This document shows positions 1 through 64,000 of a DNA stretch of 64,000 nt, piece by piece. The notes under the pieces were generated by a model, which worked only from the letters and a program-made list of their open reading frames with translations, ran no database searches and was not told the DNA's origin. The position numbers and the translations under genes were made by a program. Source of the stretch: Bacteriovoracaceae bacterium (lineage in GTDB: Bacteria > Bdellovibrionota > Bacteriovoracia > Bacteriovoracales > Bacteriovoracaceae). Each line of letters begins with the position of its first letter. Position 1 is the first letter of the stretch. The stretch is taken from positions 62,001 through 126,000 of the forward strand of contig JAMPXB010000001.1 in assembly GCA_023701435.1 (NCBI GenBank). The letters run 5' to 3'.

Positions 1-57
1 ACCAAGACCTTTGTTTGCGAGTTCAAATGTTTTGCGGATGAGTTCTTCGTGGGTCAT
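1..57 (-). CDS. N-terminus of a truncated CDS (MTHEELIRKTFELANKGLG...), possibly a RibD-like deaminase
   Basis: Open frame to the window edge; its ATG overlaps the stop of the downstream recombinase (ATGA). The 'ELANKGLG' start resembles RibD N-termini, but the fragment is too short to be sure. Confidence 0.35.
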   Translation of the reverse strand, partial: MTHEELIRKTFELANKGLG

Positions 58-998
58 TCTTCTTCCTCAATTTCCTGAAAGACCATAGCTATCGGATATT
101 TGGAGAGTTCTTCGAGGTAGAGTTCCATGGAGTAACTTGGTGTCACCCCCAACCATTCTTTAATGGTCGAGTGATTGATATTCATATTGAGCCACTTAAA
201 AATGCAAGACTGTCTAAGGGACTTGGCGGTCATGTCATTTTTTAATTCACGACGGAGTTCTTCAAAGAAAAGTTCAGTTCCGCGCGGAGAGATTCCTCCG
301 GAGAGAACTTTGTAAGGATTGGCATTGAAAAGGAGCTCATCCATTTCCTTATTTTCTTGATTTAAATATTCCAAGCGAAGATTCTGATAAATTTTAAAGT
401 CTTCATTAAAAACGGCCGGCAGGGGAATAGAGTAAGGATCCCGTTTAGGATGCTCCACCAGAACTCGAAAACCATGTTTATCTTTTAAGATGCTCTCAAA
501 GCTTAATTTGGCCAGATCCGAGACCTTTAATCCAGAACCATAAATGAGATGGAAAATAATAACATTTCGGCAATTGACCAGGCGGGAGAGTCCGTCTGAT
601 TCTTTTTCTCTTCTCTTGAGTATCTGATAGGTCTTGAGCACTTCCGGAAAAGGTGTGGGCTCCGGATTATCCAGTACTTTGGGAGAGACCGGCATCTTCT
701 TTAAAGGGTTCTCGGGAAAAATCTCCTGAGATAACAGGTAATCAAAAAATAACCGCAAGGCCTGGACTCTTCGTCTGACCGAATTGGGTGAGCCGTATTT
801 TTGATCCAGGTACTGAGAGTATTCCTGGACCTGGGTGCCGGTAAATGAGCGAATTTTTAAGTGCTGTTGCTTATCAATCAGGAAAGTATTAAAGCACTGA
901 AGGTCCGCCTTATAATTCTTGACGGTATTAAAGCTTTTTCCCTGACGTTCCAAGAGACGTAAAAACTCATGTTGCTTATCGATTAAATTCCATTCCAT
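54..998 (-). CDS. Tyrosine recombinase/integrase-like protein (XerC/D-like) with degenerate catalytic residues
   Basis: N-terminal SAM-like core-binding domain and C-terminal 'LIYGSGLKVSDLAKL...SLRQSC...IKEWLGVTPSYSMELY' layout. ATG at 998 (MEWNLIDK) preferred over the longer ORF. Confidence 0.8.
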   Translation of the reverse strand: MEWNLIDKQHEFLRLLERQGKSFNTVKNYKADLQCFNTFLIDKQQHLKIRSFTGTQVQEYSQYLDQKYGSPNSVRRRVQALRLFFDYLLSQEIFPENPLKKMPVSPKVLDNPEPTPFPEVLKTYQILKRREKESDGLSRLVNCRNVIIFHLIYGSGLKVSDLAKLSFESILKDKHGFRVLVEHPKRDPYSIPLPAVFNEDFKIYQNLRLEYLNQENKEMDELLFNANPYKVLSGGISPRGTELFFEELRRELKNDMTAKSLRQSCIFKWLNMNINHSTIKEWLGVTPSYSMELYLEELSKYPIAMVFQEIEEEE

Positions 999-1068
999 AG
1001 CTCCGTATATTACGAAAAAGGCTTGGATATGTATAGCATTTCCGCTACTCTGCTGACTTGTCGGAGGC

Positions 1069-2682
1069 ATGATGATTACTGTAGCAAATTTAACCAAATC
1101 TTATGGTGGGCAAGTTCTTTATCAAGGAGGCTCATTTTTTATTGGGCCGGGTGAAAAAGTCGGTTTAGTGGGACCCAATGGTGCCGGTAAAACCTCTCTG
1201 TTCCGTCTTATCACTGGTGAAGAGAGACCAGATTCAGGTTCAATTGATTATCCTAAAAGCTTACGTCTTTGTTACTTCTCGCAGAATGTGGGAGAGCTCA
1301 AAGGCCGCAGTGCGCTTGAAGAAGTCATTCATGGAAACGTCCGTCTGGGATTTTTAAAAACAGAAATTGCAAAAATTGAAAAGGCTCTGGAAGAGGGTGA
1401 ATATTCTGATGAGATGCTGGAAAAACTCGGTGATTATCAGACGGAATTTGAAAAACTTGGTGGCTACGATATTGAATATCAGGCAGCGGAAGTTTTGACT
1501 GGTTTGGGTATTATGCCGGAAGACCAACAGCGTCCGGTGGAGTCTTTCTCCGGTGGTTGGAAAATGCGTATCGCTTTGGCCAAAGTTCTGGCCCAAAGAC
1601 CGGAATTCATCTTGATGGATGAGCCTACCAACTATCTTGATCTTGAATCAATTATCTGGCTTGAAAACTGGCTAAAGAACTTCAAGGGTGCCGTCTTTAT
1701 GACCAGTCACGATCGTGACTTCATGAACAGTATTGTGAAGAAAGTGGTGGAAGTTAATCATAAGACCATTACTGTTTATTCCGGAAACTACGATTACTAC
1801 GTAAAAGAAAGAGAAATCCGTCGCGAGCAGCTGGTGGCCAGTTCTGAACGTCAGGAAGCGATGTTGAAAAAAGAAGAAGAGTTCATTGCTAAATTTGCCG
1901 CCCGTGCTTCTCATGCGGCCCAGGTTCAGTCTCGAGTAAAAAAATTAGATAAGATCGAAAGAATTGAAGTTATGCCTGAAGATCAGGCGATTAGTTTTGA
2001 GTTCCCGAAGCCTCCTCGCTCCGGAAACGATGTGGTCAAGATGGATAATCTGGCCAAGGTCTGGTTCACACCGGAAGGCAAAGAGAAAAAAGTTTTCTCC
2101 GGCGTCTCAGGTCTGGTGAAGCGCCTTGAAAGAGTTGCCGTGGTGGGTGTTAACGGGGCCGGTAAATCAACCTTGTTAAAGGTCATCAGCGGTCTTACCG
2201 AGGCAACGGATGGCAAGGCCGTCATTGGTGCGAATGTGGAGATCGGTTACTTTTCTCAGTACTCCATGGATGTTTTAAATCCAAATAAAACGGTCTTTGA
2301 AGAAGTGCGGGACCGGGTAAAGGATAAGTCTGACGGATTCATGCGAAACCTTCTGGCCGCCTTCCTATTCCGTGGCGACGACGTGGAAAAGAAAGTTTCG
2401 GTGCTCTCGGGCGGGGAAAAATCCCGTTTGATTCTGGCGACCATTCTGACTAACCCATGTAATCTGCTCATCCTCGATGAGCCTACCAACCACTTGGATA
2501 TTCGTAGCCGGGAAGTGCTGATTGATGCACTTAAGGCCTATGAAGGCACCATTTTAATCGTTTCCCACGATCGTCACTTTTTGAAACAGCTGACAACTCA
2601 AGTTGCAGAAGTGAATAAGGGAGGCGTAACATTTTATCCAGGCACTTACGCTGAATATTTAGCAACGGTTGGAGATCACTAA
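1069..2682 (+). CDS. ABC-F family ATPase (two ABC domains, no TM)
   Basis: Two Walker A motifs (GPNGAGKTS, GVNGAGKST), signatures SFSGGWKMR and LSGGEKSR, Walker B LMDEPTN and LDEPTNHLD. Confidence 0.95.
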   Translation: MMITVANLTKSYGGQVLYQGGSFFIGPGEKVGLVGPNGAGKTSLFRLITGEERPDSGSIDYPKSLRLCYFSQNVGELKGRSALEEVIHGNVRLGFLKTEIAKIEKALEEGEYSDEMLEKLGDYQTEFEKLGGYDIEYQAAEVLTGLGIMPEDQQRPVESFSGGWKMRIALAKVLAQRPEFILMDEPTNYLDLESIIWLENWLKNFKGAVFMTSHDRDFMNSIVKKVVEVNHKTITVYSGNYDYYVKEREIRREQLVASSERQEAMLKKEEEFIAKFAARASHAAQVQSRVKKLDKIERIEVMPEDQAISFEFPKPPRSGNDVVKMDNLAKVWFTPEGKEKKVFSGVSGLVKRLERVAVVGVNGAGKSTLLKVISGLTEATDGKAVIGANVEIGYFSQYSMDVLNPNKTVFEEVRDRVKDKSDGFMRNLLAAFLFRGDDVEKKVSVLSGGEKSRLILATILTNPCNLLILDEPTNHLDIRSREVLIDALKAYEGTILIVSHDRHFLKQLTTQVAEVNKGGVTFYPGTYAEYLATVGDH

Positions 2683-2696
2683 AGGCCAATAAAGTC

Positions 2697-3027
2697 ATGC
2701 TTAATCCGAATCAAATTCTTCTTCAAGAAGGGGATCATTCAAGTAGCATGTACTGGGTGCAAAGTGGGCAGCTTGTAGTGACTAAGAAACGCGGTAATGA
2801 AGAAGTGGTTTTGGCCACATTTACAGCGGAGAATTGGTAGGGGAAATCTCTTTCCTGGATCAAGAGGCCCGTAGTGCACTGTTAAGGCAGTTACGGACTG
2901 TGATCTGATTGAGATTCCCCAAGCGGCCATTGAGACGATTTATAATACTCAACCTAAATGGCTTGAAATTTTGGTTTTGACCCTGGCCGAGCGTCTTCGT
3001 AAGGTTAATGCCCGAATAAAGATCTAG
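2697..3027 (+). pseudogene. Cyclic nucleotide-binding (CRP/cNMP-type) domain protein, interrupted by two frameshifts
   Basis: Frame 1 gives MLNPNQILLQEGDHSSSMYWVQSGQLVVTKKRGNEEVVLAT; a shift gives YSGELVGEISFLDQEARSA; a second shift gives VKAVTDCDLIEIPQAAIETIYNTQPKWLEILVLTLAERLRKVNARIKI*. Confidence 0.8.
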
Positions 3028-3187
3028 TATCTAAACAAATTACGCATTGCGAAATGGTAAAAATTTGCATAGTCTTCTAAGTTCGTTGCGAAACGGACGC
3101 AAAACCATTAGAACTCTTTTCACTGTAATATTTTAATTTTGCTGAAGCTCTTCGAGGGACTTCAGATAGACGACCTTAAGGTGATAT

Positions 3188-3937
3188 ATGTCACGACCTC
3201 GCTTACATCAATTGCTCGCTACTGTGTTTGAAACCAAAGATGCCCAACTGGTTTCAAATCTTTTCCAGCACGAAGACTTTGATCAATTCATGAAGAGATT
3301 CTCTCTTGTGATACCAAGACCTGAACTGGCCCAGGCCTTTACCCATACATCTTTTTCTCATGAGTTTAACTATCCTCATCAGGAGCAGTTGGAGTTTTTG
3401 GGAGATTCAGTCCTGAGCCTCATCTTAACCGAAGAGCTTTTTAAAAGATTCCCCCAGGAAAAAGAGGGACATCTTTCAAAGCTCAGAAGTGCTCTGGTTA
3501 ATGAGAAGAGTCTGGCCCTGATGGCCAATGCTCTGGAATTAAGTGAACTCATCATTGTCGGCAAGGGCGAGTATATCAAGAAGTTATATCTGGAAGACAC
3601 GGTGCTGGCCGATACCTTTGAGGCGCTGCTCGCCCAAATCTATCGTCATCACGGTTTTGAGTTTACCAGAGAACTGTTTTTATCCTGGTTAAACGAATAT
3701 ATTCCGGAAGCTTTTAATCAAAACTTTCTCGATCAATTCGATGCCAAATCAAAGCTTCAGGAAAAAGTATTGGCAAAATATAAAAAGCTTCCGCGCTACA
3801 GCTCCACCGATAAAGGTGACCAGTTTGAAATCACTCTTTGGATCAACGATGTGGCCCAAATGAGCGGAGTTTTTCCCTCGAAAAAGTCCGGTGAAAAAGC
3901 ACTGGCCCAGGAAGTATTAAAGAAAGGTCTTATTTAA
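3188..3937 (+). CDS. rnc: Ribonuclease III
   Basis: Signature EQLEFLGDSVL, LADTFEALLAQIY, and a C-terminal dsRBD-like segment. Confidence 0.96.
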   Translation: MSRPRLHQLLATVFETKDAQLVSNLFQHEDFDQFMKRFSLVIPRPELAQAFTHTSFSHEFNYPHQEQLEFLGDSVLSLILTEELFKRFPQEKEGHLSKLRSALVNEKSLALMANALELSELIIVGKGEYIKKLYLEDTVLADTFEALLAQIYRHHGFEFTRELFLSWLNEYIPEAFNQNFLDQFDAKSKLQEKVLAKYKKLPRYSSTDKGDQFEITLWINDVAQMSGVFPSKKSGEKALAQEVLKKGLI

Positions 3938-3946
3938 GGAGAAAAT

Positions 3947-4915
3947 ATGTTAATTGAAAATCAACATCCCCATAACAAAGCGATCATGATTGCCGTTCTT
4001 GGGAAACCCAATGTTGGAAAAAGTTCCTTCATCAATCATCTCATGGGATTTGACCTGACGATTGTAAGTTCGAAGCCTCAGACGACAAGAAACCAGTTCC
4101 ACTGTGCTTTCACGATTGACCGTACTGAAGTTGTTCTCGTAGACACTCCGGGAGTTCACTCTACTGCCCAGGAATTAAATAAGCGCATGAACGGTCAGGC
4201 CCAGATGGGTGCTGAAGGTGTGGACTTAAACTTTGTGCTCGTTGATTTAACCACTGATGTGGTTGCTGAATTCAAAGACTTTCTGAAAAACTTTGAACTT
4301 CCTCTTTCCCGCACTTGGATTATTTTCACCAAGGCCGATCTGGTTAAGAAAGAAGAGCTAAACCTTGCTCCAGCTCTGGTAAAACTCCAGGAGCTGTGTC
4401 CTTCTATTGAAAAGCATTTTGTGATCTCGTCAAAAGACGGCCACAACATTCACGAGCTCACTGGTGCCATCGCCGATGCCGCTCAAAGTGCCCCGCACCT
4501 TTATCCGGGTGGCGACGCTTCCAATATGAATGAGCGCTTTTTTGTGACTGAATACATCCGCGAGCAGGCCTTCCGTCTTTTAAAGGAAGAGCTTCCTTAT
4601 GAAATAGCTGTGATCATTGATGAATACAAAGACATTAAGAAAAAAGATGAAGAGGCGATCCCTGAGGCCCATATTTCGGCCTCTATTCTGGTGAACCGTC
4701 CTTCTCAGCGTGCCATCGTTGTTGGCCGTGGCGGATCGATTATTAAAGAAATCGGGGTCAATGCCAGAAAGAAGATTGAAGCGATGATCGGCGGTAAGGT
4801 TCACTTGAACCTTCACGTGAAAGTTTCACCTAAATGGTTTAACAATAACTACGTACTAGATGAAATCGGACTCCCTCGTACTCAGAAGTCCACGCGTGTG
4901 TGGAGGAAAAAATGA
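3947..4915 (+). CDS. era: GTPase Era
   Basis: GKPNVGKSS, DTPGV, TKAD; C-terminal KH domain (VGRGGSIIKEIGVNARKKIE). Confidence 0.97.
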   Translation: MLIENQHPHNKAIMIAVLGKPNVGKSSFINHLMGFDLTIVSSKPQTTRNQFHCAFTIDRTEVVLVDTPGVHSTAQELNKRMNGQAQMGAEGVDLNFVLVDLTTDVVAEFKDFLKNFELPLSRTWIIFTKADLVKKEELNLAPALVKLQELCPSIEKHFVISSKDGHNIHELTGAIADAAQSAPHLYPGGDASNMNERFFVTEYIREQAFRLLKEELPYEIAVIIDEYKDIKKKDEEAIPEAHISASILVNRPSQRAIVVGRGGSIIKEIGVNARKKIEAMIGGKVHLNLHVKVSPKWFNNNYVLDEIGLPRTQKSTRVWRKK

Positions 4916-6771
4916 ACCAAAGATCTATGGTGGTCTCCATTATTGGAAGACCGAACGTCGGGAAGAGCACAATCTTTAACCGACTGATGAAAAAACAACA
5001 CCTGGCCATGACTCATGACCAGCCAGGAGTGACCCGTGACCGTCACTACGGCATTCTTAAATTGGAAGAAGTGGTAGAAGGTACCGAGCTTAAGGAAGAT
5101 ATCATTTTGGTTGATACCGGTGGTTTTTATCCGGATAAAATTGAGATCGATACCCATAAGAAGAAAAACAATGTTGATCCGTTCTTCAACATTATGGCCG
5201 ACCACGCCAAGCTTGCCATTAATGAGTCGGATCTGGTGCTCTTTATCGTGGACGTTCGTGAAGGACTGCTGCCATTTGATAAAGGCATTTGCGACTATAT
5301 CAAATCGACCAAGAAGCCTTTCTGGTTGGTGATGAACAAGTTTGACACCGAAAAGCAGGAAGGAGATCAGTATGATTTCTATACCCTGGGTCTGGATGAA
5401 GACGACATGCTGAGAGTTTCGGCCGAGCATAACCGTGGATTCTATGATCTTCGTGAGAAGCTTTTAATAAACGCCACTAAATTTAAAGAGTCAGAGCTTG
5501 CTAAAAGTGTTGATGGCCACCTTCAAAATGGCGTCAAGCCCAGAAACGACGTGGTTGCTTCTGTAGCGATCATTGGTGCTCCTAATGCCGGTAAATCAAC
5601 TCTTTTGAATTGTCTGGTAGGTGCTCAGCGCGCCCTGGTTTCTGAAATAGCAGGAACTACCGTTGATCCGATTGAAGGTTATATTGACCTGTACTTCGGT
5701 CCGGATGTGGAGATGCTAACCACTCGTGACAATCAGTTCCGCAAAGACAATGAAGAGATGTTTGAGGAATTGAAGCGCTTCCAGGAATCGGGAGATGTGG
5801 ATCTCAATATTTCGGTTGATGAAGAAGACCTGACCGAAGAAGAAAAGAAAATCTACGTTGAATTCGGCCAGACAACGGAATCCACTTTTGATGAAGGTGA
5901 GGAAGATGACGTTGGTGCTGGATCAGATTTTAGTTTTGATGAATCTAACACCGGTCCTGATTATTTCTCTGAAAAAGAAATTCTGGGAGAGATCGAGAAG
6001 AACTGGGATAACACATCGGAAGAAGAAGTGGCGGATCTCGAGTTCGCTCAGTACATCAACCGTTGGCGCTCTATTAAGCTCGTTGATACTGCCGGTATCA
6101 GAAAGTCTAAACTCGTTGAAGGCTTTATTGAAACTCAGAGTGTTTACCGATCACTTCGCTCCATCACAGAATCAGACATTGTGCTTTTCATGATTGATTC
6201 CACTTTAGGAATCACTCACCAGGATCGTCGTCTGTGTGATATCGCTTTGGAGAAAGGTAAATCTGTCATCATCTGTTTAAACAAGATCGATCTTTTAAAA
6301 GAGACTTTCGCTGATCAGAAGAAAAAGAAAGAGTGGCTGGAAAATCTTCGCGATGAAGTGCCTTGGCTGAGCTTTTGCCAGCTGGTGACCATCTCTGCTC
6401 AGAAAAACAGAAATATCAATTATCTTCGTGAAGCAGTTAAACGCACCATCGTGGTTCGTAACCGAAAGATCCCAACAGGTGCTTTGAACCGTTGTTTACT
6501 TCAGCTCACTGACCGAAATCCGGTTGTGGTCAAAAAGACCAGTGGAACGAAGTTTAAGGTTAAGTACGCTTCCATGCTTAAAACCAGCCCTCCGACTTTC
6601 CTGCTCTTTAGTAACAAGTCTCAGGGGATTCCTGAAAACTACCGCCGCTATTTGATCAATGGTCTGAGAAAAGAATTTGACCTGACAAATACGCCGGTCC
6701 ACTTGATTTTCCGAACTTCTACCGACATAGAGCGCCGAATGCGCAAGGTGGAGAAGAAAAAGTCCAAGTAA
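4912..6771 (+). CDS. der: Ribosome biogenesis GTPase Der (EngA), with a large acidic insertion
   Basis: Two G domains (GRPNVGKST, GAPNAGKST), DTAG, NKID and C-terminal KH-like domain. ATG at 4912 overlaps the era stop (ATGA). Confidence 0.96.
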   Translation: MNQRSMVVSIIGRPNVGKSTIFNRLMKKQHLAMTHDQPGVTRDRHYGILKLEEVVEGTELKEDIILVDTGGFYPDKIEIDTHKKKNNVDPFFNIMADHAKLAINESDLVLFIVDVREGLLPFDKGICDYIKSTKKPFWLVMNKFDTEKQEGDQYDFYTLGLDEDDMLRVSAEHNRGFYDLREKLLINATKFKESELAKSVDGHLQNGVKPRNDVVASVAIIGAPNAGKSTLLNCLVGAQRALVSEIAGTTVDPIEGYIDLYFGPDVEMLTTRDNQFRKDNEEMFEELKRFQESGDVDLNISVDEEDLTEEEKKIYVEFGQTTESTFDEGEEDDVGAGSDFSFDESNTGPDYFSEKEILGEIEKNWDNTSEEEVADLEFAQYINRWRSIKLVDTAGIRKSKLVEGFIETQSVYRSLRSITESDIVLFMIDSTLGITHQDRRLCDIALEKGKSVIICLNKIDLLKETFADQKKKKEWLENLRDEVPWLSFCQLVTISAQKNRNINYLREAVKRTIVVRNRKIPTGALNRCLLQLTDRNPVVVKKTSGTKFKVKYASMLKTSPPTFLLFSNKSQGIPENYRRYLINGLRKEFDLTNTPVHLIFRTSTDIERRMRKVEKKKSK

Positions 6772-6791
6772 GTCTTAAAAAATATCTATTG

Positions 6792-6826
6792 AAATGCCTC
6801 CGATATCTCATCGGGGGCATTTTTGT
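6792..6826 (+). terminator. Rho-independent terminator after der
   Basis: AATGCCTCCGAT-ATCTC-ATCGGGGGCATT followed by TTTTG. Confidence 0.8.
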
Positions 6827-6935
6827 CTTGAGTGTTCTGAAAAATTTACAAGGTCTATTGTAAGGCCCTGACAAGTATTATAAACCTCCTTGAATTCCAC
6901 CAAAAGCTATCCACGCTATATCTTCAAGGAGATGT

Positions 6936-7181
6936 ATGAAAACTCTTATCGTTTCACTTTTTTTATTATCAAGTTCCGCTTTCGCTTACAATATTGACAA
7001 CGACATCGACTATGTCAGCTGGTGCATGGATAATCAGGTAATGAGCAGTGACTCTAAGGGAAACAGTATTGTTCTTGCTGATTGTTCTAATGGAGCTGAG
7101 TATTTAGTTTGTAAACAGCAAACTACTTACATGGGAAGAAGACCTGTTATCGTTGCTACTTGTAAAAAACCGAAGCACTAA
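6936..7181 (+). CDS. Small secreted protein (81 aa) with Cys residues
   Basis: Signal peptide MKTLIVSLFLLSSSAFA; good SD (AAGGAG); short Cys-containing mature part. Confidence 0.7.
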   Translation: MKTLIVSLFLLSSSAFAYNIDNDIDYVSWCMDNQVMSSDSKGNSIVLADCSNGAEYLVCKQQTTYMGRRPVIVATCKKPKH

Positions 7182-7193
7182 TATTGTTCAAAG

Positions 7194-7228
7194 TTAAGTG
7201 GGGATAATATCCCCACTTAAATGTTTTT
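7194..7228. terminator. Hairpin between convergent genes, probably a terminator
   Basis: TTAAGTGGGGATAATATCCCCACTTAA perfect inverted repeat followed by a T-rich tail. Confidence 0.75.
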
Positions 7229-7229
7229 A

Positions 7230-8015
7230 TTACCAGGTAAAATTATAGGTGATCACCAGGGAAAAAACGTTTCCGGTGAGATCCTCAAAACCATAAGTAC
7301 TGTCCGGATCATCGGGAATCTGGCGGAAGTCCTGGGTGAATTTATCATAGAAGTTCACGACGTGATAAATTCCTTCCACACTGATATAGGACTGCTTAAG
7401 TTCCACCGGAAATTCCAAACCCATCCCAATACCAGTTCCGATCCCGCCGCCAGAATCTTTTGGGATTTCGCGGTCGATGAATTTACTGGTCTGGTACCAA
7501 TATTCTAAGCGGCCGATAAAGTGCGGGTTGGAATAAGTAATGGCCGTCCCAAGGTCGGTGGTGTCGATGTAATACTTATAACCCACAAAGACCCGGGAGT
7601 AATCAGTGACGACAGCACCAATGGGTCCCTGATCCGGATAACCGTTTACCACAGTGTCCAGAATCATGGTGTGCTTGGAGTATTCAATCCCTAGAGTGAT
7701 TGCTTTTTGGAAGTCTAAAAAATAATTTACGGATAAATGAAAGGTCGGATGATTGTCTTCGTAGGCCTTGCCACGGTTGCCGGTAAAAGTTGTAAACCCC
7801 CCACCTAGATTCACCGAGAAAAAGCGGCCATAGCGGTAGAAGCGCTCATCTTCCAGCACCTGGGCCGATTCCAGGTCTTCATTGAAGTCAGAGAAAATAT
7901 CACTGCCTGGGTTAAGATCGTCTTCGATCTCCTGCATGACCTGATCGCTGGATTGACCCAAAACAGTGAAGGGCAGGAGCATTGCAAATAAAAAGAGCGT
8001 TCGGTGAATCAACAT
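7230..8015 (-). CDS. Outer membrane beta-barrel protein, unknown function
   Basis: Signal peptide, alternating aromatic/hydrophobic strands, C-terminal FSLVITYNFTW. Confidence 0.75.
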   Translation of the reverse strand: MLIHRTLFLFAMLLPFTVLGQSSDQVMQEIEDDLNPGSDIFSDFNEDLESAQVLEDERFYRYGRFFSVNLGGGFTTFTGNRGKAYEDNHPTFHLSVNYFLDFQKAITLGIEYSKHTMILDTVVNGYPDQGPIGAVVTDYSRVFVGYKYYIDTTDLGTAITYSNPHFIGRLEYWYQTSKFIDREIPKDSGGGIGTGIGMGLEFPVELKQSYISVEGIYHVVNFYDKFTQDFRQIPDDPDSTYGFEDLTGNVFSLVITYNFTW

Positions 8016-8018
8016 AAT

Positions 8019-8507
8019 TTATAGATAGAAGTGAACGGCAGCCTTCAAGAATTGGTCACCCAATGTCTGAAAGGTGGCCCCGTCTTCTGCATTTGCATTT
8101 CTGGCGGAAAGTCCGAACTCAAAAGAGAATCCGATGCTTTCTAGACCTGTGAGATGAAATTCAGTTCCGAGGGTACCATCAATTTGGTAACCGGATTTCA
8201 CTTTTTCTTCCTCATCTAAGTAATTTTCAGTGGCAAATAATCCTGCCATATAGAAATTAAGCTGTGGTTCGTCAAAAATGATGCGGTAGAACTTAATGCC
8301 AGCACCATAAAGCGTTTCATCTTCGTTGGACTTAAGACCCAAGAGTCCACCTAAGGCAAAGGTCTTACTCTGCTGGATCTTAAACGAGATGGCAGGAATG
8401 TCATTGGCCAATTGGTTAGTGGCGCCGATTCCCATTCGGCCGCGCAGATCCAAGGAATGGGCCTGAGTGGAAACAAAGAGGGCGCACAAGAGGAATAATT
8501 GCTTCAT
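8019..8507 (-). CDS. Secreted/outer-membrane beta-barrel-like protein
   Basis: Signal peptide, strand-like pattern, C-terminal KAAVHFYL; adjacent to and co-oriented with another barrel gene. Confidence 0.6.
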   Translation of the reverse strand: MKQLFLLCALFVSTQAHSLDLRGRMGIGATNQLANDIPAISFKIQQSKTFALGGLLGLKSNEDETLYGAGIKFYRIIFDEPQLNFYMAGLFATENYLDEEEKVKSGYQIDGTLGTEFHLTGLESIGFSFEFGLSARNANAEDGATFQTLGDQFLKAAVHFYL

Positions 8508-8599
8508 TCTTTAAGTCTAGGGAATCTTTTGATCTTTGACAACGAGTGAGGAGGAGTTTTAAACTTCTTAAGTATTAAAAGACAAAAAGGATTAAACCA

Positions 8600-9265
8600 A
8601 TGAGCGAAGCGACTCAAACTCAAACCCTTGAACAGACACTTAATAAAACGGACTTGGGTCATACACTTTATGAACATCGGAAATCATTTTTCATCCTTTT
8701 GATTGCGATCCTTGTTGGAGCAACAGGTTTTGTTTTCTGGGAACAATCAAAGCAATCAGCGGCCTTAGATAATTCGGTAAAAGTTTTTGAATTCCAAACT
8801 GGTGCATGGGCCGATGCCAAGGCCGGCAAAGTAGATGTTGCTACTTTAGTTAAGACTTTTGAAGGTCTTGATAAAGAAGTTCGTACCGCTCCGGTTATGC
8901 TTCCGGTTGCTATGGAGATCAGTAAGTTTCTCTTTGAAAAAGGCAATTATGCTGAAGCTGAGACTATTCTTTCTGGTCTTTCAACTCTGACTCATCCGGT
9001 AGCCCAGTTTTTTGTGGCCATGCAGAGAGCGGCCATCCTTGAAAAATCAGGAAAAATTGACGAAGCGATTGCTGCCCTTGAGCCACTAGCAAAGAACAAA
9101 GAAGTCCTGATGCCTGCCAAGGTTTCTGTGGATCTTGGTCGTCTGTATCTTGCTAAAGGCGAGAAGGGCAAGGCCCAGACTCAATTTGATTACGTTATGA
9201 ACACTTTTCCAAATGATGATCAAGCTAAGCTAGCTAAGCTGTATCTTTCACAAATTGCTCAATGA
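8600..9265 (+). CDS. YfgM-like TPR membrane protein
   Basis: Single N-terminal TM helix (FFILLIAILVGATGFVFW) followed by TPR-like helices; overlaps the start of bamB. Confidence 0.75.
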   Translation: MSEATQTQTLEQTLNKTDLGHTLYEHRKSFFILLIAILVGATGFVFWEQSKQSAALDNSVKVFEFQTGAWADAKAGKVDVATLVKTFEGLDKEVRTAPVMLPVAMEISKFLFEKGNYAEAETILSGLSTLTHPVAQFFVAMQRAAILEKSGKIDEAIAALEPLAKNKEVLMPAKVSVDLGRLYLAKGEKGKAQTQFDYVMNTFPNDDQAKLAKLYLSQIAQ

Positions 9266-10353
9266 AATATCTTTTTTTACTGCTTCTCTCTGTTGCCTGT
9301 GGGTCTTTTAGGCCCACAGCTCCTGAGAGGGAAATTGATTTCTTTAAACTCCAATGGGCCAAAAACCTCGATCCAGATTATGTCTCGGGAAATCTTCCTA
9401 TCGGCTTAGGCGCTCCCCGAATCTTTAACGACATCGTTTACATGGGTAGCATGAGCGGTGTGATGTCTGCTTATGATGTTGAGAGTGGGCGAGTTCTATG
9501 GACGGCCAATGACAAAACTCCCCTGGGTGGACCGGTAGAGTTTTTTAATGATCATGTGGCCTATGGCGGTCAGAGTGGTCGATTTTTTGTTCGTCATTAT
9601 CTTACAGGTGAGTTGAAGTACGCTATTGATCTGGGTGCTCCTGTTGAAAGTGCTCCCTTTTTCTTTAATGGTCATATGATTGTGTATCTTCGAGGTCACC
9701 AAATTGTGCACCTTGATGCTGAAACAGGAAAAGTTCTGTGGGTTTATAAACGTGCCGTTCCGGTGACGACCACCCTTCAGCGAACAACGAAGCCTCTCTT
9801 GATTGGCAATAAGATCATTCTGGGTTTTGCCGATGGTTACGTAGGGGCACTTTCAGTTGAAGAAGGTCTTCTCTTATGGGAGACCAAGATTGTGGATCAG
9901 GCAAAGTTCATCGACGTGGATTTAAATCCTGTTTTAATGGGCGGCGCGATTGTTACCGGTTCTCCTTCTGGTGAACTTAAGGCCCTTAATCCAGATAGTG
10001 GCGTCATTTCTCGAAGCTATGGCGTTAGTGTTATGGCACATCCCGTTTTAAAGGGTGAACAAATTATTCTTGGCACAAATGACGGTGAAGTTATCATCAT
10101 GAGTTTTGCCGGCGAAATCTTAAAGAAAGCTAAAATTTCCGAACAGCCAGTAAGTGCTGTTGGCTGGTGGAAAGAGCATCTTGTTGCGGCCAGTTTTGAT
10201 GGAACAATACGTGCTATTGATCCTTTAACGCTGAAAGTGGTGGATGAGTTTGCCCTGGGTTATGACTATTCATCGGTCTTTTCTGACCTGGTGATTAAGG
10301 ATGATTTTATGGCCATCTACTCATCACGCAACAGGCTTTATCTTTTTCGTTAA
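9262..10353 (+). CDS. bamB: PQQ-like beta-propeller lipoprotein, BamB-like
   Basis: Lipobox (LLLLSVACG) and repeated 'sGrvLWta'-type blades. Confidence 0.85.
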   Translation: MKYLFLLLLSVACGSFRPTAPEREIDFFKLQWAKNLDPDYVSGNLPIGLGAPRIFNDIVYMGSMSGVMSAYDVESGRVLWTANDKTPLGGPVEFFNDHVAYGGQSGRFFVRHYLTGELKYAIDLGAPVESAPFFFNGHMIVYLRGHQIVHLDAETGKVLWVYKRAVPVTTTLQRTTKPLLIGNKIILGFADGYVGALSVEEGLLLWETKIVDQAKFIDVDLNPVLMGGAIVTGSPSGELKALNPDSGVISRSYGVSVMAHPVLKGEQIILGTNDGEVIIMSFAGEILKKAKISEQPVSAVGWWKEHLVAASFDGTIRAIDPLTLKVVDEFALGYDYSSVFSDLVIKDDFMAIYSSRNRLYLFR

Positions 10354-10453
10354 AAAATATTTATCTTAAAAATAATGTCACTTATCTAACATCCTTTGCT
10401 TTTCACTCTTTTAAGGGCTTACCATTAAGAGATTGAAAACAAAGGATTTCACG

Positions 10454-11767
10454 ATGAAATTATATTTTGCTTTTTCGCTTATGGCCCTTTCGGTCACGGC
10501 CCTCGCCCAGGTTAAGATTCAGGAAGAACTCTTTATTCCAGGTAAAAATCCTGAAATTGTAAAAGAACTCGTAGATACGGGATCGGTAATTATCGATCAC
10601 GTGACATCGGAAGGTTTTGAACTTTACGGCTCTCAAGGACTTGCTCGGTATCTAGATGACAAGAATATTGTGTATCTGGATATGAAGGCGATCAATGAAA
10701 AGGTCCTTGCTGATTATCCCACTTCAGCAGAGATCTCCCAAAAACTTCAAAACGCTGCGGCCAAGTATCCGCACATCATGAGACTCACGAGCATCGGAAA
10801 GTCAGTTAAGGGTAAGGACCTTTGGGTGATGAAAATTTCTGATAACGTGGCCCGGGATGAAGTGGAGCCGGAGTTTAAGTACATTTCTTCCATGCACGGT
10901 GATGAGATCACCGGTCGCGAGCTGACGGTCAGTTTGATTGAAGAGATTGGTGAGAAGTATGGCAGAGATTCAGAGATCACTGAGCTCGTAAACAATACCG
11001 AAATTTTTATTATGCCTTCAATGAATCCTGATGGCAGTGATCTTAAGCAAAGAGCGAACGCCAACTGGACGGATCTTAACCGGAATTTTCCGGACATGAC
11101 CCGTGATACACAAAGCTCACCGACTGGACGTCAGATTGAAGTTCAGCATGTGATGAAATTTCAGAATGAAAGACAATTCGCCCTTTCCGCTAACTTCCAT
11201 GGGGGGACGATTGTCGCTAACTATCCTTGGGATTCAAAATACGATGTCCATCCACTTAATGATCTGGTCATTGAACTCTCTCAAGGCTACTCCAATTTAA
11301 ATCCGGAGATGAAAAACTCTCAGGAATTTCCCGGAGGTATTACCAATGGTGCTGATTGGTATATTGTAAGGGGAGGCATGCAGGACTGGAGTTATGTCTG
11401 GCATAACGATTTGCAGATCACGGTAGAGCTCTCTCATCAGAAGTGGCCTCCTTATCGTGATATCCCTGGTTTTTATCAGGACAACCGTGACTCTTTGGTT
11501 TACTTCATGAAGGAAGTTCATCGTGGAGCAGGAATCAAAATCGCTCGTCCGGGTATCTCGGGGAGTGTGGTAGTGAAACAAACAAGTCCGGCGGTTAAGG
11601 ACTTCGGTAGCTACGCTTTCAAAAATTCTGAGTTTTATAAAGTTTTACCGGACGGGGACTATACTTTTACTTTGACCGAAAAAAACAGTGCTGCTTCCAA
11701 GGCCGTGAATGTTCGGGTGGAAAAAAATCTAATCAGCTCCAATGGTAACTATATTGAGCTTAACTAA
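10454..11767 (+). CDS. Secreted M14 family zinc carboxypeptidase
   Basis: SMHGDEITGRE, MNPDGSD, LNRNFPD, NFHGGTIVANYPWD, and C-terminal beta domain; signal peptide. Confidence 0.93.
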   Translation: MKLYFAFSLMALSVTALAQVKIQEELFIPGKNPEIVKELVDTGSVIIDHVTSEGFELYGSQGLARYLDDKNIVYLDMKAINEKVLADYPTSAEISQKLQNAAAKYPHIMRLTSIGKSVKGKDLWVMKISDNVARDEVEPEFKYISSMHGDEITGRELTVSLIEEIGEKYGRDSEITELVNNTEIFIMPSMNPDGSDLKQRANANWTDLNRNFPDMTRDTQSSPTGRQIEVQHVMKFQNERQFALSANFHGGTIVANYPWDSKYDVHPLNDLVIELSQGYSNLNPEMKNSQEFPGGITNGADWYIVRGGMQDWSYVWHNDLQITVELSHQKWPPYRDIPGFYQDNRDSLVYFMKEVHRGAGIKIARPGISGSVVVKQTSPAVKDFGSYAFKNSEFYKVLPDGDYTFTLTEKNSAASKAVNVRVEKNLISSNGNYIELN

Positions 11768-12224
11768 GACCTAATTTTTTAATGTATTCAAATTCTTCAC
11801 GGGTGACCGGTAAAATCGAAAGCCGGTTACCCCGTTGGAGAAGCTTCATTTCTTCCAGTTTCTTGTGTTTTTTCAGCTCTTCCAGTGGCACATGATGATC
11901 CAAGTCCATTTCAAAGCTCACATCCACTAAAAACCAGCGGGGATTCTCCTTTGTGGCCTTTGGATCGAAATACTCGGACTTTGCCTCAAACTGAGTAGAG
12001 TCGGGGTAGGCCTTGGAATTAACCCGGGCAATGCCCGCCACTCCCGGGACGGCACAGCTTGAGTGATAGAAAAGAATTAAGTCTCCCTCGTTCATTTCAT
12101 CGCGCATGAAGTTTCGTGCCTGATAGTTCCGCACCCCGTTCCAGGGTTCGGTTTTTTTGGGACGTTTTTTCAAATCATCGAAAGAGAAGACATCGGGTTC
12201 TGATTTCATTAGCCAGTATTTCAT
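11760..12224 (-). CDS. EVE domain-containing protein
   Basis: MKYWLMKSEPDVFSFDDL...WNGVRNYQARNFMRDEMNEGDLILFYHS is the EVE/thymocyte nuclear protein 1 pattern. Confidence 0.95.
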   Translation of the reverse strand: MKYWLMKSEPDVFSFDDLKKRPKKTEPWNGVRNYQARNFMRDEMNEGDLILFYHSSCAVPGVAGIARVNSKAYPDSTQFEAKSEYFDPKATKENPRWFLVDVSFEMDLDHHVPLEELKKHKKLEEMKLLQRGNRLSILPVTREEFEYIKKLGLS

Positions 12225-12303
12225 TTCTCTATATTGGACAATTTTTGACAGTTAATCAAGTTCGACAAGTTTTTGACGAAAAGCCTTGGGTGAGGAGAAC
12301 ATC

Positions 12304-13026
12304 ATGAAACATCTGAACTTCGCTTTCGTTTCCATTATATTTGTCGGTTGTGCTCATTTTACTGAGACTCCCAAGGTCGTGCAGTTTCCCTATGCCGCAG
12401 ATCTCTTATTGAAAGTGCAGAAAGAAGTTTCTCGAATGCCTGCCTCAATAGGTAGTGAGAATCTGGCGGAAATCTCTCCTCGCCGGATTTATTTCAGTGC
12501 CCTTTATCATCAGTATTTAACTTTGGGAAAACACCTGGATAAAAAGGCGGACATAAATTTTTGTCCTCAGTTTCATCACGATAAAATCCAAACGGATTCT
12601 GGCCTCATTCCACAGGTCTCCCTTTACCGGCCGAAGCATGTGGATTCAGAGGGTAGAAACTACTTTCCTGAACTGGCCTTTAATAAGGACTTTTCCTTAC
12701 AGGACTATCATCTGGTCATTAAAAGTGAGCTCGATACCCTGTGTGAAGATGGGGTGAGTGATAATTTTTATAAATTTGATAATCTCGTCACTCATTACGC
12801 CCATAAGAGATCTTTTCATCAGAATCCCACGGCCATGACTTCCGTCTTGAAGATCCCTGTTTTTGCCAATTTTTACCTGGTAAAAATGCTGGAGACTCCA
12901 GGGCTTCCTGGGTTGGAGGAAAAGCGTTTTATCAAGCTCACTCAAACCCATTGGTTTGAAAATTATGTGGCCGAGGCGAGCCAGATGAGAAATCATTTTA
13001 TTAAAAATAAAATGGTGAGACGTTAA
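12304..13026 (+). CDS. Putative lipoprotein, unknown function
   Basis: MKHLNFAFVSIIFVGCAH: signal peptide with lipobox-like FVGC. Confidence 0.65.
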   Translation: MKHLNFAFVSIIFVGCAHFTETPKVVQFPYAADLLLKVQKEVSRMPASIGSENLAEISPRRIYFSALYHQYLTLGKHLDKKADINFCPQFHHDKIQTDSGLIPQVSLYRPKHVDSEGRNYFPELAFNKDFSLQDYHLVIKSELDTLCEDGVSDNFYKFDNLVTHYAHKRSFHQNPTAMTSVLKIPVFANFYLVKMLETPGLPGLEEKRFIKLTQTHWFENYVAEASQMRNHFIKNKMVRR

Positions 13027-13028
13027 AA

Positions 13029-13706
13029 ATGAAACTTTCACTCCTGATCATGACAGTTCTTGTGGCCTCTTGCGGACAATATGAGTCAGATGTGACTCGA
13101 AATCTCATCGGCGAGTTCCGCTCGGCCGATGCTCTGGTGGTGACTACGACAGATCGGAATAATATCTCATCCATTTGTACAGCTTTGGCCCAGAAGGCTT
13201 CCACACTGGCCTCTGCCGTTGGTTCAACCCATTTATTTGCCACCCAACAGAGTGATTGCGACGGTGTTACCCTCATTAATGCTGATTTGAATGTGATCAT
13301 TCAAACAGGCGGTACTGGTTATATCTTTAAAAAAAGCAGTGATGGACTTGATTACATTTTTCCTGAATTGGAGACCAATACCACGGGCCTTCTGACAAAT
13401 GTTTGCGCTGATCCTACTTCCTTTGTAAATCCTCAAATTGATCCAGGCACCAGCAGTGCCACCTGGGTCACGACGGTAGGGATAAGCAGTAATGACTGCA
13501 CTCCGGCCAGTGAAGAGCTCTGTGTTCAGGTGGAAACCGGCAGCCTTAATGCTGATCAAACTTACACCATTCATACCACGGACTGGATGAGAGTTCGCCT
13601 TTCTTCCACGAATGGAAAGCTTGGATTTTTCACCCAACGTAAAAAACTCACTCAGGCCACTTGTGCCACTAACAAGTCTCAAATCTCCCAGGCCCTCTTG
13701 AAATAA
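13029..13706 (+). CDS. Putative lipoprotein, paralogue 1
   Basis: Lipobox VASC; aligns with the 13771 ORF along its length (ICTALAQKAS/LCLKLGQKAD, GGTGYIFK/GGSYFFK, ...IHTTDWMRVRL/...IHTEELIQFRL). Confidence 0.7.
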   Translation: MKLSLLIMTVLVASCGQYESDVTRNLIGEFRSADALVVTTTDRNNISSICTALAQKASTLASAVGSTHLFATQQSDCDGVTLINADLNVIIQTGGTGYIFKKSSDGLDYIFPELETNTTGLLTNVCADPTSFVNPQIDPGTSSATWVTTVGISSNDCTPASEELCVQVETGSLNADQTYTIHTTDWMRVRLSSTNGKLGFFTQRKKLTQATCATNKSQISQALLK

Positions 13707-13734
13707 AAGCTTGCCGAGCCTTTCTTTGATAGGG

Positions 13735-13758
13735 AACAATTAAATTACAATAATTGTT
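13735..13758. promoter_or_regulatory. Perfect 8-bp inverted repeat immediately upstream of the SD of paralogue 2
   Basis: AACAATTA-aattacaa-TAATTGTT, then ttaGGAGG and ATG at 13771. Confidence 0.4.
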
Positions 13759-13770
13759 TAGGAGGGCCCG

Positions 13771-14433
13771 ATGACTAAAGTCTTGCTACTTTCTCTGTTT
13801 ATACTTGTTTCATGTAACCAAGATACTAAAGTTGTCACCACTTCACAGCTGGGCTCTATCCGTGAATTTCTGCAGGTGCCGGTTGAAGGACGAGAATTTC
13901 TCGATTTGTGTCTTAAACTGGGCCAGAAAGCCGACCGCTTACCAAGTCTCTCCACCGCTGGAGTAGAATACAACTTCTCTTACGCTCAAAAAAATTGCAA
14001 TGATTCAGAAATGGGTGCCGCCAGTGATGTAACCCTCACTATTGATCAGTTGGGTGGAAGCTATTTTTTCAAGCCGACTGGTAATTCCAATTTTGGCTTT
14101 ACTCAGATTGAAACTCCAACAGAAGGGGTGATGAAAGAGATTTGCGCCAATGCCACCGCTCTTACGAGTCCGCTGCAAACAGGCTCCACCAGCGCTGTCT
14201 GGTTTAGAAAAGTGAGCGAAGAGAAGTGTCGATCTGACGCTAATCACTTTTGTATCAAGCTTGAAAAAGGTTCCCTGGATTCTTTTTCCAACCGCTATCT
14301 CATCCATACCGAGGAATTAATTCAGTTCAGACTTACCGGAAACAATACTGGTTTCTTTGTGAAGCGCTATCTTGATACCGCCGGAAATTGTAATTCCGGC
14401 AAAAGAATTCAGAAAGAGGCCTTCCTCAGATAA
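13771..14433 (+). CDS. Putative lipoprotein, paralogue 2
   Basis: Lipobox LVSC; homologous to the preceding ORF. Confidence 0.7.
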   Translation: MTKVLLLSLFILVSCNQDTKVVTTSQLGSIREFLQVPVEGREFLDLCLKLGQKADRLPSLSTAGVEYNFSYAQKNCNDSEMGAASDVTLTIDQLGGSYFFKPTGNSNFGFTQIETPTEGVMKEICANATALTSPLQTGSTSAVWFRKVSEEKCRSDANHFCIKLEKGSLDSFSNRYLIHTEELIQFRLTGNNTGFFVKRYLDTAGNCNSGKRIQKEAFLR

Positions 14434-15235
14434 TACAGCCCTGGTGCATTTTCACGATCACGGTTTTCTTAAGATCTTCATTCCAAACAGTTTTACAGAA
14501 CTCGACTCCGAAAGCTTTCGGGGCGAGTTTTGTACTGTCTTTTGGACAGGCCACTTCTGAACGTTTCTCTTCCCATTCACTGAGTTTGGTAAAATCAAGG
14601 TCTTCAATTTTCCAGTCACCATTTTCTGCGATTTTCAGGGTGAAAAAGAGACCATCTTCTTCTTTCAAGACATAGATCTCATTGTTTTTTATAAAGAGGG
14701 GCTGATCATCTATTGGTAAGAAGTAGCTCTTGGTTTCTTTTTCTCCATAAACAATAACTGGTTGGGGAGTCAGGAGGTCACTGATGGGAACTTCAATTTG
14801 TGTTTGATCCCGCCATACCACGACCCTTTCATTGGAGATGCCCTTGATGAAGGCCATGCCCTTTAAGATTTTATCCTCTGGATTTTTCGGGTTATGGTTC
14901 TTGCAATGGGAATTAAAAAGCAGGGGCTTAAAGCCCTGCTGGGATTTCTGAGTGGTGTAAAATTCAACAGGGATTCCGTATTTGTTACGAAAAAGCTCAA
15001 TGTACTGGGCCTTCTTGGAAGTCTGGATATTGTCTTCTTTGACCTTGGTGATGAGATCTTTCCAGCGGGTGAGTTGCAGGCCCATAACCTGGTCACATTC
15101 TGAGTTTTCCAGGCAGCCCTTAAATTGGTGGTCGAAATCATCTATGCTTTTGGGGTTTGGGATGACTTGTATCTGGGGTGAAGTCTGGGAAAACACCGAA
15201 AGAGATACAAAAAACAGTAAATAAGATATGCGCAT
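14426..15235 (-). CDS. Secreted protein, unknown function
   Basis: Signal peptide MRISYLLFFVSLSVFSQ; long ORF. Confidence 0.6.
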   Translation of the reverse strand: MRISYLLFFVSLSVFSQTSPQIQVIPNPKSIDDFDHQFKGCLENSECDQVMGLQLTRWKDLITKVKEDNIQTSKKAQYIELFRNKYGIPVEFYTTQKSQQGFKPLLFNSHCKNHNPKNPEDKILKGMAFIKGISNERVVVWRDQTQIEVPISDLLTPQPVIVYGEKETKSYFLPIDDQPLFIKNNEIYVLKEEDGLFFTLKIAENGDWKIEDLDFTKLSEWEEKRSEVACPKDSTKLAPKAFGVEFCKTVWNEDLKKTVIVKMHQGCII

Positions 15236-15308
15236 AGTAGTTCCTGTCGTTTTCAAAGCTATTTTTTTATTATAAGCTCATTCGAATTGTAAATTTGAGG
15301 AGGAATTC

Positions 15309-15425
15309 ATGAAAAAGTTAAAAAAATCGCGTCCAGCGAAGAAAGTTTCTAAAAACAAGAAGAGCGGACTTAAATTAAAGCGTCTTGCTCGTAAGGCAAA
15401 GCTTACTAAGAGTCATAACAAGTAA
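15309..15425 (+). CDS. 38-aa highly basic protein
   Basis: Strong SD (GAGGAGG); MKKLKKSRPAKKVSKNKKSGLKLKRLARKAKLTKSHNK*; terminator directly downstream. Confidence 0.65.
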   Translation: MKKLKKSRPAKKVSKNKKSGLKLKRLARKAKLTKSHNK

Positions 15426-15447
15426 TCTCTTTTAGAGATCATTATAG

Positions 15448-15484
15448 AAGGCCCTCGCTTATTAGCGGGGGCCTTTTGTTTTTA
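15448..15484 (+). terminator. Rho-independent terminator after the 38-aa basic ORF
   Basis: AAGGCCCTCGCTTATTAGCGGGGGCCTTTTGTTTTT. Confidence 0.85.
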
Positions 15485-15645
15485 TGCGTCCAGCAAAGTC
15501 TTTGTTATCTCATTATCTGTCAAAGTTATGACAACGAATAATACTATATATAGTTATTTATATTTGACGGGTCGTTGATTTGACAGGTTTAATAGATTTA
15601 TTAACAGCTTAAATGATTTATAGCTTTAATTTCCTGCACACACAC

Positions 15646-15675
15646 AAAAGCCTCCGAATGGAGGCTTTTTTATTT
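15646..15675. terminator. Bidirectional-type terminator
   Basis: AAAAGCCTCCGAATGGAGGCTTTTTT. Confidence 0.85.
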
Positions 15676-15706
15676 CTGGAATGTTTTGTTTAACTGAATA
15701 ACTTAC

Positions 15707-16195
15707 TTATTTTCTTCTTTGGAGAGTGCTGCGGACATCTTTCTTCATCTGCACCCGCTTCTTGGCGTTCTCAAAACGGCGAATCTCATCCTCAGTTTCT
15801 GGAACCAGACCTGGCACCACAACTGGACTTCCTAAGTCATCTAGCGCCACAAAAGTCAGATAGGCCTTAGTGGTTGTTCTGACTTCACCAGTGAAGGGAT
15901 TTTCTGAAGTAACTTTAACTCCCACAATCATAGATGTTTTTCCCACGTAATTCAGAGAGGCCTGAATAAGTACGTGATAGCCCATTTTGATGGGAGCGAT
16001 AAAATCAATGTCATCAATATGAGCGGTAACTACGGGACGTCCACAATGGCGGGCGGCGACCATCGCTGCGGCAATATCAATCCAGCTCATTACGGCACCA
16101 CCGAATACTGTGCCGTGAGTGTTAGTGTTGTTAGGCATGACCATCTCACGCATTTCAATGGCCGTTTCAGAGGGGGTTTTGGTTGCGGGCTTCAT
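15707..16195 (-). CDS. Hotdog-fold acyl-CoA thioesterase
   Basis: MVMPNNTNTHGTVFGGAVMSWIDIAAAMVAARHCGRPVVTAHIDDIDFIAPIKMG is typical of the YciA/BACH family. Start MKPATK chosen. Confidence 0.92.
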   Translation of the reverse strand: MKPATKTPSETAIEMREMVMPNNTNTHGTVFGGAVMSWIDIAAAMVAARHCGRPVVTAHIDDIDFIAPIKMGYHVLIQASLNYVGKTSMIVGVKVTSENPFTGEVRTTTKAYLTFVALDDLGSPVVVPGLVPETEDEIRRFENAKKRVQMKKDVRSTLQRRK

Positions 16196-16202
16196 AACTT
16201 CC

Positions 16203-19200
16203 TTAATCTTGCGGTTCGGTACAATACAGATGGTGATTCCATCTGAATCCTTCAATGAACGCATTGTAGCCTACGGCCACAGTTGTTCCAGCATTGGAGT
16301 TTTGGGCGTAGTCTCTTGGAGAATCGACGATATTATAAATCTTGTTGGTTAAGTTTGTCTCTGACCCCTGAGGCTCAATCACAAAATTTCCAAAGGCTGC
16401 ACCCTGACGGACTTTGCCTGAGGCACAATAGGAAGCACCAAGTTCTCGGATTTTATCATTCACAGCAGCGCTGATAATAGGTTCACCAGTAGAGGCATCA
16501 AAGTCTGCTTCCAGTAGGCCCCCGCCTGGTTTGTCAGCTCCGACACCTTCATTAGAGACGAAGCGGTTAAAGTAAATCATGAGATCTGTTCCGGCAGGAA
16601 GGGCGCAGGTTTTAACTCCTGAATCTTCATCAGTGTAGGCATAACCAGAACAGCAGAGAGTGGCGTTCTTGACTGTTTTGCCCAGAGGAGAACAACACTT
16701 AAAATCATTAGCAGAAAAAACCGGCTCACTTTGCAGACCCTGGGCGGTCGTAAAATAATTGGTGACATTGGCGGTACCACTGCTGGTGTTGGCCTGATAA
16801 GTATGACGGAAAGAATTATTCGGATTTGTTAAGGAATTCGCGGCAATCAGCGGATCTGTTAAATAGTTCACACCAGTTTTGAAAATTCCTGGCACCAGTC
16901 GGTTGGAGTTATCATTACAAGTCATCGCCTCAAATGTTATTTGCGGAATACCACTTAGCTCCAGACGACCCAGGCGTTTTAAATAATAAGCACTGCTGCC
17001 GGGCTTCGTTCTACTGAGGTTGAGATATCCTGGAGCGAGCGTCTCAAAGGCCACTCCCACTTTACGACCGCTGAAGGCCCCAGCTCTAAGAGTCGCGTCT
17101 GCAGCAACTTTTAATACGCGGGAAGCTGAATCGTAAGAGTAGTGGCAACATCCACCGGCAACTCCACATGAAGCTCCACCGTATTCATCTGTTGGGGAGG
17201 TTGGATTAAAGCCCGGTGTTTTCACACAGCTTTTAACCACTGAAGCATTGGTCGCTTCCATTCGTAAATCAAGTGTGCCGGCAGTGTAAGCATCATCAAA
17301 GCTGCGTGGTACATAACTTGGAATTCTGATGGTGATATTTCTTCGGGCACTGGCAGCAGTGCTGGCGTAATCAATTCTCACTTGAGGATCACCATCAGCA
17401 CTGCGAGGTTTAAAGTAGTAGTCCGGGTTAGTGCTGCTATAGTTTGTGGTCTCAGTATTAACGTAAATAATCCCATAATTATTGGCCGGGATATATTCAG
17501 GGACGGTATCAAGAGCAGAGTCGGCAATTCCGTACTGAGCGCAGGCGCCATTGGTGTTGGTTGAGTCTTTACAGTAGTCGCCGTAATCTTGTCCCACCAG
17601 CGCCAGCACATCGGCAACGTTATTGGCATACATGTAGGCCACATCGGCGGGATTAGTAATCATAGGCGTTCTGGAGTTGAGACAACGGAAATTTGTCACA
17701 TCAATGACAAAACGATCCCGTCTGCTCCAGTCATTTGAACCATCTGAAAATTTTCTGATCCAGCCGCCGCCGCAACAGGAGTCGGAATTGGCCTCTGTCA
17801 GGGTTTTCCATTGATGAGGGCTCTTGATATTTGTTCCTAAAGAATTAGAAGGATTAGACCTAAGAAAATTCGATCCATCTCTTTCCTGGTAAGCAGAAAG
17901 GATAGGTCTGGTAGATGTTCCTACATTTTCAACTGTTGCCAGGCGAGAGTATCTTTTCGGATCATTTGGTGCCAGTCCCGGTGCCATGGACATTTTGAGT
18001 CCCACAGTGTCGGCATTGTAATTGTTAGGAGCAGTGGCCGTCGGGAGATCGCTAGTATAGGTTGTGAGGTCATTGCCGATTTCGCGGCAACAACGGTTCT
18101 TGGTCATGTCATAATTCTTGAAGGCTTCAGTATCTGAAGGAAGTGGTTTGGAATCCGCTTGACCACAAACGAGGTATTCACTGTAGTAAGATTTTTCGGC
18201 CGCATTTCCAAAGAAACTAATTCCAAAAATATCAACTTGGGAAGCATGCATCTTATTAGGTGAACAATCCAGATCAGTGTGACAGGCAGCACCTGCTCTT
18301 CGAAGACAAGCATCTCTGACTAAGGTGCGGTCAAGGATGATTTGCGAATTAAGCGGAGCTGCTTCAATTGCTCTAAATGGCGAAGAACTCTTCAGGGTGT
18401 CGGCCGAGGCACCCAGAGAAGCAGTGGTGAGAAGGCTTTCCAGACCACAGGCATTTTGATTAGTGGCCCTGGCAAAATAGCCCGACGGTAAGGTGCCGGC
18501 CGAGAACTGTTCATAGTTTCCATCGGCCCCCAGAACCGGGCAAGAAGAGTGACGATAACCACTGAAGAGAGTCGAGTTACAAGTAGCGATTTGATTGATG
18601 AAATCGGCCCTTCTGGAAGTATCGGCACCGGTCTGTTGATAAAAAGGATTCGAGACAGTGGCCTGGTTGCTCACAGTCGGAAGAATTTTTCCAGGCTGAC
18701 AAAGCCCGGTGGAGAAATTGGCCGAACTCTCATTGAGGATCAGGTTCTCATTAAGAGTGGAGCGAATGACCGAAGTCAGTGATGAAGATTCAGCGCTGGC
18801 CACATAATGAAGAGGTCGTCCCAAAATGTTGGCGTCTTTGCCAAAGAGGTGATTGCGACTCACCGGAATCTCTTCTAAATTGGCCGCATAACGGGCAACT
18901 TTAGAATTAAAGAGACCGGCCAAATTGACGTTGCCGCAGTAAAAATTAGGAGCACAAGAGAGGAGCTTCTTTTTATTTAAATCAACTGATGAAAGACTTC
19001 CGGCATTCGAGTGACAGATTGAACCTGCACCACGATAGACACAGCGTTTGGAGCTGCTGGATGGGAATCTTTTTTGTAAAAGGATTTGATCAATGGTGGT
19101 GGCCACAGCACTGTTGGCCTTTTCTTTTCCGTCACCATCAAACTCCGGCCAGTTCGTTTTTACATCTTTAACGTCGGCACAGGCATACTCCCAACCAAGC

Positions 19201-21341
19201 TGGGTGACACAGTCAGTGTCGGTTTCACACATATGGTACTTCTGACAGTTCCCGGCTTCATTCTGGTAAGGATGATACTGATGAAATTCTGGATCATAGT
19301 CCACTTGGGCCGCTTGCGTGAGTCCATCATAGGCATTGACTTGCACCACATGAAGAGTGGGAGTGGCGAGGTCTGCAAAAGGAGCGTTGATGGCCAGAAA
19401 TAATTTTTTTGAAGTTGTTTTAACAATTCGACCTTTGCCGATAGCAAACCAGGAGACTCCATCGAATGAGCCGATCAAAGCACCTTTATTAAAGCCAAAC
19501 CAGTCTCTTTGATAGCCATTGGCAAAGAGAGCACTCTGAGTTTCCAGACGGGCCGTGCGCTGCTCTTTAACAGTCGATTTGGCCGAATGTGAAAAAGGAA
19601 TCATTGTCGGCGGCAGCCAACAGGCACGACCAAAAATAGTGTCCTCGTAATTTCCTGCAGTGGTATTGGTTGAGAATTCATCCCGCTGGGTGGTGTGTCC
19701 CACCGCCTGAAGTCCTGTACCGGTAGAGCTCGCTGGATAAGCGGTAAAAGTATTCAACCAGGAATCTTTGGCGCACATCGGACAAGGTGTGTAGTAACCG
19801 GAAGTGGTGGAGATAAAATAAACCTGATCCAGTTCCACGCTCACGACTTTCGCCGGCAGTGCCTTATCAAGGGTCACACTCATTTGTCCCAGGATGGCGT
19901 TCATGCTGAAGTTTTGCTGAACCGGCAGAACTTTGCCTTCATCCATATAAGAGAAGGCGGCACCTTCTTGTTCGGCCCCACTGGAAATCTCTTTCTCGTC
20001 ACCATTCACATCAAAGAATCGGTGAGGAGCAGAACGGGAAGAAACAGAAACCTTTTGATTGGTCGGAATAGTTGTCGGACTGTTCGGTGGTGTATAACAA
20101 TCAATCCGGAGAGGTTCACCCAGAGTGTCTCTTAAGACCACCGAATATTCATAGGCGGGACAACTGCTGATCATGTCCTGAAGTTCTGTTTGTGAGCATC
20201 CGCAAGTGTTGTAGAGCCTTTTCATGACCGACTGATAATACATGGTCTGATTGGCATCAGCTGAGTCAGTCAGACATTCGGAAGCAGATGTATAAGGTGT
20301 CGCCCGGCTCAGGAGTTCATTATGAAAGGGAGTCGTGGTTGCCTGGCCTTTAATGTGCTCAACGCATTTATAATCTTTTTTAAGCTGCTCAAAGGCGGGA
20401 TCATAACCCACTGGAGTGCTGCCACTTCCGCTTCCACTACCACCGGTCGTAGGAACCGTTGTTCCGCAGATATAATAAAGCTGTGGATAATTCAGGTAGG
20501 CCATCGGGTTTTGCAGTCTTTCTTGTTCGGCCGTTTGTAATAAAGAAGAATATTGTGTGGAAGCGGCCGGCTTGACGGCACCATCTTTTACGCATTGATT
20601 TTCAAGGCAGCAGTCAAAACCACGGGACTTACAATCTGAGTTTGAGCAACTCCCATTGTTTCCTGTGTACGAAAAATTGGGATCAATCTGCATGCTTAAA
20701 AGACCAGTGTTGACCTGGCCCAATGGGACTTCATCCAAATAAGTGACAGTCGTCGGTGAAGTGTAAGTAATTCTCTTAAAGAGACGAACTCTCGTGGCCG
20801 TCAGCATGCTGGTACATGTGGGACAAATTTGAGACGGATCATATTGATGAGTTGGCGGAGAAGTAGTGTCAGTAACGTATTCACCGTTACTGTTTTTAAC
20901 CCGGAGAGTTTTATCACAGTAAGCCGACGAATTAGTCACATCATCAAAGTCCACTCGAAGATTTCGAACTGTTCTTTTTAAATTAAAATCATAATAAGAA
21001 ATAGGAACAATTCGGGATCTTAATTCATAGGGCACACCACCCAGAGAGTAAGAACTAACCAGACAGTAGTTGGCACCGTTAAAATTTTCCACAGTGGAGA
21101 GATAATCTTCCAGAGGAGTGCCAATGATATAAGCATTATTTAAATTGGAAACATTGATGATAATGGAAGAACTCTTAGCACCCAGATAATTCCAACTGAC
21201 TGCTGAAGCCGTTTCAGTTCCAGTGCCACCATCAGTTCCGCCTGTGGTTTCCGAACTCGCTAGTTTGCCTTTACTGACTTGAGCTGTCGGCATGCACGAT
21301 ACGAGCAAGAATAGGGACAAAATAAGAAGCCTTACATCCAT
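16203..21341 (-). CDS. Giant (1712 aa) Cys-rich lipoprotein, unknown function
   Basis: Lipobox (LLVSCMPT); six Cys-Cys dipeptides and many other Cys; uninterrupted ORF. Confidence 0.8.
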   Translation of the reverse strand: MDVRLLILSLFLLVSCMPTAQVSKGKLASSETTGGTDGGTGTETASAVSWNYLGAKSSSIIINVSNLNNAYIIGTPLEDYLSTVENFNGANYCLVSSYSLGGVPYELRSRIVPISYYDFNLKRTVRNLRVDFDDVTNSSAYCDKTLRVKNSNGEYVTDTTSPPTHQYDPSQICPTCTSMLTATRVRLFKRITYTSPTTVTYLDEVPLGQVNTGLLSMQIDPNFSYTGNNGSCSNSDCKSRGFDCCLENQCVKDGAVKPAASTQYSSLLQTAEQERLQNPMAYLNYPQLYYICGTTVPTTGGSGSGSGSTPVGYDPAFEQLKKDYKCVEHIKGQATTTPFHNELLSRATPYTSASECLTDSADANQTMYYQSVMKRLYNTCGCSQTELQDMISSCPAYEYSVVLRDTLGEPLRIDCYTPPNSPTTIPTNQKVSVSSRSAPHRFFDVNGDEKEISSGAEQEGAAFSYMDEGKVLPVQQNFSMNAILGQMSVTLDKALPAKVVSVELDQVYFISTTSGYYTPCPMCAKDSWLNTFTAYPASSTGTGLQAVGHTTQRDEFSTNTTAGNYEDTIFGRACWLPPTMIPFSHSAKSTVKEQRTARLETQSALFANGYQRDWFGFNKGALIGSFDGVSWFAIGKGRIVKTTSKKLFLAINAPFADLATPTLHVVQVNAYDGLTQAAQVDYDPEFHQYHPYQNEAGNCQKYHMCETDTDCVTQLGWEYACADVKDVKTNWPEFDGDGKEKANSAVATTIDQILLQKRFPSSSSKRCVYRGAGSICHSNAGSLSSVDLNKKKLLSCAPNFYCGNVNLAGLFNSKVARYAANLEEIPVSRNHLFGKDANILGRPLHYVASAESSSLTSVIRSTLNENLILNESSANFSTGLCQPGKILPTVSNQATVSNPFYQQTGADTSRRADFINQIATCNSTLFSGYRHSSCPVLGADGNYEQFSAGTLPSGYFARATNQNACGLESLLTTASLGASADTLKSSSPFRAIEAAPLNSQIILDRTLVRDACLRRAGAACHTDLDCSPNKMHASQVDIFGISFFGNAAEKSYYSEYLVCGQADSKPLPSDTEAFKNYDMTKNRCCREIGNDLTTYTSDLPTATAPNNYNADTVGLKMSMAPGLAPNDPKRYSRLATVENVGTSTRPILSAYQERDGSNFLRSNPSNSLGTNIKSPHQWKTLTEANSDSCCGGGWIRKFSDGSNDWSRRDRFVIDVTNFRCLNSRTPMITNPADVAYMYANNVADVLALVGQDYGDYCKDSTNTNGACAQYGIADSALDTVPEYIPANNYGIIYVNTETTNYSSTNPDYYFKPRSADGDPQVRIDYASTAASARRNITIRIPSYVPRSFDDAYTAGTLDLRMEATNASVVKSCVKTPGFNPTSPTDEYGGASCGVAGGCCHYSYDSASRVLKVAADATLRAGAFSGRKVGVAFETLAPGYLNLSRTKPGSSAYYLKRLGRLELSGIPQITFEAMTCNDNSNRLVPGIFKTGVNYLTDPLIAANSLTNPNNSFRHTYQANTSSGTANVTNYFTTAQGLQSEPVFSANDFKCCSPLGKTVKNATLCCSGYAYTDEDSGVKTCALPAGTDLMIYFNRFVSNEGVGADKPGGGLLEADFDASTGEPIISAAVNDKIRELGASYCASGKVRQGAAFGNFVIEPQGSETNLTNKIYNIVDSPRDYAQNSNAGTTVAVGYNAFIEGFRWNHHLYCTEPQD

Positions 21342-21497
21342 GTTGGTCTATGATCTCCTAAGTCTATTTTCGGAGTTTCATGTTGTTAGCTTTATTCTAG
21401 CTCAGACGGGGAATTATTTGCCGTTAGGGTGTAACCCATGGAAAGTGCAGCTTACTTAAGTTCGGCAGTTGGTTTTTCCGCCAAAAAAATTTGGCAT

Positions 21498-23468
21498 TTA
21501 TCGGCCGAAATACTTAGAAGCACTAGTGGAGACGCTCTGGTAGGGAGAGACTAAAGAGGCATTTCCAAAAGCGGTGTAGGGCCGATATCCCGGAGTAGGC
21601 ATATAAAAACCATAGGCCCCATGATAACGGGCATTGAAGAGAATGGTATCAGAGATACCCATAGGTCTCATCCCATTGTTCCATGGAGAGTAGTTATACG
21701 GGTAGGGGTTAACTGTTGAAGCTCTTTGCTGTTGTTGATTTACATAATGGCGAAGAACATCTGTCAGGAGTCCAGTTCCCCCTTGAATCCAGGCATCACG
21801 AATCTTGGCTTCTTCATTGCCGCCATCAGGTGCTTGCACCGGACCGTCCACATCTTCTTTTTTACCAGGCTTCACGACATCTGAAACGGTGTCGTTAAAA
21901 AACTCGCACAAGCGTTCTTCATGCTTTTTGAATTTTCGGTCTTCGTCACAGATTTTTTCCGCTTCCTGTTCAGCTTCCGGTTTCGGAGAGAAGACCACGG
22001 CGATTTTCATGGCATCACTGAAAGTCATGACTGCTTCTTTGGTAATAAGCGTGTCGTCTTCACACATGTCCATGGGAGCGGCGAGGGTCTGGCACTTTTG
22101 CGATCCCCATTTCATAAGAGCAAAATTTCTGAACTTCATGGCCTCGATATTCTCGGCCCCGATTTTATCTTTTAAAAGATTTAATTGCAGGATCTGATCC
22201 TGAACAGTGGCATGATCACGGTTAAATTCACCATAACAGCTCTCGGAAAGAGCATCTTTGGTTTTCAATTCTTCCCGACAGGATTCTTCCTTATTTTCCA
22301 GGGTGTCAGCGTAATCAATCGAGCTTTTAAGTGCCGGTAGAAAGCGACCGAGGTTGGCCTTGGCATCTCCGGTTAAATTCTTATGGGCACTCTCTATATG
22401 CTGATAGCAGCTGCGGGCAATCTTATAAAGATTCTTGGCATTAGAGCAGTCTGCTTTTTGACTTTCAGTCAGGTCAGATAAAAGGTTTTTTACATCATCA
22501 TAGACGATGGATAGCTTACTCTGGACTTCATACTGTCCGCGCAGTTTAGCGTCTCCCATTAACAGGAAGAACTTATCAGAAGCGATCTTTGCTTTCTTCT
22601 GGTCTTTAATAGAGGAGATGTCCTCCACGAAACTAAGACCTGGAGGGTTTTCAAAGTCATCAAGTTTGGCGATCGCCTTGATGTGCTCCTTGGAGAGAAC
22701 ATCTTTTGAATCAAGCTTGGCGAAGGCCGTGCTTAATTCATTTTGCATATCATTGAAGGAGTAAGCTGTATCTTCCGGACTGGCGTTCTTTCTTCTGATC
22801 GAAAGCATTTTCTGCCACTTGGAAATCTGCTCAATGGATGGTTCTGAAGTCTTCACGAGTTGTAAAATCTCGGCCGCAGCCTCGGGATTTGGTTTAAAGA
22901 CATTGGGATTACAAGCATCCACATCAGTTACAAATGTATTGTTCAAATGCTCTTTGTCATTGGCCTTACAAATTTCTGTGATGCGGTCACTGAGATCTTT
23001 TTGGGTAAGCCGCTGGCTTTCAGGAAAGGCCTTCAATTTTTGGATAAAAGGAGTTCCATCATCGGTAATTGATTGCAGTAGAACTTCCAGGGATTGGGCG
23101 GCGTTAAGACTTGAAACAAAGCTCATGGCGGCGACTCGTCCGGAAGTCTTTTCAGTCTGCTCTTTGGATTCCTGAACTGTCTTTTTCAACTTATTGATGC
23201 CGCTTAGTACGGCCTCTTCTAATTTTAAGCGCTCAAGTTCGGTCTCAATGGTGGCCAGATCGGAACACATCTTTCCATTGAGGAACTCTGGGTCCTTGAC
23301 GGGAATGTCTTGAACCATGGTCTTATATTCAATTTTTCTGCAGTCAGTGATGAATTTTTTTTGCAGGTCTTTTTCGTAGGATTCAAGAATCGTTCCCAGT
23401 TCACCGCAATTGGGTGGAGAACCAGCAAAGCTCAAAGGAATAAGGAGTAGGACAATAAGTAAGGCCAT
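21498..23468 (-). CDS. Secreted protein of unknown function, mostly helical, with C-terminal Pro/Tyr-rich tail
   Basis: Signal peptide MALLIVLLLIPLSFAG; upstream of and co-oriented with the giant lipoprotein. Confidence 0.7.
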   Translation of the reverse strand: MALLIVLLLIPLSFAGSPPNCGELGTILESYEKDLQKKFITDCRKIEYKTMVQDIPVKDPEFLNGKMCSDLATIETELERLKLEEAVLSGINKLKKTVQESKEQTEKTSGRVAAMSFVSSLNAAQSLEVLLQSITDDGTPFIQKLKAFPESQRLTQKDLSDRITEICKANDKEHLNNTFVTDVDACNPNVFKPNPEAAAEILQLVKTSEPSIEQISKWQKMLSIRRKNASPEDTAYSFNDMQNELSTAFAKLDSKDVLSKEHIKAIAKLDDFENPPGLSFVEDISSIKDQKKAKIASDKFFLLMGDAKLRGQYEVQSKLSIVYDDVKNLLSDLTESQKADCSNAKNLYKIARSCYQHIESAHKNLTGDAKANLGRFLPALKSSIDYADTLENKEESCREELKTKDALSESCYGEFNRDHATVQDQILQLNLLKDKIGAENIEAMKFRNFALMKWGSQKCQTLAAPMDMCEDDTLITKEAVMTFSDAMKIAVVFSPKPEAEQEAEKICDEDRKFKKHEERLCEFFNDTVSDVVKPGKKEDVDGPVQAPDGGNEEAKIRDAWIQGGTGLLTDVLRHYVNQQQQRASTVNPYPYNYSPWNNGMRPMGISDTILFNARYHGAYGFYMPTPGYRPYTAFGNASLVSPYQSVSTSASKYFGR

Positions 23469-23535
23469 ACGATCTTCTATTCGGATCGAAGGCCCAAGAT
23501 CTTAAGTACTTTATTAGAGAAGTCGGATTTTTAGA

Positions 23536-24630
23536 TTAACCGTGGCCTGAGCTCATAAAGACTTCATCGTAATTGATGAATTTTTGGGAGCTTCCCAGGG
23601 ATAAGAAATAGTCTTCCGCAATTTTCATGCATTCCTCTAAATTCTGGCAGCCAAAGATCTGGGAGCGGAAAGCAGCGGCATGAGGAAAGCCAGCGGCAAA
23701 CCACACCACCAATTTTCGCAGCTGAACCAGAATGGTTCTTTCTTCGCTGAAGGTTTCTGCACAATAATGATGAAGTCTTTGGACCACTTCCCAATAATCA
23801 CTGCCTAAAAAGACCGAACGCTTTTGAGAAGCATAGGCCGGATCCAGGGACTCGAGAAAAATAAAAGGGTTTCTGAGCGCGCCTCGGGCAATCATCAAGG
23901 CATCACAGCCGGTCTTCTGTAAACGATCAGAGACCCCATAAGGATGGTGAAGGTCACCATTTCCGATGAGAGGCAATTTCTTGTCTTCATTTAAGGATTC
24001 GATGAAGTCCCAGTTGGCAAAACCTGTATATTGCTGAGTGCGAGTGCGGCCGTGAATGGCGACCCATTCAATACCTGAATTCTGAGCGATTTTAATAATC
24101 TCTTTGGCGTTAAGAGAATTGGCATCCCAACCGGTACGGATTTTAATGGAAAGCGGGGTTTTCATGCGCGAGCGCATTTTTTCAAAAAGAGGAGCGAGCT
24201 TTTCCACTTCCTTCATCATAGCGGAGCCTCCGCCCTTACTGACGACTTTGGTAACGGGACAGCCCATATTGATATCCAAGAATTTTGGGCCATAGCTCTC
24301 GGCCACTTCAGCGGCCCGTGCCATGGCATCGGCGTCCTCTCCAAAAAGCTGGATGCCTACATGCCTTTCTCTGGGATGAATTTTTAACATCTCCAGGGTG
24401 CGCTCATTGCCATAATTAATACCATGACAAGAGATGAGTTCTGAGACCGTCCCTCCGGCCCCGAGGTCCTCCATCAATACCCGATAGGGGATATTGCAAA
24501 TACCGGCCATGGGCGCCAGCAAGAGCTTGGAGGAGAAGTCAATGGTGCCCAGCTTAATAGGAGTGGCATGAGAGCGGAAGCTCTCGATCTTCTGAGATAG
24601 TTCGGGACTAAACGGTCGTGGATGATTCAT
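23536..24630 (-). CDS. tRNA-dihydrouridine synthase family protein
   Basis: LLLAPMAGICNIPYR, GIQLFGEDADAMARAA, LDINMGCPVTKVVSKGGGSAMM, IKIRTGWD, WVAIHGRTRTQQYTG, GNGDL. Confidence 0.93.
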   Translation of the reverse strand: MNHPRPFSPELSQKIESFRSHATPIKLGTIDFSSKLLLAPMAGICNIPYRVLMEDLGAGGTVSELISCHGINYGNERTLEMLKIHPRERHVGIQLFGEDADAMARAAEVAESYGPKFLDINMGCPVTKVVSKGGGSAMMKEVEKLAPLFEKMRSRMKTPLSIKIRTGWDANSLNAKEIIKIAQNSGIEWVAIHGRTRTQQYTGFANWDFIESLNEDKKLPLIGNGDLHHPYGVSDRLQKTGCDALMIARGALRNPFIFLESLDPAYASQKRSVFLGSDYWEVVQRLHHYCAETFSEERTILVQLRKLVVWFAAGFPHAAAFRSQIFGCQNLEECMKIAEDYFLSLGSSQKFINYDEVFMSSGHG

Positions 24631-24700
24631 AGCAGGGTCAGTTGTATAGGGAGCTTTAGTGGTTGTAAATATGGAGTCATCGCTACTAAAATCTTTTCTT

Positions 24701-25171
24701 ATGAAACACGTAATTTTTGACTGTGATGGTACTCTTATTGATACCTCCGGCCCCCAATTTCAGCTTTTTCCCGGGATTAAGGCCCTGATCGAGGAATTAT
24801 CCGATCACTGCTTGCTCTACGTCTGGACTGCCCGAGGAAGATCGTCAACACTACGCATCTTAGAAGAATTAGGGGTTTATTCCTATTTTGATAGTTTTTC
24901 CACCCTGGATGACTCCATTCCCAAGCCCCATATTGCTGGACTGGTCGACTTAGTAGGAAAAGTTCCTAAGGAGTCTATTTGTATTATCGGTGACAGTTCC
25001 AATGACATGCTTGGCGCCAAGAACTTTGGGGTCCTGGCCATTGGTGCTATGTGGAATAAAGATTCTAAGAATCAGTATCTGCAAGAAAGTGGAGCCGATT
25101 TCATAGTGTCTCATCCTTCCGAATGTAGTAAACTCATCGAGCTTAATCTTAAGGGAGATACCCATGTTTGA
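24701..25171 (+). CDS. HAD-family hydrolase
   Basis: FDCDGTLIDTSG, VWTARG, GDSSNDMLGAKNFG. Confidence 0.88.
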   Translation: MKHVIFDCDGTLIDTSGPQFQLFPGIKALIEELSDHCLLYVWTARGRSSTLRILEELGVYSYFDSFSTLDDSIPKPHIAGLVDLVGKVPKESICIIGDSSNDMLGAKNFGVLAIGAMWNKDSKNQYLQESGADFIVSHPSECSKLIELNLKGDTHV

Positions 25172-26609
25172 TAATTTAAGTGAAAAATTCTCCGATGCGT
25201 TTAGATCGCTTCGTGGAAAGAATAAAATCTCTGAGGAGAATATTGAAGAAACGCTCAAGGGAGTGAAGACCGCCCTCTTGGAAGCTGACGTTAACTTCAA
25301 GGTTGTTAAAGAATTCGTTGAAAAGGTAAAGGCCGAGGCAATGGGGGAGAAAGTCCTCCGCGGTGTTGAACCAGGTCAGCAATTTGTTAAAATCATGCAC
25401 GACGAGCTTGCTCGTCTCATGGGTGGTGAGAACTCAGAACTTAATCTGAAGCGCCCGCCAGTCATGCCTATTTTAATTGTGGGTCTCAACGGTGCTGGTA
25501 AGACTACTTTCGCCGGTAAACTTGCCCTCTATCTTCGCACTAAAAATAAAAAAGACGTTTATTTGATCCCGGCGGATAACTTCCGTCCGGCCGCTAAGGA
25601 TCAATTAATTACTCACGCTAAAAACTTGGGCGTGGATTATTTTGATTCTGATTTATCAATGAAACCGGTGGATATTGTCCGCGCGGGTCTTGAGCAGGCC
25701 AAAAAGCTTCATAAAGAAATCGCCATCATCGATACTGCCGGTCGCCTGCAGGTAGATGAAGAACTGATGAGTCAGTTGGTAGATGTCCGCAAATCTCTGG
25801 ATAATCCGGAAGTTTTGATGGTGGCCGACGCCATGACTGGTCAGGAAGCCGTCAACGTTTCAAAGGTCTTCCATGAGAAAGTGGGACTCACTGGTGTGGT
25901 CCTCTCTAAAATGGACTCAGATGCCCGAGGTGGTGCTGCCCTCTCTATCCGTTATGTGACGGGAGTGCCGATTAAATTCATCTCTATCGGGGAAAAGATG
26001 AAGGATCTCGATCCTTTTCATCCTGACCGTCTGGCCAAGCGTATTCTTGATATGGGAGACGTGGTTTCTTTGGTAGAAAAGGCCGAAGAAGCTATCAATC
26101 AAGACGATGCTATGGGCATGATGGCCAACCTTGAAAAAGGTAAATTCACCATCAATGACTTTGTTAAACAAATGGAAACCATTAATCGTTTAGGGTCATT
26201 TGGCTCTATCTTAAAAATGATTCCAGGTATGGGTGGTGCCCTTCGTCAGATGGGTGACCTTGGCCCGGCCGAAAATGAAATGAAAAAAATGAAGGTCCTG
26301 ATTAATTCCATGACCAAAAAAGAGCGTGAAGACGTTGATCTGATTGATGCCTCAAGAAGAAGACGTATTGCTGCCGGTGCAGGACGGACTGTTCAAGAAG
26401 TGAACCAATTCATTGAACGATTTGGACAGATGCGTCAAATGATGGTGGGTATGATGGGCATGATGAAGGGTGGTGGACTCCCTAATATTCCTGGAATGGG
26501 ACCGGTAAAAGGCTTCCGACAGGCCCCTCAACAGCAAAACCAGCAAATGTTTGGACAAGAACCCAAGAAAGACAAGCCAAAGAGTCCATTTGGTAAGAAG
26601 TATTTCTAA
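25164..26609 (+). CDS. ffh: Signal recognition particle protein Ffh
   Basis: GLNGAGKTTFAGKLA, IDTAGRLQVDEELM, DSDARGGAALS, Met-rich C-terminal M domain. Confidence 0.98.
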   Translation: MFDNLSEKFSDAFRSLRGKNKISEENIEETLKGVKTALLEADVNFKVVKEFVEKVKAEAMGEKVLRGVEPGQQFVKIMHDELARLMGGENSELNLKRPPVMPILIVGLNGAGKTTFAGKLALYLRTKNKKDVYLIPADNFRPAAKDQLITHAKNLGVDYFDSDLSMKPVDIVRAGLEQAKKLHKEIAIIDTAGRLQVDEELMSQLVDVRKSLDNPEVLMVADAMTGQEAVNVSKVFHEKVGLTGVVLSKMDSDARGGAALSIRYVTGVPIKFISIGEKMKDLDPFHPDRLAKRILDMGDVVSLVEKAEEAINQDDAMGMMANLEKGKFTINDFVKQMETINRLGSFGSILKMIPGMGGALRQMGDLGPAENEMKKMKVLINSMTKKEREDVDLIDASRRRRIAAGAGRTVQEVNQFIERFGQMRQMMVGMMGMMKGGGLPNIPGMGPVKGFRQAPQQQNQQMFGQEPKKDKPKSPFGKKYF

Positions 26610-26696
26610 GCACTTCGGGGCAAAGCTTTTGACTTTGCCCTTAGCATGATTTATAAAATCAGAAAATTTTTCTGCGAATCTATAGGAGATTTCCAA

Positions 26697-26939
26697 ATGG
26701 TAAAAATTAGAATGGCCCGTGGTGGTCGCAAAAACCGTCCTGTTTACACGATCGTTGCTATCAACTCTCGTAGCCCTCGTGATGGCCAATTTCTTGAAAA
26801 GCTAGGTCAATACGATCCAAAAGCTGCTGAAGCTCTTAAGTTTGTTAATGTTGAAGGCATAAAGACTTGGATTTCTAAAGGTGCACAACTTTCAGATACT
26901 GTAAGTTCTTTGCTCAAAAACAACAAAATCAAGCTATAA
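26697..26939 (+). CDS. rpsP: 30S ribosomal protein S16
   Basis: MVKIRMARGGRKNRPVYTIVAINSRSPRDGQFLEKLGQYDP. Confidence 0.98.
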   Translation: MVKIRMARGGRKNRPVYTIVAINSRSPRDGQFLEKLGQYDPKAAEALKFVNVEGIKTWISKGAQLSDTVSSLLKNNKIKL

Positions 26940-26990
26940 TGTTGTTAACCCCGTGCTCATAACGGGGGGTAAACCTTTCAAGTAGGTACT

Positions 26991-27233
26991 ATGAGCAGCG
27001 AATTGAAGACCCTGATCGAGTTCGTTTCTAAAGCACTTGTGGATATGCCAGATCGAGTTGAAGTCAACGAGATCGAAGGCGAGCAGACCACAGTTATTGA
27101 GCTAAAGGTAGATAAGTCTGACCTTGGTAAAGTAATTGGAAAACAAGGTCGTACTGCAAGAGCTCTCAGAACCATCCTTAATGCGGCATCCACCAAATTA
27201 AGAAAGAGATCGGTTCTCGAAATTATCGAGTAG
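26991..27233 (+). CDS. khpA: KH-domain RNA-binding protein KhpA
   Basis: [26 protein letters not shown] motif; sits between rpsP and rimM. Confidence 0.93.
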
Positions 27234-27262
27234 ATTCGTCTTATTACTTCACATGATTAAGG

Positions 27263-27300
27263 CCCTGACTCTGACCCTACGGTCCGAGTCAGGGTTTATT
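27263..27300 (+). terminator. Terminator/attenuator-like hairpin between khpA and rimM
   Basis: CCCTGACTC-TGACC-CTAC-GGTCC-GAGTCAGGG followed by TTTATTATTT. Confidence 0.65.
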
Positions 27301-27307
27301 ATTTCTT

Positions 27308-27844
27308 ATGAACAAAGAAGAACTTGTTAAACTGGCCTATGTTGCTCACCCTCATGGAATTAAGGGGGAGGCAGAAGTGCGTCTGGTTAATCCTAATCCC
27401 GAAGAATCTATTTTAGATGATGGGATGAAGGTATGGTTATTTCCTACAACGGCCAAATCCAAAATTCATCCTCAGGGTGAACAGTGGAACATTGTTAAAA
27501 TCCGTTTTGGAAATAAAGTCATTTGTCAGCTCGAAGGCATTAAAGATCGTACTCACTTAGAGTCGCTCATTCCTTTTGAAATCTATCTAGCGCGCGAAGA
27601 GTTTCCTGAGCCGGAAGATGATGAGGTTTACCTGATCGACATGATTGATATGACAGCGGTGAGTGAAACTGGCGAAACTTTGGGTAAAGTTGAGAGCTTT
27701 TCCGACAATGGTATGCAGTACCTTTTGAACATTCGTATGAATTCGGGAGAGGTCATGACACTGCCATTCGTGGACGCTTTCTTTCCGGACGTGGATGTAG
27801 AAAAAAAAGAGGTGGTCATGATTCTTCCGGAGTATTCGGAGTGA
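27308..27844 (+). CDS. rimM: Ribosome maturation factor RimM
   Basis: AYVAHPHGIKGEAEVR; PRC-barrel C-terminus; position upstream of trmD. Confidence 0.94.
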   Translation: MNKEELVKLAYVAHPHGIKGEAEVRLVNPNPEESILDDGMKVWLFPTTAKSKIHPQGEQWNIVKIRFGNKVICQLEGIKDRTHLESLIPFEIYLAREEFPEPEDDEVYLIDMIDMTAVSETGETLGKVESFSDNGMQYLLNIRMNSGEVMTLPFVDAFFPDVDVEKKEVVMILPEYSE

Positions 27845-28575
27845 TCAAGAAGATCTGGATTCTTACTCTCTTTCCAGAATATTTTAAACCTCTCCTTGAA
27901 TGCGGTATCTCGGGTGCGGCCTTTAGAGGTGAGCGCAGTGACTCTGTAAAATTCGAAATTAATTTTGTTAACATTCGTGATTATTCGACTACCAAGTACC
28001 GCAGTGTGGATGATACCCCTTTTGGTGGCGGTCCTGGCATGGTGATGAGGGCCGACATTCTTAGGGATGCTCTAGTGAAGGGCGTGGTTGATGCTGGCGC
28101 CTACAATGGTCTTGATAAGCTTCAGGTGATTTATACTTCTCCTCGAGGGAGAGTCTGGAATAATAAAGTGGCCCGGGAGTTTGGAGCTGAAATTCTGTCT
28201 CACCCGGAAAAAGACCTGGTTTTCATCTGCGGCCGTTATGAAGGGGTGGATGAGCGCTTTCTGCAAAAGTATGTGAATGACTTCTATTCTATCGGTGATT
28301 ATGTCCTGACTGGTGGAGAGTTGGCAGTGATGACCATACTGGATTCGGCCGTCCGTTTTGTCCCAGGGATTCTCGGTAATAAATTATCATCAGAATATGA
28401 CTCCTTTGAAGACGGGATGATTGAGTACCCTCAATACACTAAACCTCAGGAATTTGAAGGGATGCCGGTACCCGAGGTACTCCTAAGTGGGCACCATAAA
28501 AAGATTGAACAGTGGCAGAAAGAGCAGAAAAAGCTCATGACCGAGAAGCTTCGCCCTGACCTGATTAATAAGTAG
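27841..28575 (+). CDS. trmD: tRNA (guanine-N1)-methyltransferase TrmD
   Basis: LFPEYF, DDTPFGGGPGMVMR, CGRYEGVDERF, SIGDYVLTGGELA. Confidence 0.98.
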   Translation: MIKKIWILTLFPEYFKPLLECGISGAAFRGERSDSVKFEINFVNIRDYSTTKYRSVDDTPFGGGPGMVMRADILRDALVKGVVDAGAYNGLDKLQVIYTSPRGRVWNNKVAREFGAEILSHPEKDLVFICGRYEGVDERFLQKYVNDFYSIGDYVLTGGELAVMTILDSAVRFVPGILGNKLSSEYDSFEDGMIEYPQYTKPQEFEGMPVPEVLLSGHHKKIEQWQKEQKKLMTEKLRPDLINK

Positions 28576-28676
28576 ATCTATTCCCTCCGGAATTAGTTTC
28601 CCCTTAAACCCTTATATTTTAAGAATTCGTTAAAACAATTAATAAAGAATCTGCAAGTTACCGATAAGTCTTTAGT

Positions 28677-31600
28677 ATGGGTATAGCTAAACTTCTTTAT
28701 TTATTACTTCTCCTTTTCTTTGTCGCCTGTAATGGGGTTTCCGAAGAAGACGTGGTTGATAATCTCAATCTTGCGGATAACTCTACGCTGGAGATTAATC
28801 CTTCCAATAAGGTACTTTACATTAACCAGACCCAGCAATTCTTGGCTTCGGGTGGAGAGCCACCTTATCTTTTTACCTTATTTTCAGGCCTCGGAAGTGT
28901 GAGTACGACTGGGCTATATACCGCACCTAATTCACCTGGTCTGGCCACAGTCAGAGTCACTGATGCTAAGGGCACCACTAAAGAAGCCTTAGTGTTGATT
29001 CAAGTGCAAGTGGCACTTTCGCCTAGTTCTCGAAAGCTCAATGTTAATTCTAGTTTTCAGTTTGCCACGACTGGTGGAACTTCCCCTTATACTTACTCTG
29101 TGATTTCAGGCTCCTCGACAATCTCTTCTAATGGGACGTTTACTGCTGCCGGGACTCCGGAAACAAGTAAGGTCAGAGTGGTTGATAGTGATGGGCATTA
29201 CGCTGAGGCCACGGTGGAAGTAGGGGATGGACCGATTATCAGTCCCATAAGCAGCAATATTACAGTCAATTCTACTATTCAGTTCACTTATACTTCAGGG
29301 ACGGCTCCTTTCACCTGGAGCGTGATTACTGGGGGGGGAACTGTTAATAGTAGCGGTCTCTTCACTGCCGCTAGTACATCTGGTGTTTCCACTGTGCGAG
29401 TGATGGATGCCAATGGTTTTTATTCTGATGCTCAGCTCACGGTTTTCAAACGGAAAAAAGTTTCGGCCAGTAATGCTCATACTTGTGTCATGGATGAAGA
29501 TACCAATGATGTAAAATGTTTTGGGATTCGTTTCTATGGAAATATTGGAGATGGCAAATACCAAGTGGGAGATGAAGTTTCCGATATGGGAGACAATCTT
29601 GCGACAGTAAAATTTCCTACGACTTTAACTGCCGAACCTCTACAGATGTCTTCTTCTCGCTATAATAGCTGTGCCATTTTTTCGGATGGTCTCACTCGTT
29701 GCTGGGGTGCCAGCGGTAGCGGACAAAACGGTAATAACACCAACCAAACCGGTACCATTGCTGGTTCTATGGAGGCCTATCTATTGCCAGTTCCCGCCGA
29801 TCTTGCCAATCCGATTGTCGAGCTCGCCCCTAAAAGTAATAGTGATGCTCATCAATGTGGTATCTATCAAGATGGCACCCTGAAATGTTGGGGCCGTAAT
29901 AGTGAAGGCCAGTTAGGTCAGAACTCGACCCTGGCTTATGGATCAAACTATGGTTCTGCCAATCTCTATAATGCGCTTCCTGTGAATCTCGGGCAAACAG
30001 TGCACAAAGTAGAACTAGGCACACTTCACACCTGCGCTATTTTGAATGACCGAAATGTGAAGTGTTGGGGTTATAACGACTATGGACAATTAGGTCGCCA
30101 AGATACCAATACTATTGGTAATGAAGCGGGGGAAATGGAAGCGATCGTCGCATTGAATTTCACCAAAGATATAACCGATATCGCCTTGGGTGACCGTCAT
30201 ACATGTGTATTGGATGCAGATGGGAATGTCTTTTGTTGGGGACGTAACCTTGAAGGCCAGTTAGGTTTAGGTAATACCCTTACTTATAGTAATGAAGCTG
30301 GGGAAAATCCTGTCGCCCTTACCGCTATTCCACTTGGTGTTGGACGAACGGCGCTTAAGATTGATTCTGGTTTTTATCACACCTGCGCACTGTTGGATAA
30401 CTCCCAGGTAAAGTGTTGGGGAAATAATGGTAATGGTCAACTAGGACAGGAAGACGTCTTTAATCGCGGGGATAATCCAAGCGAGATGGGCGATAATCTT
30501 CCATCTATTAATCTAGGTACAGGCCTAGCTGCTTTGGATATATATGTTGGAGGCCATAGTACCTGTGTATTGCTCAATAATGGTAAAATAAAATGTTGGG
30601 GAAATAATAGCTTTGGCCAGTTGGGGTTAGGTCTTGATCATCGCTTACAACAAGGTGATGCTTTAGGAGAGATGGGAGACAATCTTCCTGAGTTGAACCT
30701 GGGGTCCGGTGTGACTTCTATTCTGCACATGACCCCATTCACTCCAGTGTCGTGTGTGCTGATGGTGGAAGGTGGCAAGAATGTCGTCAAGTGCTTTGGG
30801 GCCAACGATTCAGGTAATATGGGTCTGGATAATGGGTCATGGGGAGATGAGGTTTCCGAGCTTGGCAGTAATCTTTCCGGAGTTGATTTAGGCACATCTA
30901 AAACCATTGCAGATGTTATTGGTGGAACTCATCATACTTGTACTCTCTTTACTGACGGTAGTGGGAAGTGCTGGGGGAATAACTCTTACAATGTGCTGGG
31001 AGCAAACGGTGCAGGAGGGGCCTGGGTTGGCACTGGTGCCTATCATATGGGGAGTCTTCTAAGTTACATTATTCCTGGTAGTGGGGTGACAATTTCCAAG
31101 TTGGCGTTCTCTAGGGAGCACTATTCTGGCTGCGCTATTTTAAGCGGTAACGTGCTTAAGTGCTGGGGCTACAACGGTTATGGGCAATTAGGACAAAATA
31201 ATTATACTAACTATTCTTATATCCCCACCATCCCGCCGATCGATTTAGGTGGGCTTGCCCCAGTGGATGTCTCTGTTGGATATGTGCATTCTTGTGCCAT
31301 TTTAAGTAATGGCACAGTTAAGTGCTGGGGACGAAATAACTTTGGACAGCTTGGAGTGGGAGACACCACAGACCGAGGGGGCGTAGCTGGGAACATGGCC
31401 GCTTTAAGTGCCATTAATCTGGGAACTGGGGTCACTAGCAGTCAGATTTGCTCTGGAGTTTATAGCAACTGTGTGAAGACAAGTTCTGGGCAGGTTAAAT
31501 GTTGGGGGCTTAATACAAGTGGTCAGTTAGGTCTGGGTCACACAAATAATATGGGGGATGGTGCTACGGAGATGGGGGATAATCTGCCATTCCTAGATTT

Positions 31601-31967
31601 GGGTACCAGTAGAACTGTTACCAAGCTTGCCTGTGGTTCTTATCATGTCTGTGCTATCCTGGATAACAAGAAAGTTAAATGCTGGGGCGCTAATGGTTCA
31701 GGTCAATTAGGGTATGGTTCAACGAATAATGTCGGACCTTCCGCTTCGCAGATGGGTGACAACCTTGCTTATGTGAATCTTGGAACTGGTAGAACGGCAA
31801 TTGATCTAGTCTCTGGGGCAAACCATACTTGTGCTGTTTTGGATAACAATGATATTAAATGTTGGGGTAGCAATTCCTTCGGTCAGTTAGGTCAGGGCAG
31901 TATCCTGAATTTAGGGGATCAGCTAGGAGAGATGGGAAACAATCTACAGGCCATTGATCTAGATTGA
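28677..31967 (+). CDS. Lipoprotein with three Ig-like repeats and 14 RCC1-type repeats
   Basis: Lipobox FFVACN; three 'F..tGG..PYt..v.sG...is..G.fTa' Ig-like units; 14 'xKCWGxNxxGQLG'-type repeats. Confidence 0.9.
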   Translation: MGIAKLLYLLLLLFFVACNGVSEEDVVDNLNLADNSTLEINPSNKVLYINQTQQFLASGGEPPYLFTLFSGLGSVSTTGLYTAPNSPGLATVRVTDAKGTTKEALVLIQVQVALSPSSRKLNVNSSFQFATTGGTSPYTYSVISGSSTISSNGTFTAAGTPETSKVRVVDSDGHYAEATVEVGDGPIISPISSNITVNSTIQFTYTSGTAPFTWSVITGGGTVNSSGLFTAASTSGVSTVRVMDANGFYSDAQLTVFKRKKVSASNAHTCVMDEDTNDVKCFGIRFYGNIGDGKYQVGDEVSDMGDNLATVKFPTTLTAEPLQMSSSRYNSCAIFSDGLTRCWGASGSGQNGNNTNQTGTIAGSMEAYLLPVPADLANPIVELAPKSNSDAHQCGIYQDGTLKCWGRNSEGQLGQNSTLAYGSNYGSANLYNALPVNLGQTVHKVELGTLHTCAILNDRNVKCWGYNDYGQLGRQDTNTIGNEAGEMEAIVALNFTKDITDIALGDRHTCVLDADGNVFCWGRNLEGQLGLGNTLTYSNEAGENPVALTAIPLGVGRTALKIDSGFYHTCALLDNSQVKCWGNNGNGQLGQEDVFNRGDNPSEMGDNLPSINLGTGLAALDIYVGGHSTCVLLNNGKIKCWGNNSFGQLGLGLDHRLQQGDALGEMGDNLPELNLGSGVTSILHMTPFTPVSCVLMVEGGKNVVKCFGANDSGNMGLDNGSWGDEVSELGSNLSGVDLGTSKTIADVIGGTHHTCTLFTDGSGKCWGNNSYNVLGANGAGGAWVGTGAYHMGSLLSYIIPGSGVTISKLAFSREHYSGCAILSGNVLKCWGYNGYGQLGQNNYTNYSYIPTIPPIDLGGLAPVDVSVGYVHSCAILSNGTVKCWGRNNFGQLGVGDTTDRGGVAGNMAALSAINLGTGVTSSQICSGVYSNCVKTSSGQVKCWGLNTSGQLGLGHTNNMGDGATEMGDNLPFLDLGTSRTVTKLACGSYHVCAILDNKKVKCWGANGSGQLGYGSTNNVGPSASQMGDNLAYVNLGTGRTAIDLVSGANHTCAVLDNNDIKCWGSNSFGQLGQGSILNLGDQLGEMGNNLQAIDLD

Positions 31968-31988
31968 TTTCAGTCTATAATTCAATCT

Positions 31989-32570
31989 ATGAAGAAAAAG
32001 TTAATCTGGCTGTTATCGTTGTTGACCATCACTGTCTTGGCAGAGAGTGATAATTTACCTGTTAAGAAAGGTTTTCACCGCACTTATCTTTCCGCAAATT
32101 TTGGATATGCCACATTGGATTTACCGGTTGGTTCCTATAGCGATCCGGGCGCGTCTTTTGCCGTGGGGTATTTTTTTATACCTAAGCTCGCCCTGGATGC
32201 TCATTATTTTCTCACGCCATCGGCCACTGGTGCCAGCAACTTAAATGGCTTTGGTCTAAGAGGAAGATATTATTTCTGGAATTCAGAAGTGACCTCATTT
32301 GTGGAATACCAGGATTCCCGTGTTACCACTTATGATAAATTTTTTGGTTATGTCTCATTAGGTTTTCTTGATCGGGAAGTGCGTACCAGTTCCTTGTCGA
32401 TCAGTTATTCTGGCTTTGGTGTTTCAGTAGGTGCTGGAATGAAGCTCGATGAGAGAAGTTCCATCGGAGTGGATTTGCAGCGTACGAAATTGGAAAACCC
32501 TTCAGGTTCCGTCATTAAAGAGGGCGCTGATCTTAATTATCTCTCTGTCTATTATTCATATTTTTTCTAA
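31989..32570 (+). CDS. Small outer membrane beta-barrel protein
   Basis: Signal peptide; strand pattern; C-terminal LNYLSVYYSYFF. Confidence 0.75.
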   Translation: MKKKLIWLLSLLTITVLAESDNLPVKKGFHRTYLSANFGYATLDLPVGSYSDPGASFAVGYFFIPKLALDAHYFLTPSATGASNLNGFGLRGRYYFWNSEVTSFVEYQDSRVTTYDKFFGYVSLGFLDREVRTSSLSISYSGFGVSVGAGMKLDERSSIGVDLQRTKLENPSGSVIKEGADLNYLSVYYSYFF

Positions 32571-33161
32571 GAGTGCTTTGGTCTTTAAGTTACTGGGATT
32601 GAGCTCCAGCGATTTGGTGAAATTGCGTTTGGCCTCTTCTTTTTGATTGAGCAGAAGATGGATTGAGCCGCGGATGTCATAGAAGATAGATGTTTCAGGG
32701 TATTTGTTAATGAGTTTATTGGTGACGACCAGGGCCTCTGAGTAACTTCGGGAATTGATGTTGCGGTTAATTTGATTTAAATGTTCGGCGATGTCTTCAG
32801 CAACTTTTGAAATCGATTTACTTTCTTTACTGATCCATTGATGATTTTCCCGCAAGTTTAACTGCACGTCAGTGGAGGTCATGGTGTTGGTTGGAATAAC
32901 GACATTCTCTGTGACATAGCCCGGCTTTTCCACTCTAAGGACACCCATCTTGGAATCTTTTAATTCCTTGCTGCTGATAGAGAAGGGAGTTTCACCGATT
33001 GGTTCATAAGTTTGGGTCTTTTCATTATAAACCGTCACGGAAGCCTTTTCCGGCTTGGTCATGATGGTTAACTTGGAAGAAGTGCTGCAACTAACAAAAA
33101 GGGCCAGTAGGATGATATTTTTCATACTGTTAATTCTAAAGGTAAGCATATAATAGTCCAT
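32556..33161 (-). CDS. Lipoprotein with PEGA-like domain and TPRs
   Basis: LFVSCSTSS lipobox; 'ASVTVYNEKTQTYEPIGETPFSIS...LRVEKPGYVTENVVI' PEGA-like; C-terminal TPR (YDIRGSIHLLLNQKEEAKRNFTKSLELNPSN). Confidence 0.75.
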   Translation of the reverse strand: MDYYMLTFRINSMKNIILLALFVSCSTSSKLTIMTKPEKASVTVYNEKTQTYEPIGETPFSISSKELKDSKMGVLRVEKPGYVTENVVIPTNTMTSTDVQLNLRENHQWISKESKSISKVAEDIAEHLNQINRNINSRSYSEALVVTNKLINKYPETSIFYDIRGSIHLLLNQKEEAKRNFTKSLELNPSNLKTKALLEKI

Positions 33162-33203
33162 GATTTTTATTAGATAATTCTTAATTTGAGTTATGATAGA
33201 AGT

Positions 33204-33578
33204 ATGAAAATTTTAATTCTGATGTTGATTGCAGTGGTCGGTAATTCTTGGGCACAGGACTTTGATAAGCAAGTAAAAGATCTGCAGGCAGATGTGGCAG
33301 ATCATAGTAGTGCTCAGGAGCAAGTCATAGGTCTTACCAGAAAAAATCTCGCTCTGGAAATTGAGAATAGAAAACTTAATGAGAGAATCAATGAGCTTAA
33401 CCAGATGGTTATCGAAGCCGCTAGGGAAAAAAAAGATCTTGAGCAAGAGTTAAGTGAAGCTGAAAGGGAATTGGCAGGGCTAGAAAAATCCAATGAAAAT
33501 CTTGAGCGAAACAATCAGTCACTAAAAGCGACTTTGGACAAAGTCCGCAACCTGGTTAATCCTGCCGCAAAAAATTAA
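33204..33578 (+). CDS. Secreted coiled-coil protein
   Basis: Signal peptide MKILILMLIAVVGNSWAQ; heptad-rich E/K/L/N region. Confidence 0.7.
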   Translation: MKILILMLIAVVGNSWAQDFDKQVKDLQADVADHSSAQEQVIGLTRKNLALEIENRKLNERINELNQMVIEAAREKKDLEQELSEAERELAGLEKSNENLERNNQSLKATLDKVRNLVNPAAKN

Positions 33579-33627
33579 GAATAAAGTAACAATTTAAATG
33601 ACCGAATAGAATTATGGAGACATACAC

Positions 33628-34398
33628 ATGTTAACTGTAGTTTTAGGATCATTTATTGCGGTTGGAGTTTTGGCCTATGCCCTTTTAGGTGGAGGTTCTC
33701 ATTCCTACATTGATTTTCCCAGCTTCTTCCTGGTTCTAGGTGGTGCCATCTCAGCATCCTTGATGTCGATTACCAAAGATAATTTTCGTGAACTGTTTTC
33801 CTGTATTAAGACCACTTTTTTAGGTCGCCCTACAAATGAGCGGAAGATTAAAGAAGAGTTGCTGCTAATTTCTAACCAAGCAGCGAGGGCCAAACATCTG
33901 GGTCAGCTCTCACATATCTCTACGATCCCGTTAATCAATAAGGCCACCCGTCTTCTTCAGAGTGAGGTTGACCACAATAACATGCATAAAATTCTTTCTG
34001 AAGTGATTGCCGGAGATAAGTCCATGGCAATGCGCTGTTCAGATATGATTAGAAGCATGTCTAAATATCCGCCGGCCTTCGGAATGATCGGTACTATCCT
34101 GGGTCTTATTGGACTAATGGAAGAAATCAGTCTCTCTGGTGGTATGGAGAAAATCGGGGGCAAGATGGCCCTGGCCTTGATTACGACATTATATGGACTT
34201 CTTATTTCCAACTATATATTGGCCCCGCTATCAGAAGTCATTCTGAACAAGGCCCAGTCTGAGCTTAAAATTAAGAAAATGATTTTAGACACTTTTGTCA
34301 TGATCTCCATTAATCGCCATGATCCTGTTCTGGTGAATGAATTCCTGGGGGCTGACGTGGTTGAAACAGCCTCTTTCAAGGCCAGTGAGGCCGCATGA
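33628..34398 (+). CDS. MotA-family stator protein
   Basis: KYPPAFGMIGTILGLIGLMEEIS and IGGKMALALITTLYGLLISNYILAPL match the MotA core. Confidence 0.92.
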   Translation: MLTVVLGSFIAVGVLAYALLGGGSHSYIDFPSFFLVLGGAISASLMSITKDNFRELFSCIKTTFLGRPTNERKIKEELLLISNQAARAKHLGQLSHISTIPLINKATRLLQSEVDHNNMHKILSEVIAGDKSMAMRCSDMIRSMSKYPPAFGMIGTILGLIGLMEEISLSGGMEKIGGKMALALITTLYGLLISNYILAPLSEVILNKAQSELKIKKMILDTFVMISINRHDPVLVNEFLGADVVETASFKASEAA

Positions 34399-34988
34399 AA
34401 GAAGAAGTGCAGGATCTGGACATTAACATTGCTAAAACTGAGCGAGGGGATGAGTGGCTTACCTCTTACTCTGACTTAGTGACAGTCCTTCTTTGTTTTT
34501 TCATTTTGTTTTTTATTATGAAGGCGAAGATGACTGAAAAAACGGCACAAGAAGCCTTGAATAAAAAAACAGTGGATAAAGTATTGGTGGCCATCGGTGA
34601 CAGTATGGAATCATCAAAAAGTGACAAGAAGCTTGATCTCAGAAGACTCCATCAGTACATCCAGGTGGTGATCAAGCATGAAAAACTTTTCGACGGTGAA
34701 GAGCTCACGATTGATGCCCGTTATCAGTTGGCAAAACTTGCTGAAGCGGCCTTTAAATACACTCCAGAAATTGTTTTGCAAATATCTGTTGGATCGGACA
34801 GAAGTCCAGCCTCTGAAGTAACCAGTATCTCGAGATCTCTGAAAATTAGAAATTATCTGGCAGGGTTGGGTCTTTCAAAAGATTTGATGTCGATTGGAAA
34901 TTTTCAATTGAAGGCCAGTGAAGATTTAACTCAAGAAGAAGTGCATATTCTTATTTCAAGAAATATTGCGAAATCGGAAGAACTATGA
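34395..34988 (+). CDS. Compact MotB-like stator protein with OmpA-like C-terminus
   Basis: WLTSYSDLVTVLLCFFILFF contains the membrane Asp; C-terminal 'SVGSDRSP...SRSLKIRNYLAGLG' resembles an OmpA-like domain; overlaps motA by 4 nt. Confidence 0.85.
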   Translation: MKEEVQDLDINIAKTERGDEWLTSYSDLVTVLLCFFILFFIMKAKMTEKTAQEALNKKTVDKVLVAIGDSMESSKSDKKLDLRRLHQYIQVVIKHEKLFDGEELTIDARYQLAKLAEAAFKYTPEIVLQISVGSDRSPASEVTSISRSLKIRNYLAGLGLSKDLMSIGNFQLKASEDLTQEEVHILISRNIAKSEEL

Positions 34989-36775
34989 GAATGAAAACAT
35001 TATTAGCTTTGACTCTTTTGATGATGACAACATTCGCCATTGCTAAAGAAAATACAGACGGGCTCATTCGTTCATCGATGTATGAGCTGGAAACGCAATT
35101 GTCCCGGACCATGGAAGATAAAATTGTTCAATTCGTAGGCGTGGAAAATATCTGGGTGGCCGTGCATCTGGATGTTTCTTCAGAGAAAATCAAGCAACAG
35201 TTAAAAAGCAGTAAAAATAGTAAAAAATCATCCGTAAAATATGAGGAACTTCCTGGTCTAAATATTTCAGCGGACGGAAATATTGTTCAGGATGATTCCT
35301 CTGAAGAGAAGTTAATTCTGGATGGCTCAAAATTCTCCATTGATCCAGCTCTCCTCTTGAGTAATGCCAACGGAGTGATGGTCACGGTTTATAATAAAGA
35401 CAAGATTGATAAAAAAGTCGAAAGACTTATCCGTTCTCTCATTGAAGATAAAATGAGCGCTTTAAAAACTACCGTTGGAGTGAGTTTTAATTATCGAAAG
35501 GCGAAAGTTTTGGAAACGGCCGATTTAAAAGACGGGAAAAAGATCCGTTTTGACCCCACGTCATTTGCCAAGAGTGTGCATAGTGCTGTTACTGTGTCTT
35601 TCAAAGAATTCATGAATGACAATGTTATTGCACCATTAAAAATCGGTTTTGGTGCGGTGGTTTTTATCTCCCTGGCGGCCTTCGGAGTGATTGGATTTTT
35701 CCTGTTTAGAGCGCTCTCCGCCATTAATGGCAGCTTAGGTGCTCTTTTAAACGCCACTAAAAATTTTGAAACGGCAACGACGCAAGCGGCTTCACCAACT
35801 CAGGCGAGTGATAATGGACATGATAAAACCACAACTCTGCAGTCTGATGCGGTCGATTTACAGCAGAAAATTCTTGATATCTATACCAACTATAGTGAAG
35901 TGGTTAGCAGCTTCTTCATGAACTCCATGGACAAAAAGGAGTTTAAGGATGTTTGGGCCTTAACTCAGGTTCTGGGTGATAAAATCCTCCTGGAAAATAA
36001 AAACATCTGCAGGAACAATAATTTTCATCTCTATAATAAGTTTTTACAAAATAGCATGCACCTGGTGACTTCTGCTGAAGACTTTAAAAGGATTTACCAG
36101 AAGCTCATGTCTCTGATGCTTTATCCTGAGGTGTTTTTCTTAAACAGTATCAGAAATCAGATCAATTCTTTTTCAATGCCATTCTTGTTAAGTAACTTTC
36201 CAAAATTCAATGAAAACGAAAAGCTTGTGGCCATTGAGGTCCTGGATGATTTGAAACTAGCGACCCTGGTTAACAAGGGGCTTGTTAAAACAGAAAATTT
36301 AAATAAGGCCGAAGCCCATCATTGGGGAATGGAAGAATTAAAGGCGATTGATAAAAAGCTAACTTCCATCGCTGAACGGGGCTCTGACTTAAAAGAAATA
36401 CCGCTTCTGAATGTGATGAGATACTTCACCCAATCTCAGTTTGATAGTTTTATCCAGGAACAGAAGCTTAACTCTGCCTATACTTTTGGAAGTCTCTATG
36501 AGGCGAGAAAAGAGGAATTAGAGCAGTTTTTTAAGGGCCTGTCAGTGGAGGAGCTGTGTGCGCTCATTCCGATGCTGGAAGAGGACATGGTCATGAAAGT
36601 CTATGCACTCTTGCCGGAACTTAAACTGGCCCGAGTTAAGGCGATTCCTAAAAATATCCAGGATAGAAGTTTTTCTTTGATGGCCGAGATCTACAAAATG
36701 ATGTGGTCTGAGGAATTTAAAGAGGTACTTGCTGGACGTGCCGTAAAAGCGAAAGCAGGACCGCGGGCAGCTTAA
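34985..36775 (+). CDS. Membrane protein with FliF-like periplasmic part and FliG-like cytoplasmic part (putative)
   Basis: N-terminal signal/TM; 'YELETQLSRTMEDKIVQFVGVENIWVAVHLDVSSEKIKQQ' resembles the FliF periplasmic ring-building region; TM IGFGAVVFISLAAFGVIGFFLF; C-terminal helical FliG-like region; overlaps motB by 4 nt. Confidence 0.55.
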   Translation: MRMKTLLALTLLMMTTFAIAKENTDGLIRSSMYELETQLSRTMEDKIVQFVGVENIWVAVHLDVSSEKIKQQLKSSKNSKKSSVKYEELPGLNISADGNIVQDDSSEEKLILDGSKFSIDPALLLSNANGVMVTVYNKDKIDKKVERLIRSLIEDKMSALKTTVGVSFNYRKAKVLETADLKDGKKIRFDPTSFAKSVHSAVTVSFKEFMNDNVIAPLKIGFGAVVFISLAAFGVIGFFLFRALSAINGSLGALLNATKNFETATTQAASPTQASDNGHDKTTTLQSDAVDLQQKILDIYTNYSEVVSSFFMNSMDKKEFKDVWALTQVLGDKILLENKNICRNNNFHLYNKFLQNSMHLVTSAEDFKRIYQKLMSLMLYPEVFFLNSIRNQINSFSMPFLLSNFPKFNENEKLVAIEVLDDLKLATLVNKGLVKTENLNKAEAHHWGMEELKAIDKKLTSIAERGSDLKEIPLLNVMRYFTQSQFDSFIQEQKLNSAYTFGSLYEARKEELEQFFKGLSVEELCALIPMLEEDMVMKVYALLPELKLARVKAIPKNIQDRSFSLMAEIYKMMWSEEFKEVLAGRAVKAKAGPRAA

Positions 36776-37857
36776 GAAGGGATCTTTCTTAATTTCCCTA
36801 AGTCAGTTCGCGCAAAGCTCGGGAGAATTTGGACCTCATCAATCTTAACTGGATGGATTAAGGTGCCAATCTCCTGAGTATGACTTTCGGCTTCTGGGAG
36901 TGTATAGAGCACGAGCTTCTTACCCTTGCGCTCATCATCTTCCAGTTGAAATTCCATCTTTCCAAAAAGCTTTTTTTCTACCAGATATGAACCCAAAGTG
37001 TTTTTGAGTTGATTCATATTGACCAAATGGCCGGCAATTTTAAATTCGTCACCCAGGCGTCCCAGGTGTTTAAAACTTATGCCCCTAAGTTCTGCGCAGT
37101 CTGAAGTTTTATAGTATCCATATTGGTCACACAGCTCGCTGGCGGTAGTAACTTTAAGGGTATCATTCTCCAAAACAAACTGTAGGGTAAAGAGGGCCTG
37201 ACTCTTCACCAGTAATCGCTGGTTCTCACCAATTTTAATTTGATGAATGGGTAAGAGTTCAATTTCATCTGACTCGGGAGTTTTGGCACTAGCAAGCTGG
37301 GAGCAGACTTCACTCATGCCAAAAGTGCGGATTACGGGCCAACCCAGCTTTAAGGCTTCTTCTTTTAGTTTTGTACTTAAAAGATCCCCGCCCACAATCA
37401 CAAATTTCAGAGCGTCGGGAGCTTTGATGCCCAGCTGGACTAGATCATACAGTTGAGTCGGGACAATGGTCGTAATGGTGGCGTCTTGTATCGTCTTGGA
37501 CCAAACTTGAGGATTCCAAGTACGAGCATCAATGAGCTTGTTGCCTAAAAGATGGGCGCGGGCGAGAACTGAGAGCCCTCCGATGTGGTAGACCGGTAAA
37601 GAGAGCGCCCAGACATCATCTTTAGTCAGCTGAAAATGCTCATTACTAGCGCGGGCATTGGCAAACAGAGCATCGCGCGAGATAGCGTATCCTTTAACCC
37701 CACCGGTAGTGCCGGAAGAGAAAAGAATAAAGTGATGTTTTAAGCTATAGGGTGCCAGACTCGCAAGAATCTTTGGAGCAAGACTCTGGTACTGAGTGTG
37801 ACAAATAATCTGCGGATCTTCTTTGTCAAAATCTATATTGAACATAGGCCCTTCCAT
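36772..37857 (-). CDS. menE: o-Succinylbenzoate-CoA ligase (MenE), short
   Basis: FSSGTTGGVKGYAIS, FGMSEVCSQLAS, RTDLGKLRKIPS; located in a men operon. Confidence 0.88.
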   Translation of the reverse strand: MEGPMFNIDFDKEDPQIICHTQYQSLAPKILASLAPYSLKHHFILFSSGTTGGVKGYAISRDALFANARASNEHFQLTKDDVWALSLPVYHIGGLSVLARAHLLGNKLIDARTWNPQVWSKTIQDATITTIVPTQLYDLVQLGIKAPDALKFVIVGGDLLSTKLKEEALKLGWPVIRTFGMSEVCSQLASAKTPESDEIELLPIHQIKIGENQRLLVKSQALFTLQFVLENDTLKVTTASELCDQYGYYKTSDCAELRGISFKHLGRLGDEFKIAGHLVNMNQLKNTLGSYLVEKKLFGKMEFQLEDDERKGKKLVLYTLPEAESHTQEIGTLIHPVKIDEVQILPSFARTDLGKLRKIPS

Positions 37858-38678
37858 TTAAGTCCACTGATCTCTTTATACATTTTTTGCACAGTTTTTT
37901 GATTGGCGCTAAAACCCTTTAAGTAGTTTCCATCAAAGAGATTCACTTCCTCCCGGTAAAAACCTTCCGTTTGGATACCATGAATGAGCGCTAAATTTCC
38001 TTCACGCAAGAGTTCGCAGTAAGCATGCCAGCGTCCCAGATTATGCCCCAGATAAGTACTAAAGATGACCGGAAGATCTGTGGTCGGTTTAAATTCCGCA
38101 TTAGGTTTATAAACCACATACTCATAGGGGGAAGCATCAATAAAATCTTTGGCCGTTTTTAGTGGCAGACCACTCCAGTCACTCTCATGAAGAGGATCTT
38201 CGATATATTCAATCAGACCTAAAAGGTCCTGGGGGATTTCCTGGACAAACTTTAAAAACTCGCTACGTGAAAAAAGTCCGTTGGCGTCAAGTCGGGTAGG
38301 GATCTTGTTTTTAAGAGCGTGCATAAAACTGAAGTCGGAGGTGTCTTTGACTTTGTATTTAATCGCAGGCGCCAGTTCTTCTCCCACGTTCCACAGCTTG
38401 TGATTTTTAATGAGCTTCGGCTTGGTCCAATAAAGTTCATGGTCTCTTAAAAGAAAATCAAAGCACTTCTTCTCGTAAGAATTTTCCTGAAATTTAAAGA
38501 TCTGGAGAATCTCATCAACACTTTTATCCCCCAAGGTGACATGGGGGAAGTAGTCACAGAAAGTGACTTTGTTGCCGAGAACCCCTTTTAGAAGCACTCC
38601 TTCCTGAACGTTCAAGGAGCTCAGGCGGTTTGAAACCTTAAGGGGAGTTAGCCTGTAAGGGCTATAGTAGACTTTCAT
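37833..38678 (-). CDS. menC: o-Succinylbenzoate synthase (MenC), divergent
   Basis: AIKYKVKD, RLDANGLFSR, IEDPL, YVVYKPN enolase-superfamily landmarks; men operon context. Confidence 0.78.
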   Translation of the reverse strand: MKVYYSPYRLTPLKVSNRLSSLNVQEGVLLKGVLGNKVTFCDYFPHVTLGDKSVDEILQIFKFQENSYEKKCFDFLLRDHELYWTKPKLIKNHKLWNVGEELAPAIKYKVKDTSDFSFMHALKNKIPTRLDANGLFSRSEFLKFVQEIPQDLLGLIEYIEDPLHESDWSGLPLKTAKDFIDASPYEYVVYKPNAEFKPTTDLPVIFSTYLGHNLGRWHAYCELLREGNLALIHGIQTEGFYREEVNLFDGNYLKGFSANQKTVQKMYKEISGLKWKGLCSI

Positions 38679-39528
38679 AGATGAAAGCAAAGCTCAGTAG
38701 AAGGGAGAAAATAATTAAATGAATGCCGGAAAATTTTAGACCTTCATTAAGCTCTGCACCTTTATTCTTAAAGGTGATCACCGAGAGTTTCATGGCCGGA
38801 ATCAAGGCGAGAAAGACCCAGTAAATCATAGTTAGATCACGAAAGTACTGAAGCAAGAGATAAGGTGTGAAGATGGTGGCAATAATAAAGTACTGATAAG
38901 TACTCTCCGAGAATCTGGTGGCCATGGTTCTTTTTCCTACTTCCTTATCGGTTTCACGGTCACGCAGATTATTGATGCCTATTAATGTGGTGGCCAGTAG
39001 TCCAAATATTGAAGCGAGGATGAAGGAGCCCAGGTTAACTTCCAGGGAGAAGAGATAATAAGAACCAATGACTGAAAAAAGCCCAAAGAAGAGGAAAACA
39101 AAAAGTTCCCCCAGGCCCCGGTAGGCGAGGGAAACCTTGCCCCCGGTATAACCGTAAGTGAGGTACAGTGAAACGATTCCTAAAACAAGAAAGGGCCAGC
39201 CTCCTCGAATAATAAGAGGAATACCACAGAGCGAGGCCAGGGCGACACAAGTGATGGCCCATTTTTTGACTGTTTTAATATCAACTAAACCTGCCGCCGA
39301 AACGCGAGTAGGTCCCACCCGTTTTTTATCCGCCCCTTTTTCATGATCAATGACATCGTTAAAAAAGTTAGTGGCCAGTTGAATGAAGAGTGCTCCGAGC
39401 ACCGTAAGAGCGAGGTAGAAGGAAGCATTGGTCTTAGTCGTTGAAAGAGCGTAAGCATAGGCCACCATCGGAGGAATCACTCCTGCTAGTAAGGTCTTAG
39501 GTCGGGTGGCGAGGAGGAAGTTTTTCAT
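38662..39528 (-). CDS. menA: 1,4-dihydroxy-2-naphthoate prenyltransferase (MenA)
   Basis: UbiA-family: NFFNDVIDHEKGADKKR, INNLRDRETDKEVGKRT; multiple TM helices. Confidence 0.92.
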   Translation of the reverse strand: MKNFLLATRPKTLLAGVIPPMVAYAYALSTTKTNASFYLALTVLGALFIQLATNFFNDVIDHEKGADKKRVGPTRVSAAGLVDIKTVKKWAITCVALASLCGIPLIIRGGWPFLVLGIVSLYLTYGYTGGKVSLAYRGLGELFVFLFFGLFSVIGSYYLFSLEVNLGSFILASIFGLLATTLIGINNLRDRETDKEVGKRTMATRFSESTYQYFIIATIFTPYLLLQYFRDLTMIYWVFLALIPAMKLSVITFKNKGAELNEGLKFSGIHLIIFSLLLSFAFIYESLL

Positions 39529-40154
39529 AAAATACCTTCATGAGATAAAAGCTTTTTCAATTCTTCAGGATGTTGGAACAAGCGGTGACCGCCGGGAATG
39601 CCTCTGACTGCTATCCCGTGAGGCATAATTCGTTCCGTGGCAATTTCCATATATTTTTCATCAAAGAGACCCACAATCCACAGTACTTTGTCTTTATTTT
39701 GGATGAGTTCCGGAAGAAAATTTTCCTGTTTGGATAAGGCAAAGCGGTCAAAGAGTTCAGCGGATCTTTGATAGCGCTCTTCTGGCATCGGCGAAAGAGG
39801 AGCATCATGAAAGAAAATAGGATACTCATTCCAGTAAGCAAGAAACTCTTCCTGGTTTTTGGTTTTTAGTTCATTTAAAACGCTGAGTTCAAATTTTCTA
39901 CGCTGATTTTTCTCCTCGATGCTCTCAAGGCCTGGATTGGTGTTGATGAGAACGAGCTTTTTAAGATTAAATTGATACTCGTGAGCGATCTCCATAGCAA
40001 TCCTCGCTCCCATGGAATAACCAATAAGGATGTCCTCAGGACTAATCTGTGGAAATTCTTTTAGCTCATAAAGATTATGCAAGATAACGTTCTCGCCCTG
40101 GAGAAAGGCAAAGTCCTCGGGAGATCCTAAGAAGCCATGAAAGACATGAATCAT
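39525..40154 (-). CDS. menH: Alpha/beta hydrolase, probable MenH
   Basis: MIHVFHGFLGSPEDF, GYSMGARIAMEIA nucleophile elbow, GGHRLFQHP; between menA and menD. Confidence 0.82.
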   Translation of the reverse strand: MIHVFHGFLGSPEDFAFLQGENVILHNLYELKEFPQISPEDILIGYSMGARIAMEIAHEYQFNLKKLVLINTNPGLESIEEKNQRRKFELSVLNELKTKNQEEFLAYWNEYPIFFHDAPLSPMPEERYQRSAELFDRFALSKQENFLPELIQNKDKVLWIVGLFDEKYMEIATERIMPHGIAVRGIPGGHRLFQHPEELKKLLSHEGIL

Positions 40155-41554
40155 GCTTGCCACTCCCGCAGGAAGGCCTCACTTTGCACGCGGGAAGGGT
40201 TAAGTTCCAGCACTTTGACTTTATTAAAGTCGGCAAGATCGCGACTATAGGAGAGTCTCAGTCCTTTGGTGATGTCCTCAAAATCGTTATTATGTTCCAT
40301 GACAATTCGTTTATCGAGTTTGAGCATATCAAAGATGCGGCCGCCCTTATTATTAATGATAATGAGGTTTAAGTTCTCCGGCATGTCCCTCATACTGGAG
40401 AGGTCATAAAAGGTTGTGACATCGCCAAGAATGCAATGAACCTGCTTGTCTGTTCCCATGGCAAGTCCGATGGCCGAAGCGAGCTGGCCATCAATACCAT
40501 TAACACCCCGGTTGCCATGAACCACAAAGTTCTTAGTCTGAGTTAATTCAAAAAAGCGGATCACCAGAGAATTGCCGAGAAAGATAATATCCTCCTCACT
40601 GATGAGTTCATTCAGCTTTTTACTAAAACTTATTTCTGCTTCAGGATATTTATGGATCAGTTCATCCAGAAGCCAGATGGTTTCATCGGCCACAGGATAA
40701 GGCAGAAGCCCTTTCAGAATGTTCCAGAATTCAGGACTTTTTGAAAGCTCTTCTGAGCTAAGGGGAAGGACCTCTCCAAAGGAGAGTCCCGGAAGATTTC
40801 TGGAATCAAAATGAAACACCGGCAGTGGGCCCTTCTCCAAGAGACGCCAGATCTTGGTCAAGGGAGTTTGGCCAACTCGGATGACAGCATCAAAGAATCC
40901 GGCCTGGAAAAGTTCGATCAGTTTCTTTTCAGTTTTAATACTGGAGAGGTCCCGACCCAAGCTTAAAGTTTCGGCATAAAAAGAGAGCTTCGTCTGAGCA
41001 AACTTTTCGATAAACGGTCTCATACTTTTATTTTCGTGAGAGAAAATAAACAGAGGCTTTTTAAATTTAGCGATAAACTGTTTAAAACTTTCCATCTCTT
41101 CATGAAAGGTCAGTTCCATCTTATGAGGTACGGTATCATCCACCAGCACATTGATATGAACGGGAAACTCAAGCCCACTTAAATTAATTTGAGAGAGTTC
41201 GGAGGAATCAATTTCCAGATATGTTCTTCGGCAACTTCTGGTGAGGCTTTCGTGCTCAATGGTCTGGGGGGAACCTGTACCATGAAGTTTTTTTGGACGG
41301 TCTCCGGAGATGAGTACTAGAGGAAGTTCTGAATAATAGGCCTCAAGCATTGCCGGTACACACTCAGCAACAGCTGTCCCCGAAGTGGTGCAAATACCGA
41401 CCGGACGTTGTGTTATTTTGGACAAACCCAGGGCCTTGAAGCTTGCCATCCTTTCATCGTACTCAAATTTTACGTCGTGCTGGTCAAAGACCTTCAGGAG
41501 GTCATGATTACGGGCGCCGGTACAGAAGAATATTTTATTAAGGGCCGTTTTCAT
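40151..41554 (-). CDS. menD: SEPHCHC synthase MenD
   Basis: DERMASFKALGLSK...CTTSGTAVAECVPAMLEAYYSELPLVLISGDRP; C-terminal ThDP region GNRGVNGIDGQLASAIGLA. Confidence 0.95.
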   Translation of the reverse strand: MKTALNKIFFCTGARNHDLLKVFDQHDVKFEYDERMASFKALGLSKITQRPVGICTTSGTAVAECVPAMLEAYYSELPLVLISGDRPKKLHGTGSPQTIEHESLTRSCRRTYLEIDSSELSQINLSGLEFPVHINVLVDDTVPHKMELTFHEEMESFKQFIAKFKKPLFIFSHENKSMRPFIEKFAQTKLSFYAETLSLGRDLSSIKTEKKLIELFQAGFFDAVIRVGQTPLTKIWRLLEKGPLPVFHFDSRNLPGLSFGEVLPLSSEELSKSPEFWNILKGLLPYPVADETIWLLDELIHKYPEAEISFSKKLNELISEEDIIFLGNSLVIRFFELTQTKNFVVHGNRGVNGIDGQLASAIGLAMGTDKQVHCILGDVTTFYDLSSMRDMPENLNLIIINNKGGRIFDMLKLDKRIVMEHNNDFEDITKGLRLSYSRDLADFNKVKVLELNPSRVQSEAFLREWQA

Positions 41555-42603
41555 AAGTAGTGCTTTCTGATGGTATTTCTTTTTAAGTGAATTTCATCAA
41601 GTTCTTTTTCAAAAACAGATTCCGGAACAACACCGCCACCGCTTTCAATAAAGAGATGCTTATTCTCCCACTGAACATTTCGAATGGAGACAATAAATGT
41701 TTTGGATTCTCCAGTGATCAGACCAAAGGTTGAACCAAAATATCTCTTAGGATATTTAATGCCGTAGTTTGAGCCTTGTAAAAAATTCAAAGAGGCACTC
41801 TTAGGGTATCCGCCCAACGCCGCTGTCGGTGAAAAAGAATTGGTGAGATCAGTATAGTTTGTAGCAGCAGGCATCTGTGCTGTGATGTTGGTTTTTAAAT
41901 GCACGATCGCTTTATAAGCATGAATGCCGGTTTGTCCGACTTCAGTCCGATCGGTAAAATTCCCGAGCTTTTCGCAAATATCATAGATCACCAGATCATG
42001 CTCATGTCGGTCTTTACTCGAATGGAGGAGTTTTTCTTCTTCACCTAAGCGGGCGGTTCCCGCCAGGGCGAAAGTCTCCAGAGACCCACCTTTTGCATGA
42101 TAGAGTAGTTCCGGAGTGCTGCCGATGACACCATACTGACCATTCCAGAATCCATAAGGAATTCCAGTGCCAAACTCAAAGACCTTTTTTATAAGATGGG
42201 TGATTGTTCGCTCACCTTCAAAACTCTCATAGTCTTCCCGGGAAACCAAAACTACCTTTTGCAGTTCCTGACCAAAAACACTCTGCAGTAACGAGAAGTC
42301 TTTCTGATAAAGATCATCATCATTACTAATAGGCGAGAAGTGGTCGTGTCCAACTTCTGGTATGGAAACTTCACTTCTATGGATTTTTAAGGTTGCTGCC
42401 GGTACATAGGAGAGATAGGTGTTCTGATAAAAGTCTTTGAGATAAAAAACAGGATCGGCCGTTTCAAGAAATTGTTCTACCACCGTGAAGCAGCCTCCCT
42501 TGGCAAAAGTGACGTATTCTCCGTCACTTGAGCTTAGAAAGGCGCCAAGCTTAAAAAAATCACGATCAAGCCATTTTAAAAGAGCTGATGGTGATTCTTT
42601 CAT
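41551..42603 (-). CDS. menF: Isochorismate synthase MenF
   Basis: Chorismate-binding enzyme: GSTPELLY, ALAGTARLG, FSPTAALGGYPK, ESGGGVVPES. Confidence 0.92.
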   Translation of the reverse strand: MKESPSALLKWLDRDFFKLGAFLSSSDGEYVTFAKGGCFTVVEQFLETADPVFYLKDFYQNTYLSYVPAATLKIHRSEVSIPEVGHDHFSPISNDDDLYQKDFSLLQSVFGQELQKVVLVSREDYESFEGERTITHLIKKVFEFGTGIPYGFWNGQYGVIGSTPELLYHAKGGSLETFALAGTARLGEEEKLLHSSKDRHEHDLVIYDICEKLGNFTDRTEVGQTGIHAYKAIVHLKTNITAQMPAATNYTDLTNSFSPTAALGGYPKSASLNFLQGSNYGIKYPKRYFGSTFGLITGESKTFIVSIRNVQWENKHLFIESGGGVVPESVFEKELDEIHLKRNTIRKHYL

Positions 42604-43494
42604 TTAATACATCCAGGGAAATTTCTCAAACTCAGGTTGTCTTTTTTCCAGGAATGAATTTCTTCCTTCTTGAGCTTCTTCTGTGCCATAGGCCAGACGA
42701 GTGGCCTCACCAGCATAAACCTGTTGTCCCACCAGTCCGTCATCAATCAGGTTAAAACCAAACTTAAGCATCTTAATGGCCGTAGGGGATTTGTGACAAA
42801 TGATATTGGCCCATTCCAGACCAACTTTTTCAAGGTCTGCATGAGGAACAACTTTATTGACCATGCCCATCTCGAAAGCTTCCTGAGCAGTATATTTTTG
42901 CTCCAGAAAGAAAACTTCACGGGCACGTTTTTGACCGACCTGGCGGGCGAGATAGGCCGAACCAAAGCCGCCGTCAAAACTTGCTACCTTGGCATCTGAT
43001 TGCATGAAAATAGCATGCTCTTTTGAAGCAATGGTCATATCGCAAACAACATGCAGAGAGTGTCCACCGCCCACGGCCCAACCAGGGACCATAGCGATGA
43101 CTACTTTTGGCATGAAACGAATCATGCGCTGAACTTCCAGAATATGAAGCCTGCCGTGAGCGACTGGCATGCCTGGCTTGGTATCTTTGTATTCATAACC
43201 TGATTTGCCGCGAACGTTTTGATCTCCACCGGAGCAGAAGGCCCAGCCGCCATCTTTGGAAGAGGGGCCATTGCCGGTCAATAAAATGGCGCCAACATCG
43301 TTTTGACGATGAGACCATTCAAGGGCCGTCAGGAGTTCATCAACGGTTTGCGGGCGGAAGGCATTTCGTAAATCAGGACGGTTAAAGGCAATTCGTACCG
43401 CGCCGGTATTTTTGGCCTTGTGAAAAGTGATGTCTTCGAATTTTACATCCGTGACTTCATTCCATTCTTTCGGATCAAAAATAGGAGAGATCAT
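42604..43494 (-). CDS. menB: 1,4-dihydroxy-2-naphthoyl-CoA synthase MenB
   Basis: RPDLRNAFRPQTVDEL, GGWAFCSGGDQNVRG, VPGWAVGGGHSLHVVCDMTIAS, SFDGGFGSAYLAR. Confidence 0.96.
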   Translation of the reverse strand: MISPIFDPKEWNEVTDVKFEDITFHKAKNTGAVRIAFNRPDLRNAFRPQTVDELLTALEWSHRQNDVGAILLTGNGPSSKDGGWAFCSGGDQNVRGKSGYEYKDTKPGMPVAHGRLHILEVQRMIRFMPKVVIAMVPGWAVGGGHSLHVVCDMTIASKEHAIFMQSDAKVASFDGGFGSAYLARQVGQKRAREVFFLEQKYTAQEAFEMGMVNKVVPHADLEKVGLEWANIICHKSPTAIKMLKFGFNLIDDGLVGQQVYAGEATRLAYGTEEAQEGRNSFLEKRQPEFEKFPWMY

Positions 43495-44180
43495 TATTTG
43501 GCCTCATTATTGGCATAGTAGATATAAGCGATGCCACCAAAAACCGGAATGAATCCAATGTTCTTGAAGCTCATATTCTTCTTCATGATATCAACAAAAG
43601 TTTGTCCACTTGGGAAGGTCTCAGAAGAAGCAATGAGATACTCATAAGCATCTTTTCTTTTTGAGATCAGACCAAAAAGTGGAACATACAAACGAAGAAG
43701 GGTGAAATAGAGCTTTTTATAGAGCTTATTTTTTGGCTGACCAAACTCCAGAATATAAACAGCATTTGAAACGCGGCCCAATTCCTTTAGTCCCAAATCC
43801 AGGCTCTCCACATTACGGATCCCGAAAGAGATGGTGGCCACATCAAAAGATTTGTCCCCAAAAGGAAGATGCTGAATATCAGCGACCTTGAACTCTACTG
43901 GTAGTGGATTAACCTTAGCGCGCTCAAGGGCAAAATCAATCATGCCTGATGAGAAATCAATCCCCACCACTTGCCCCGGGCAAGACTCTTTTAATTTAAA
44001 AGCAATGTCTCCGGTACCGGTAGCGCAATCCAGGGCCGTTTGAGGTTTAGATTTAAGAGCGATCCGGACAAACTTTCTTTTCCATAAACGATGAGTTCCA
44101 ACAGAGAGTACATCATTTAAGAGATCATACTTGTGAGAGATGTCGTTAAACATCACGCGGACAAAATCGGCTTTTGCCAT
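43494..44180 (-). CDS. ubiE: Demethylmenaquinone methyltransferase (MenG/UbiE)
   Basis: MFNDISHKYDLLNDVLSVGTHRLWKR, LDCATGTGDIAFKL, FGIRNVESLDLGLKE. Confidence 0.95.
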   Translation of the reverse strand: MAKADFVRVMFNDISHKYDLLNDVLSVGTHRLWKRKFVRIALKSKPQTALDCATGTGDIAFKLKESCPGQVVGIDFSSGMIDFALERAKVNPLPVEFKVADIQHLPFGDKSFDVATISFGIRNVESLDLGLKELGRVSNAVYILEFGQPKNKLYKKLYFTLLRLYVPLFGLISKRKDAYEYLIASSETFPSGQTFVDIMKKNMSFKNIGFIPVFGGIAYIYYANNEAK

Positions 44181-44183
44181 AAA

Positions 44184-44951
44184 TTACATCCTGAGTTCTT
44201 TTTCAAATATTGTGGCGAGTTTTTTTAACTTATCAACCATTTCATTAAATTGCGGAATGTTGAGCGCTTGCTGGCCGTCAGAGAGGGCACAAGCTGGTTC
44301 CGGATGCACTTCCACCATCAGACCATCGGCCCCTGCCGCTACTGCGGCATAAGCAGCATCTGCCACATAAGGGGTTAGTCCCATACTGTGCGAAGGATCC
44401 ACCAAAACTTTGAAGGGAGTATTTTTCTTTAAGTAAATAACGGAACCAAGATCCAGAAGATTTCTAAGTTTGTTATCAAATGAGCGAACTCCTCTCTCAC
44501 AGAGGATGATATTCTTCTCACCTAGGTTGAAAAGATACTCAGCTGCTCCTAACCACTCCGAAATGGTGGCGCTAAAGGCGCGCTTCAAAATCACCGGACG
44601 GTTATAGCGCGAGAGCTCTTTTAAGAGTTCATAGTTATACATGTTACGGGCACCCACCTGGAATACCGAAGTAACCGGCAAGAGGGTTTCAATCTGACGG
44701 GCATCGGTGACTTCAGTGATAAAATCAAAAGGGATTTCCTGCTTGAGTTTTTTTACCACTTCCAAGCCTTCATCTCCCAGACCCTGGAAAGATTTGGCGT
44801 TAGTACGCATCTTATGAATTCCACCTCGAATAAGAGTAGGGCGATTTTCATTGGTTAGAATTGTCCGTAATTGTGATTCTGATTCCACGGCACAGGGGCC
44901 AGCAATCAAAAAAAGTTCATTGGGACGAAAATTTAAAGCATTAGTTTCCAT
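44184..44951 (-). CDS. 3-deoxy-7-phosphoheptulonate synthase (AroF/KDO8PS-like type)
   Basis: AGPCAVESESQL, RGGIHKMRTNAKSFQGLGDEGL, QVGARNMYNYELLKEL, VDPSHSMGL, MVEVHPEPACALSDGQQAL. Confidence 0.93.
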   Translation of the reverse strand: METNALNFRPNELFLIAGPCAVESESQLRTILTNENRPTLIRGGIHKMRTNAKSFQGLGDEGLEVVKKLKQEIPFDFITEVTDARQIETLLPVTSVFQVGARNMYNYELLKELSRYNRPVILKRAFSATISEWLGAAEYLFNLGEKNIILCERGVRSFDNKLRNLLDLGSVIYLKKNTPFKVLVDPSHSMGLTPYVADAAYAAVAAGADGLMVEVHPEPACALSDGQQALNIPQFNEMVDKLKKLATIFEKELRM

Positions 44952-45122
44952 AAAAAATTTTGGACCTTACAGGGGTCACGAACTCACTTGGAAAGAGTGT
45001 GAAATGAATAACACAGGTGTAACCAATTTTACTCTTAATGGAAAGCGTAATCGTGCCCATTTTCCCTAGACATATTCATTCTTGGTGAGCTATCCATTTG
45101 TTTTAACTTCAATTGGATTTAT

Positions 45123-45698
45123 ATGTCATTTCCTGTTCCTTGTTACATTGGTTTGGTTCATGGACCTATTCGCTCTAAAGATGGTTCCGAGATCACTACT
45201 TCGGTCACAAATCTGGATATCCATGATATTGCCCGTACCGCCCGAACGTTCGGATTTAAACGATATTTCTTGATCACACCGATCAAGAACCAGCAGGCGA
45301 TGGTAAAAAAAATTCTGGGATTCTGGGAGACCGATTCTGGTTTGATTTATAATCCTGATCGAAAAAATGCCCTGGCGGAAGCCGAGGTTATTGATTCTAT
45401 AGAGATGGCGATCCAGGAGATCACCAGAATTGAAGGAAAGAAGCCGTGCGTTGTTGTGACTGGGGCCAATTTCGAATCCTATGATGGCAAAGAAAAAGAG
45501 CTGATGCAAAAGTTACAGCTTGACGGTAACCCTATGTTCTTGTTATTTGGTACAGGATGGGGATTAACCGCTCCGGTTGTTGAACAGGCCGATTTTCGGC
45601 TAGAGCCTATATTTGGCATAGCAGATGACGGATATAATCATCTGTCTGTTCGTTCAGCAGTTGCAATTTATTGTGACCGACTGGCCAGGAGCCTCTGA
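45123..45698 (+). CDS. SAM-dependent RNA methyltransferase, PF09936-like (SPOUT)
   Basis: YIGLVHGPIRSKDGSEITTSVTNLDIHDIARTARTFG...; C-terminal LLFGTGWGL...IFGIADDGYNHLSVRSAVAIYCDRL; immediately upstream of rplS. Confidence 0.82.
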   Translation: MSFPVPCYIGLVHGPIRSKDGSEITTSVTNLDIHDIARTARTFGFKRYFLITPIKNQQAMVKKILGFWETDSGLIYNPDRKNALAEAEVIDSIEMAIQEITRIEGKKPCVVVTGANFESYDGKEKELMQKLQLDGNPMFLLFGTGWGLTAPVVEQADFRLEPIFGIADDGYNHLSVRSAVAIYCDRLARSL

Positions 45699-45766
45699 TC
45701 CTATAATATTTTTCCTTCCCTCTGGTCCCAGGTGTGACGAATGGAAGGCTCGTTTGTGAGGACGTT

Positions 45767-46126
45767 ATGAATTTGATCGATGTTGTTGAAAAGAACTACG
45801 CAAACCCAAACTCTTCAAAAATCTCTGGTTTCAGAACTGGTGATACAATTGAAGTTGCTGTTCGAATCAAAGAAGGCGAAAAGACTCGTATTCAGAATTT
45901 CCAAGGTACATGCATTGCCATGAAACACCCTGGTCAAATGAATGGTCACTTCCGCGTTCGTAAGATTTCTGACGGCGTAGGTGTTGAGCGCGTTTTCCCA
46001 TTCCATTCGCCGGCAGTTGAAGGTGTCAAGATTATCTCTAAAGGTAAATCTCGTCGCGCTAAACACAACTACCTTCGTACTAGAACTGGTAAAGCAGCTC
46101 GCGTTGCTGTTGATTACTCTCGTTAA
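45767..46126 (+). CDS. rplS: 50S ribosomal protein L19
   Basis: FRTGDTIEVAVRIKEGEKTRIQNFQGTCIAMK...GVGVERVFPFHSPAVEGVKIISKGKSRRAKHNYLR. ATG near 45767 (MNLIDVVEK). Confidence 0.97.
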   Translation: MNLIDVVEKNYANPNSSKISGFRTGDTIEVAVRIKEGEKTRIQNFQGTCIAMKHPGQMNGHFRVRKISDGVGVERVFPFHSPAVEGVKIISKGKSRRAKHNYLRTRTGKAARVAVDYSR

Positions 46127-46150
46127 TCAAAAAAACGGATTCAAAAGCAG

Positions 46151-46180
46151 AAAGGCCCCGAAAGGGGCCTTTCGTTTTTT
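46151..46180 (+). terminator. Rho-independent terminator after rplS
   Basis: AAAGGCCCCGAAAGGGGCCTTTCGTTTTTT. Confidence 0.93.
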
Positions 46181-46191
46181 GTGGGGTTCTC

Positions 46192-46857
46192 TTGAATTTC
46201 GTCTTCCTGCTCTTTCTTCTAATTCCACTTTCTTATGCACAGATAACCAAAAAACTTCCAACCGAACAGATCGCTCCATCGACATCAAAACATCTAAGGC
46301 AAGAGTCTCTGGGCTCAGTGATGATCGGCTATCAGTTTTTTGGTACGTGGCTGCCTTCGAAAAAAACGATTTCTTATACACATATTTTTAATGAAGAGTG
46401 GTCACTCGAGGGTGAGTACTCCTGGTCCACTATCAGTTTTCCTGTCGTCGGCATCGACTTAGGAGAGATTAAAGAACAAAGATACACTCTTCAGGCACGC
46501 CGTTACATGGGAAACTCCTTTCATCTCACTTTCGGAGCTGTTTTAAGTGAATTTAGGGCACGACTGGGTAGTGATTTCCTGGATGATATGGGAAATGAAA
46601 TCACCTCCGATTTTAAAGTTGAGAACATCGGGCTTACAGCGGGGATAGGTAACAGATGGCAATGGCAAAACGGTGTGACAGTGGGAATCGACTGGTTTCG
46701 CATGAATATGCCACTCTTTGAGACCGAGCTTGATGACAATGTCCTGAAGTCTATTCCTGGCAGTGAAGATCAGGATGAAGTGGAGAAAGTCATCAGGGTC
46801 TTTAATCATCTTCCTTCCTTCGTGGTGTTGGGAGTAAATGTCGGTTATACATTCTAG
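46192..46857 (+). CDS. Secreted beta-barrel-like outer membrane protein
   Basis: Signal peptide MNFVFLLFLLIPLSYAQ; strand pattern; C-terminal FVVLGVNVGYTF. Confidence 0.7.
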   Translation: MNFVFLLFLLIPLSYAQITKKLPTEQIAPSTSKHLRQESLGSVMIGYQFFGTWLPSKKTISYTHIFNEEWSLEGEYSWSTISFPVVGIDLGEIKEQRYTLQARRYMGNSFHLTFGAVLSEFRARLGSDFLDDMGNEITSDFKVENIGLTAGIGNRWQWQNGVTVGIDWFRMNMPLFETELDDNVLKSIPGSEDQDEVEKVIRVFNHLPSFVVLGVNVGYTF

Positions 46858-46892
46858 ACGAAAAGAGTCGATTTATTGTATCAACAGCTTAA

Positions 46893-47591
46893 ATGCTGGA
46901 ACTAAAACTTATTTCTGAATATCCTCAAGAGATTCTTGCCACTGATGAAGTGGGCCGGGGTCCACTTGGTGGGCCTGTCGTGGTCGGTGCCATTCGTCTT
47001 TTTAGTGAAGACAAAGAGGCCTTAAAAAATCTGTTAAAATTTCTAAAAACCAAGGGCATCAAAGACTCCAAAAAATTGTCTTCCCAGGATAGACTGGCCG
47101 TTTTAAAAAAACTCGGCATCTCATTAAGCCCTTTCAAGCAAAAAGAAGTGATCAGCTTCAAAGGAATTGAGATTAGTTACATTACCTGGGACATTGATAA
47201 TGAAATCATTGATCAGGAAAACATTCTCGCTGCTAGTTTGCGTGGGATGAGAGAGGCGTCGGAGTCACTTTCAAAAGCGAAAAAAAATCAGACGACAGTT
47301 TTGATTGATGGCCATATGAAACTGCGCTGGGGCAAAAAAGAATCTCCCTGGAATGAAATACCGGTTGTAAAAGGGGACACAAAATCAGTCCTGATCGGTC
47401 TGGCTTCCATTATCGCCAAAGAAAAGCGTGATGCTTTCATGAGAGATATGCATGAGCTTTATCCCCAATACGGATTTGGTAAGCACTTCGGTTATCCAAC
47501 CAAAGAACACCGACTGGCCATCGAAGAGCATGGCCCCTGTCCGATCCACCGAAAAACTTTCAAAGGCGTCAAAGAATTCGTCCGGGCTTAA
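46893..47591 (+). CDS. rnhB: Ribonuclease HII, copy 1
   Basis: DEVGRGPLGGPVVVGAI, KGIKDSKKLS, LIDGHMKLRW, KGDTKSVLIGLASIIAKEKRD, HGPCPIHRKTF. Confidence 0.93.
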   Translation: MLELKLISEYPQEILATDEVGRGPLGGPVVVGAIRLFSEDKEALKNLLKFLKTKGIKDSKKLSSQDRLAVLKKLGISLSPFKQKEVISFKGIEISYITWDIDNEIIDQENILAASLRGMREASESLSKAKKNQTTVLIDGHMKLRWGKKESPWNEIPVVKGDTKSVLIGLASIIAKEKRDAFMRDMHELYPQYGFGKHFGYPTKEHRLAIEEHGPCPIHRKTFKGVKEFVRA

Positions 47592-47598
47592 GCTGGAG

Positions 47599-47865
47599 GT
47601 GAAGTTCTCTCTGTCCTTTCATGCACAAGGAACTGCACTGCTGGTTTCACCTCAGCTTCTCAGAAGTAGATCGCTCGGCCAAATTGATTTGGCCCGAATC
47701 CGAAAAGATAAAGATGGCTGGCTTCTGGAAATTGCAGAAGTCAAAAGTTCCGAAGTCGGGGAAGAACAATTCCTGCGCTTTCAAAAATCCCGACTGATGA
47801 ATGCTCAAAAATTTCTGGCAGGATTATTCGGGCACCGCTCAAAACTCATACGGCTGGTCGGATAA
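47599..47865 (+). CDS. YraN-like, PD-(D/E)XK-type small nuclease-like protein
   Basis: LGQIDLARIRKDKDGWLLEIAEVKSSEVGEEQF resembles the YraN GEIDL...VFVEVK core; sits directly after rnhB. GTG start is a guess. Confidence 0.6.
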   Translation: MKFSLSFHAQGTALLVSPQLLRSRSLGQIDLARIRKDKDGWLLEIAEVKSSEVGEEQFLRFQKSRLMNAQKFLAGLFGHRSKLIRLVG

Positions 47866-47909
47866 TTTTTTTTAACTTTCACTCTCAAAACTACGTTATA
47901 AGTTTAAGG

Positions 47910-48635
47910 ATGATCGAATTAAAGCTTATTTCCGATTTCCCTCAGGAGATCATTGCCGTCGATGAAGTAGGTCGCTCTCCTCTTAGTGGACCAGTGGTCA
48001 TCGGGGCCATCCGGGTGCTGGTTGCAGATCATCAGTCCCTCATCACACTGCTCAGATCTCTGCGCCGGAATGGAGTCAAAGACTCCAAACTTTTAAGTTC
48101 AGCGAGCAGGAAACTGCTCCTGGAAAAATTTCAAATAATACAAATCCCTTTTCGCCAGAAAGGTGCCTTCTATTGGAAAGGGCTGGAGATCAATTTTGTG
48201 ACATGGGAGATGGATCATGAAGTGATCGACTCGGAAAATATTTTTCAGACCTCCATGAGAGGGATGAAAGAGGCGGCGCAATTTTTGAGTAGTAGTGACA
48301 AGACTCGAACGACGGTCTTGATTGATGGGCACATGAAGTTTCGTTGGAAGAGTGAGGCGGAAGCCTGGAAGGAGATCGCCATCATAAAAGGGGATGTGAA
48401 GTCTTCACTGATAGGACTGGCGGCAATTATGGCGAAAGAAAAGCGTGATGATTTGATGAGACAGATGCACGAGCTCTATCCCCACTATGGATTTCAAACA
48501 AATTTTGGATACCCCACCCGGGAGCATCGCCTGGCGATTGAAGAACATGGCCCTTGTCCCATTCATCGCAAGACTTTTAATAAAGTTAAAGAGTTTATAC
48601 ATCTCATGAAAAATAAAACCGAAGAAGTCGGATAA
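47910..48635 (+). CDS. Ribonuclease HII-like protein, copy 2 (GRS variant)
   Basis: AVDEVGRSPLSGPVVIGAI, NGVKDSKLLS, LIDGHMKFRW, KGDVKSSLIGLAAIMAKEKRD, HGPCPIHRKTF; collinear with copy 1. Confidence 0.9.
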   Translation: MIELKLISDFPQEIIAVDEVGRSPLSGPVVIGAIRVLVADHQSLITLLRSLRRNGVKDSKLLSSASRKLLLEKFQIIQIPFRQKGAFYWKGLEINFVTWEMDHEVIDSENIFQTSMRGMKEAAQFLSSSDKTRTTVLIDGHMKFRWKSEAEAWKEIAIIKGDVKSSLIGLAAIMAKEKRDDLMRQMHELYPHYGFQTNFGYPTREHRLAIEEHGPCPIHRKTFNKVKEFIHLMKNKTEEVG

Positions 48636-48679
48636 CTGTTTTTTTTGCAAAAAATACAAAGATTCATTACTCTTAAAGT

Positions 48680-49159
48680 ATGAAAAAATCTTTATGCACA
48701 CTTCTGGTTGTTCTGTTCACCCTTACGATGATTAAGCCCAATGAGGCCCGCGCTGAAATCCCTGTTAAGACCAAGGCTTTCTTGACGATCGTCGGTTATG
48801 GAGCGGCCGGTGGTGCTATCTTAGGTGCGGCCTCTCTGGCCTTTGGTGGATCGAGCAGAAATATCGCTCAGGGTGCTTCCTTGGGTCTTTATGCCGGGAT
48901 TTTATTCGGAACCTATGTCCTGGTGTCACATCACCAAAAGCGCTATGGCAGTTACGACGACAGTTCTTCTCCTTATCAGGAAGCAAACGATATCTATAGT
49001 GATGAATACCGCGAAGACGAGGGTGGGTCGAGTTCTGACTCTAATGGACGCGATGGATTCTTTGATCGTTTTCAAGTGATGCAGCAGAAGTTTGGTGGCA
49101 AAAAAAGAGGAAGCCAGATGCCTCCTCTTCAAATCAACTTACTGCAATATCATTTTTAG
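48680..49159 (+). CDS. Membrane protein with glycine-zipper-like segment, unknown function
   Basis: Signal peptide and GYGAAGGAILGAASLAFGG...GASLGLYAGILFG. Confidence 0.6.
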   Translation: MKKSLCTLLVVLFTLTMIKPNEARAEIPVKTKAFLTIVGYGAAGGAILGAASLAFGGSSRNIAQGASLGLYAGILFGTYVLVSHHQKRYGSYDDSSSPYQEANDIYSDEYREDEGGSSSDSNGRDGFFDRFQVMQQKFGGKKRGSQMPPLQINLLQYHF

Positions 49160-49551
49160 TTTTCAAAAGTCTGATTGCGATTTCCGAATCTCGTGTTGAG
49201 ATTATCGATCTCGTCATTGTCGAAGTTCATGAGTTCGGCCACATAATCGGCTTCGTTTATTGATAAGAGACGAAAAATCTTTAAGAATTCCGGCTTAACA
49301 TTGGAAAGACTCACATTGGCCTTGCGGCTTTCCTTGATAAATTTAACTGTTTCCACAAAATGACAAATTCCTGAAGAACCCACAAAATCAATGGCGCCAA
49401 GATCAATGGTGATTTCGGAGTTAGGGTTAGAATTGGCGATATTTTGAAGCTCATTTCTTAGGGGAAGTGAATGATCGTAGTTTAAATCCCCTTGCATATG
49501 AACGATAATGTTTCCATTAGCGTCTCTTAGAACATTGGCCTTCATACTCAT
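49156..49551 (-). CDS. STAS-domain protein (anti-sigma factor antagonist-like)
   Basis: GNIIVHMQGDLNYDHSLPLRNEL...ITIDLGAIDFVGSSGICHFVE. Confidence 0.85.
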   Translation of the reverse strand: MSMKANVLRDANGNIIVHMQGDLNYDHSLPLRNELQNIANSNPNSEITIDLGAIDFVGSSGICHFVETVKFIKESRKANVSLSNVKPEFLKIFRLLSINEADYVAELMNFDNDEIDNLNTRFGNRNQTFEN

Positions 49552-49628
49552 GGGGTAACTCCTTTTGGGTGGGTTGGCGATTCGCCAGTACTTGGTCATT
49601 TTAGCATGAGACTTAAAAGGGGTTTAGA

Positions 49629-50450
49629 GTGGGAAAAATTATTCTCTTAAATACGCCAATCGGTAATCTCGGGGATCTTACTCCCAGAGTTTCGGAGGCC
49701 TTGAAAGGCGGTACCCAGTTTGCCGTGGAAGATACTCGGGTATTCAAAGATCTTTTAAGTCATCTTGGAATCAGCTTGGTGGGGAAAAGAATCGTTTCTC
49801 TGCATGATCAATCGGAAAGTGGGCAAGTGGAAAAACTCATTGAAATGGCCCGCCATGAAGACCTCTATGTGGCCTCAGAAGCTGGTAGTCCCATTGTCTC
49901 AGATCCGGCCTATCCTTTAGTAGTCGCGGCCTATGAAAACGACATTAAAGTGGAATCCTATTCAGGAGTTTCTTCTCCCATCATGGCACTGGAACTCTCA
50001 GGATTGCCACCCATTCCTTTTCAATTCCATGGGTTTCTTCCCCGAGAAAGCGGTAAAAGGACTAAAATCTTCGCTGAAGTCGGTTACGGAACCCACATAT
50101 TCTTTGAGGCACCTACCAGGGTAGAAGAGACGCTCGATGAGCTGGCGAAGGTGCGTCCAGAGGTGGATGTGGCCATTGTCCGGGAGCTTTCCAAAAAGTT
50201 TGAACAGGTCATGAAGCTCAAGGCCGGTGAGTGGCCTGCCCGTAAGGCCGAGGTTAATTTTAAGGGGGAGTTTATCTTTTTGTTTCATAATAAAGAAAAC
50301 AAAAGCGGTCTCTCAAGTGAGCTAAAGAACCTGGCCCAAGAAATTGTCTCCGGGGGTGCCACTCCCAAGCAGCTCTCAAAGCTGTTGGGTGAAATACTTG
50401 ATCGTCCAACTAAAGATATTTACACAGAGCTTAATCGCCAGAAGAGGTAG
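49629..50450 (+). CDS. rsmI: 16S rRNA (cytidine-2'-O)-methyltransferase RsmI
   Basis: LNTPIGNLGDLTPRVSEAL, EDTRVFKDLLSHLGI, SLHDQSE, ASEAGSPIVSDPAYPLV, FHGFLPRESGKR, FFEAPTRVEETL. Confidence 0.95.
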   Translation: MGKIILLNTPIGNLGDLTPRVSEALKGGTQFAVEDTRVFKDLLSHLGISLVGKRIVSLHDQSESGQVEKLIEMARHEDLYVASEAGSPIVSDPAYPLVVAAYENDIKVESYSGVSSPIMALELSGLPPIPFQFHGFLPRESGKRTKIFAEVGYGTHIFFEAPTRVEETLDELAKVRPEVDVAIVRELSKKFEQVMKLKAGEWPARKAEVNFKGEFIFLFHNKENKSGLSSELKNLAQEIVSGGATPKQLSKLLGEILDRPTKDIYTELNRQKR

Positions 50451-50499
50451 GTAAGAAAGAGTAGTTTGAGAATATTTATAAACACTTTACAATAAAATA

Positions 50500-51264
50500 A
50501 TGAAGATACAGGTTCTTGGCGGTCATGGTGGATTAGCAAAGGGATTTTCTACTACATCATTTCTGATCGATGAAAAATTATTAATTGATGCCGGGGCGGT
50601 GGCCGCGACTCTGACTATTGAGCAGCAGACCAATATTGATTTTATTCTGATCTCTCATTGCCACCTGGACCACATTAAAGATCTCGCTTTTATTTCAGAT
50701 AATTGTTTTGGACTTAAAGGAAAACCCTTTGAGGTTTATACACACCAGACAGTAAAACAAATTATCAAAGATCATTTCTTAAATGATATTATCTGGCCTG
50801 ATTTTACCATCTTGCCTAATAAAAATAATCCAACCATTTCGATTAATGCCATAGCGGAAGAAGTGAAATTTTCTCTGGGTGATTATCATATTATTCCGGT
50901 GAAAGTGAATCACGCTCACGATGCCATGGGCTTTATCATAGAGAAGGGTGACTCTGCCGTTCTTTTTACTCTCGACACCGGCCCCACTGAGCGGATCTGG
51001 GAAGTTGCCCGCCAGCAACCCAATCTGAAGGCCATTTTTACTGAAGTCAGTTTTCCCAATCAGTTAAGCAAAGTAGCAGAACTCTCTGATCATCACACTC
51101 CCAAATCCATTGAAAAAGAGATGCTCAAAATGCCTCAGGATATTCCTATCATTCTGACTCATTTGAAGCCCAATTATCAGGATCTCATTTTAAAAGAAAT
51201 GCAGGGGATTGGAAATGGACGCGTAAAAGTCCTTGAACACGACGGCGAAGAATTCAACTTTTAA
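50500..51264 (+). CDS. Metallo-beta-lactamase-fold protein, class II 3',5'-cyclic nucleotide phosphodiesterase-like
   Basis: LISHCHLDHIKDL, FTLDTGPTERIWEVAR, FTEVSFPNQLSKVAELSDHHTP, ILTHLKP. Confidence 0.85.
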   Translation: MKIQVLGGHGGLAKGFSTTSFLIDEKLLIDAGAVAATLTIEQQTNIDFILISHCHLDHIKDLAFISDNCFGLKGKPFEVYTHQTVKQIIKDHFLNDIIWPDFTILPNKNNPTISINAIAEEVKFSLGDYHIIPVKVNHAHDAMGFIIEKGDSAVLFTLDTGPTERIWEVARQQPNLKAIFTEVSFPNQLSKVAELSDHHTPKSIEKEMLKMPQDIPIILTHLKPNYQDLILKEMQGIGNGRVKVLEHDGEEFNF

Positions 51265-51266
51265 AT

Positions 51267-53138
51267 TTATTTGATCCCGACAGCTGAAGTGTCACTAGTA
51301 CCGCGAATTCTTGTTTGCGGTTGAGGGGTGCTGCTTCTGCCTCCAAAGGATGCAGGGGCCTTGACTGGATTTAGCATATCGATGGTCACACATTTTTCAG
51401 CTTTCTTATCACCCTTGCTGATTTCACCGCAGACATCGTAGTTAACGGTGGCCCGTGCTTGAATGGTTTCCAGAGGGTCTCTGGATGTCTCAGTGGAAGG
51501 TGTTTTGGTTTCGCTCTCTTTTTCCGGTTGGCCTGCCAGATCCTTATTTATGTCGGTCTCGACTTTAGGAGTGGTCGTTACCCAGCCTTCTTTTGGTTTA
51601 AAATCACCATTATTTTTAATCTTCCATTTTAAAGACCAGCCCTCGTTAGGTTCACTGATCTTGGCCGTCACTTTGTACTTGTCTGTACCGGAAGCCTCTT
51701 TGGCCACATCAAGGGTTGGGATGGTTTCTTCAACCGGTTTTTCTTCGGCTTTTACTTCAGCTGCACAATCCAGACTGACAGTTTCCTCACCAATGGTTCC
51801 AGTGAGCTTGATTGAGATAGGTTCTGAAGTCGAAATGTCCTTGGATGTTTCTTTAAAATCAGCAGCGCCACCGTCTTTGTCTGTAACTTCATAACTACAG
51901 GAGTATTGAGGAGCAGCGGTTTCGCCTTCTTTCACTTCTGCAGCCGCGGCGGCAGTACAAACGGTATTTTTACAAAGGTATTCTTTCTTAGGTGGAGTCT
52001 CTACCTTTTTTTCTTCAGGCTTAGTTTCAGGAGGAGTGACTTCGACTATTTTAGGAGGAGAGCCACCGCAAAATTTCGTGTATTCTTCCGGAGTGTTGGT
52101 TTGAATATCAATCACGAAATTTTTATAATAGTCTCTTACCGCCGCAGGTGCTGAAGTCATGCGGTCAAATTTATCTTTGGCGAAATCTCTGATATTTTGA
52201 AAGATGGTCGTGTCCATCGCAAATTTTGGATCTTCACAAATCGTCGTTTCCGCCATCATTTCCATCATTGAGTAACAGGTCTGATGAGGCTGCATATACT
52301 TCACATAATCTCTGTTGAAGTTGTTTTTTGGATCCACGCAAATGCAGGATTTAAAAATGAGCTGCTGAACACTTTCAAAAATGGCCGGCTTTTCAGAGAG
52401 GGCCTTTCTTAAATAACCCAATCGGCTCTCAACTGAGTCCTGATCAGAGGAGCTTTTTTCTTCCAGAGCGGCCCTCATGCAATACAGAGAAGAGTTGTCC
52501 GCTTGATTGACTCCGGTGGCACTAACTCCGGCATCAACGCAAAAGAGCGTGTTGTCTGCTTGTTTTTTATAACCAAAAACAACTGGATTACAGGTAATTT
52601 TATTTTTTCCCATACAGCTGCTGTCGGTAGCGTAAGCAAGAGTTTCCGGAGGATATTTGGTGGCCTGGATTCCGTCAGTTAAATGATTTGGATGCAGGCA
52701 AAGAGATCGTTTCGTGGTGGTGCCATCTGCGAGTTTGACTCCTTTAAGAGACATTCGGGAGATCCATCCACCATAGATGCAAACTTCAGGTTTTTTTAGA
52801 AGATTACTGAAGTCATCAGCGATCTTTTCAAATTCCTTGGCCGATCTGGAGGTGGGGGTGGCGAGGGCGGCAGCATAAGCATTACTGATAAGAAGTGATT
52901 TTAATTTTTGAAGAACTTGTACGTATTGTTTTATTTTTTCATGATTAGGGTTGGTAGAGACTATTTCTTTGGCATATTTTGATTCGAGTTCCACCACCAT
53001 TTCCATGGTTTTAATGATGTAGTGGTTCTTTTCAGTATCTGTCAGGTGGACAAATTCCGCGTGAGAATAAGGGGCCCGCGCATACGAGCTTATATTCATC
53101 AAGCAACAGAGAATGAGTGTTAAAGAAGCTTTAAACAT
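51267..53138 (-). CDS. Secreted protein with Cys-rich N-terminal half and Glu/Lys/Pro-rich, Ig-like C-terminal half
   Basis: Signal peptide; unrecognised domains. Confidence 0.7.
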   Translation of the reverse strand: MFKASLTLILCCLMNISSYARAPYSHAEFVHLTDTEKNHYIIKTMEMVVELESKYAKEIVSTNPNHEKIKQYVQVLQKLKSLLISNAYAAALATPTSRSAKEFEKIADDFSNLLKKPEVCIYGGWISRMSLKGVKLADGTTTKRSLCLHPNHLTDGIQATKYPPETLAYATDSSCMGKNKITCNPVVFGYKKQADNTLFCVDAGVSATGVNQADNSSLYCMRAALEEKSSSDQDSVESRLGYLRKALSEKPAIFESVQQLIFKSCICVDPKNNFNRDYVKYMQPHQTCYSMMEMMAETTICEDPKFAMDTTIFQNIRDFAKDKFDRMTSAPAAVRDYYKNFVIDIQTNTPEEYTKFCGGSPPKIVEVTPPETKPEEKKVETPPKKEYLCKNTVCTAAAAAEVKEGETAAPQYSCSYEVTDKDGGAADFKETSKDISTSEPISIKLTGTIGEETVSLDCAAEVKAEEKPVEETIPTLDVAKEASGTDKYKVTAKISEPNEGWSLKWKIKNNGDFKPKEGWVTTTPKVETDINKDLAGQPEKESETKTPSTETSRDPLETIQARATVNYDVCGEISKGDKKAEKCVTIDMLNPVKAPASFGGRSSTPQPQTRIRGTSDTSAVGIK

Positions 53139-53397
53139 GGTCCTACCTTAGAGAACTCATCGGAATTAAATGCTATTTCCTTTATTTATCATAAGCGCGA
53201 GCGCGTTTTTTTGGTGGGATCTTATGGGAACTTGAGGGCGTTTTTTGTATTTTTAATGACTTGCGGTCGTAAAATGGATGAAAAAAAGGATAGTTAAGGG
53301 AGAACTTGCCTGAGATTACTGGCATTTTCCTTCTCAAAGCTTCAACTCTCTTCTAAGATATGGTCTTTAAAATCTATCTAAAAATGGAAGGGTTACA

Positions 53398-54246
53398 ATG
53401 GGCTGGTTTCATCAGGTCAAAAATCCAAAACTTAAAAACGTAAAAAAACTTGTCTCTAATACGCCAGTGGGATTGTGGAAAAAATGCAATCAGTGCGGCG
53501 AAATCCTTCAGACTGAAAAGCTGGAAGAAAATCTTAATGTCTGTCCGCTCTGTGATTATCATTACCGAATTTCGGCCTATGAACGTATTGCTGTCATGAC
53601 TGATGAGAATAGCTTCGAAGAAATCAGCCCTGATCTCATTTCCAATAATCCGCTGCAGTTTTCGGATAAAATGCCTTACGTGCAAAGACTTCAGAATGCG
53701 ATTAAGACCACTGGCATTAAGGATACAACGGTTTGTGGTACGGCCACGATTGATGGAAAACCTGTTGCCTTGGCGGTGATGGATTTTCGTTTCATGGGTG
53801 GATCCATGGGAGTTGTGACTGGTGAGAAAGTTGCTTTGGCGATGGACATTGGTTATGAGAAAAAAATCCCGGTGATTGTCGTTTCTTGTTCTGGTGGTGC
53901 CCGTATGCAGGAAGGTATTCTTTCTCTTATGCAAATGGCCAAAACCTCAGCTTCTCGTGCCCGTCTGAAGAATGCCGGCATACCCTATATCTCTATGCTG
54001 ACTGATCCCACTACTGGTGGTGTGGCCGCTAGTTTTGCCATGTTGGGCGATATCAATATCTCTGAACCTAAGGCCCTGATAGGCTTTGCTGGTCCACGAG
54101 TAATTGAACAATCAATCCGTCAGACACTGCCGGAAGGATTCCAGCGATCTGAATTCTTAAAAGATCATGGTTTCATTGACCGAATTATCCACAGAAAAGA
54201 CCTTCGAAAAGAACTAGGCTTTTTTGTAAAAATGTTCACGCCATAA
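53398..54246 (+). CDS. accD: Acetyl-CoA carboxylase carboxyltransferase subunit beta
   Basis: Zinc ribbon CNQCGEIL...CPLCDYH; MDFRFMGGSMGVVTGEK; SGGARMQEGILSLMQMAK; TDPTTGGVAASFAMLGD. Confidence 0.97.
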   Translation: MGWFHQVKNPKLKNVKKLVSNTPVGLWKKCNQCGEILQTEKLEENLNVCPLCDYHYRISAYERIAVMTDENSFEEISPDLISNNPLQFSDKMPYVQRLQNAIKTTGIKDTTVCGTATIDGKPVALAVMDFRFMGGSMGVVTGEKVALAMDIGYEKKIPVIVVSCSGGARMQEGILSLMQMAKTSASRARLKNAGIPYISMLTDPTTGGVAASFAMLGDINISEPKALIGFAGPRVIEQSIRQTLPEGFQRSEFLKDHGFIDRIIHRKDLRKELGFFVKMFTP

Positions 54247-54249
54247 TTC

Positions 54250-55452
54250 ATGCAAGAACTTTTAGAAATGCTCCTGACCCATTACGGTCAGGAGCATATG
54301 CGCCCAGGCCTTGAACGAATTCGCCAGGCCCTGAAAAAAATTCTGCCCCATTTTTCTCAAACTAAAATAGTGATCATAGCCGGTACCAATGGAAAGGGTG
54401 AAACGACTCTCAGACTTTCAAAACTTCTCAAAGATCACTCGCATTTTGTCTGGACCTCTCCCCACATAGAAAGAATTACTGAAAGATTCCGCAGTGAAAA
54501 CGGAGAAATTGATCTTGCTCATTTGCGAGAGGTAGTAGAGGCCTGTCATCAGGTCGTTCAACAAGAAAAGCTCGAGCTCTCTTTTTACGAATTCTTATTT
54601 TTTGTTTTCTGTACCTGGGCCGCGGAGAATCCACCGGAGTATCTTTTGCTGGAAGTAGGACTAGGGGGAAAGCTTGATGCTGTGAATGTATTTGATGCAG
54701 ACCTGGTTTTGCTGCCGTCTGTTTCCCGTGATCATCAGGAAATTCTTGGCAGAAGATTTGACCAGATTCTCTCCGAAAAACTGGGAACGTTAAGACCGGG
54801 GTCACTGCTTATTCATTATTTGGAAAGTCATTACCTACTAGAGAGGGCCCAGATAATTGCCGAGTGTGTAGGGGCAAAGGTCGTAGCTTTAAAGTCGCAG
54901 TTAAACCTTCCCGCTTATGAGTTCTCTCTTCGGAATGAAGCATTGGCCGGTGCGGCATACTGTCACCTCGCTGAAAGAGCTTTTATTGGCAATGAATGGA
55001 ACAGACCTGTCGCACTTTTAGAGCACCGAGGTGAAGTTCTGAAGAACCAGCATGAATGGATTTTTTTCGGCTCTCATAATGTCGATGGACTGCGAAAACT
55101 TATTCAATTTTTACACTCTGGGACTTATACTTTTCCAAGACCTCCATTTGATCTTGTTATCATGGCCTTCTCGAAGAGAAATCTGCAGGATATTCGGGTT
55201 ATGATGAAAATGGCAAAACGGGCCGGACTGGGAAAAATGGTTGTGACTGTTTTTGATCATCCTAAGGCCATGCCATCAGATGTAATGGAAGCTCTCTCTC
55301 GTGAAGAAGGGTCAGAATTTGTTCAAGATATTGTTTCATATGTTCGGGGACAGGAAGAAAATCAAAGGATTTTGGTTACTGGCTCTTATTATTTTATTGG
55401 CACCATTAAGTCACTCCTGGGCGGCCAGTGCTCCTCAATTAACCCTGGGTGA
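54250..55452 (+). CDS. folC: Folylpolyglutamate/dihydrofolate synthase FolC
   Basis: RIRQALKKILPHFSQTKIVIIAGTNGKGETT, SPHIERITERFR, LLEVGLGGKLDAVNVFDADLVLLPSVSRDHQEILG; C-terminal ILVTGSYYFIGTI. Confidence 0.93.
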   Translation: MQELLEMLLTHYGQEHMRPGLERIRQALKKILPHFSQTKIVIIAGTNGKGETTLRLSKLLKDHSHFVWTSPHIERITERFRSENGEIDLAHLREVVEACHQVVQQEKLELSFYEFLFFVFCTWAAENPPEYLLLEVGLGGKLDAVNVFDADLVLLPSVSRDHQEILGRRFDQILSEKLGTLRPGSLLIHYLESHYLLERAQIIAECVGAKVVALKSQLNLPAYEFSLRNEALAGAAYCHLAERAFIGNEWNRPVALLEHRGEVLKNQHEWIFFGSHNVDGLRKLIQFLHSGTYTFPRPPFDLVIMAFSKRNLQDIRVMMKMAKRAGLGKMVVTVFDHPKAMPSDVMEALSREEGSEFVQDIVSYVRGQEENQRILVTGSYYFIGTIKSLLGGQCSSINPG

Positions 55453-57796
55453 TAAGCTTTCAATTTTTTCAGACAAAGCATACCGAAAAAATAACGGCCG
55501 CTACTTTGAGGCCGTAGGCAACGTTGTCATCATTAGTCAGCAGGACACTGTTTACGGTGAGCTGGCCTCTCTTGATCAGGACACCATGATGGTGAAGATG
55601 GAAGGGAATGTCCGCTTTATCACCAAAGATATGACTCTCTATGGCTCCCATGTGGAATACAATCTCGTCACTGGGGCCGCTAATATCAGAAACGCCCGGA
55701 TTATGACTTCGTCCTTTAATCTGGTGTCCACTAAGCTCTTAAGAGTAAATGAGAATGAATACCTGGCAGAAGAAGCAGAGTTTACGACTTGCAAAGACTG
55801 CGCAGAATCCTGGTCTGTTTACGGTAAAAATATCAAAATTCAGGTTGGAGAATATGTTCAGATCAAGCATGGTCTTTTAAAGATCAAGGGCGTTGACGTT
55901 ATTTATATTCCCTACATTATTTTGCCCATCTTAAATAAAAGAAAAACAGGACTTCTGATTCCGAGGGTCTCTAGCCGCCAAGGAGAGGGTCTGTCTTTTG
56001 AGCAGCCTGTTTTTTGGGCCATTGATGATCATAAAGACATGACTTTTAGTCCGACTTTTTGGGCGGAAAGAGGTTATGGCGGTGATTTTCAGTATCGTCA
56101 GCGATTTTCTGGAATGTCATGGTTTGAAACAACGAATCGTTTGGTGAACGATACCATTTATCAGCCGGGCCAGAAGAATGAAGATAAGTCGGGAGAAGAG
56201 TTCTTTCGTTACTTCACCGAAATTGAATCCCATCAGTTTTGGTCTCCGAACTTCGGGTCTCATTTTCGTTATACCGGAACTCGTGACCTGGACATGGTCA
56301 TCGATCATCCTCAATTTACTGATCCTAAAATTCTGGGAAGTGATTTGGGGTTTGAGGGCTTTATCAATTGGAGACAAGACTTCTATACGCTAGGTGCAGA
56401 TGCCCACTATTTGCGCAATCAGCTTTACTTCGAGCCAACCGAATTTGACCGCTCTTATGTTCAGGTCATGCCTCGCTTGAATCTCAATACTGTTCCCTAT
56501 TCTCTCGTGCAGTCCAAGACTCCTTTCTTTCAGCATATCGCTGTTGGTGCTGATGGATCTTTCGCCCGTTTTCGGCAGGTTGATGAAGACGATGAGCTTT
56601 TTATCAGAAATGCTGATCGAGTATCAGTTCAACCCTATGTCATGTGGCATCTTTTGACTTTGGGACCTGTGAGCTTGAAGACCCGTTATACTTTTGACCA
56701 ACAGACTTACCGTTTTGCTGATCAGGATGAACCGGGCTTCGGAAAATCGGCCGGATTATTCCGCACCGAAGTCAGCTTCACCATGGATAAAGTTTTTGGC
56801 CTGGCCTTTGAAGAAAAAATCCCTTTGAAATATATTTCGGAGAGTGACTTAAAGGCCCTGCGTGAAGAGAGAAAACAAGGGCTCGCACCAATCCAGCAAT
56901 CTGAGAAAAAAAATCGTCTGGTAGGGGAAATGCCGGAGTTTGAGTCTTCCCTGGCCAAAGACAACATTGTCCAGGTCAGAAATAGTTACCGACATTCCCA
57001 GGAATTTAAGCTTCTCCATCATTTTATTTCTGCTGAAAGTGAGTATGGAAATAAGCGCTTTTTGGGGCAGATTAGAAACAGTCAAATCGGTCAGTTTGAC
57101 TATGAGGACGCTTTAAGATCAGAGGAATATTTATTTGGTGCCAATACCACCAGAACTATAGTCCCACCGGAAAATACTCTGGAGTTGCAATGGAACAACA
57201 CTCTTATTCGAAAATCTCCGAAAGCCTTTAGTTACCTAGTGGATGAAAAATATCTAAGAGATAATTTTAATTATCAAAGAATTGGTTACTTCAATGTTTC
57301 GCAGGGGTACTTATTGAATAAAGTGGAAGAAGAAGACGAGGATTTTAGGCAGCGCCTGACCCGCCTTATGCTTGGGTCAGGTTATTATGGCGACCGTTGG
57401 TTTGTTACGATGCAGGAATATTACTTCCACTATGATAACCAGAATATTTTTAACCTCAATTTTACCCGGCGCTTTGAATACCTGAATGTGTTTTCCAGTT
57501 ATAATTATAACTCCTTTAATACCTCTAATCTCAACACGCTCTCCTTTGGTGGCCAGGTCAGACCAACGGATGTCTTAGGGGTAGCGATGGTAAGAGATGT
57601 GGATTTAGAAGCGGGCCAAAATATCCGGACGGTTTATTCCCTGGATATTATGCCTCATAACAATTGCTGGATTCTTAATTTGAATTATCGCGATGGTCTG
57701 CTTGATTCCCGCTATTCTTTCAACGTCATATTCAACTTCGGAGATGAAAGTTTCGAACGTTACCGAAACGATTATTTCGGAGTGAAGAGACTGTGA
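55340..57796 (+). CDS. lptD: LPS-assembly protein LptD
   Basis: Signal peptide; OstA-like region (GNVVIISQQDTVYGELASLDQDTMMVKMEGNVRF); CKDCAESWSVYGKNIKI...IYIPYIILPI...KTGLLIPRVSS; C-terminal beta-barrel. Confidence 0.92.
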   Translation: MFGDRKKIKGFWLLALIILLAPLSHSWAASAPQLTLGDKLSIFSDKAYRKNNGRYFEAVGNVVIISQQDTVYGELASLDQDTMMVKMEGNVRFITKDMTLYGSHVEYNLVTGAANIRNARIMTSSFNLVSTKLLRVNENEYLAEEAEFTTCKDCAESWSVYGKNIKIQVGEYVQIKHGLLKIKGVDVIYIPYIILPILNKRKTGLLIPRVSSRQGEGLSFEQPVFWAIDDHKDMTFSPTFWAERGYGGDFQYRQRFSGMSWFETTNRLVNDTIYQPGQKNEDKSGEEFFRYFTEIESHQFWSPNFGSHFRYTGTRDLDMVIDHPQFTDPKILGSDLGFEGFINWRQDFYTLGADAHYLRNQLYFEPTEFDRSYVQVMPRLNLNTVPYSLVQSKTPFFQHIAVGADGSFARFRQVDEDDELFIRNADRVSVQPYVMWHLLTLGPVSLKTRYTFDQQTYRFADQDEPGFGKSAGLFRTEVSFTMDKVFGLAFEEKIPLKYISESDLKALREERKQGLAPIQQSEKKNRLVGEMPEFESSLAKDNIVQVRNSYRHSQEFKLLHHFISAESEYGNKRFLGQIRNSQIGQFDYEDALRSEEYLFGANTTRTIVPPENTLELQWNNTLIRKSPKAFSYLVDEKYLRDNFNYQRIGYFNVSQGYLLNKVEEEDEDFRQRLTRLMLGSGYYGDRWFVTMQEYYFHYDNQNIFNLNFTRRFEYLNVFSSYNYNSFNTSNLNTLSFGGQVRPTDVLGVAMVRDVDLEAGQNIRTVYSLDIMPHNNCWILNLNYRDGLLDSRYSFNVIFNFGDESFERYRNDYFGVKRL

Positions 57797-58356
57797 AAAA
57801 AGCGACTTTCATCGATTTTGAAGATAGTTTCTCTTACAACGTAGTTCAGGAACTGTGTGATATTGGATTGGAAGTTGAAGTTATCTCTTGGAAAGATTTT
57901 GATAAAAATCCAACCCGGGGGCTGCTGGTCTTGGGTCCTGGGCCAGGACACCCCGATGATTACCAGCGACTTTTTCCTCTGATTAAAAACTGGTTAAATG
58001 AAGGGAGACCCTTGTTTGGGGTTTGCCTGGGTCATCAGATATTCTGGCGGCTTCAGCATGAAGATGTGGTGAGATCCAAGGAACCGCTTCATGGACAAAA
58101 AGTGAAGCTTAAGCTCACTCCCGAGTGGAGGGAATGGTTAAAAATTGAGGGCGAAGTTTTTGTTCAGCGCTACAATTCTTTGACGGTTCTTGGTCAGGGC
58201 GCTTTTAGAAATCCTTATATTCAAAATTTCGTTCAAGATGATGAAATCATGATCAGTAGAACTCCGAATGTGATAACGTATCAATTCCATCCGGAATCTA
58301 TAGGAACAAGTTTCCGAAAAGAGTTTATGATGACCCTTTATAGTATAATGACCTAA
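57793..58356 (+). CDS. Class I glutamine amidotransferase (TrpG/PabA-like)
   Basis: DSFSYNVVQEL, LVLGPGPGHPDD, GVCLGHQIF nucleophile, YQFHPESIGT. Confidence 0.9.
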   Translation: MKKATFIDFEDSFSYNVVQELCDIGLEVEVISWKDFDKNPTRGLLVLGPGPGHPDDYQRLFPLIKNWLNEGRPLFGVCLGHQIFWRLQHEDVVRSKEPLHGQKVKLKLTPEWREWLKIEGEVFVQRYNSLTVLGQGAFRNPYIQNFVQDDEIMISRTPNVITYQFHPESIGTSFRKEFMMTLYSIMT

Positions 58357-58961
58357 TGAATACTCTCATCGTCCATGGGTGTTATGATGCCACCACGCTA
58401 AATACGTTACTGGATCTTGGAGTCAAAGACTTTGCTTTTGACCTGCGCGGAAGGTCCCAAAATCTTATTCCCTTTAAAACTCTCTCTGAATTATTGAATC
58501 ATCTTAATACCTCCCGGGTCTTTTTAACTTTCGAAAATGATCGCCAAGAAACGATTGAAGCGGGATTGAATCTATTGAAATTCTGGAAAGGGAAGTTGGT
58601 TTTGATTTTCCGTGACCAACAGGAAAGTAGTTTTTATGCTGGCCTCAAGGAACCTTTTTTCTGGATGTTTCATCCGGCCGCTGATTATAAATCCATTCTT
58701 CAATTGGAAAATATACAGGGGATTTTGCTTCCCTTAAAATGGCAGGAGCAGTATCAAAAACTTCCGGATTTATGGAAAATAATTGATGAAAAACAGATGG
58801 ACGTCTATCTCCATGCTGAAAATTTTGAAGAGGCCTTGAATTTAAATCTCGATCATGATCTGAAATTCAGTCTTGATCTAGGTTCAGAGATTGAGTCAGA
58901 ATACAGAAAAGTTGATCAGGCCAAACTCAGAGGAATGAAATTTGGGAGAAAAATGAAATGA
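58356..58961 (+). CDS. Divergent TIM-barrel protein, possibly TrpF-like
   Basis: N-terminal 'VHGCYDATTLNTLLDLGVKDFAFDL' and C-terminal 'FSLDLGSEIESEYRKVDQAKLRGM' are reminiscent of phosphoribosylanthranilate isomerase; next to a TrpG/PabA-like gene. Confidence 0.45.
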   Translation: MNTLIVHGCYDATTLNTLLDLGVKDFAFDLRGRSQNLIPFKTLSELLNHLNTSRVFLTFENDRQETIEAGLNLLKFWKGKLVLIFRDQQESSFYAGLKEPFFWMFHPAADYKSILQLENIQGILLPLKWQEQYQKLPDLWKIIDEKQMDVYLHAENFEEALNLNLDHDLKFSLDLGSEIESEYRKVDQAKLRGMKFGRKMK

Positions 58962-59734
58962 AAGTGCTGCTTGCTAATGATGATGGAGTGATGGCCCCAG
59001 GAATTCGTGCTCTTTATAAAGAATTAAGTCCTGTTCACGATACGACCATTATTGCTCCTTCAGAGGAGCGCTCGACTACCGGCCATTCTTTAAGTTTGGA
59101 TAAACCACTTCGCATCGAGAAACTTGAAGAGAAAATTTATGCTTGTTCCGGTTATCCCAGTGATTGTGTCCTGATGGGACTGGGACATGTTTTAAAAGAT
59201 ACAAGACCTGATGTAGTAGTCTCTGGCATTAATCGCGGGGCCAATTTAGGGCAAGATCTTTATTATTCAGGAACCGTTGCCGCCGCCCGAGAAGCCGCTT
59301 TTCACCATGTTCCCTCAATTGCTGTAAGCCTGGTTTTTAATTCCGTCACTGAGGATCATCTTTATCCGGTGGCCGCAACTGTCATTAAATGGTGTTTAGA
59401 AGCGGGGATCCATAAGGTCATACCCCCTATGACTTTGATAAATATCAACGTTCCGAACCTGCCTTTGAACGAAATAAGAGGTTGTAAGCTCACGGAGATT
59501 GGATTTAGGCGTTACTCAGAAGAAATTCATGCTAGAATAGATGCAAGAAGCCGCGAGTATTTTTGGATTGCCGGAATCTATGAAGGTTATTGGCCCAATC
59601 CAAACTCTGACTGTGAAGCAGTGAGTAATGGAATGATTTCTATTACACCCCATGCTTTGATTGATGGATCCAACAAGGATTACAGTGAGCTTGCACTTTG
59701 TGTAGAGAGACTTAATGCGAAATATTTTATTTAA
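58958..59734 (+). CDS. surE: 5'/3'-nucleotidase SurE
   Basis: MKVLLANDDGVMAPGIRALY, APSEERSTTGHSLSLDKPLR, GYPSDCVLMGL, VVSGINRGANLGQDLYYSGTVAAAREA. Confidence 0.98.
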   Translation: MKVLLANDDGVMAPGIRALYKELSPVHDTTIIAPSEERSTTGHSLSLDKPLRIEKLEEKIYACSGYPSDCVLMGLGHVLKDTRPDVVVSGINRGANLGQDLYYSGTVAAAREAAFHHVPSIAVSLVFNSVTEDHLYPVAATVIKWCLEAGIHKVIPPMTLININVPNLPLNEIRGCKLTEIGFRRYSEEIHARIDARSREYFWIAGIYEGYWPNPNSDCEAVSNGMISITPHALIDGSNKDYSELALCVERLNAKYFI

Positions 59735-60368
59735 TTTCCTGTTCCTGATCGTACTCACTTCATGCGCTAGCATGAAGAGTGGTCAGTACGTGTATGTGGA
59801 AAGGCCATCGGAAGTAAATAAAGTTGCTAAGAACTATGGCATCTCTATCAATGAATTAAAAACGGCCAACCCTGATAAATCGTTTCAGGGACGAGAGTGG
59901 ATTTTTATCCCATCTAAAGTCGGCATAGCTTACTTTTTAAAAGACACTTATGTGGTGGAAGATTATAGAGGATTGGGTACCGGTCGTTTCCTGTGGCCAG
60001 TTCCAAATTTCTACAGAGTTTCGTCTCACTTTGGTCCTCGTGGGCGCAGACATCATGACGGAATTGATATTCCGGCCCCAAGTGGTACTCCTATTATCGC
60101 CTCTGATACCGGAGTTGTGATCTATTCAGATAATGGAATCCGCGGCTATGGAAACATGATAGTGATTGCTCACGGGGATGACATCTTCACTGTCTATGCT
60201 CATAATCGTAAAAACAAAGTTGATAAGGGTGACAGAGTTGAGAAGGGTCAGGTTATTGCACTTGTGGGCAATACCGGTCGATCAACAGGTCCTCATGTTC
60301 ATTACGAAATACGAGTGAAAAACAGGGTTCGTAATCCCGCTCAGTATTTATCCAAGTCAGAAGACTAA
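59715..60368 (+). CDS. nlpD: NlpD-like LysM/M23 lipoprotein peptidase
   Basis: Lipobox LTSC; LysM-like region; RVSSHFGPRGRRHHDGIDIPAPSGTPI...GNTGRSTGPHVHYEIR retains M23 metal ligands. Confidence 0.92.
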   Translation: MRNILFNFLFLIVLTSCASMKSGQYVYVERPSEVNKVAKNYGISINELKTANPDKSFQGREWIFIPSKVGIAYFLKDTYVVEDYRGLGTGRFLWPVPNFYRVSSHFGPRGRRHHDGIDIPAPSGTPIIASDTGVVIYSDNGIRGYGNMIVIAHGDDIFTVYAHNRKNKVDKGDRVEKGQVIALVGNTGRSTGPHVHYEIRVKNRVRNPAQYLSKSED

Positions 60369-60400
60369 TTAGCCTAAACTGCCCTACTTGAGTGGTGAAA

Positions 60401-60569
60401 AAATCTCAAATTAACCAGTGAAGTCCGAAACTTAGAACTGCGATGGTGAACAAAACTTACTTGAGGATGCTACAGCTGTTCCTTTGATAAAAATCAAAGT
60501 CATCCTGGCACTTAACTTTCGATTTTTAAAAGACCGTGCGCCAGAATGAGACTGGTTAATTTGAGATTT
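60401..60569. ncRNA. Structured intergenic element bounded by perfect 19-bp inverted repeats (candidate ncRNA or MITE)
   Basis: AAATCTCAAATTAACCAGT (60401-60419) / ACTGGTTAATTTGAGATTT (60551-60569); internal AGGATG (60464-60469)/CATCCT (60501-60506) and CTTTGAT-AAAA-ATCAAAG (60482-60499); no ORF. Confidence 0.5.
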
Positions 60570-60617
60570 CAATAATGAACGATGGCGCCAACACCATTTA
60601 GGTAGGTCAGTTTTTAA

Positions 60618-61211
60618 CTAGCCTTTCTTAACTTCAAATTTATCCAATAGCTTTAGGTACATGATGGCCGTATTTCGGGCATCTTCCAGGGCCGTATGGG
60701 CGACAGCACCCATTCCCAGATAGTTCATCATATTAGTTCCAGAATCCATTCCCATCGGAAGCATACCCATATCAATCAGGGCATAACCTATGCCTGAAAG
60801 ATCAAGATTTCGGTGGTGAAAGTATTTTCTCATAAATTCCCAACCCAGATCACGGGTCAGAAACGGCAGATCAATAGCGGTCATGGATTTTCCGAAGAGT
60901 ACGACTTTTTGATTACCGAAGTATTGGCGCACTTCCGGGCTTTCCAGGTATTTGCGCAGAAATTCTTTGAATTCTGAAATCATGAGACCTTCTGAATGGG
61001 CCTTACGGATGATTTTCTCATTATGCTCTCGCACCCAAGGATCAAGTCCATCACGCAGGTCTTCAAAAGAGGGACAATGAATATACATGGTCCGAGCAAG
61101 GGGTTCCTCAAGACGTTTTAACTGGGTGTCAAAAGGGATCATGGCAAATTCGATAATTTGACAGTTTTCAGCAAGGCCTGTGGCCTCAATATCAATGCTC
61201 AAGTATTTCAT
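60618..61211 (-). CDS. DEDDh 3'-5' exonuclease (oligoribonuclease/DnaQ-like)
   Basis: LSIDIEATGLAENCQIIEFA, FGKSMTAIDLPFLTRD, VAHTALEDARNTAIMYL. Confidence 0.9.
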   Translation of the reverse strand: MKYLSIDIEATGLAENCQIIEFAMIPFDTQLKRLEEPLARTMYIHCPSFEDLRDGLDPWVREHNEKIIRKAHSEGLMISEFKEFLRKYLESPEVRQYFGNQKVVLFGKSMTAIDLPFLTRDLGWEFMRKYFHHRNLDLSGIGYALIDMGMLPMGMDSGTNMMNYLGMGAVAHTALEDARNTAIMYLKLLDKFEVKKG

Positions 61212-61283
61212 TAGAATCTCCTGGCCTTATTCTAGAGATAGCGAGGAGAAAAGAAAAGGTCCCCGATGGGGACCTTGGAAGAT

Positions 61284-62171
61284 TTATTGAATCTTAGAAG
61301 TTACTGGACAGTGGTCAGAAACGCCTTCGTAACTTACGCCTAAGTCACGCTCAGCAACCTGTTGGCAGCTTACTTTTTGGCAATGGCCTCCAACTTTGGT
61401 TGTTGGTTCTTTCTTTAAAAGACCAGGAGTCACGAGTACGTGGTCAAGAATAGAGGGAGTTTCAATTCCGTCATCTGTGCCGCCCCACCAGTAAGCAGTA
61501 CAGGCCACACGGGCAGTTAGGTTAACCATTCCCAGTTCTTTAACGATTGCATTTAGTTTTTGGTAATCACTTCCGCGAGAAATGAACTCAGTGGTGTTGA
61601 AGTCACCGGCAACATAGAAATCCTTAACGCCGGTTTTATACTGAAGCTCCTGAATAGTTTCTCTGATAATCGAATACTGCTGGTTTCTCTTATAGACAGA
61701 GCTGTCGTTTGAGCCAGACTTTAAATGAACTGTAATTCCGAAAAACTTCTGGTTTGTGGCCTTGATTTTGAAAAGGCCGATGGCCAATGGGCGTGAACCA
61801 GAATTACAAACTTCGCTACCACCAGGATTAGAGACAGCAAGGTCTTCATTGAAAGACAGAAGCTCAACTGAGGCAGTGTTATACAGAAAGCCTAAACGCT
61901 GGCCGTGGGCCCCGCCACAAAGAGAGAGTTCAGCTTTGTAGCCAGGTAAGCGTGAGGCCACAAAACTCTTGAATTCTTCAGTATTATTAATTTCTTCAAC
62001 ACTTAAAACATCTGCTTTCAGATCTTCAAGGATGTTAGCAAGTTCTGGCTTATTTGTTTTAACTCGTGAGCGCTCATCATAATCAAAGTTTCTGATGTTA
62101 TAGGCACCAATGGTGATAGCCTGGGCAGTGAGCGTGGAGGCAAGAAGAGTCAGAGTCAGTAAAAATTTCAT
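61284..62171 (-). CDS. Secreted endonuclease/exonuclease/phosphatase (DNase I-like) family protein
   Basis: Signal peptide; IGAYNIRNFD, VLSVEEINN, VHLKSGSND, AGDFNTTE, LDHVLVTP, GVSDHCPVTSKI. Confidence 0.92.
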   Translation of the reverse strand: MKFLLTLTLLASTLTAQAITIGAYNIRNFDYDERSRVKTNKPELANILEDLKADVLSVEEINNTEEFKSFVASRLPGYKAELSLCGGAHGQRLGFLYNTASVELLSFNEDLAVSNPGGSEVCNSGSRPLAIGLFKIKATNQKFFGITVHLKSGSNDSSVYKRNQQYSIIRETIQELQYKTGVKDFYVAGDFNTTEFISRGSDYQKLNAIVKELGMVNLTARVACTAYWWGGTDDGIETPSILDHVLVTPGLLKKEPTTKVGGHCQKVSCQQVAERDLGVSYEGVSDHCPVTSKIQ

Positions 62172-62408
62172 GTAAGCCTTTTGTATTAGTAAGCGTAATA
62201 AAACTCATAAGAAAATCTAATGCTTAGTTCCTGAGAATTTTACTTAGGTAAAGAAGAGAATGGCAAGCAAAATGTCTGATTTAATAGAAATTAATGTAAT
62301 AACTTCATGCATTAAAATGCAAGAAAATGTAAGAGTGACAAAAAATTGACTTTAGTGGTCAAGCTATGGCTTTATAGGCGGAATTCTTTTGGACCGGAGG
62401 GGGATTTG

Positions 62409-63137
62409 ATGGTGACATGTCTTAAAAGTTTAATGCTGGGGCTCGTGCTAAGTACGACTTCAGTCTTAGCTATGACGGAAGGTGATCGTAAATTTAATAC
62501 CATCGCTAGTATGAAGGTTCAGGAAATATCCCGGGATATTCTAGGCCAGAACCAAATTGAGACCCTCTATCAGAAGCAATTGGCAACCGGTCTTCCTAAT
62601 GAGGGAAGAGTAGATCCAGTTGAACAGGCAGGGAAAGTCATTACGGTTTCCCGTGATTTGGTCGCCTTAGGAGAGGATCTCTATCGTTTAGTCATCAAAG
62701 GTAAACCTTCAAATCAGACAAGTTATGCCCCCCTAAGTGTTATCCCAAGAGTCAATGGACAGCCGGTAGACATTCTGGACACTGAAAGATGGAGAATGCC
62801 GGTTAAGAGAAGTTTCGAAGTATCTTATCAGAACCTCTATGGCGTCGATGTGGTTACTTTCAGATACAGTGTGCTTTATTCATCCCACGGTCAATATGAT
62901 GGCAAGGGTGCGTACTTAACGGCCGTTCAAATTATCCCTGAAAGTGTTCGTACATTATTTGGTTTTGATTTCACGGCTACCATGAAACTGGGTGGAATCC
63001 AAAATCAGGGAACGAAAGCTAATCCCATTGCTGGGGCCACGCTTTTAATAGAGTACACCGTAAGTTCAGTGATGAATGCTATCAATAAGGTTGATACTTT
63101 TTTTGTTACAGGACTAGGTCAATTTAAGAGACTTTAA
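62409..63137 (+). CDS. Secreted protein of unknown function
   Basis: Signal peptide MVTCLKSLMLGLVLSTTSVLA; SD GGAGGGGG; terminator downstream. Confidence 0.7.
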   Translation: MVTCLKSLMLGLVLSTTSVLAMTEGDRKFNTIASMKVQEISRDILGQNQIETLYQKQLATGLPNEGRVDPVEQAGKVITVSRDLVALGEDLYRLVIKGKPSNQTSYAPLSVIPRVNGQPVDILDTERWRMPVKRSFEVSYQNLYGVDVVTFRYSVLYSSHGQYDGKGAYLTAVQIIPESVRTLFGFDFTATMKLGGIQNQGTKANPIAGATLLIEYTVSSVMNAINKVDTFFVTGLGQFKRL

Positions 63138-63142
63138 ATACG

Positions 63143-63168
63143 AAGTCCCGCAATCGCGGGACTTTTTG
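63143..63168. terminator. Rho-independent terminator
   Basis: AAGTCCCGCAATCGCGGGACTTTTT. Confidence 0.85.
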
Positions 63169-63170
63169 TA

Positions 63171-63419
63171 TTAGAGGTAGCCAATCTGAATTCTTCCATC
63201 CGGCTGTCGTTCAAGAAAGCTCCTGAGGGTTAACTCACAGGTTAGCCAGCCATTTTGAATATCACATTTTTTGCAGACACCTTCCCCGTCACAAGATGAA
63301 GCAATGGTTATTCCCTGTGAGCGAAGCCATTCAAGAAGGATGATGTCCAGGTCCTCATCCTGATAGGGCAAGAACCTGGAGGTTTGGGAGGCCACTCCTC
63401 TAATTTCAATTACTGGCAC
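63171..63419 (-). CDS. [2Fe-2S] ferredoxin-like protein
   Basis: SSCDGEGVCKKCDIQNGWLTCEL: CX5CX2C...C cluster motif. Confidence 0.8.
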   Translation of the reverse strand: MPVIEIRGVASQTSRFLPYQDEDLDIILLEWLRSQGITIASSCDGEGVCKKCDIQNGWLTCELTLRSFLERQPDGRIQIGYL

Positions 63420-64000
63420 CTAAATTCTCCCGGATTACGATCATCAATGATGAAGCGGCTGCCTTCCTGAAACTTGGTATAAGACCAGATGTTTCCTAAT
63501 TGATCAGCATTATAGATAGGCAAATTAAGCTTCAGAAGATTTTCAATTTGTTCCGGAGAGCTTCTTTCGGATTCAATAATCAGGCGCACAGGATCAGATA
63601 GAAACAAATGCCGTGAGTGACGGATGAGTTTATTTACTTCTGCCGTTGTCTGGCTTTGAGGAAGACCATAGCGGACCAGGTGAAAGAGGTGTTGACCCGG
63701 ATCACGACTTTGGTTGGATATCGCCCAAATTTTATTGCCGTTATTTTCAATCATACAAACTGCAGAACTTCGGACCTTGGACTCACCTTTAAATAAGGGA
63801 AGTCCTTCAATCGCCGCAATCTTTTCCAGTTTCTGAGAAGAAGAAGCGAGAAAAGCCGAATCGGGAATGGATAGTCCGTAAAGATTGGCCACCGGGATAA
63901 ACTTATCGATGAGGAAAATGGAATTATCGTAAAGATTGAAATCGTAATTACAGCTTCCGGCATGGCCTTTTTCCGTCACAAATTGGGTGAGGGATGTATT
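63410..64000 (-). CDS. C-terminal part of an unidentified protein (truncated by window edge)
   Basis: Frame stays open to position 64000 (upstream reads ...NTSLTQFVTEKGHAGS), so the listed GTG start is probably not the true start. Confidence 0.6.
   Translation of the reverse strand, partial: NTSLTQFVTEKGHAGSCNYDFNLYDNSIFLIDKFIPVANLYGLSIPDSAFLASSSQKLEKIAAIEGLPLFKGESKVRSSAVCMIENNGNKIWAISNQSRDPGQHLFHLVRYGLPQSQTTAEVNKLIRHSRHLFLSDPVRLIIESERSSPEQIENLLKLNLPIYNADQLGNIWSYTKFQEGSRFIIDDRNPGEFRCQ

Follow-up and report, generated by a model that had tools for sequence, protein, structure and literature searches.

Organization of the locus

A MotA-MotB stator pair that lies next to a protein resembling both FliF and FliG raises the question of whether these genes serve the flagellum or encode a machine of their own. 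As set out below, we consider it likely that they encode a rotary machine of the cell envelope that is driven by ions, has a fused rotor and is separate from the flagellum. The window, i.e. the whole analysed stretch of 64,000 nucleotides, corresponds to bases 62001-126000 of contig C33 in an assembly of 3.6 Mb from a Bacteriovorax-type bacterium of the mostly predatory phylum Bdellovibrionota. Within it the initial annotation had listed four consecutive genes, all of which we found in place on the forward strand: a small secreted coiled-coil protein (33204..33578, ATG at 33204), the stator A subunit MotA (33628..34398), the stator B subunit MotB (34395..34988) and a FliF/FliG-like protein of 596 aa (34985..36775), referred to as X in the following. 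MotA overlaps MotB by 4 nt and MotB overlaps X by 4 nt, as had been noted. The coiled-coil gene is specific to this locus: its signal peptide and coiled coil are evident in the sequence, and it was not seen in the loci of relatives. A match of this protein to DUF3450 was below the cut-off and was rejected, as it probably reflects the coiled coil only.

The earlier description of a minimal cluster proved too narrow, as three further genes belong to the unit. The first encodes a giant lipoprotein of 1096 aa (28677..31967, forward strand) with the lipobox FVAC and RCC1 beta-propeller repeats (Pfam RCC1_2 1.4e-93, RCC1-like domain 2e-95); homologues adjoin the module in the loci L032-L034. The second encodes an outer-membrane beta-barrel protein of 193 aa (31989..32570, forward strand; PF13505 9.9e-7), whose orthologue lies directly 3' of X in nearly all other loci. 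The third, on the reverse strand (32556..33161), encodes a PEGA-TPR lipoprotein with the lipobox FVSC (TPR_2 4.2e-5, PEGA 4.2e-4), and its orthologue lies directly 5' of MotA in nearly all other loci. In the window both the barrel and the PEGA gene are located 5' of MotA, an arrangement unlike that of the other loci, and the coiled-coil gene is extra.

The resulting seven-gene unit spans 28677-36775 and fills the gap between trmD (27841-28575) on its left and menE (36772-37857) on its right. In four congeners (G003, G011, G018 and G009) trmD adjoins menE, with anything from a 4-bp overlap to a spacing of ~41 bp, so the unit sits in the window as a single insertion. The seven genes stand together between flanks that are conserved, which supports the view that they work together. 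Three other congeners carry unrelated genes between trmD and menE; thus the gap tolerates insertions and may be an insertion hot spot. The extra genes in this gap (window 28576-36771; L182, L183, L185) differ between congeners.

Domain architecture of X

Searches with the single sequence of X returned almost no matches, and in Pfam the protein of the window alone had none. A nine-row profile of the family compared to the PDB likewise gave noise only. The signal emerged after members from across the phylum had joined the profile. When a 35-row family profile was compared to all PDB sequences, the best seven matches were FliG, with E-values from 4e-8 to 3.4e-4, and the top match spanned the FliG middle and C-terminal domains. 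FliG_C was also the commonest Pfam family among the X members (13 of 35, best 1.2e-6), and a 15-row X profile matched canonical FliG genes as well, at their C-terminal end.

We then aligned the two parts of X separately with hhalign, using 50 column shuffles with gap columns removed as controls. The N-terminal domain matched the FliF RBM3 domain of the same phylum with E=1.9e-5, and none of the 50 shuffles reached this score. For the C-terminal half and FliG the score was 43.4 compared to a shuffle maximum of 18.3. The crossed pairs (X-N with FliG, X-C with FliF) gave noise, also in the nine-row version. A profile of the N-terminal domain did not find FliF in the PDB, hence the RBM3 assignment rests on hhalign and on the structure.

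An AF2 model of X computed from four sequences had a pLDDT of 59. Its N-terminal domain follows the order alpha-beta-[insert]-beta-alpha-beta, which is that of RBM3, and its C-terminal half is all helical. In a Foldseek search the ranks 1-9 of 350,542 chains were all FliG or FliF, and with only the C-terminal half as query (pLDDT 77) FliG took the first five ranks; each of the Foldseek E-values was above 0.1, so we used them as a ranking in a supporting role.

The model and the alignments place a periplasmic, RBM3-type ring-building domain at residues 25-170 (35057..35494), a transmembrane helix at residues ~222-245 (35648..35719; a hydrophobic stretch within an AF2 helix at 222-259) and a cytoplasmic FliG-like half, comprising the FliG middle and the C-terminal torque region, at residues 290-583 (35852..36733). 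RBM3 follows directly after the signal sequence, and the SctJ-like domains RBM1 and RBM2 are absent from X. Across the family X is 550-660 aa long. In the torque helix of the broad family the position equivalent to R281 is frequently K or R, and the acidic pair is only partly kept. Taken together, the profiles, hhalign, AF2 and Foldseek identify X as a naturally occurring FliF(RBM3)-TM-FliG(M-C) fusion; for the copy in the window the domains were assigned from family profiles and from a model of low confidence (pLDDT 59). The FliF/FliG similarity proposed in the initial annotation was thus borne out. MotA and X of the window and of several relatives often have -AA as their last residues (...EAA, ...RAA, ...KAA), an ending that resembles a protease degron.

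Distribution and gene order in the phylum

Relatives of X were gathered stepwise from the genus, the family and then 369 genomes of the phylum with the 15-row profile. The genomes are mostly draft metagenome assemblies. Within the genus, the first profile detected X in 5 of 26 genomes. In the phylum 119 of the 369 genomes had a match at E<=0.001 (E-values are per genome), of which 70 exceeded 100 bits; the weaker matches include short ones and genuine FliG genes. Judged by these matches, at least 70 of the 369 genomes carry X. Full-length X was not found with the 15-row profile in genus g79, which is represented by many closed genomes and is possibly Bdellovibrio.

Nearly every locus that we examined shows the same order: PEGA/TPR lipoprotein, MotA, MotB, X, outer-membrane barrel. 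The clade of the window has this order, but the PEGA gene and the barrel were not identified in two loci. Among a further 20 loci over many families nearly all show it, with one locus that begins after the PEGA gene and one in which no MotB frame was recovered, and it was seen in other loci besides. The same gene order recurs in about 35 genomes, and with such repetition the block is conserved far beyond chance.

In most loci a giant secreted lipoprotein adjoins the module and its repeats vary: RCC1 propellers occur in the window as well as in L032 and L033, and L034 has a homologue, two of the giant lipoproteins carry laminin-G-like lectin domains, and 5 of 7 others that we scanned carry NHL propeller repeats. 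SprB is a gliding adhesin of Flavobacterium, and weak SprB-repeat matches were seen in the RCC1 lipoproteins of L032 (4690-7685, 3e-5) and L033 (2840-6421, 0.004).

Relation to the flagellum

Pfam scans of the 39 other proteins of the window detected no flagellar families, in agreement with the earlier observation that it holds no other flagellar genes. Neither the window nor the surroundings of the module in about 35 loci showed genes for export, rod, hook, filament or C-ring. The genome has a complete fliF-fliG-fliH-fliI operon elsewhere, along with other flagellar-type MotA genes. In a tree of 72 MotA rows the flagellar MotA proteins form a clade with support 96, to which the MotA of the module does not belong; L265 is the sole exception. 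Evidence that the pair is the ordinary flagellar stator of the strain would have spoken against the initial annotation; the separate operon, the other MotA genes and the tree show that it is not. A small first tree had nested the module within flagellar MotA, next to a stator of the Bacteriovoracaceae; a derivation from that stator was rejected, as the larger tree put the module outside. In L265 (G275) MotAB is inverted within the module and its MotA groups with the flagellar stators, so this stator seems to have been exchanged for one of the flagellar type.

The module could nevertheless be an accessory of the flagellum, with X and MotAB surrounding the flagellar motor as an additional ring or as a second set of rotor and stator, and the outer-membrane proteins tying it to the envelope or sheath. 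The parts of the module are of flagellar origin, and all strong-X genomes that we checked carry flagellar genes. FlhA is missing from only 1 of the 70 strong-X genomes, which is 67% complete and has FliF; a search of the phylum set for a genome with the module and without a flagellum found none. As essentially every X genome is flagellated, the co-occurrence gives no proof of independence. However, FlhA is present in 319 of the 369 genomes and X in only 70-85. Most flagellated genomes thus lack X, and flagella do not depend on the module. Furthermore, flagellar neighbours were not seen in about 35 loci, neither the conserved outer-membrane proteins nor the giant lipoproteins of the surface are known as components of flagella, and X brings its own FliG, which would be superfluous for the flagellar ring. 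We therefore regard an accessory role as unlikely.

Several other proteins with FliG-related domains were also observed. G000 encodes two stand-alone proteins of ~143 aa each with FliG_C only (C30:16238-16555, L144 6155-6586; C21:25407-25724, L145 6306-6737) and a 258-aa protein with a weak FliG_C-only match (C33:150052-150357, L146 5933-6709); the same genome also has a full FliG. A FliG_M-like domain (61.7 bits) was found in a 171-aa ORF (G000:C3:53799-54008, L147 5578-6093), the start of which resembles a KfrA-type DNA-binding protein.

The stator

The initial annotation had called the MotA core and the membrane Asp of MotB clear, and both calls hold. MotA of the window matches PF01618 with 1.6e-18, and its best NCBIfam matches are MotP (2.4e-28) and PomA (3.1e-27), whereas TolQ reaches only 0.004. 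By sequence the stator is thus of the MotP/PomA type and not of the TolQ/ExbB type. MotB matches MotB_plug with 1.4e-10, and in the family alignment all nine orthologues share its membrane Asp (D27).

The type of the stator also bears on whether X rotates at all. X might instead form a ring scaffold or gate, with MotAB energising an outer-membrane process such as secretion, uptake or tethering in the manner of ExbBD, TolQR or GldLM. The barrel and the lipoproteins within the unit would suit such a role, and RBM3 domains also form static rings, as in SpoIIIAG, to which X has a weak match. On the other hand, the cytoplasmic half of X matches the stator-contacting region of FliG, MotA is not of the TolQ type, and neither a TonB/TolA-like transducer nor a transporter was seen in the conserved gene set. 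A non-rotating X is slightly less probable still than a flagellar accessory.

The OmpA-like motif of MotB is readable in relatives, whereas in the window copy the domain is short and degenerate and the protein has no Pfam OmpA match. The MotA of the window sits on a long branch in the MotA trees. These two features, a degenerate peptidoglycan-binding domain and a long branch, may mean that this copy has changed in function. They could also be read as signs of a copy that is decaying or non-functional in this strain, but all seven reading frames are open, the start-stop overlaps are intact and both the Asp of MotB and the conserved channel prolines of MotA are retained, which makes decay very improbable.

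Proposed machine

Returning to the separate rotary machine, we propose the following arrangement. MotA and MotB would form an ion-conducting stator, which the OmpA-like domain of MotB probably ties to the peptidoglycan. X would be the whole rotor in a single protein: the RBM3 domain would build a periplasmic ring, the one helix would span the inner membrane, and MotA would turn the FliG-like half on the cytoplasmic side. The turning RBM3 ring would then transmit torque through the periplasm, first to the PEGA/TPR lipoprotein and the barrel in the outer membrane and also to the giant, often beta-propeller lipoprotein, the proposed surface end of the machine. The sequence analysis shows that X is homologous to FliF RBM3 and to FliG, that the genes are linked in a conserved way, that they were inserted as a unit and that they are distinct from the flagellar set; that X assembles into a ring, rotates, transfers torque and works in the cell independently of the flagellum is what we infer from this. 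A flagellar export gate or filament would not be expected from X, as RBM1 and RBM2 are missing from it and FliM, FliN, export and rod genes are absent alongside.

As the most likely output we tentatively suggest, by analogy to GldLM and Agl/Glt, that the machine moves adhesins on the cell surface, either for gliding or to make contact with prey; it might instead serve prey attachment, secretion or work at the envelope. On balance we lean towards an undescribed class of envelope machine across the Bdellovibrionota, in which MotA, MotB and a fused FliFG would drive outer-membrane proteins and giant beta-propeller surface proteins, and which could provide these predators with the motor that is still missing for surface movement or the handling of prey; for Bacteriovorax-type relatives the module is a concrete candidate.

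Comparison with known systems

The module shares with the flagellar motor (MotAB, FliF and FliG) the stator family, the RBM3 ring domain and the FliG middle and C-terminal region. It differs in that FliF and FliG are fused, and in that RBM1/2, FliM, FliN, export gate, rod, hook and filament are missing; outer-membrane proteins and giant surface lipoproteins are present instead. In the flagellum MotA5MotB2 turns FliG via charged contacts (PMC11481574, PMC6079021).

A natural FliF-FliG fusion outside the flagellum is also found in the Chlamydiaceae. The fusion of Chlamydia has ~330 aa, no SpoIIIAG-like (RBM3) domain and only a FliG-M-like part, and the short list of flagellar genes given for this organism does not include MotAB (Bergeron 2016, PMC4768692). 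X differs, with 550-660 aa that include RBM3 together with the FliG middle and C-terminal region. Engineered FliF-FliG fusions of Salmonella and Vibrio form rings, and the Salmonella fusion is motile (PMC6079021, PMC11481574); unlike X these constructs are artificial and contain complete FliF and FliG.

Agl/Glt of Myxococcus and GldLM of Flavobacterium are ion-driven gliding motors of the 5:2 type that are linked to outer-membrane and surface proteins, and we propose the same for the module. Their stators belong to another family (Agl is TolQR-like, GldLM is described as non-homologous to MotAB) and they have no FliG-type rotor (PMC13104615); the TolQ/TolR-type AglRQS motor in particular is not matched by the MotP/PomA-type stator of the module. 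SpoIIIAG is an RBM3-type ring protein like X, but it belongs to a sporulation channel and has neither a stator nor a FliG part.

A 2025 survey of MotAB evolution places the flagellar-type stators together in one flagellar group, and the passages considered here do not describe a non-flagellar set like the module (PMC12505986). A description of the module was not found in the open-access literature, to which the search was confined, so the priority of our description is not certain.

To our knowledge the flagellar rotor has been described almost exclusively from flagella. The flagellar export apparatus has been reused in the injectisome, and if our reading is true, a stand-alone MotAB with a fused FliFG would be the rotary core reused for another envelope machine in the same way. 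It would also be the smallest natural stator-rotor set for study, with two stator proteins and one rotor protein. As a separate observation, two neighbouring genes of the window (46893-47591 and 47910-48635) each have an RNase HII match.
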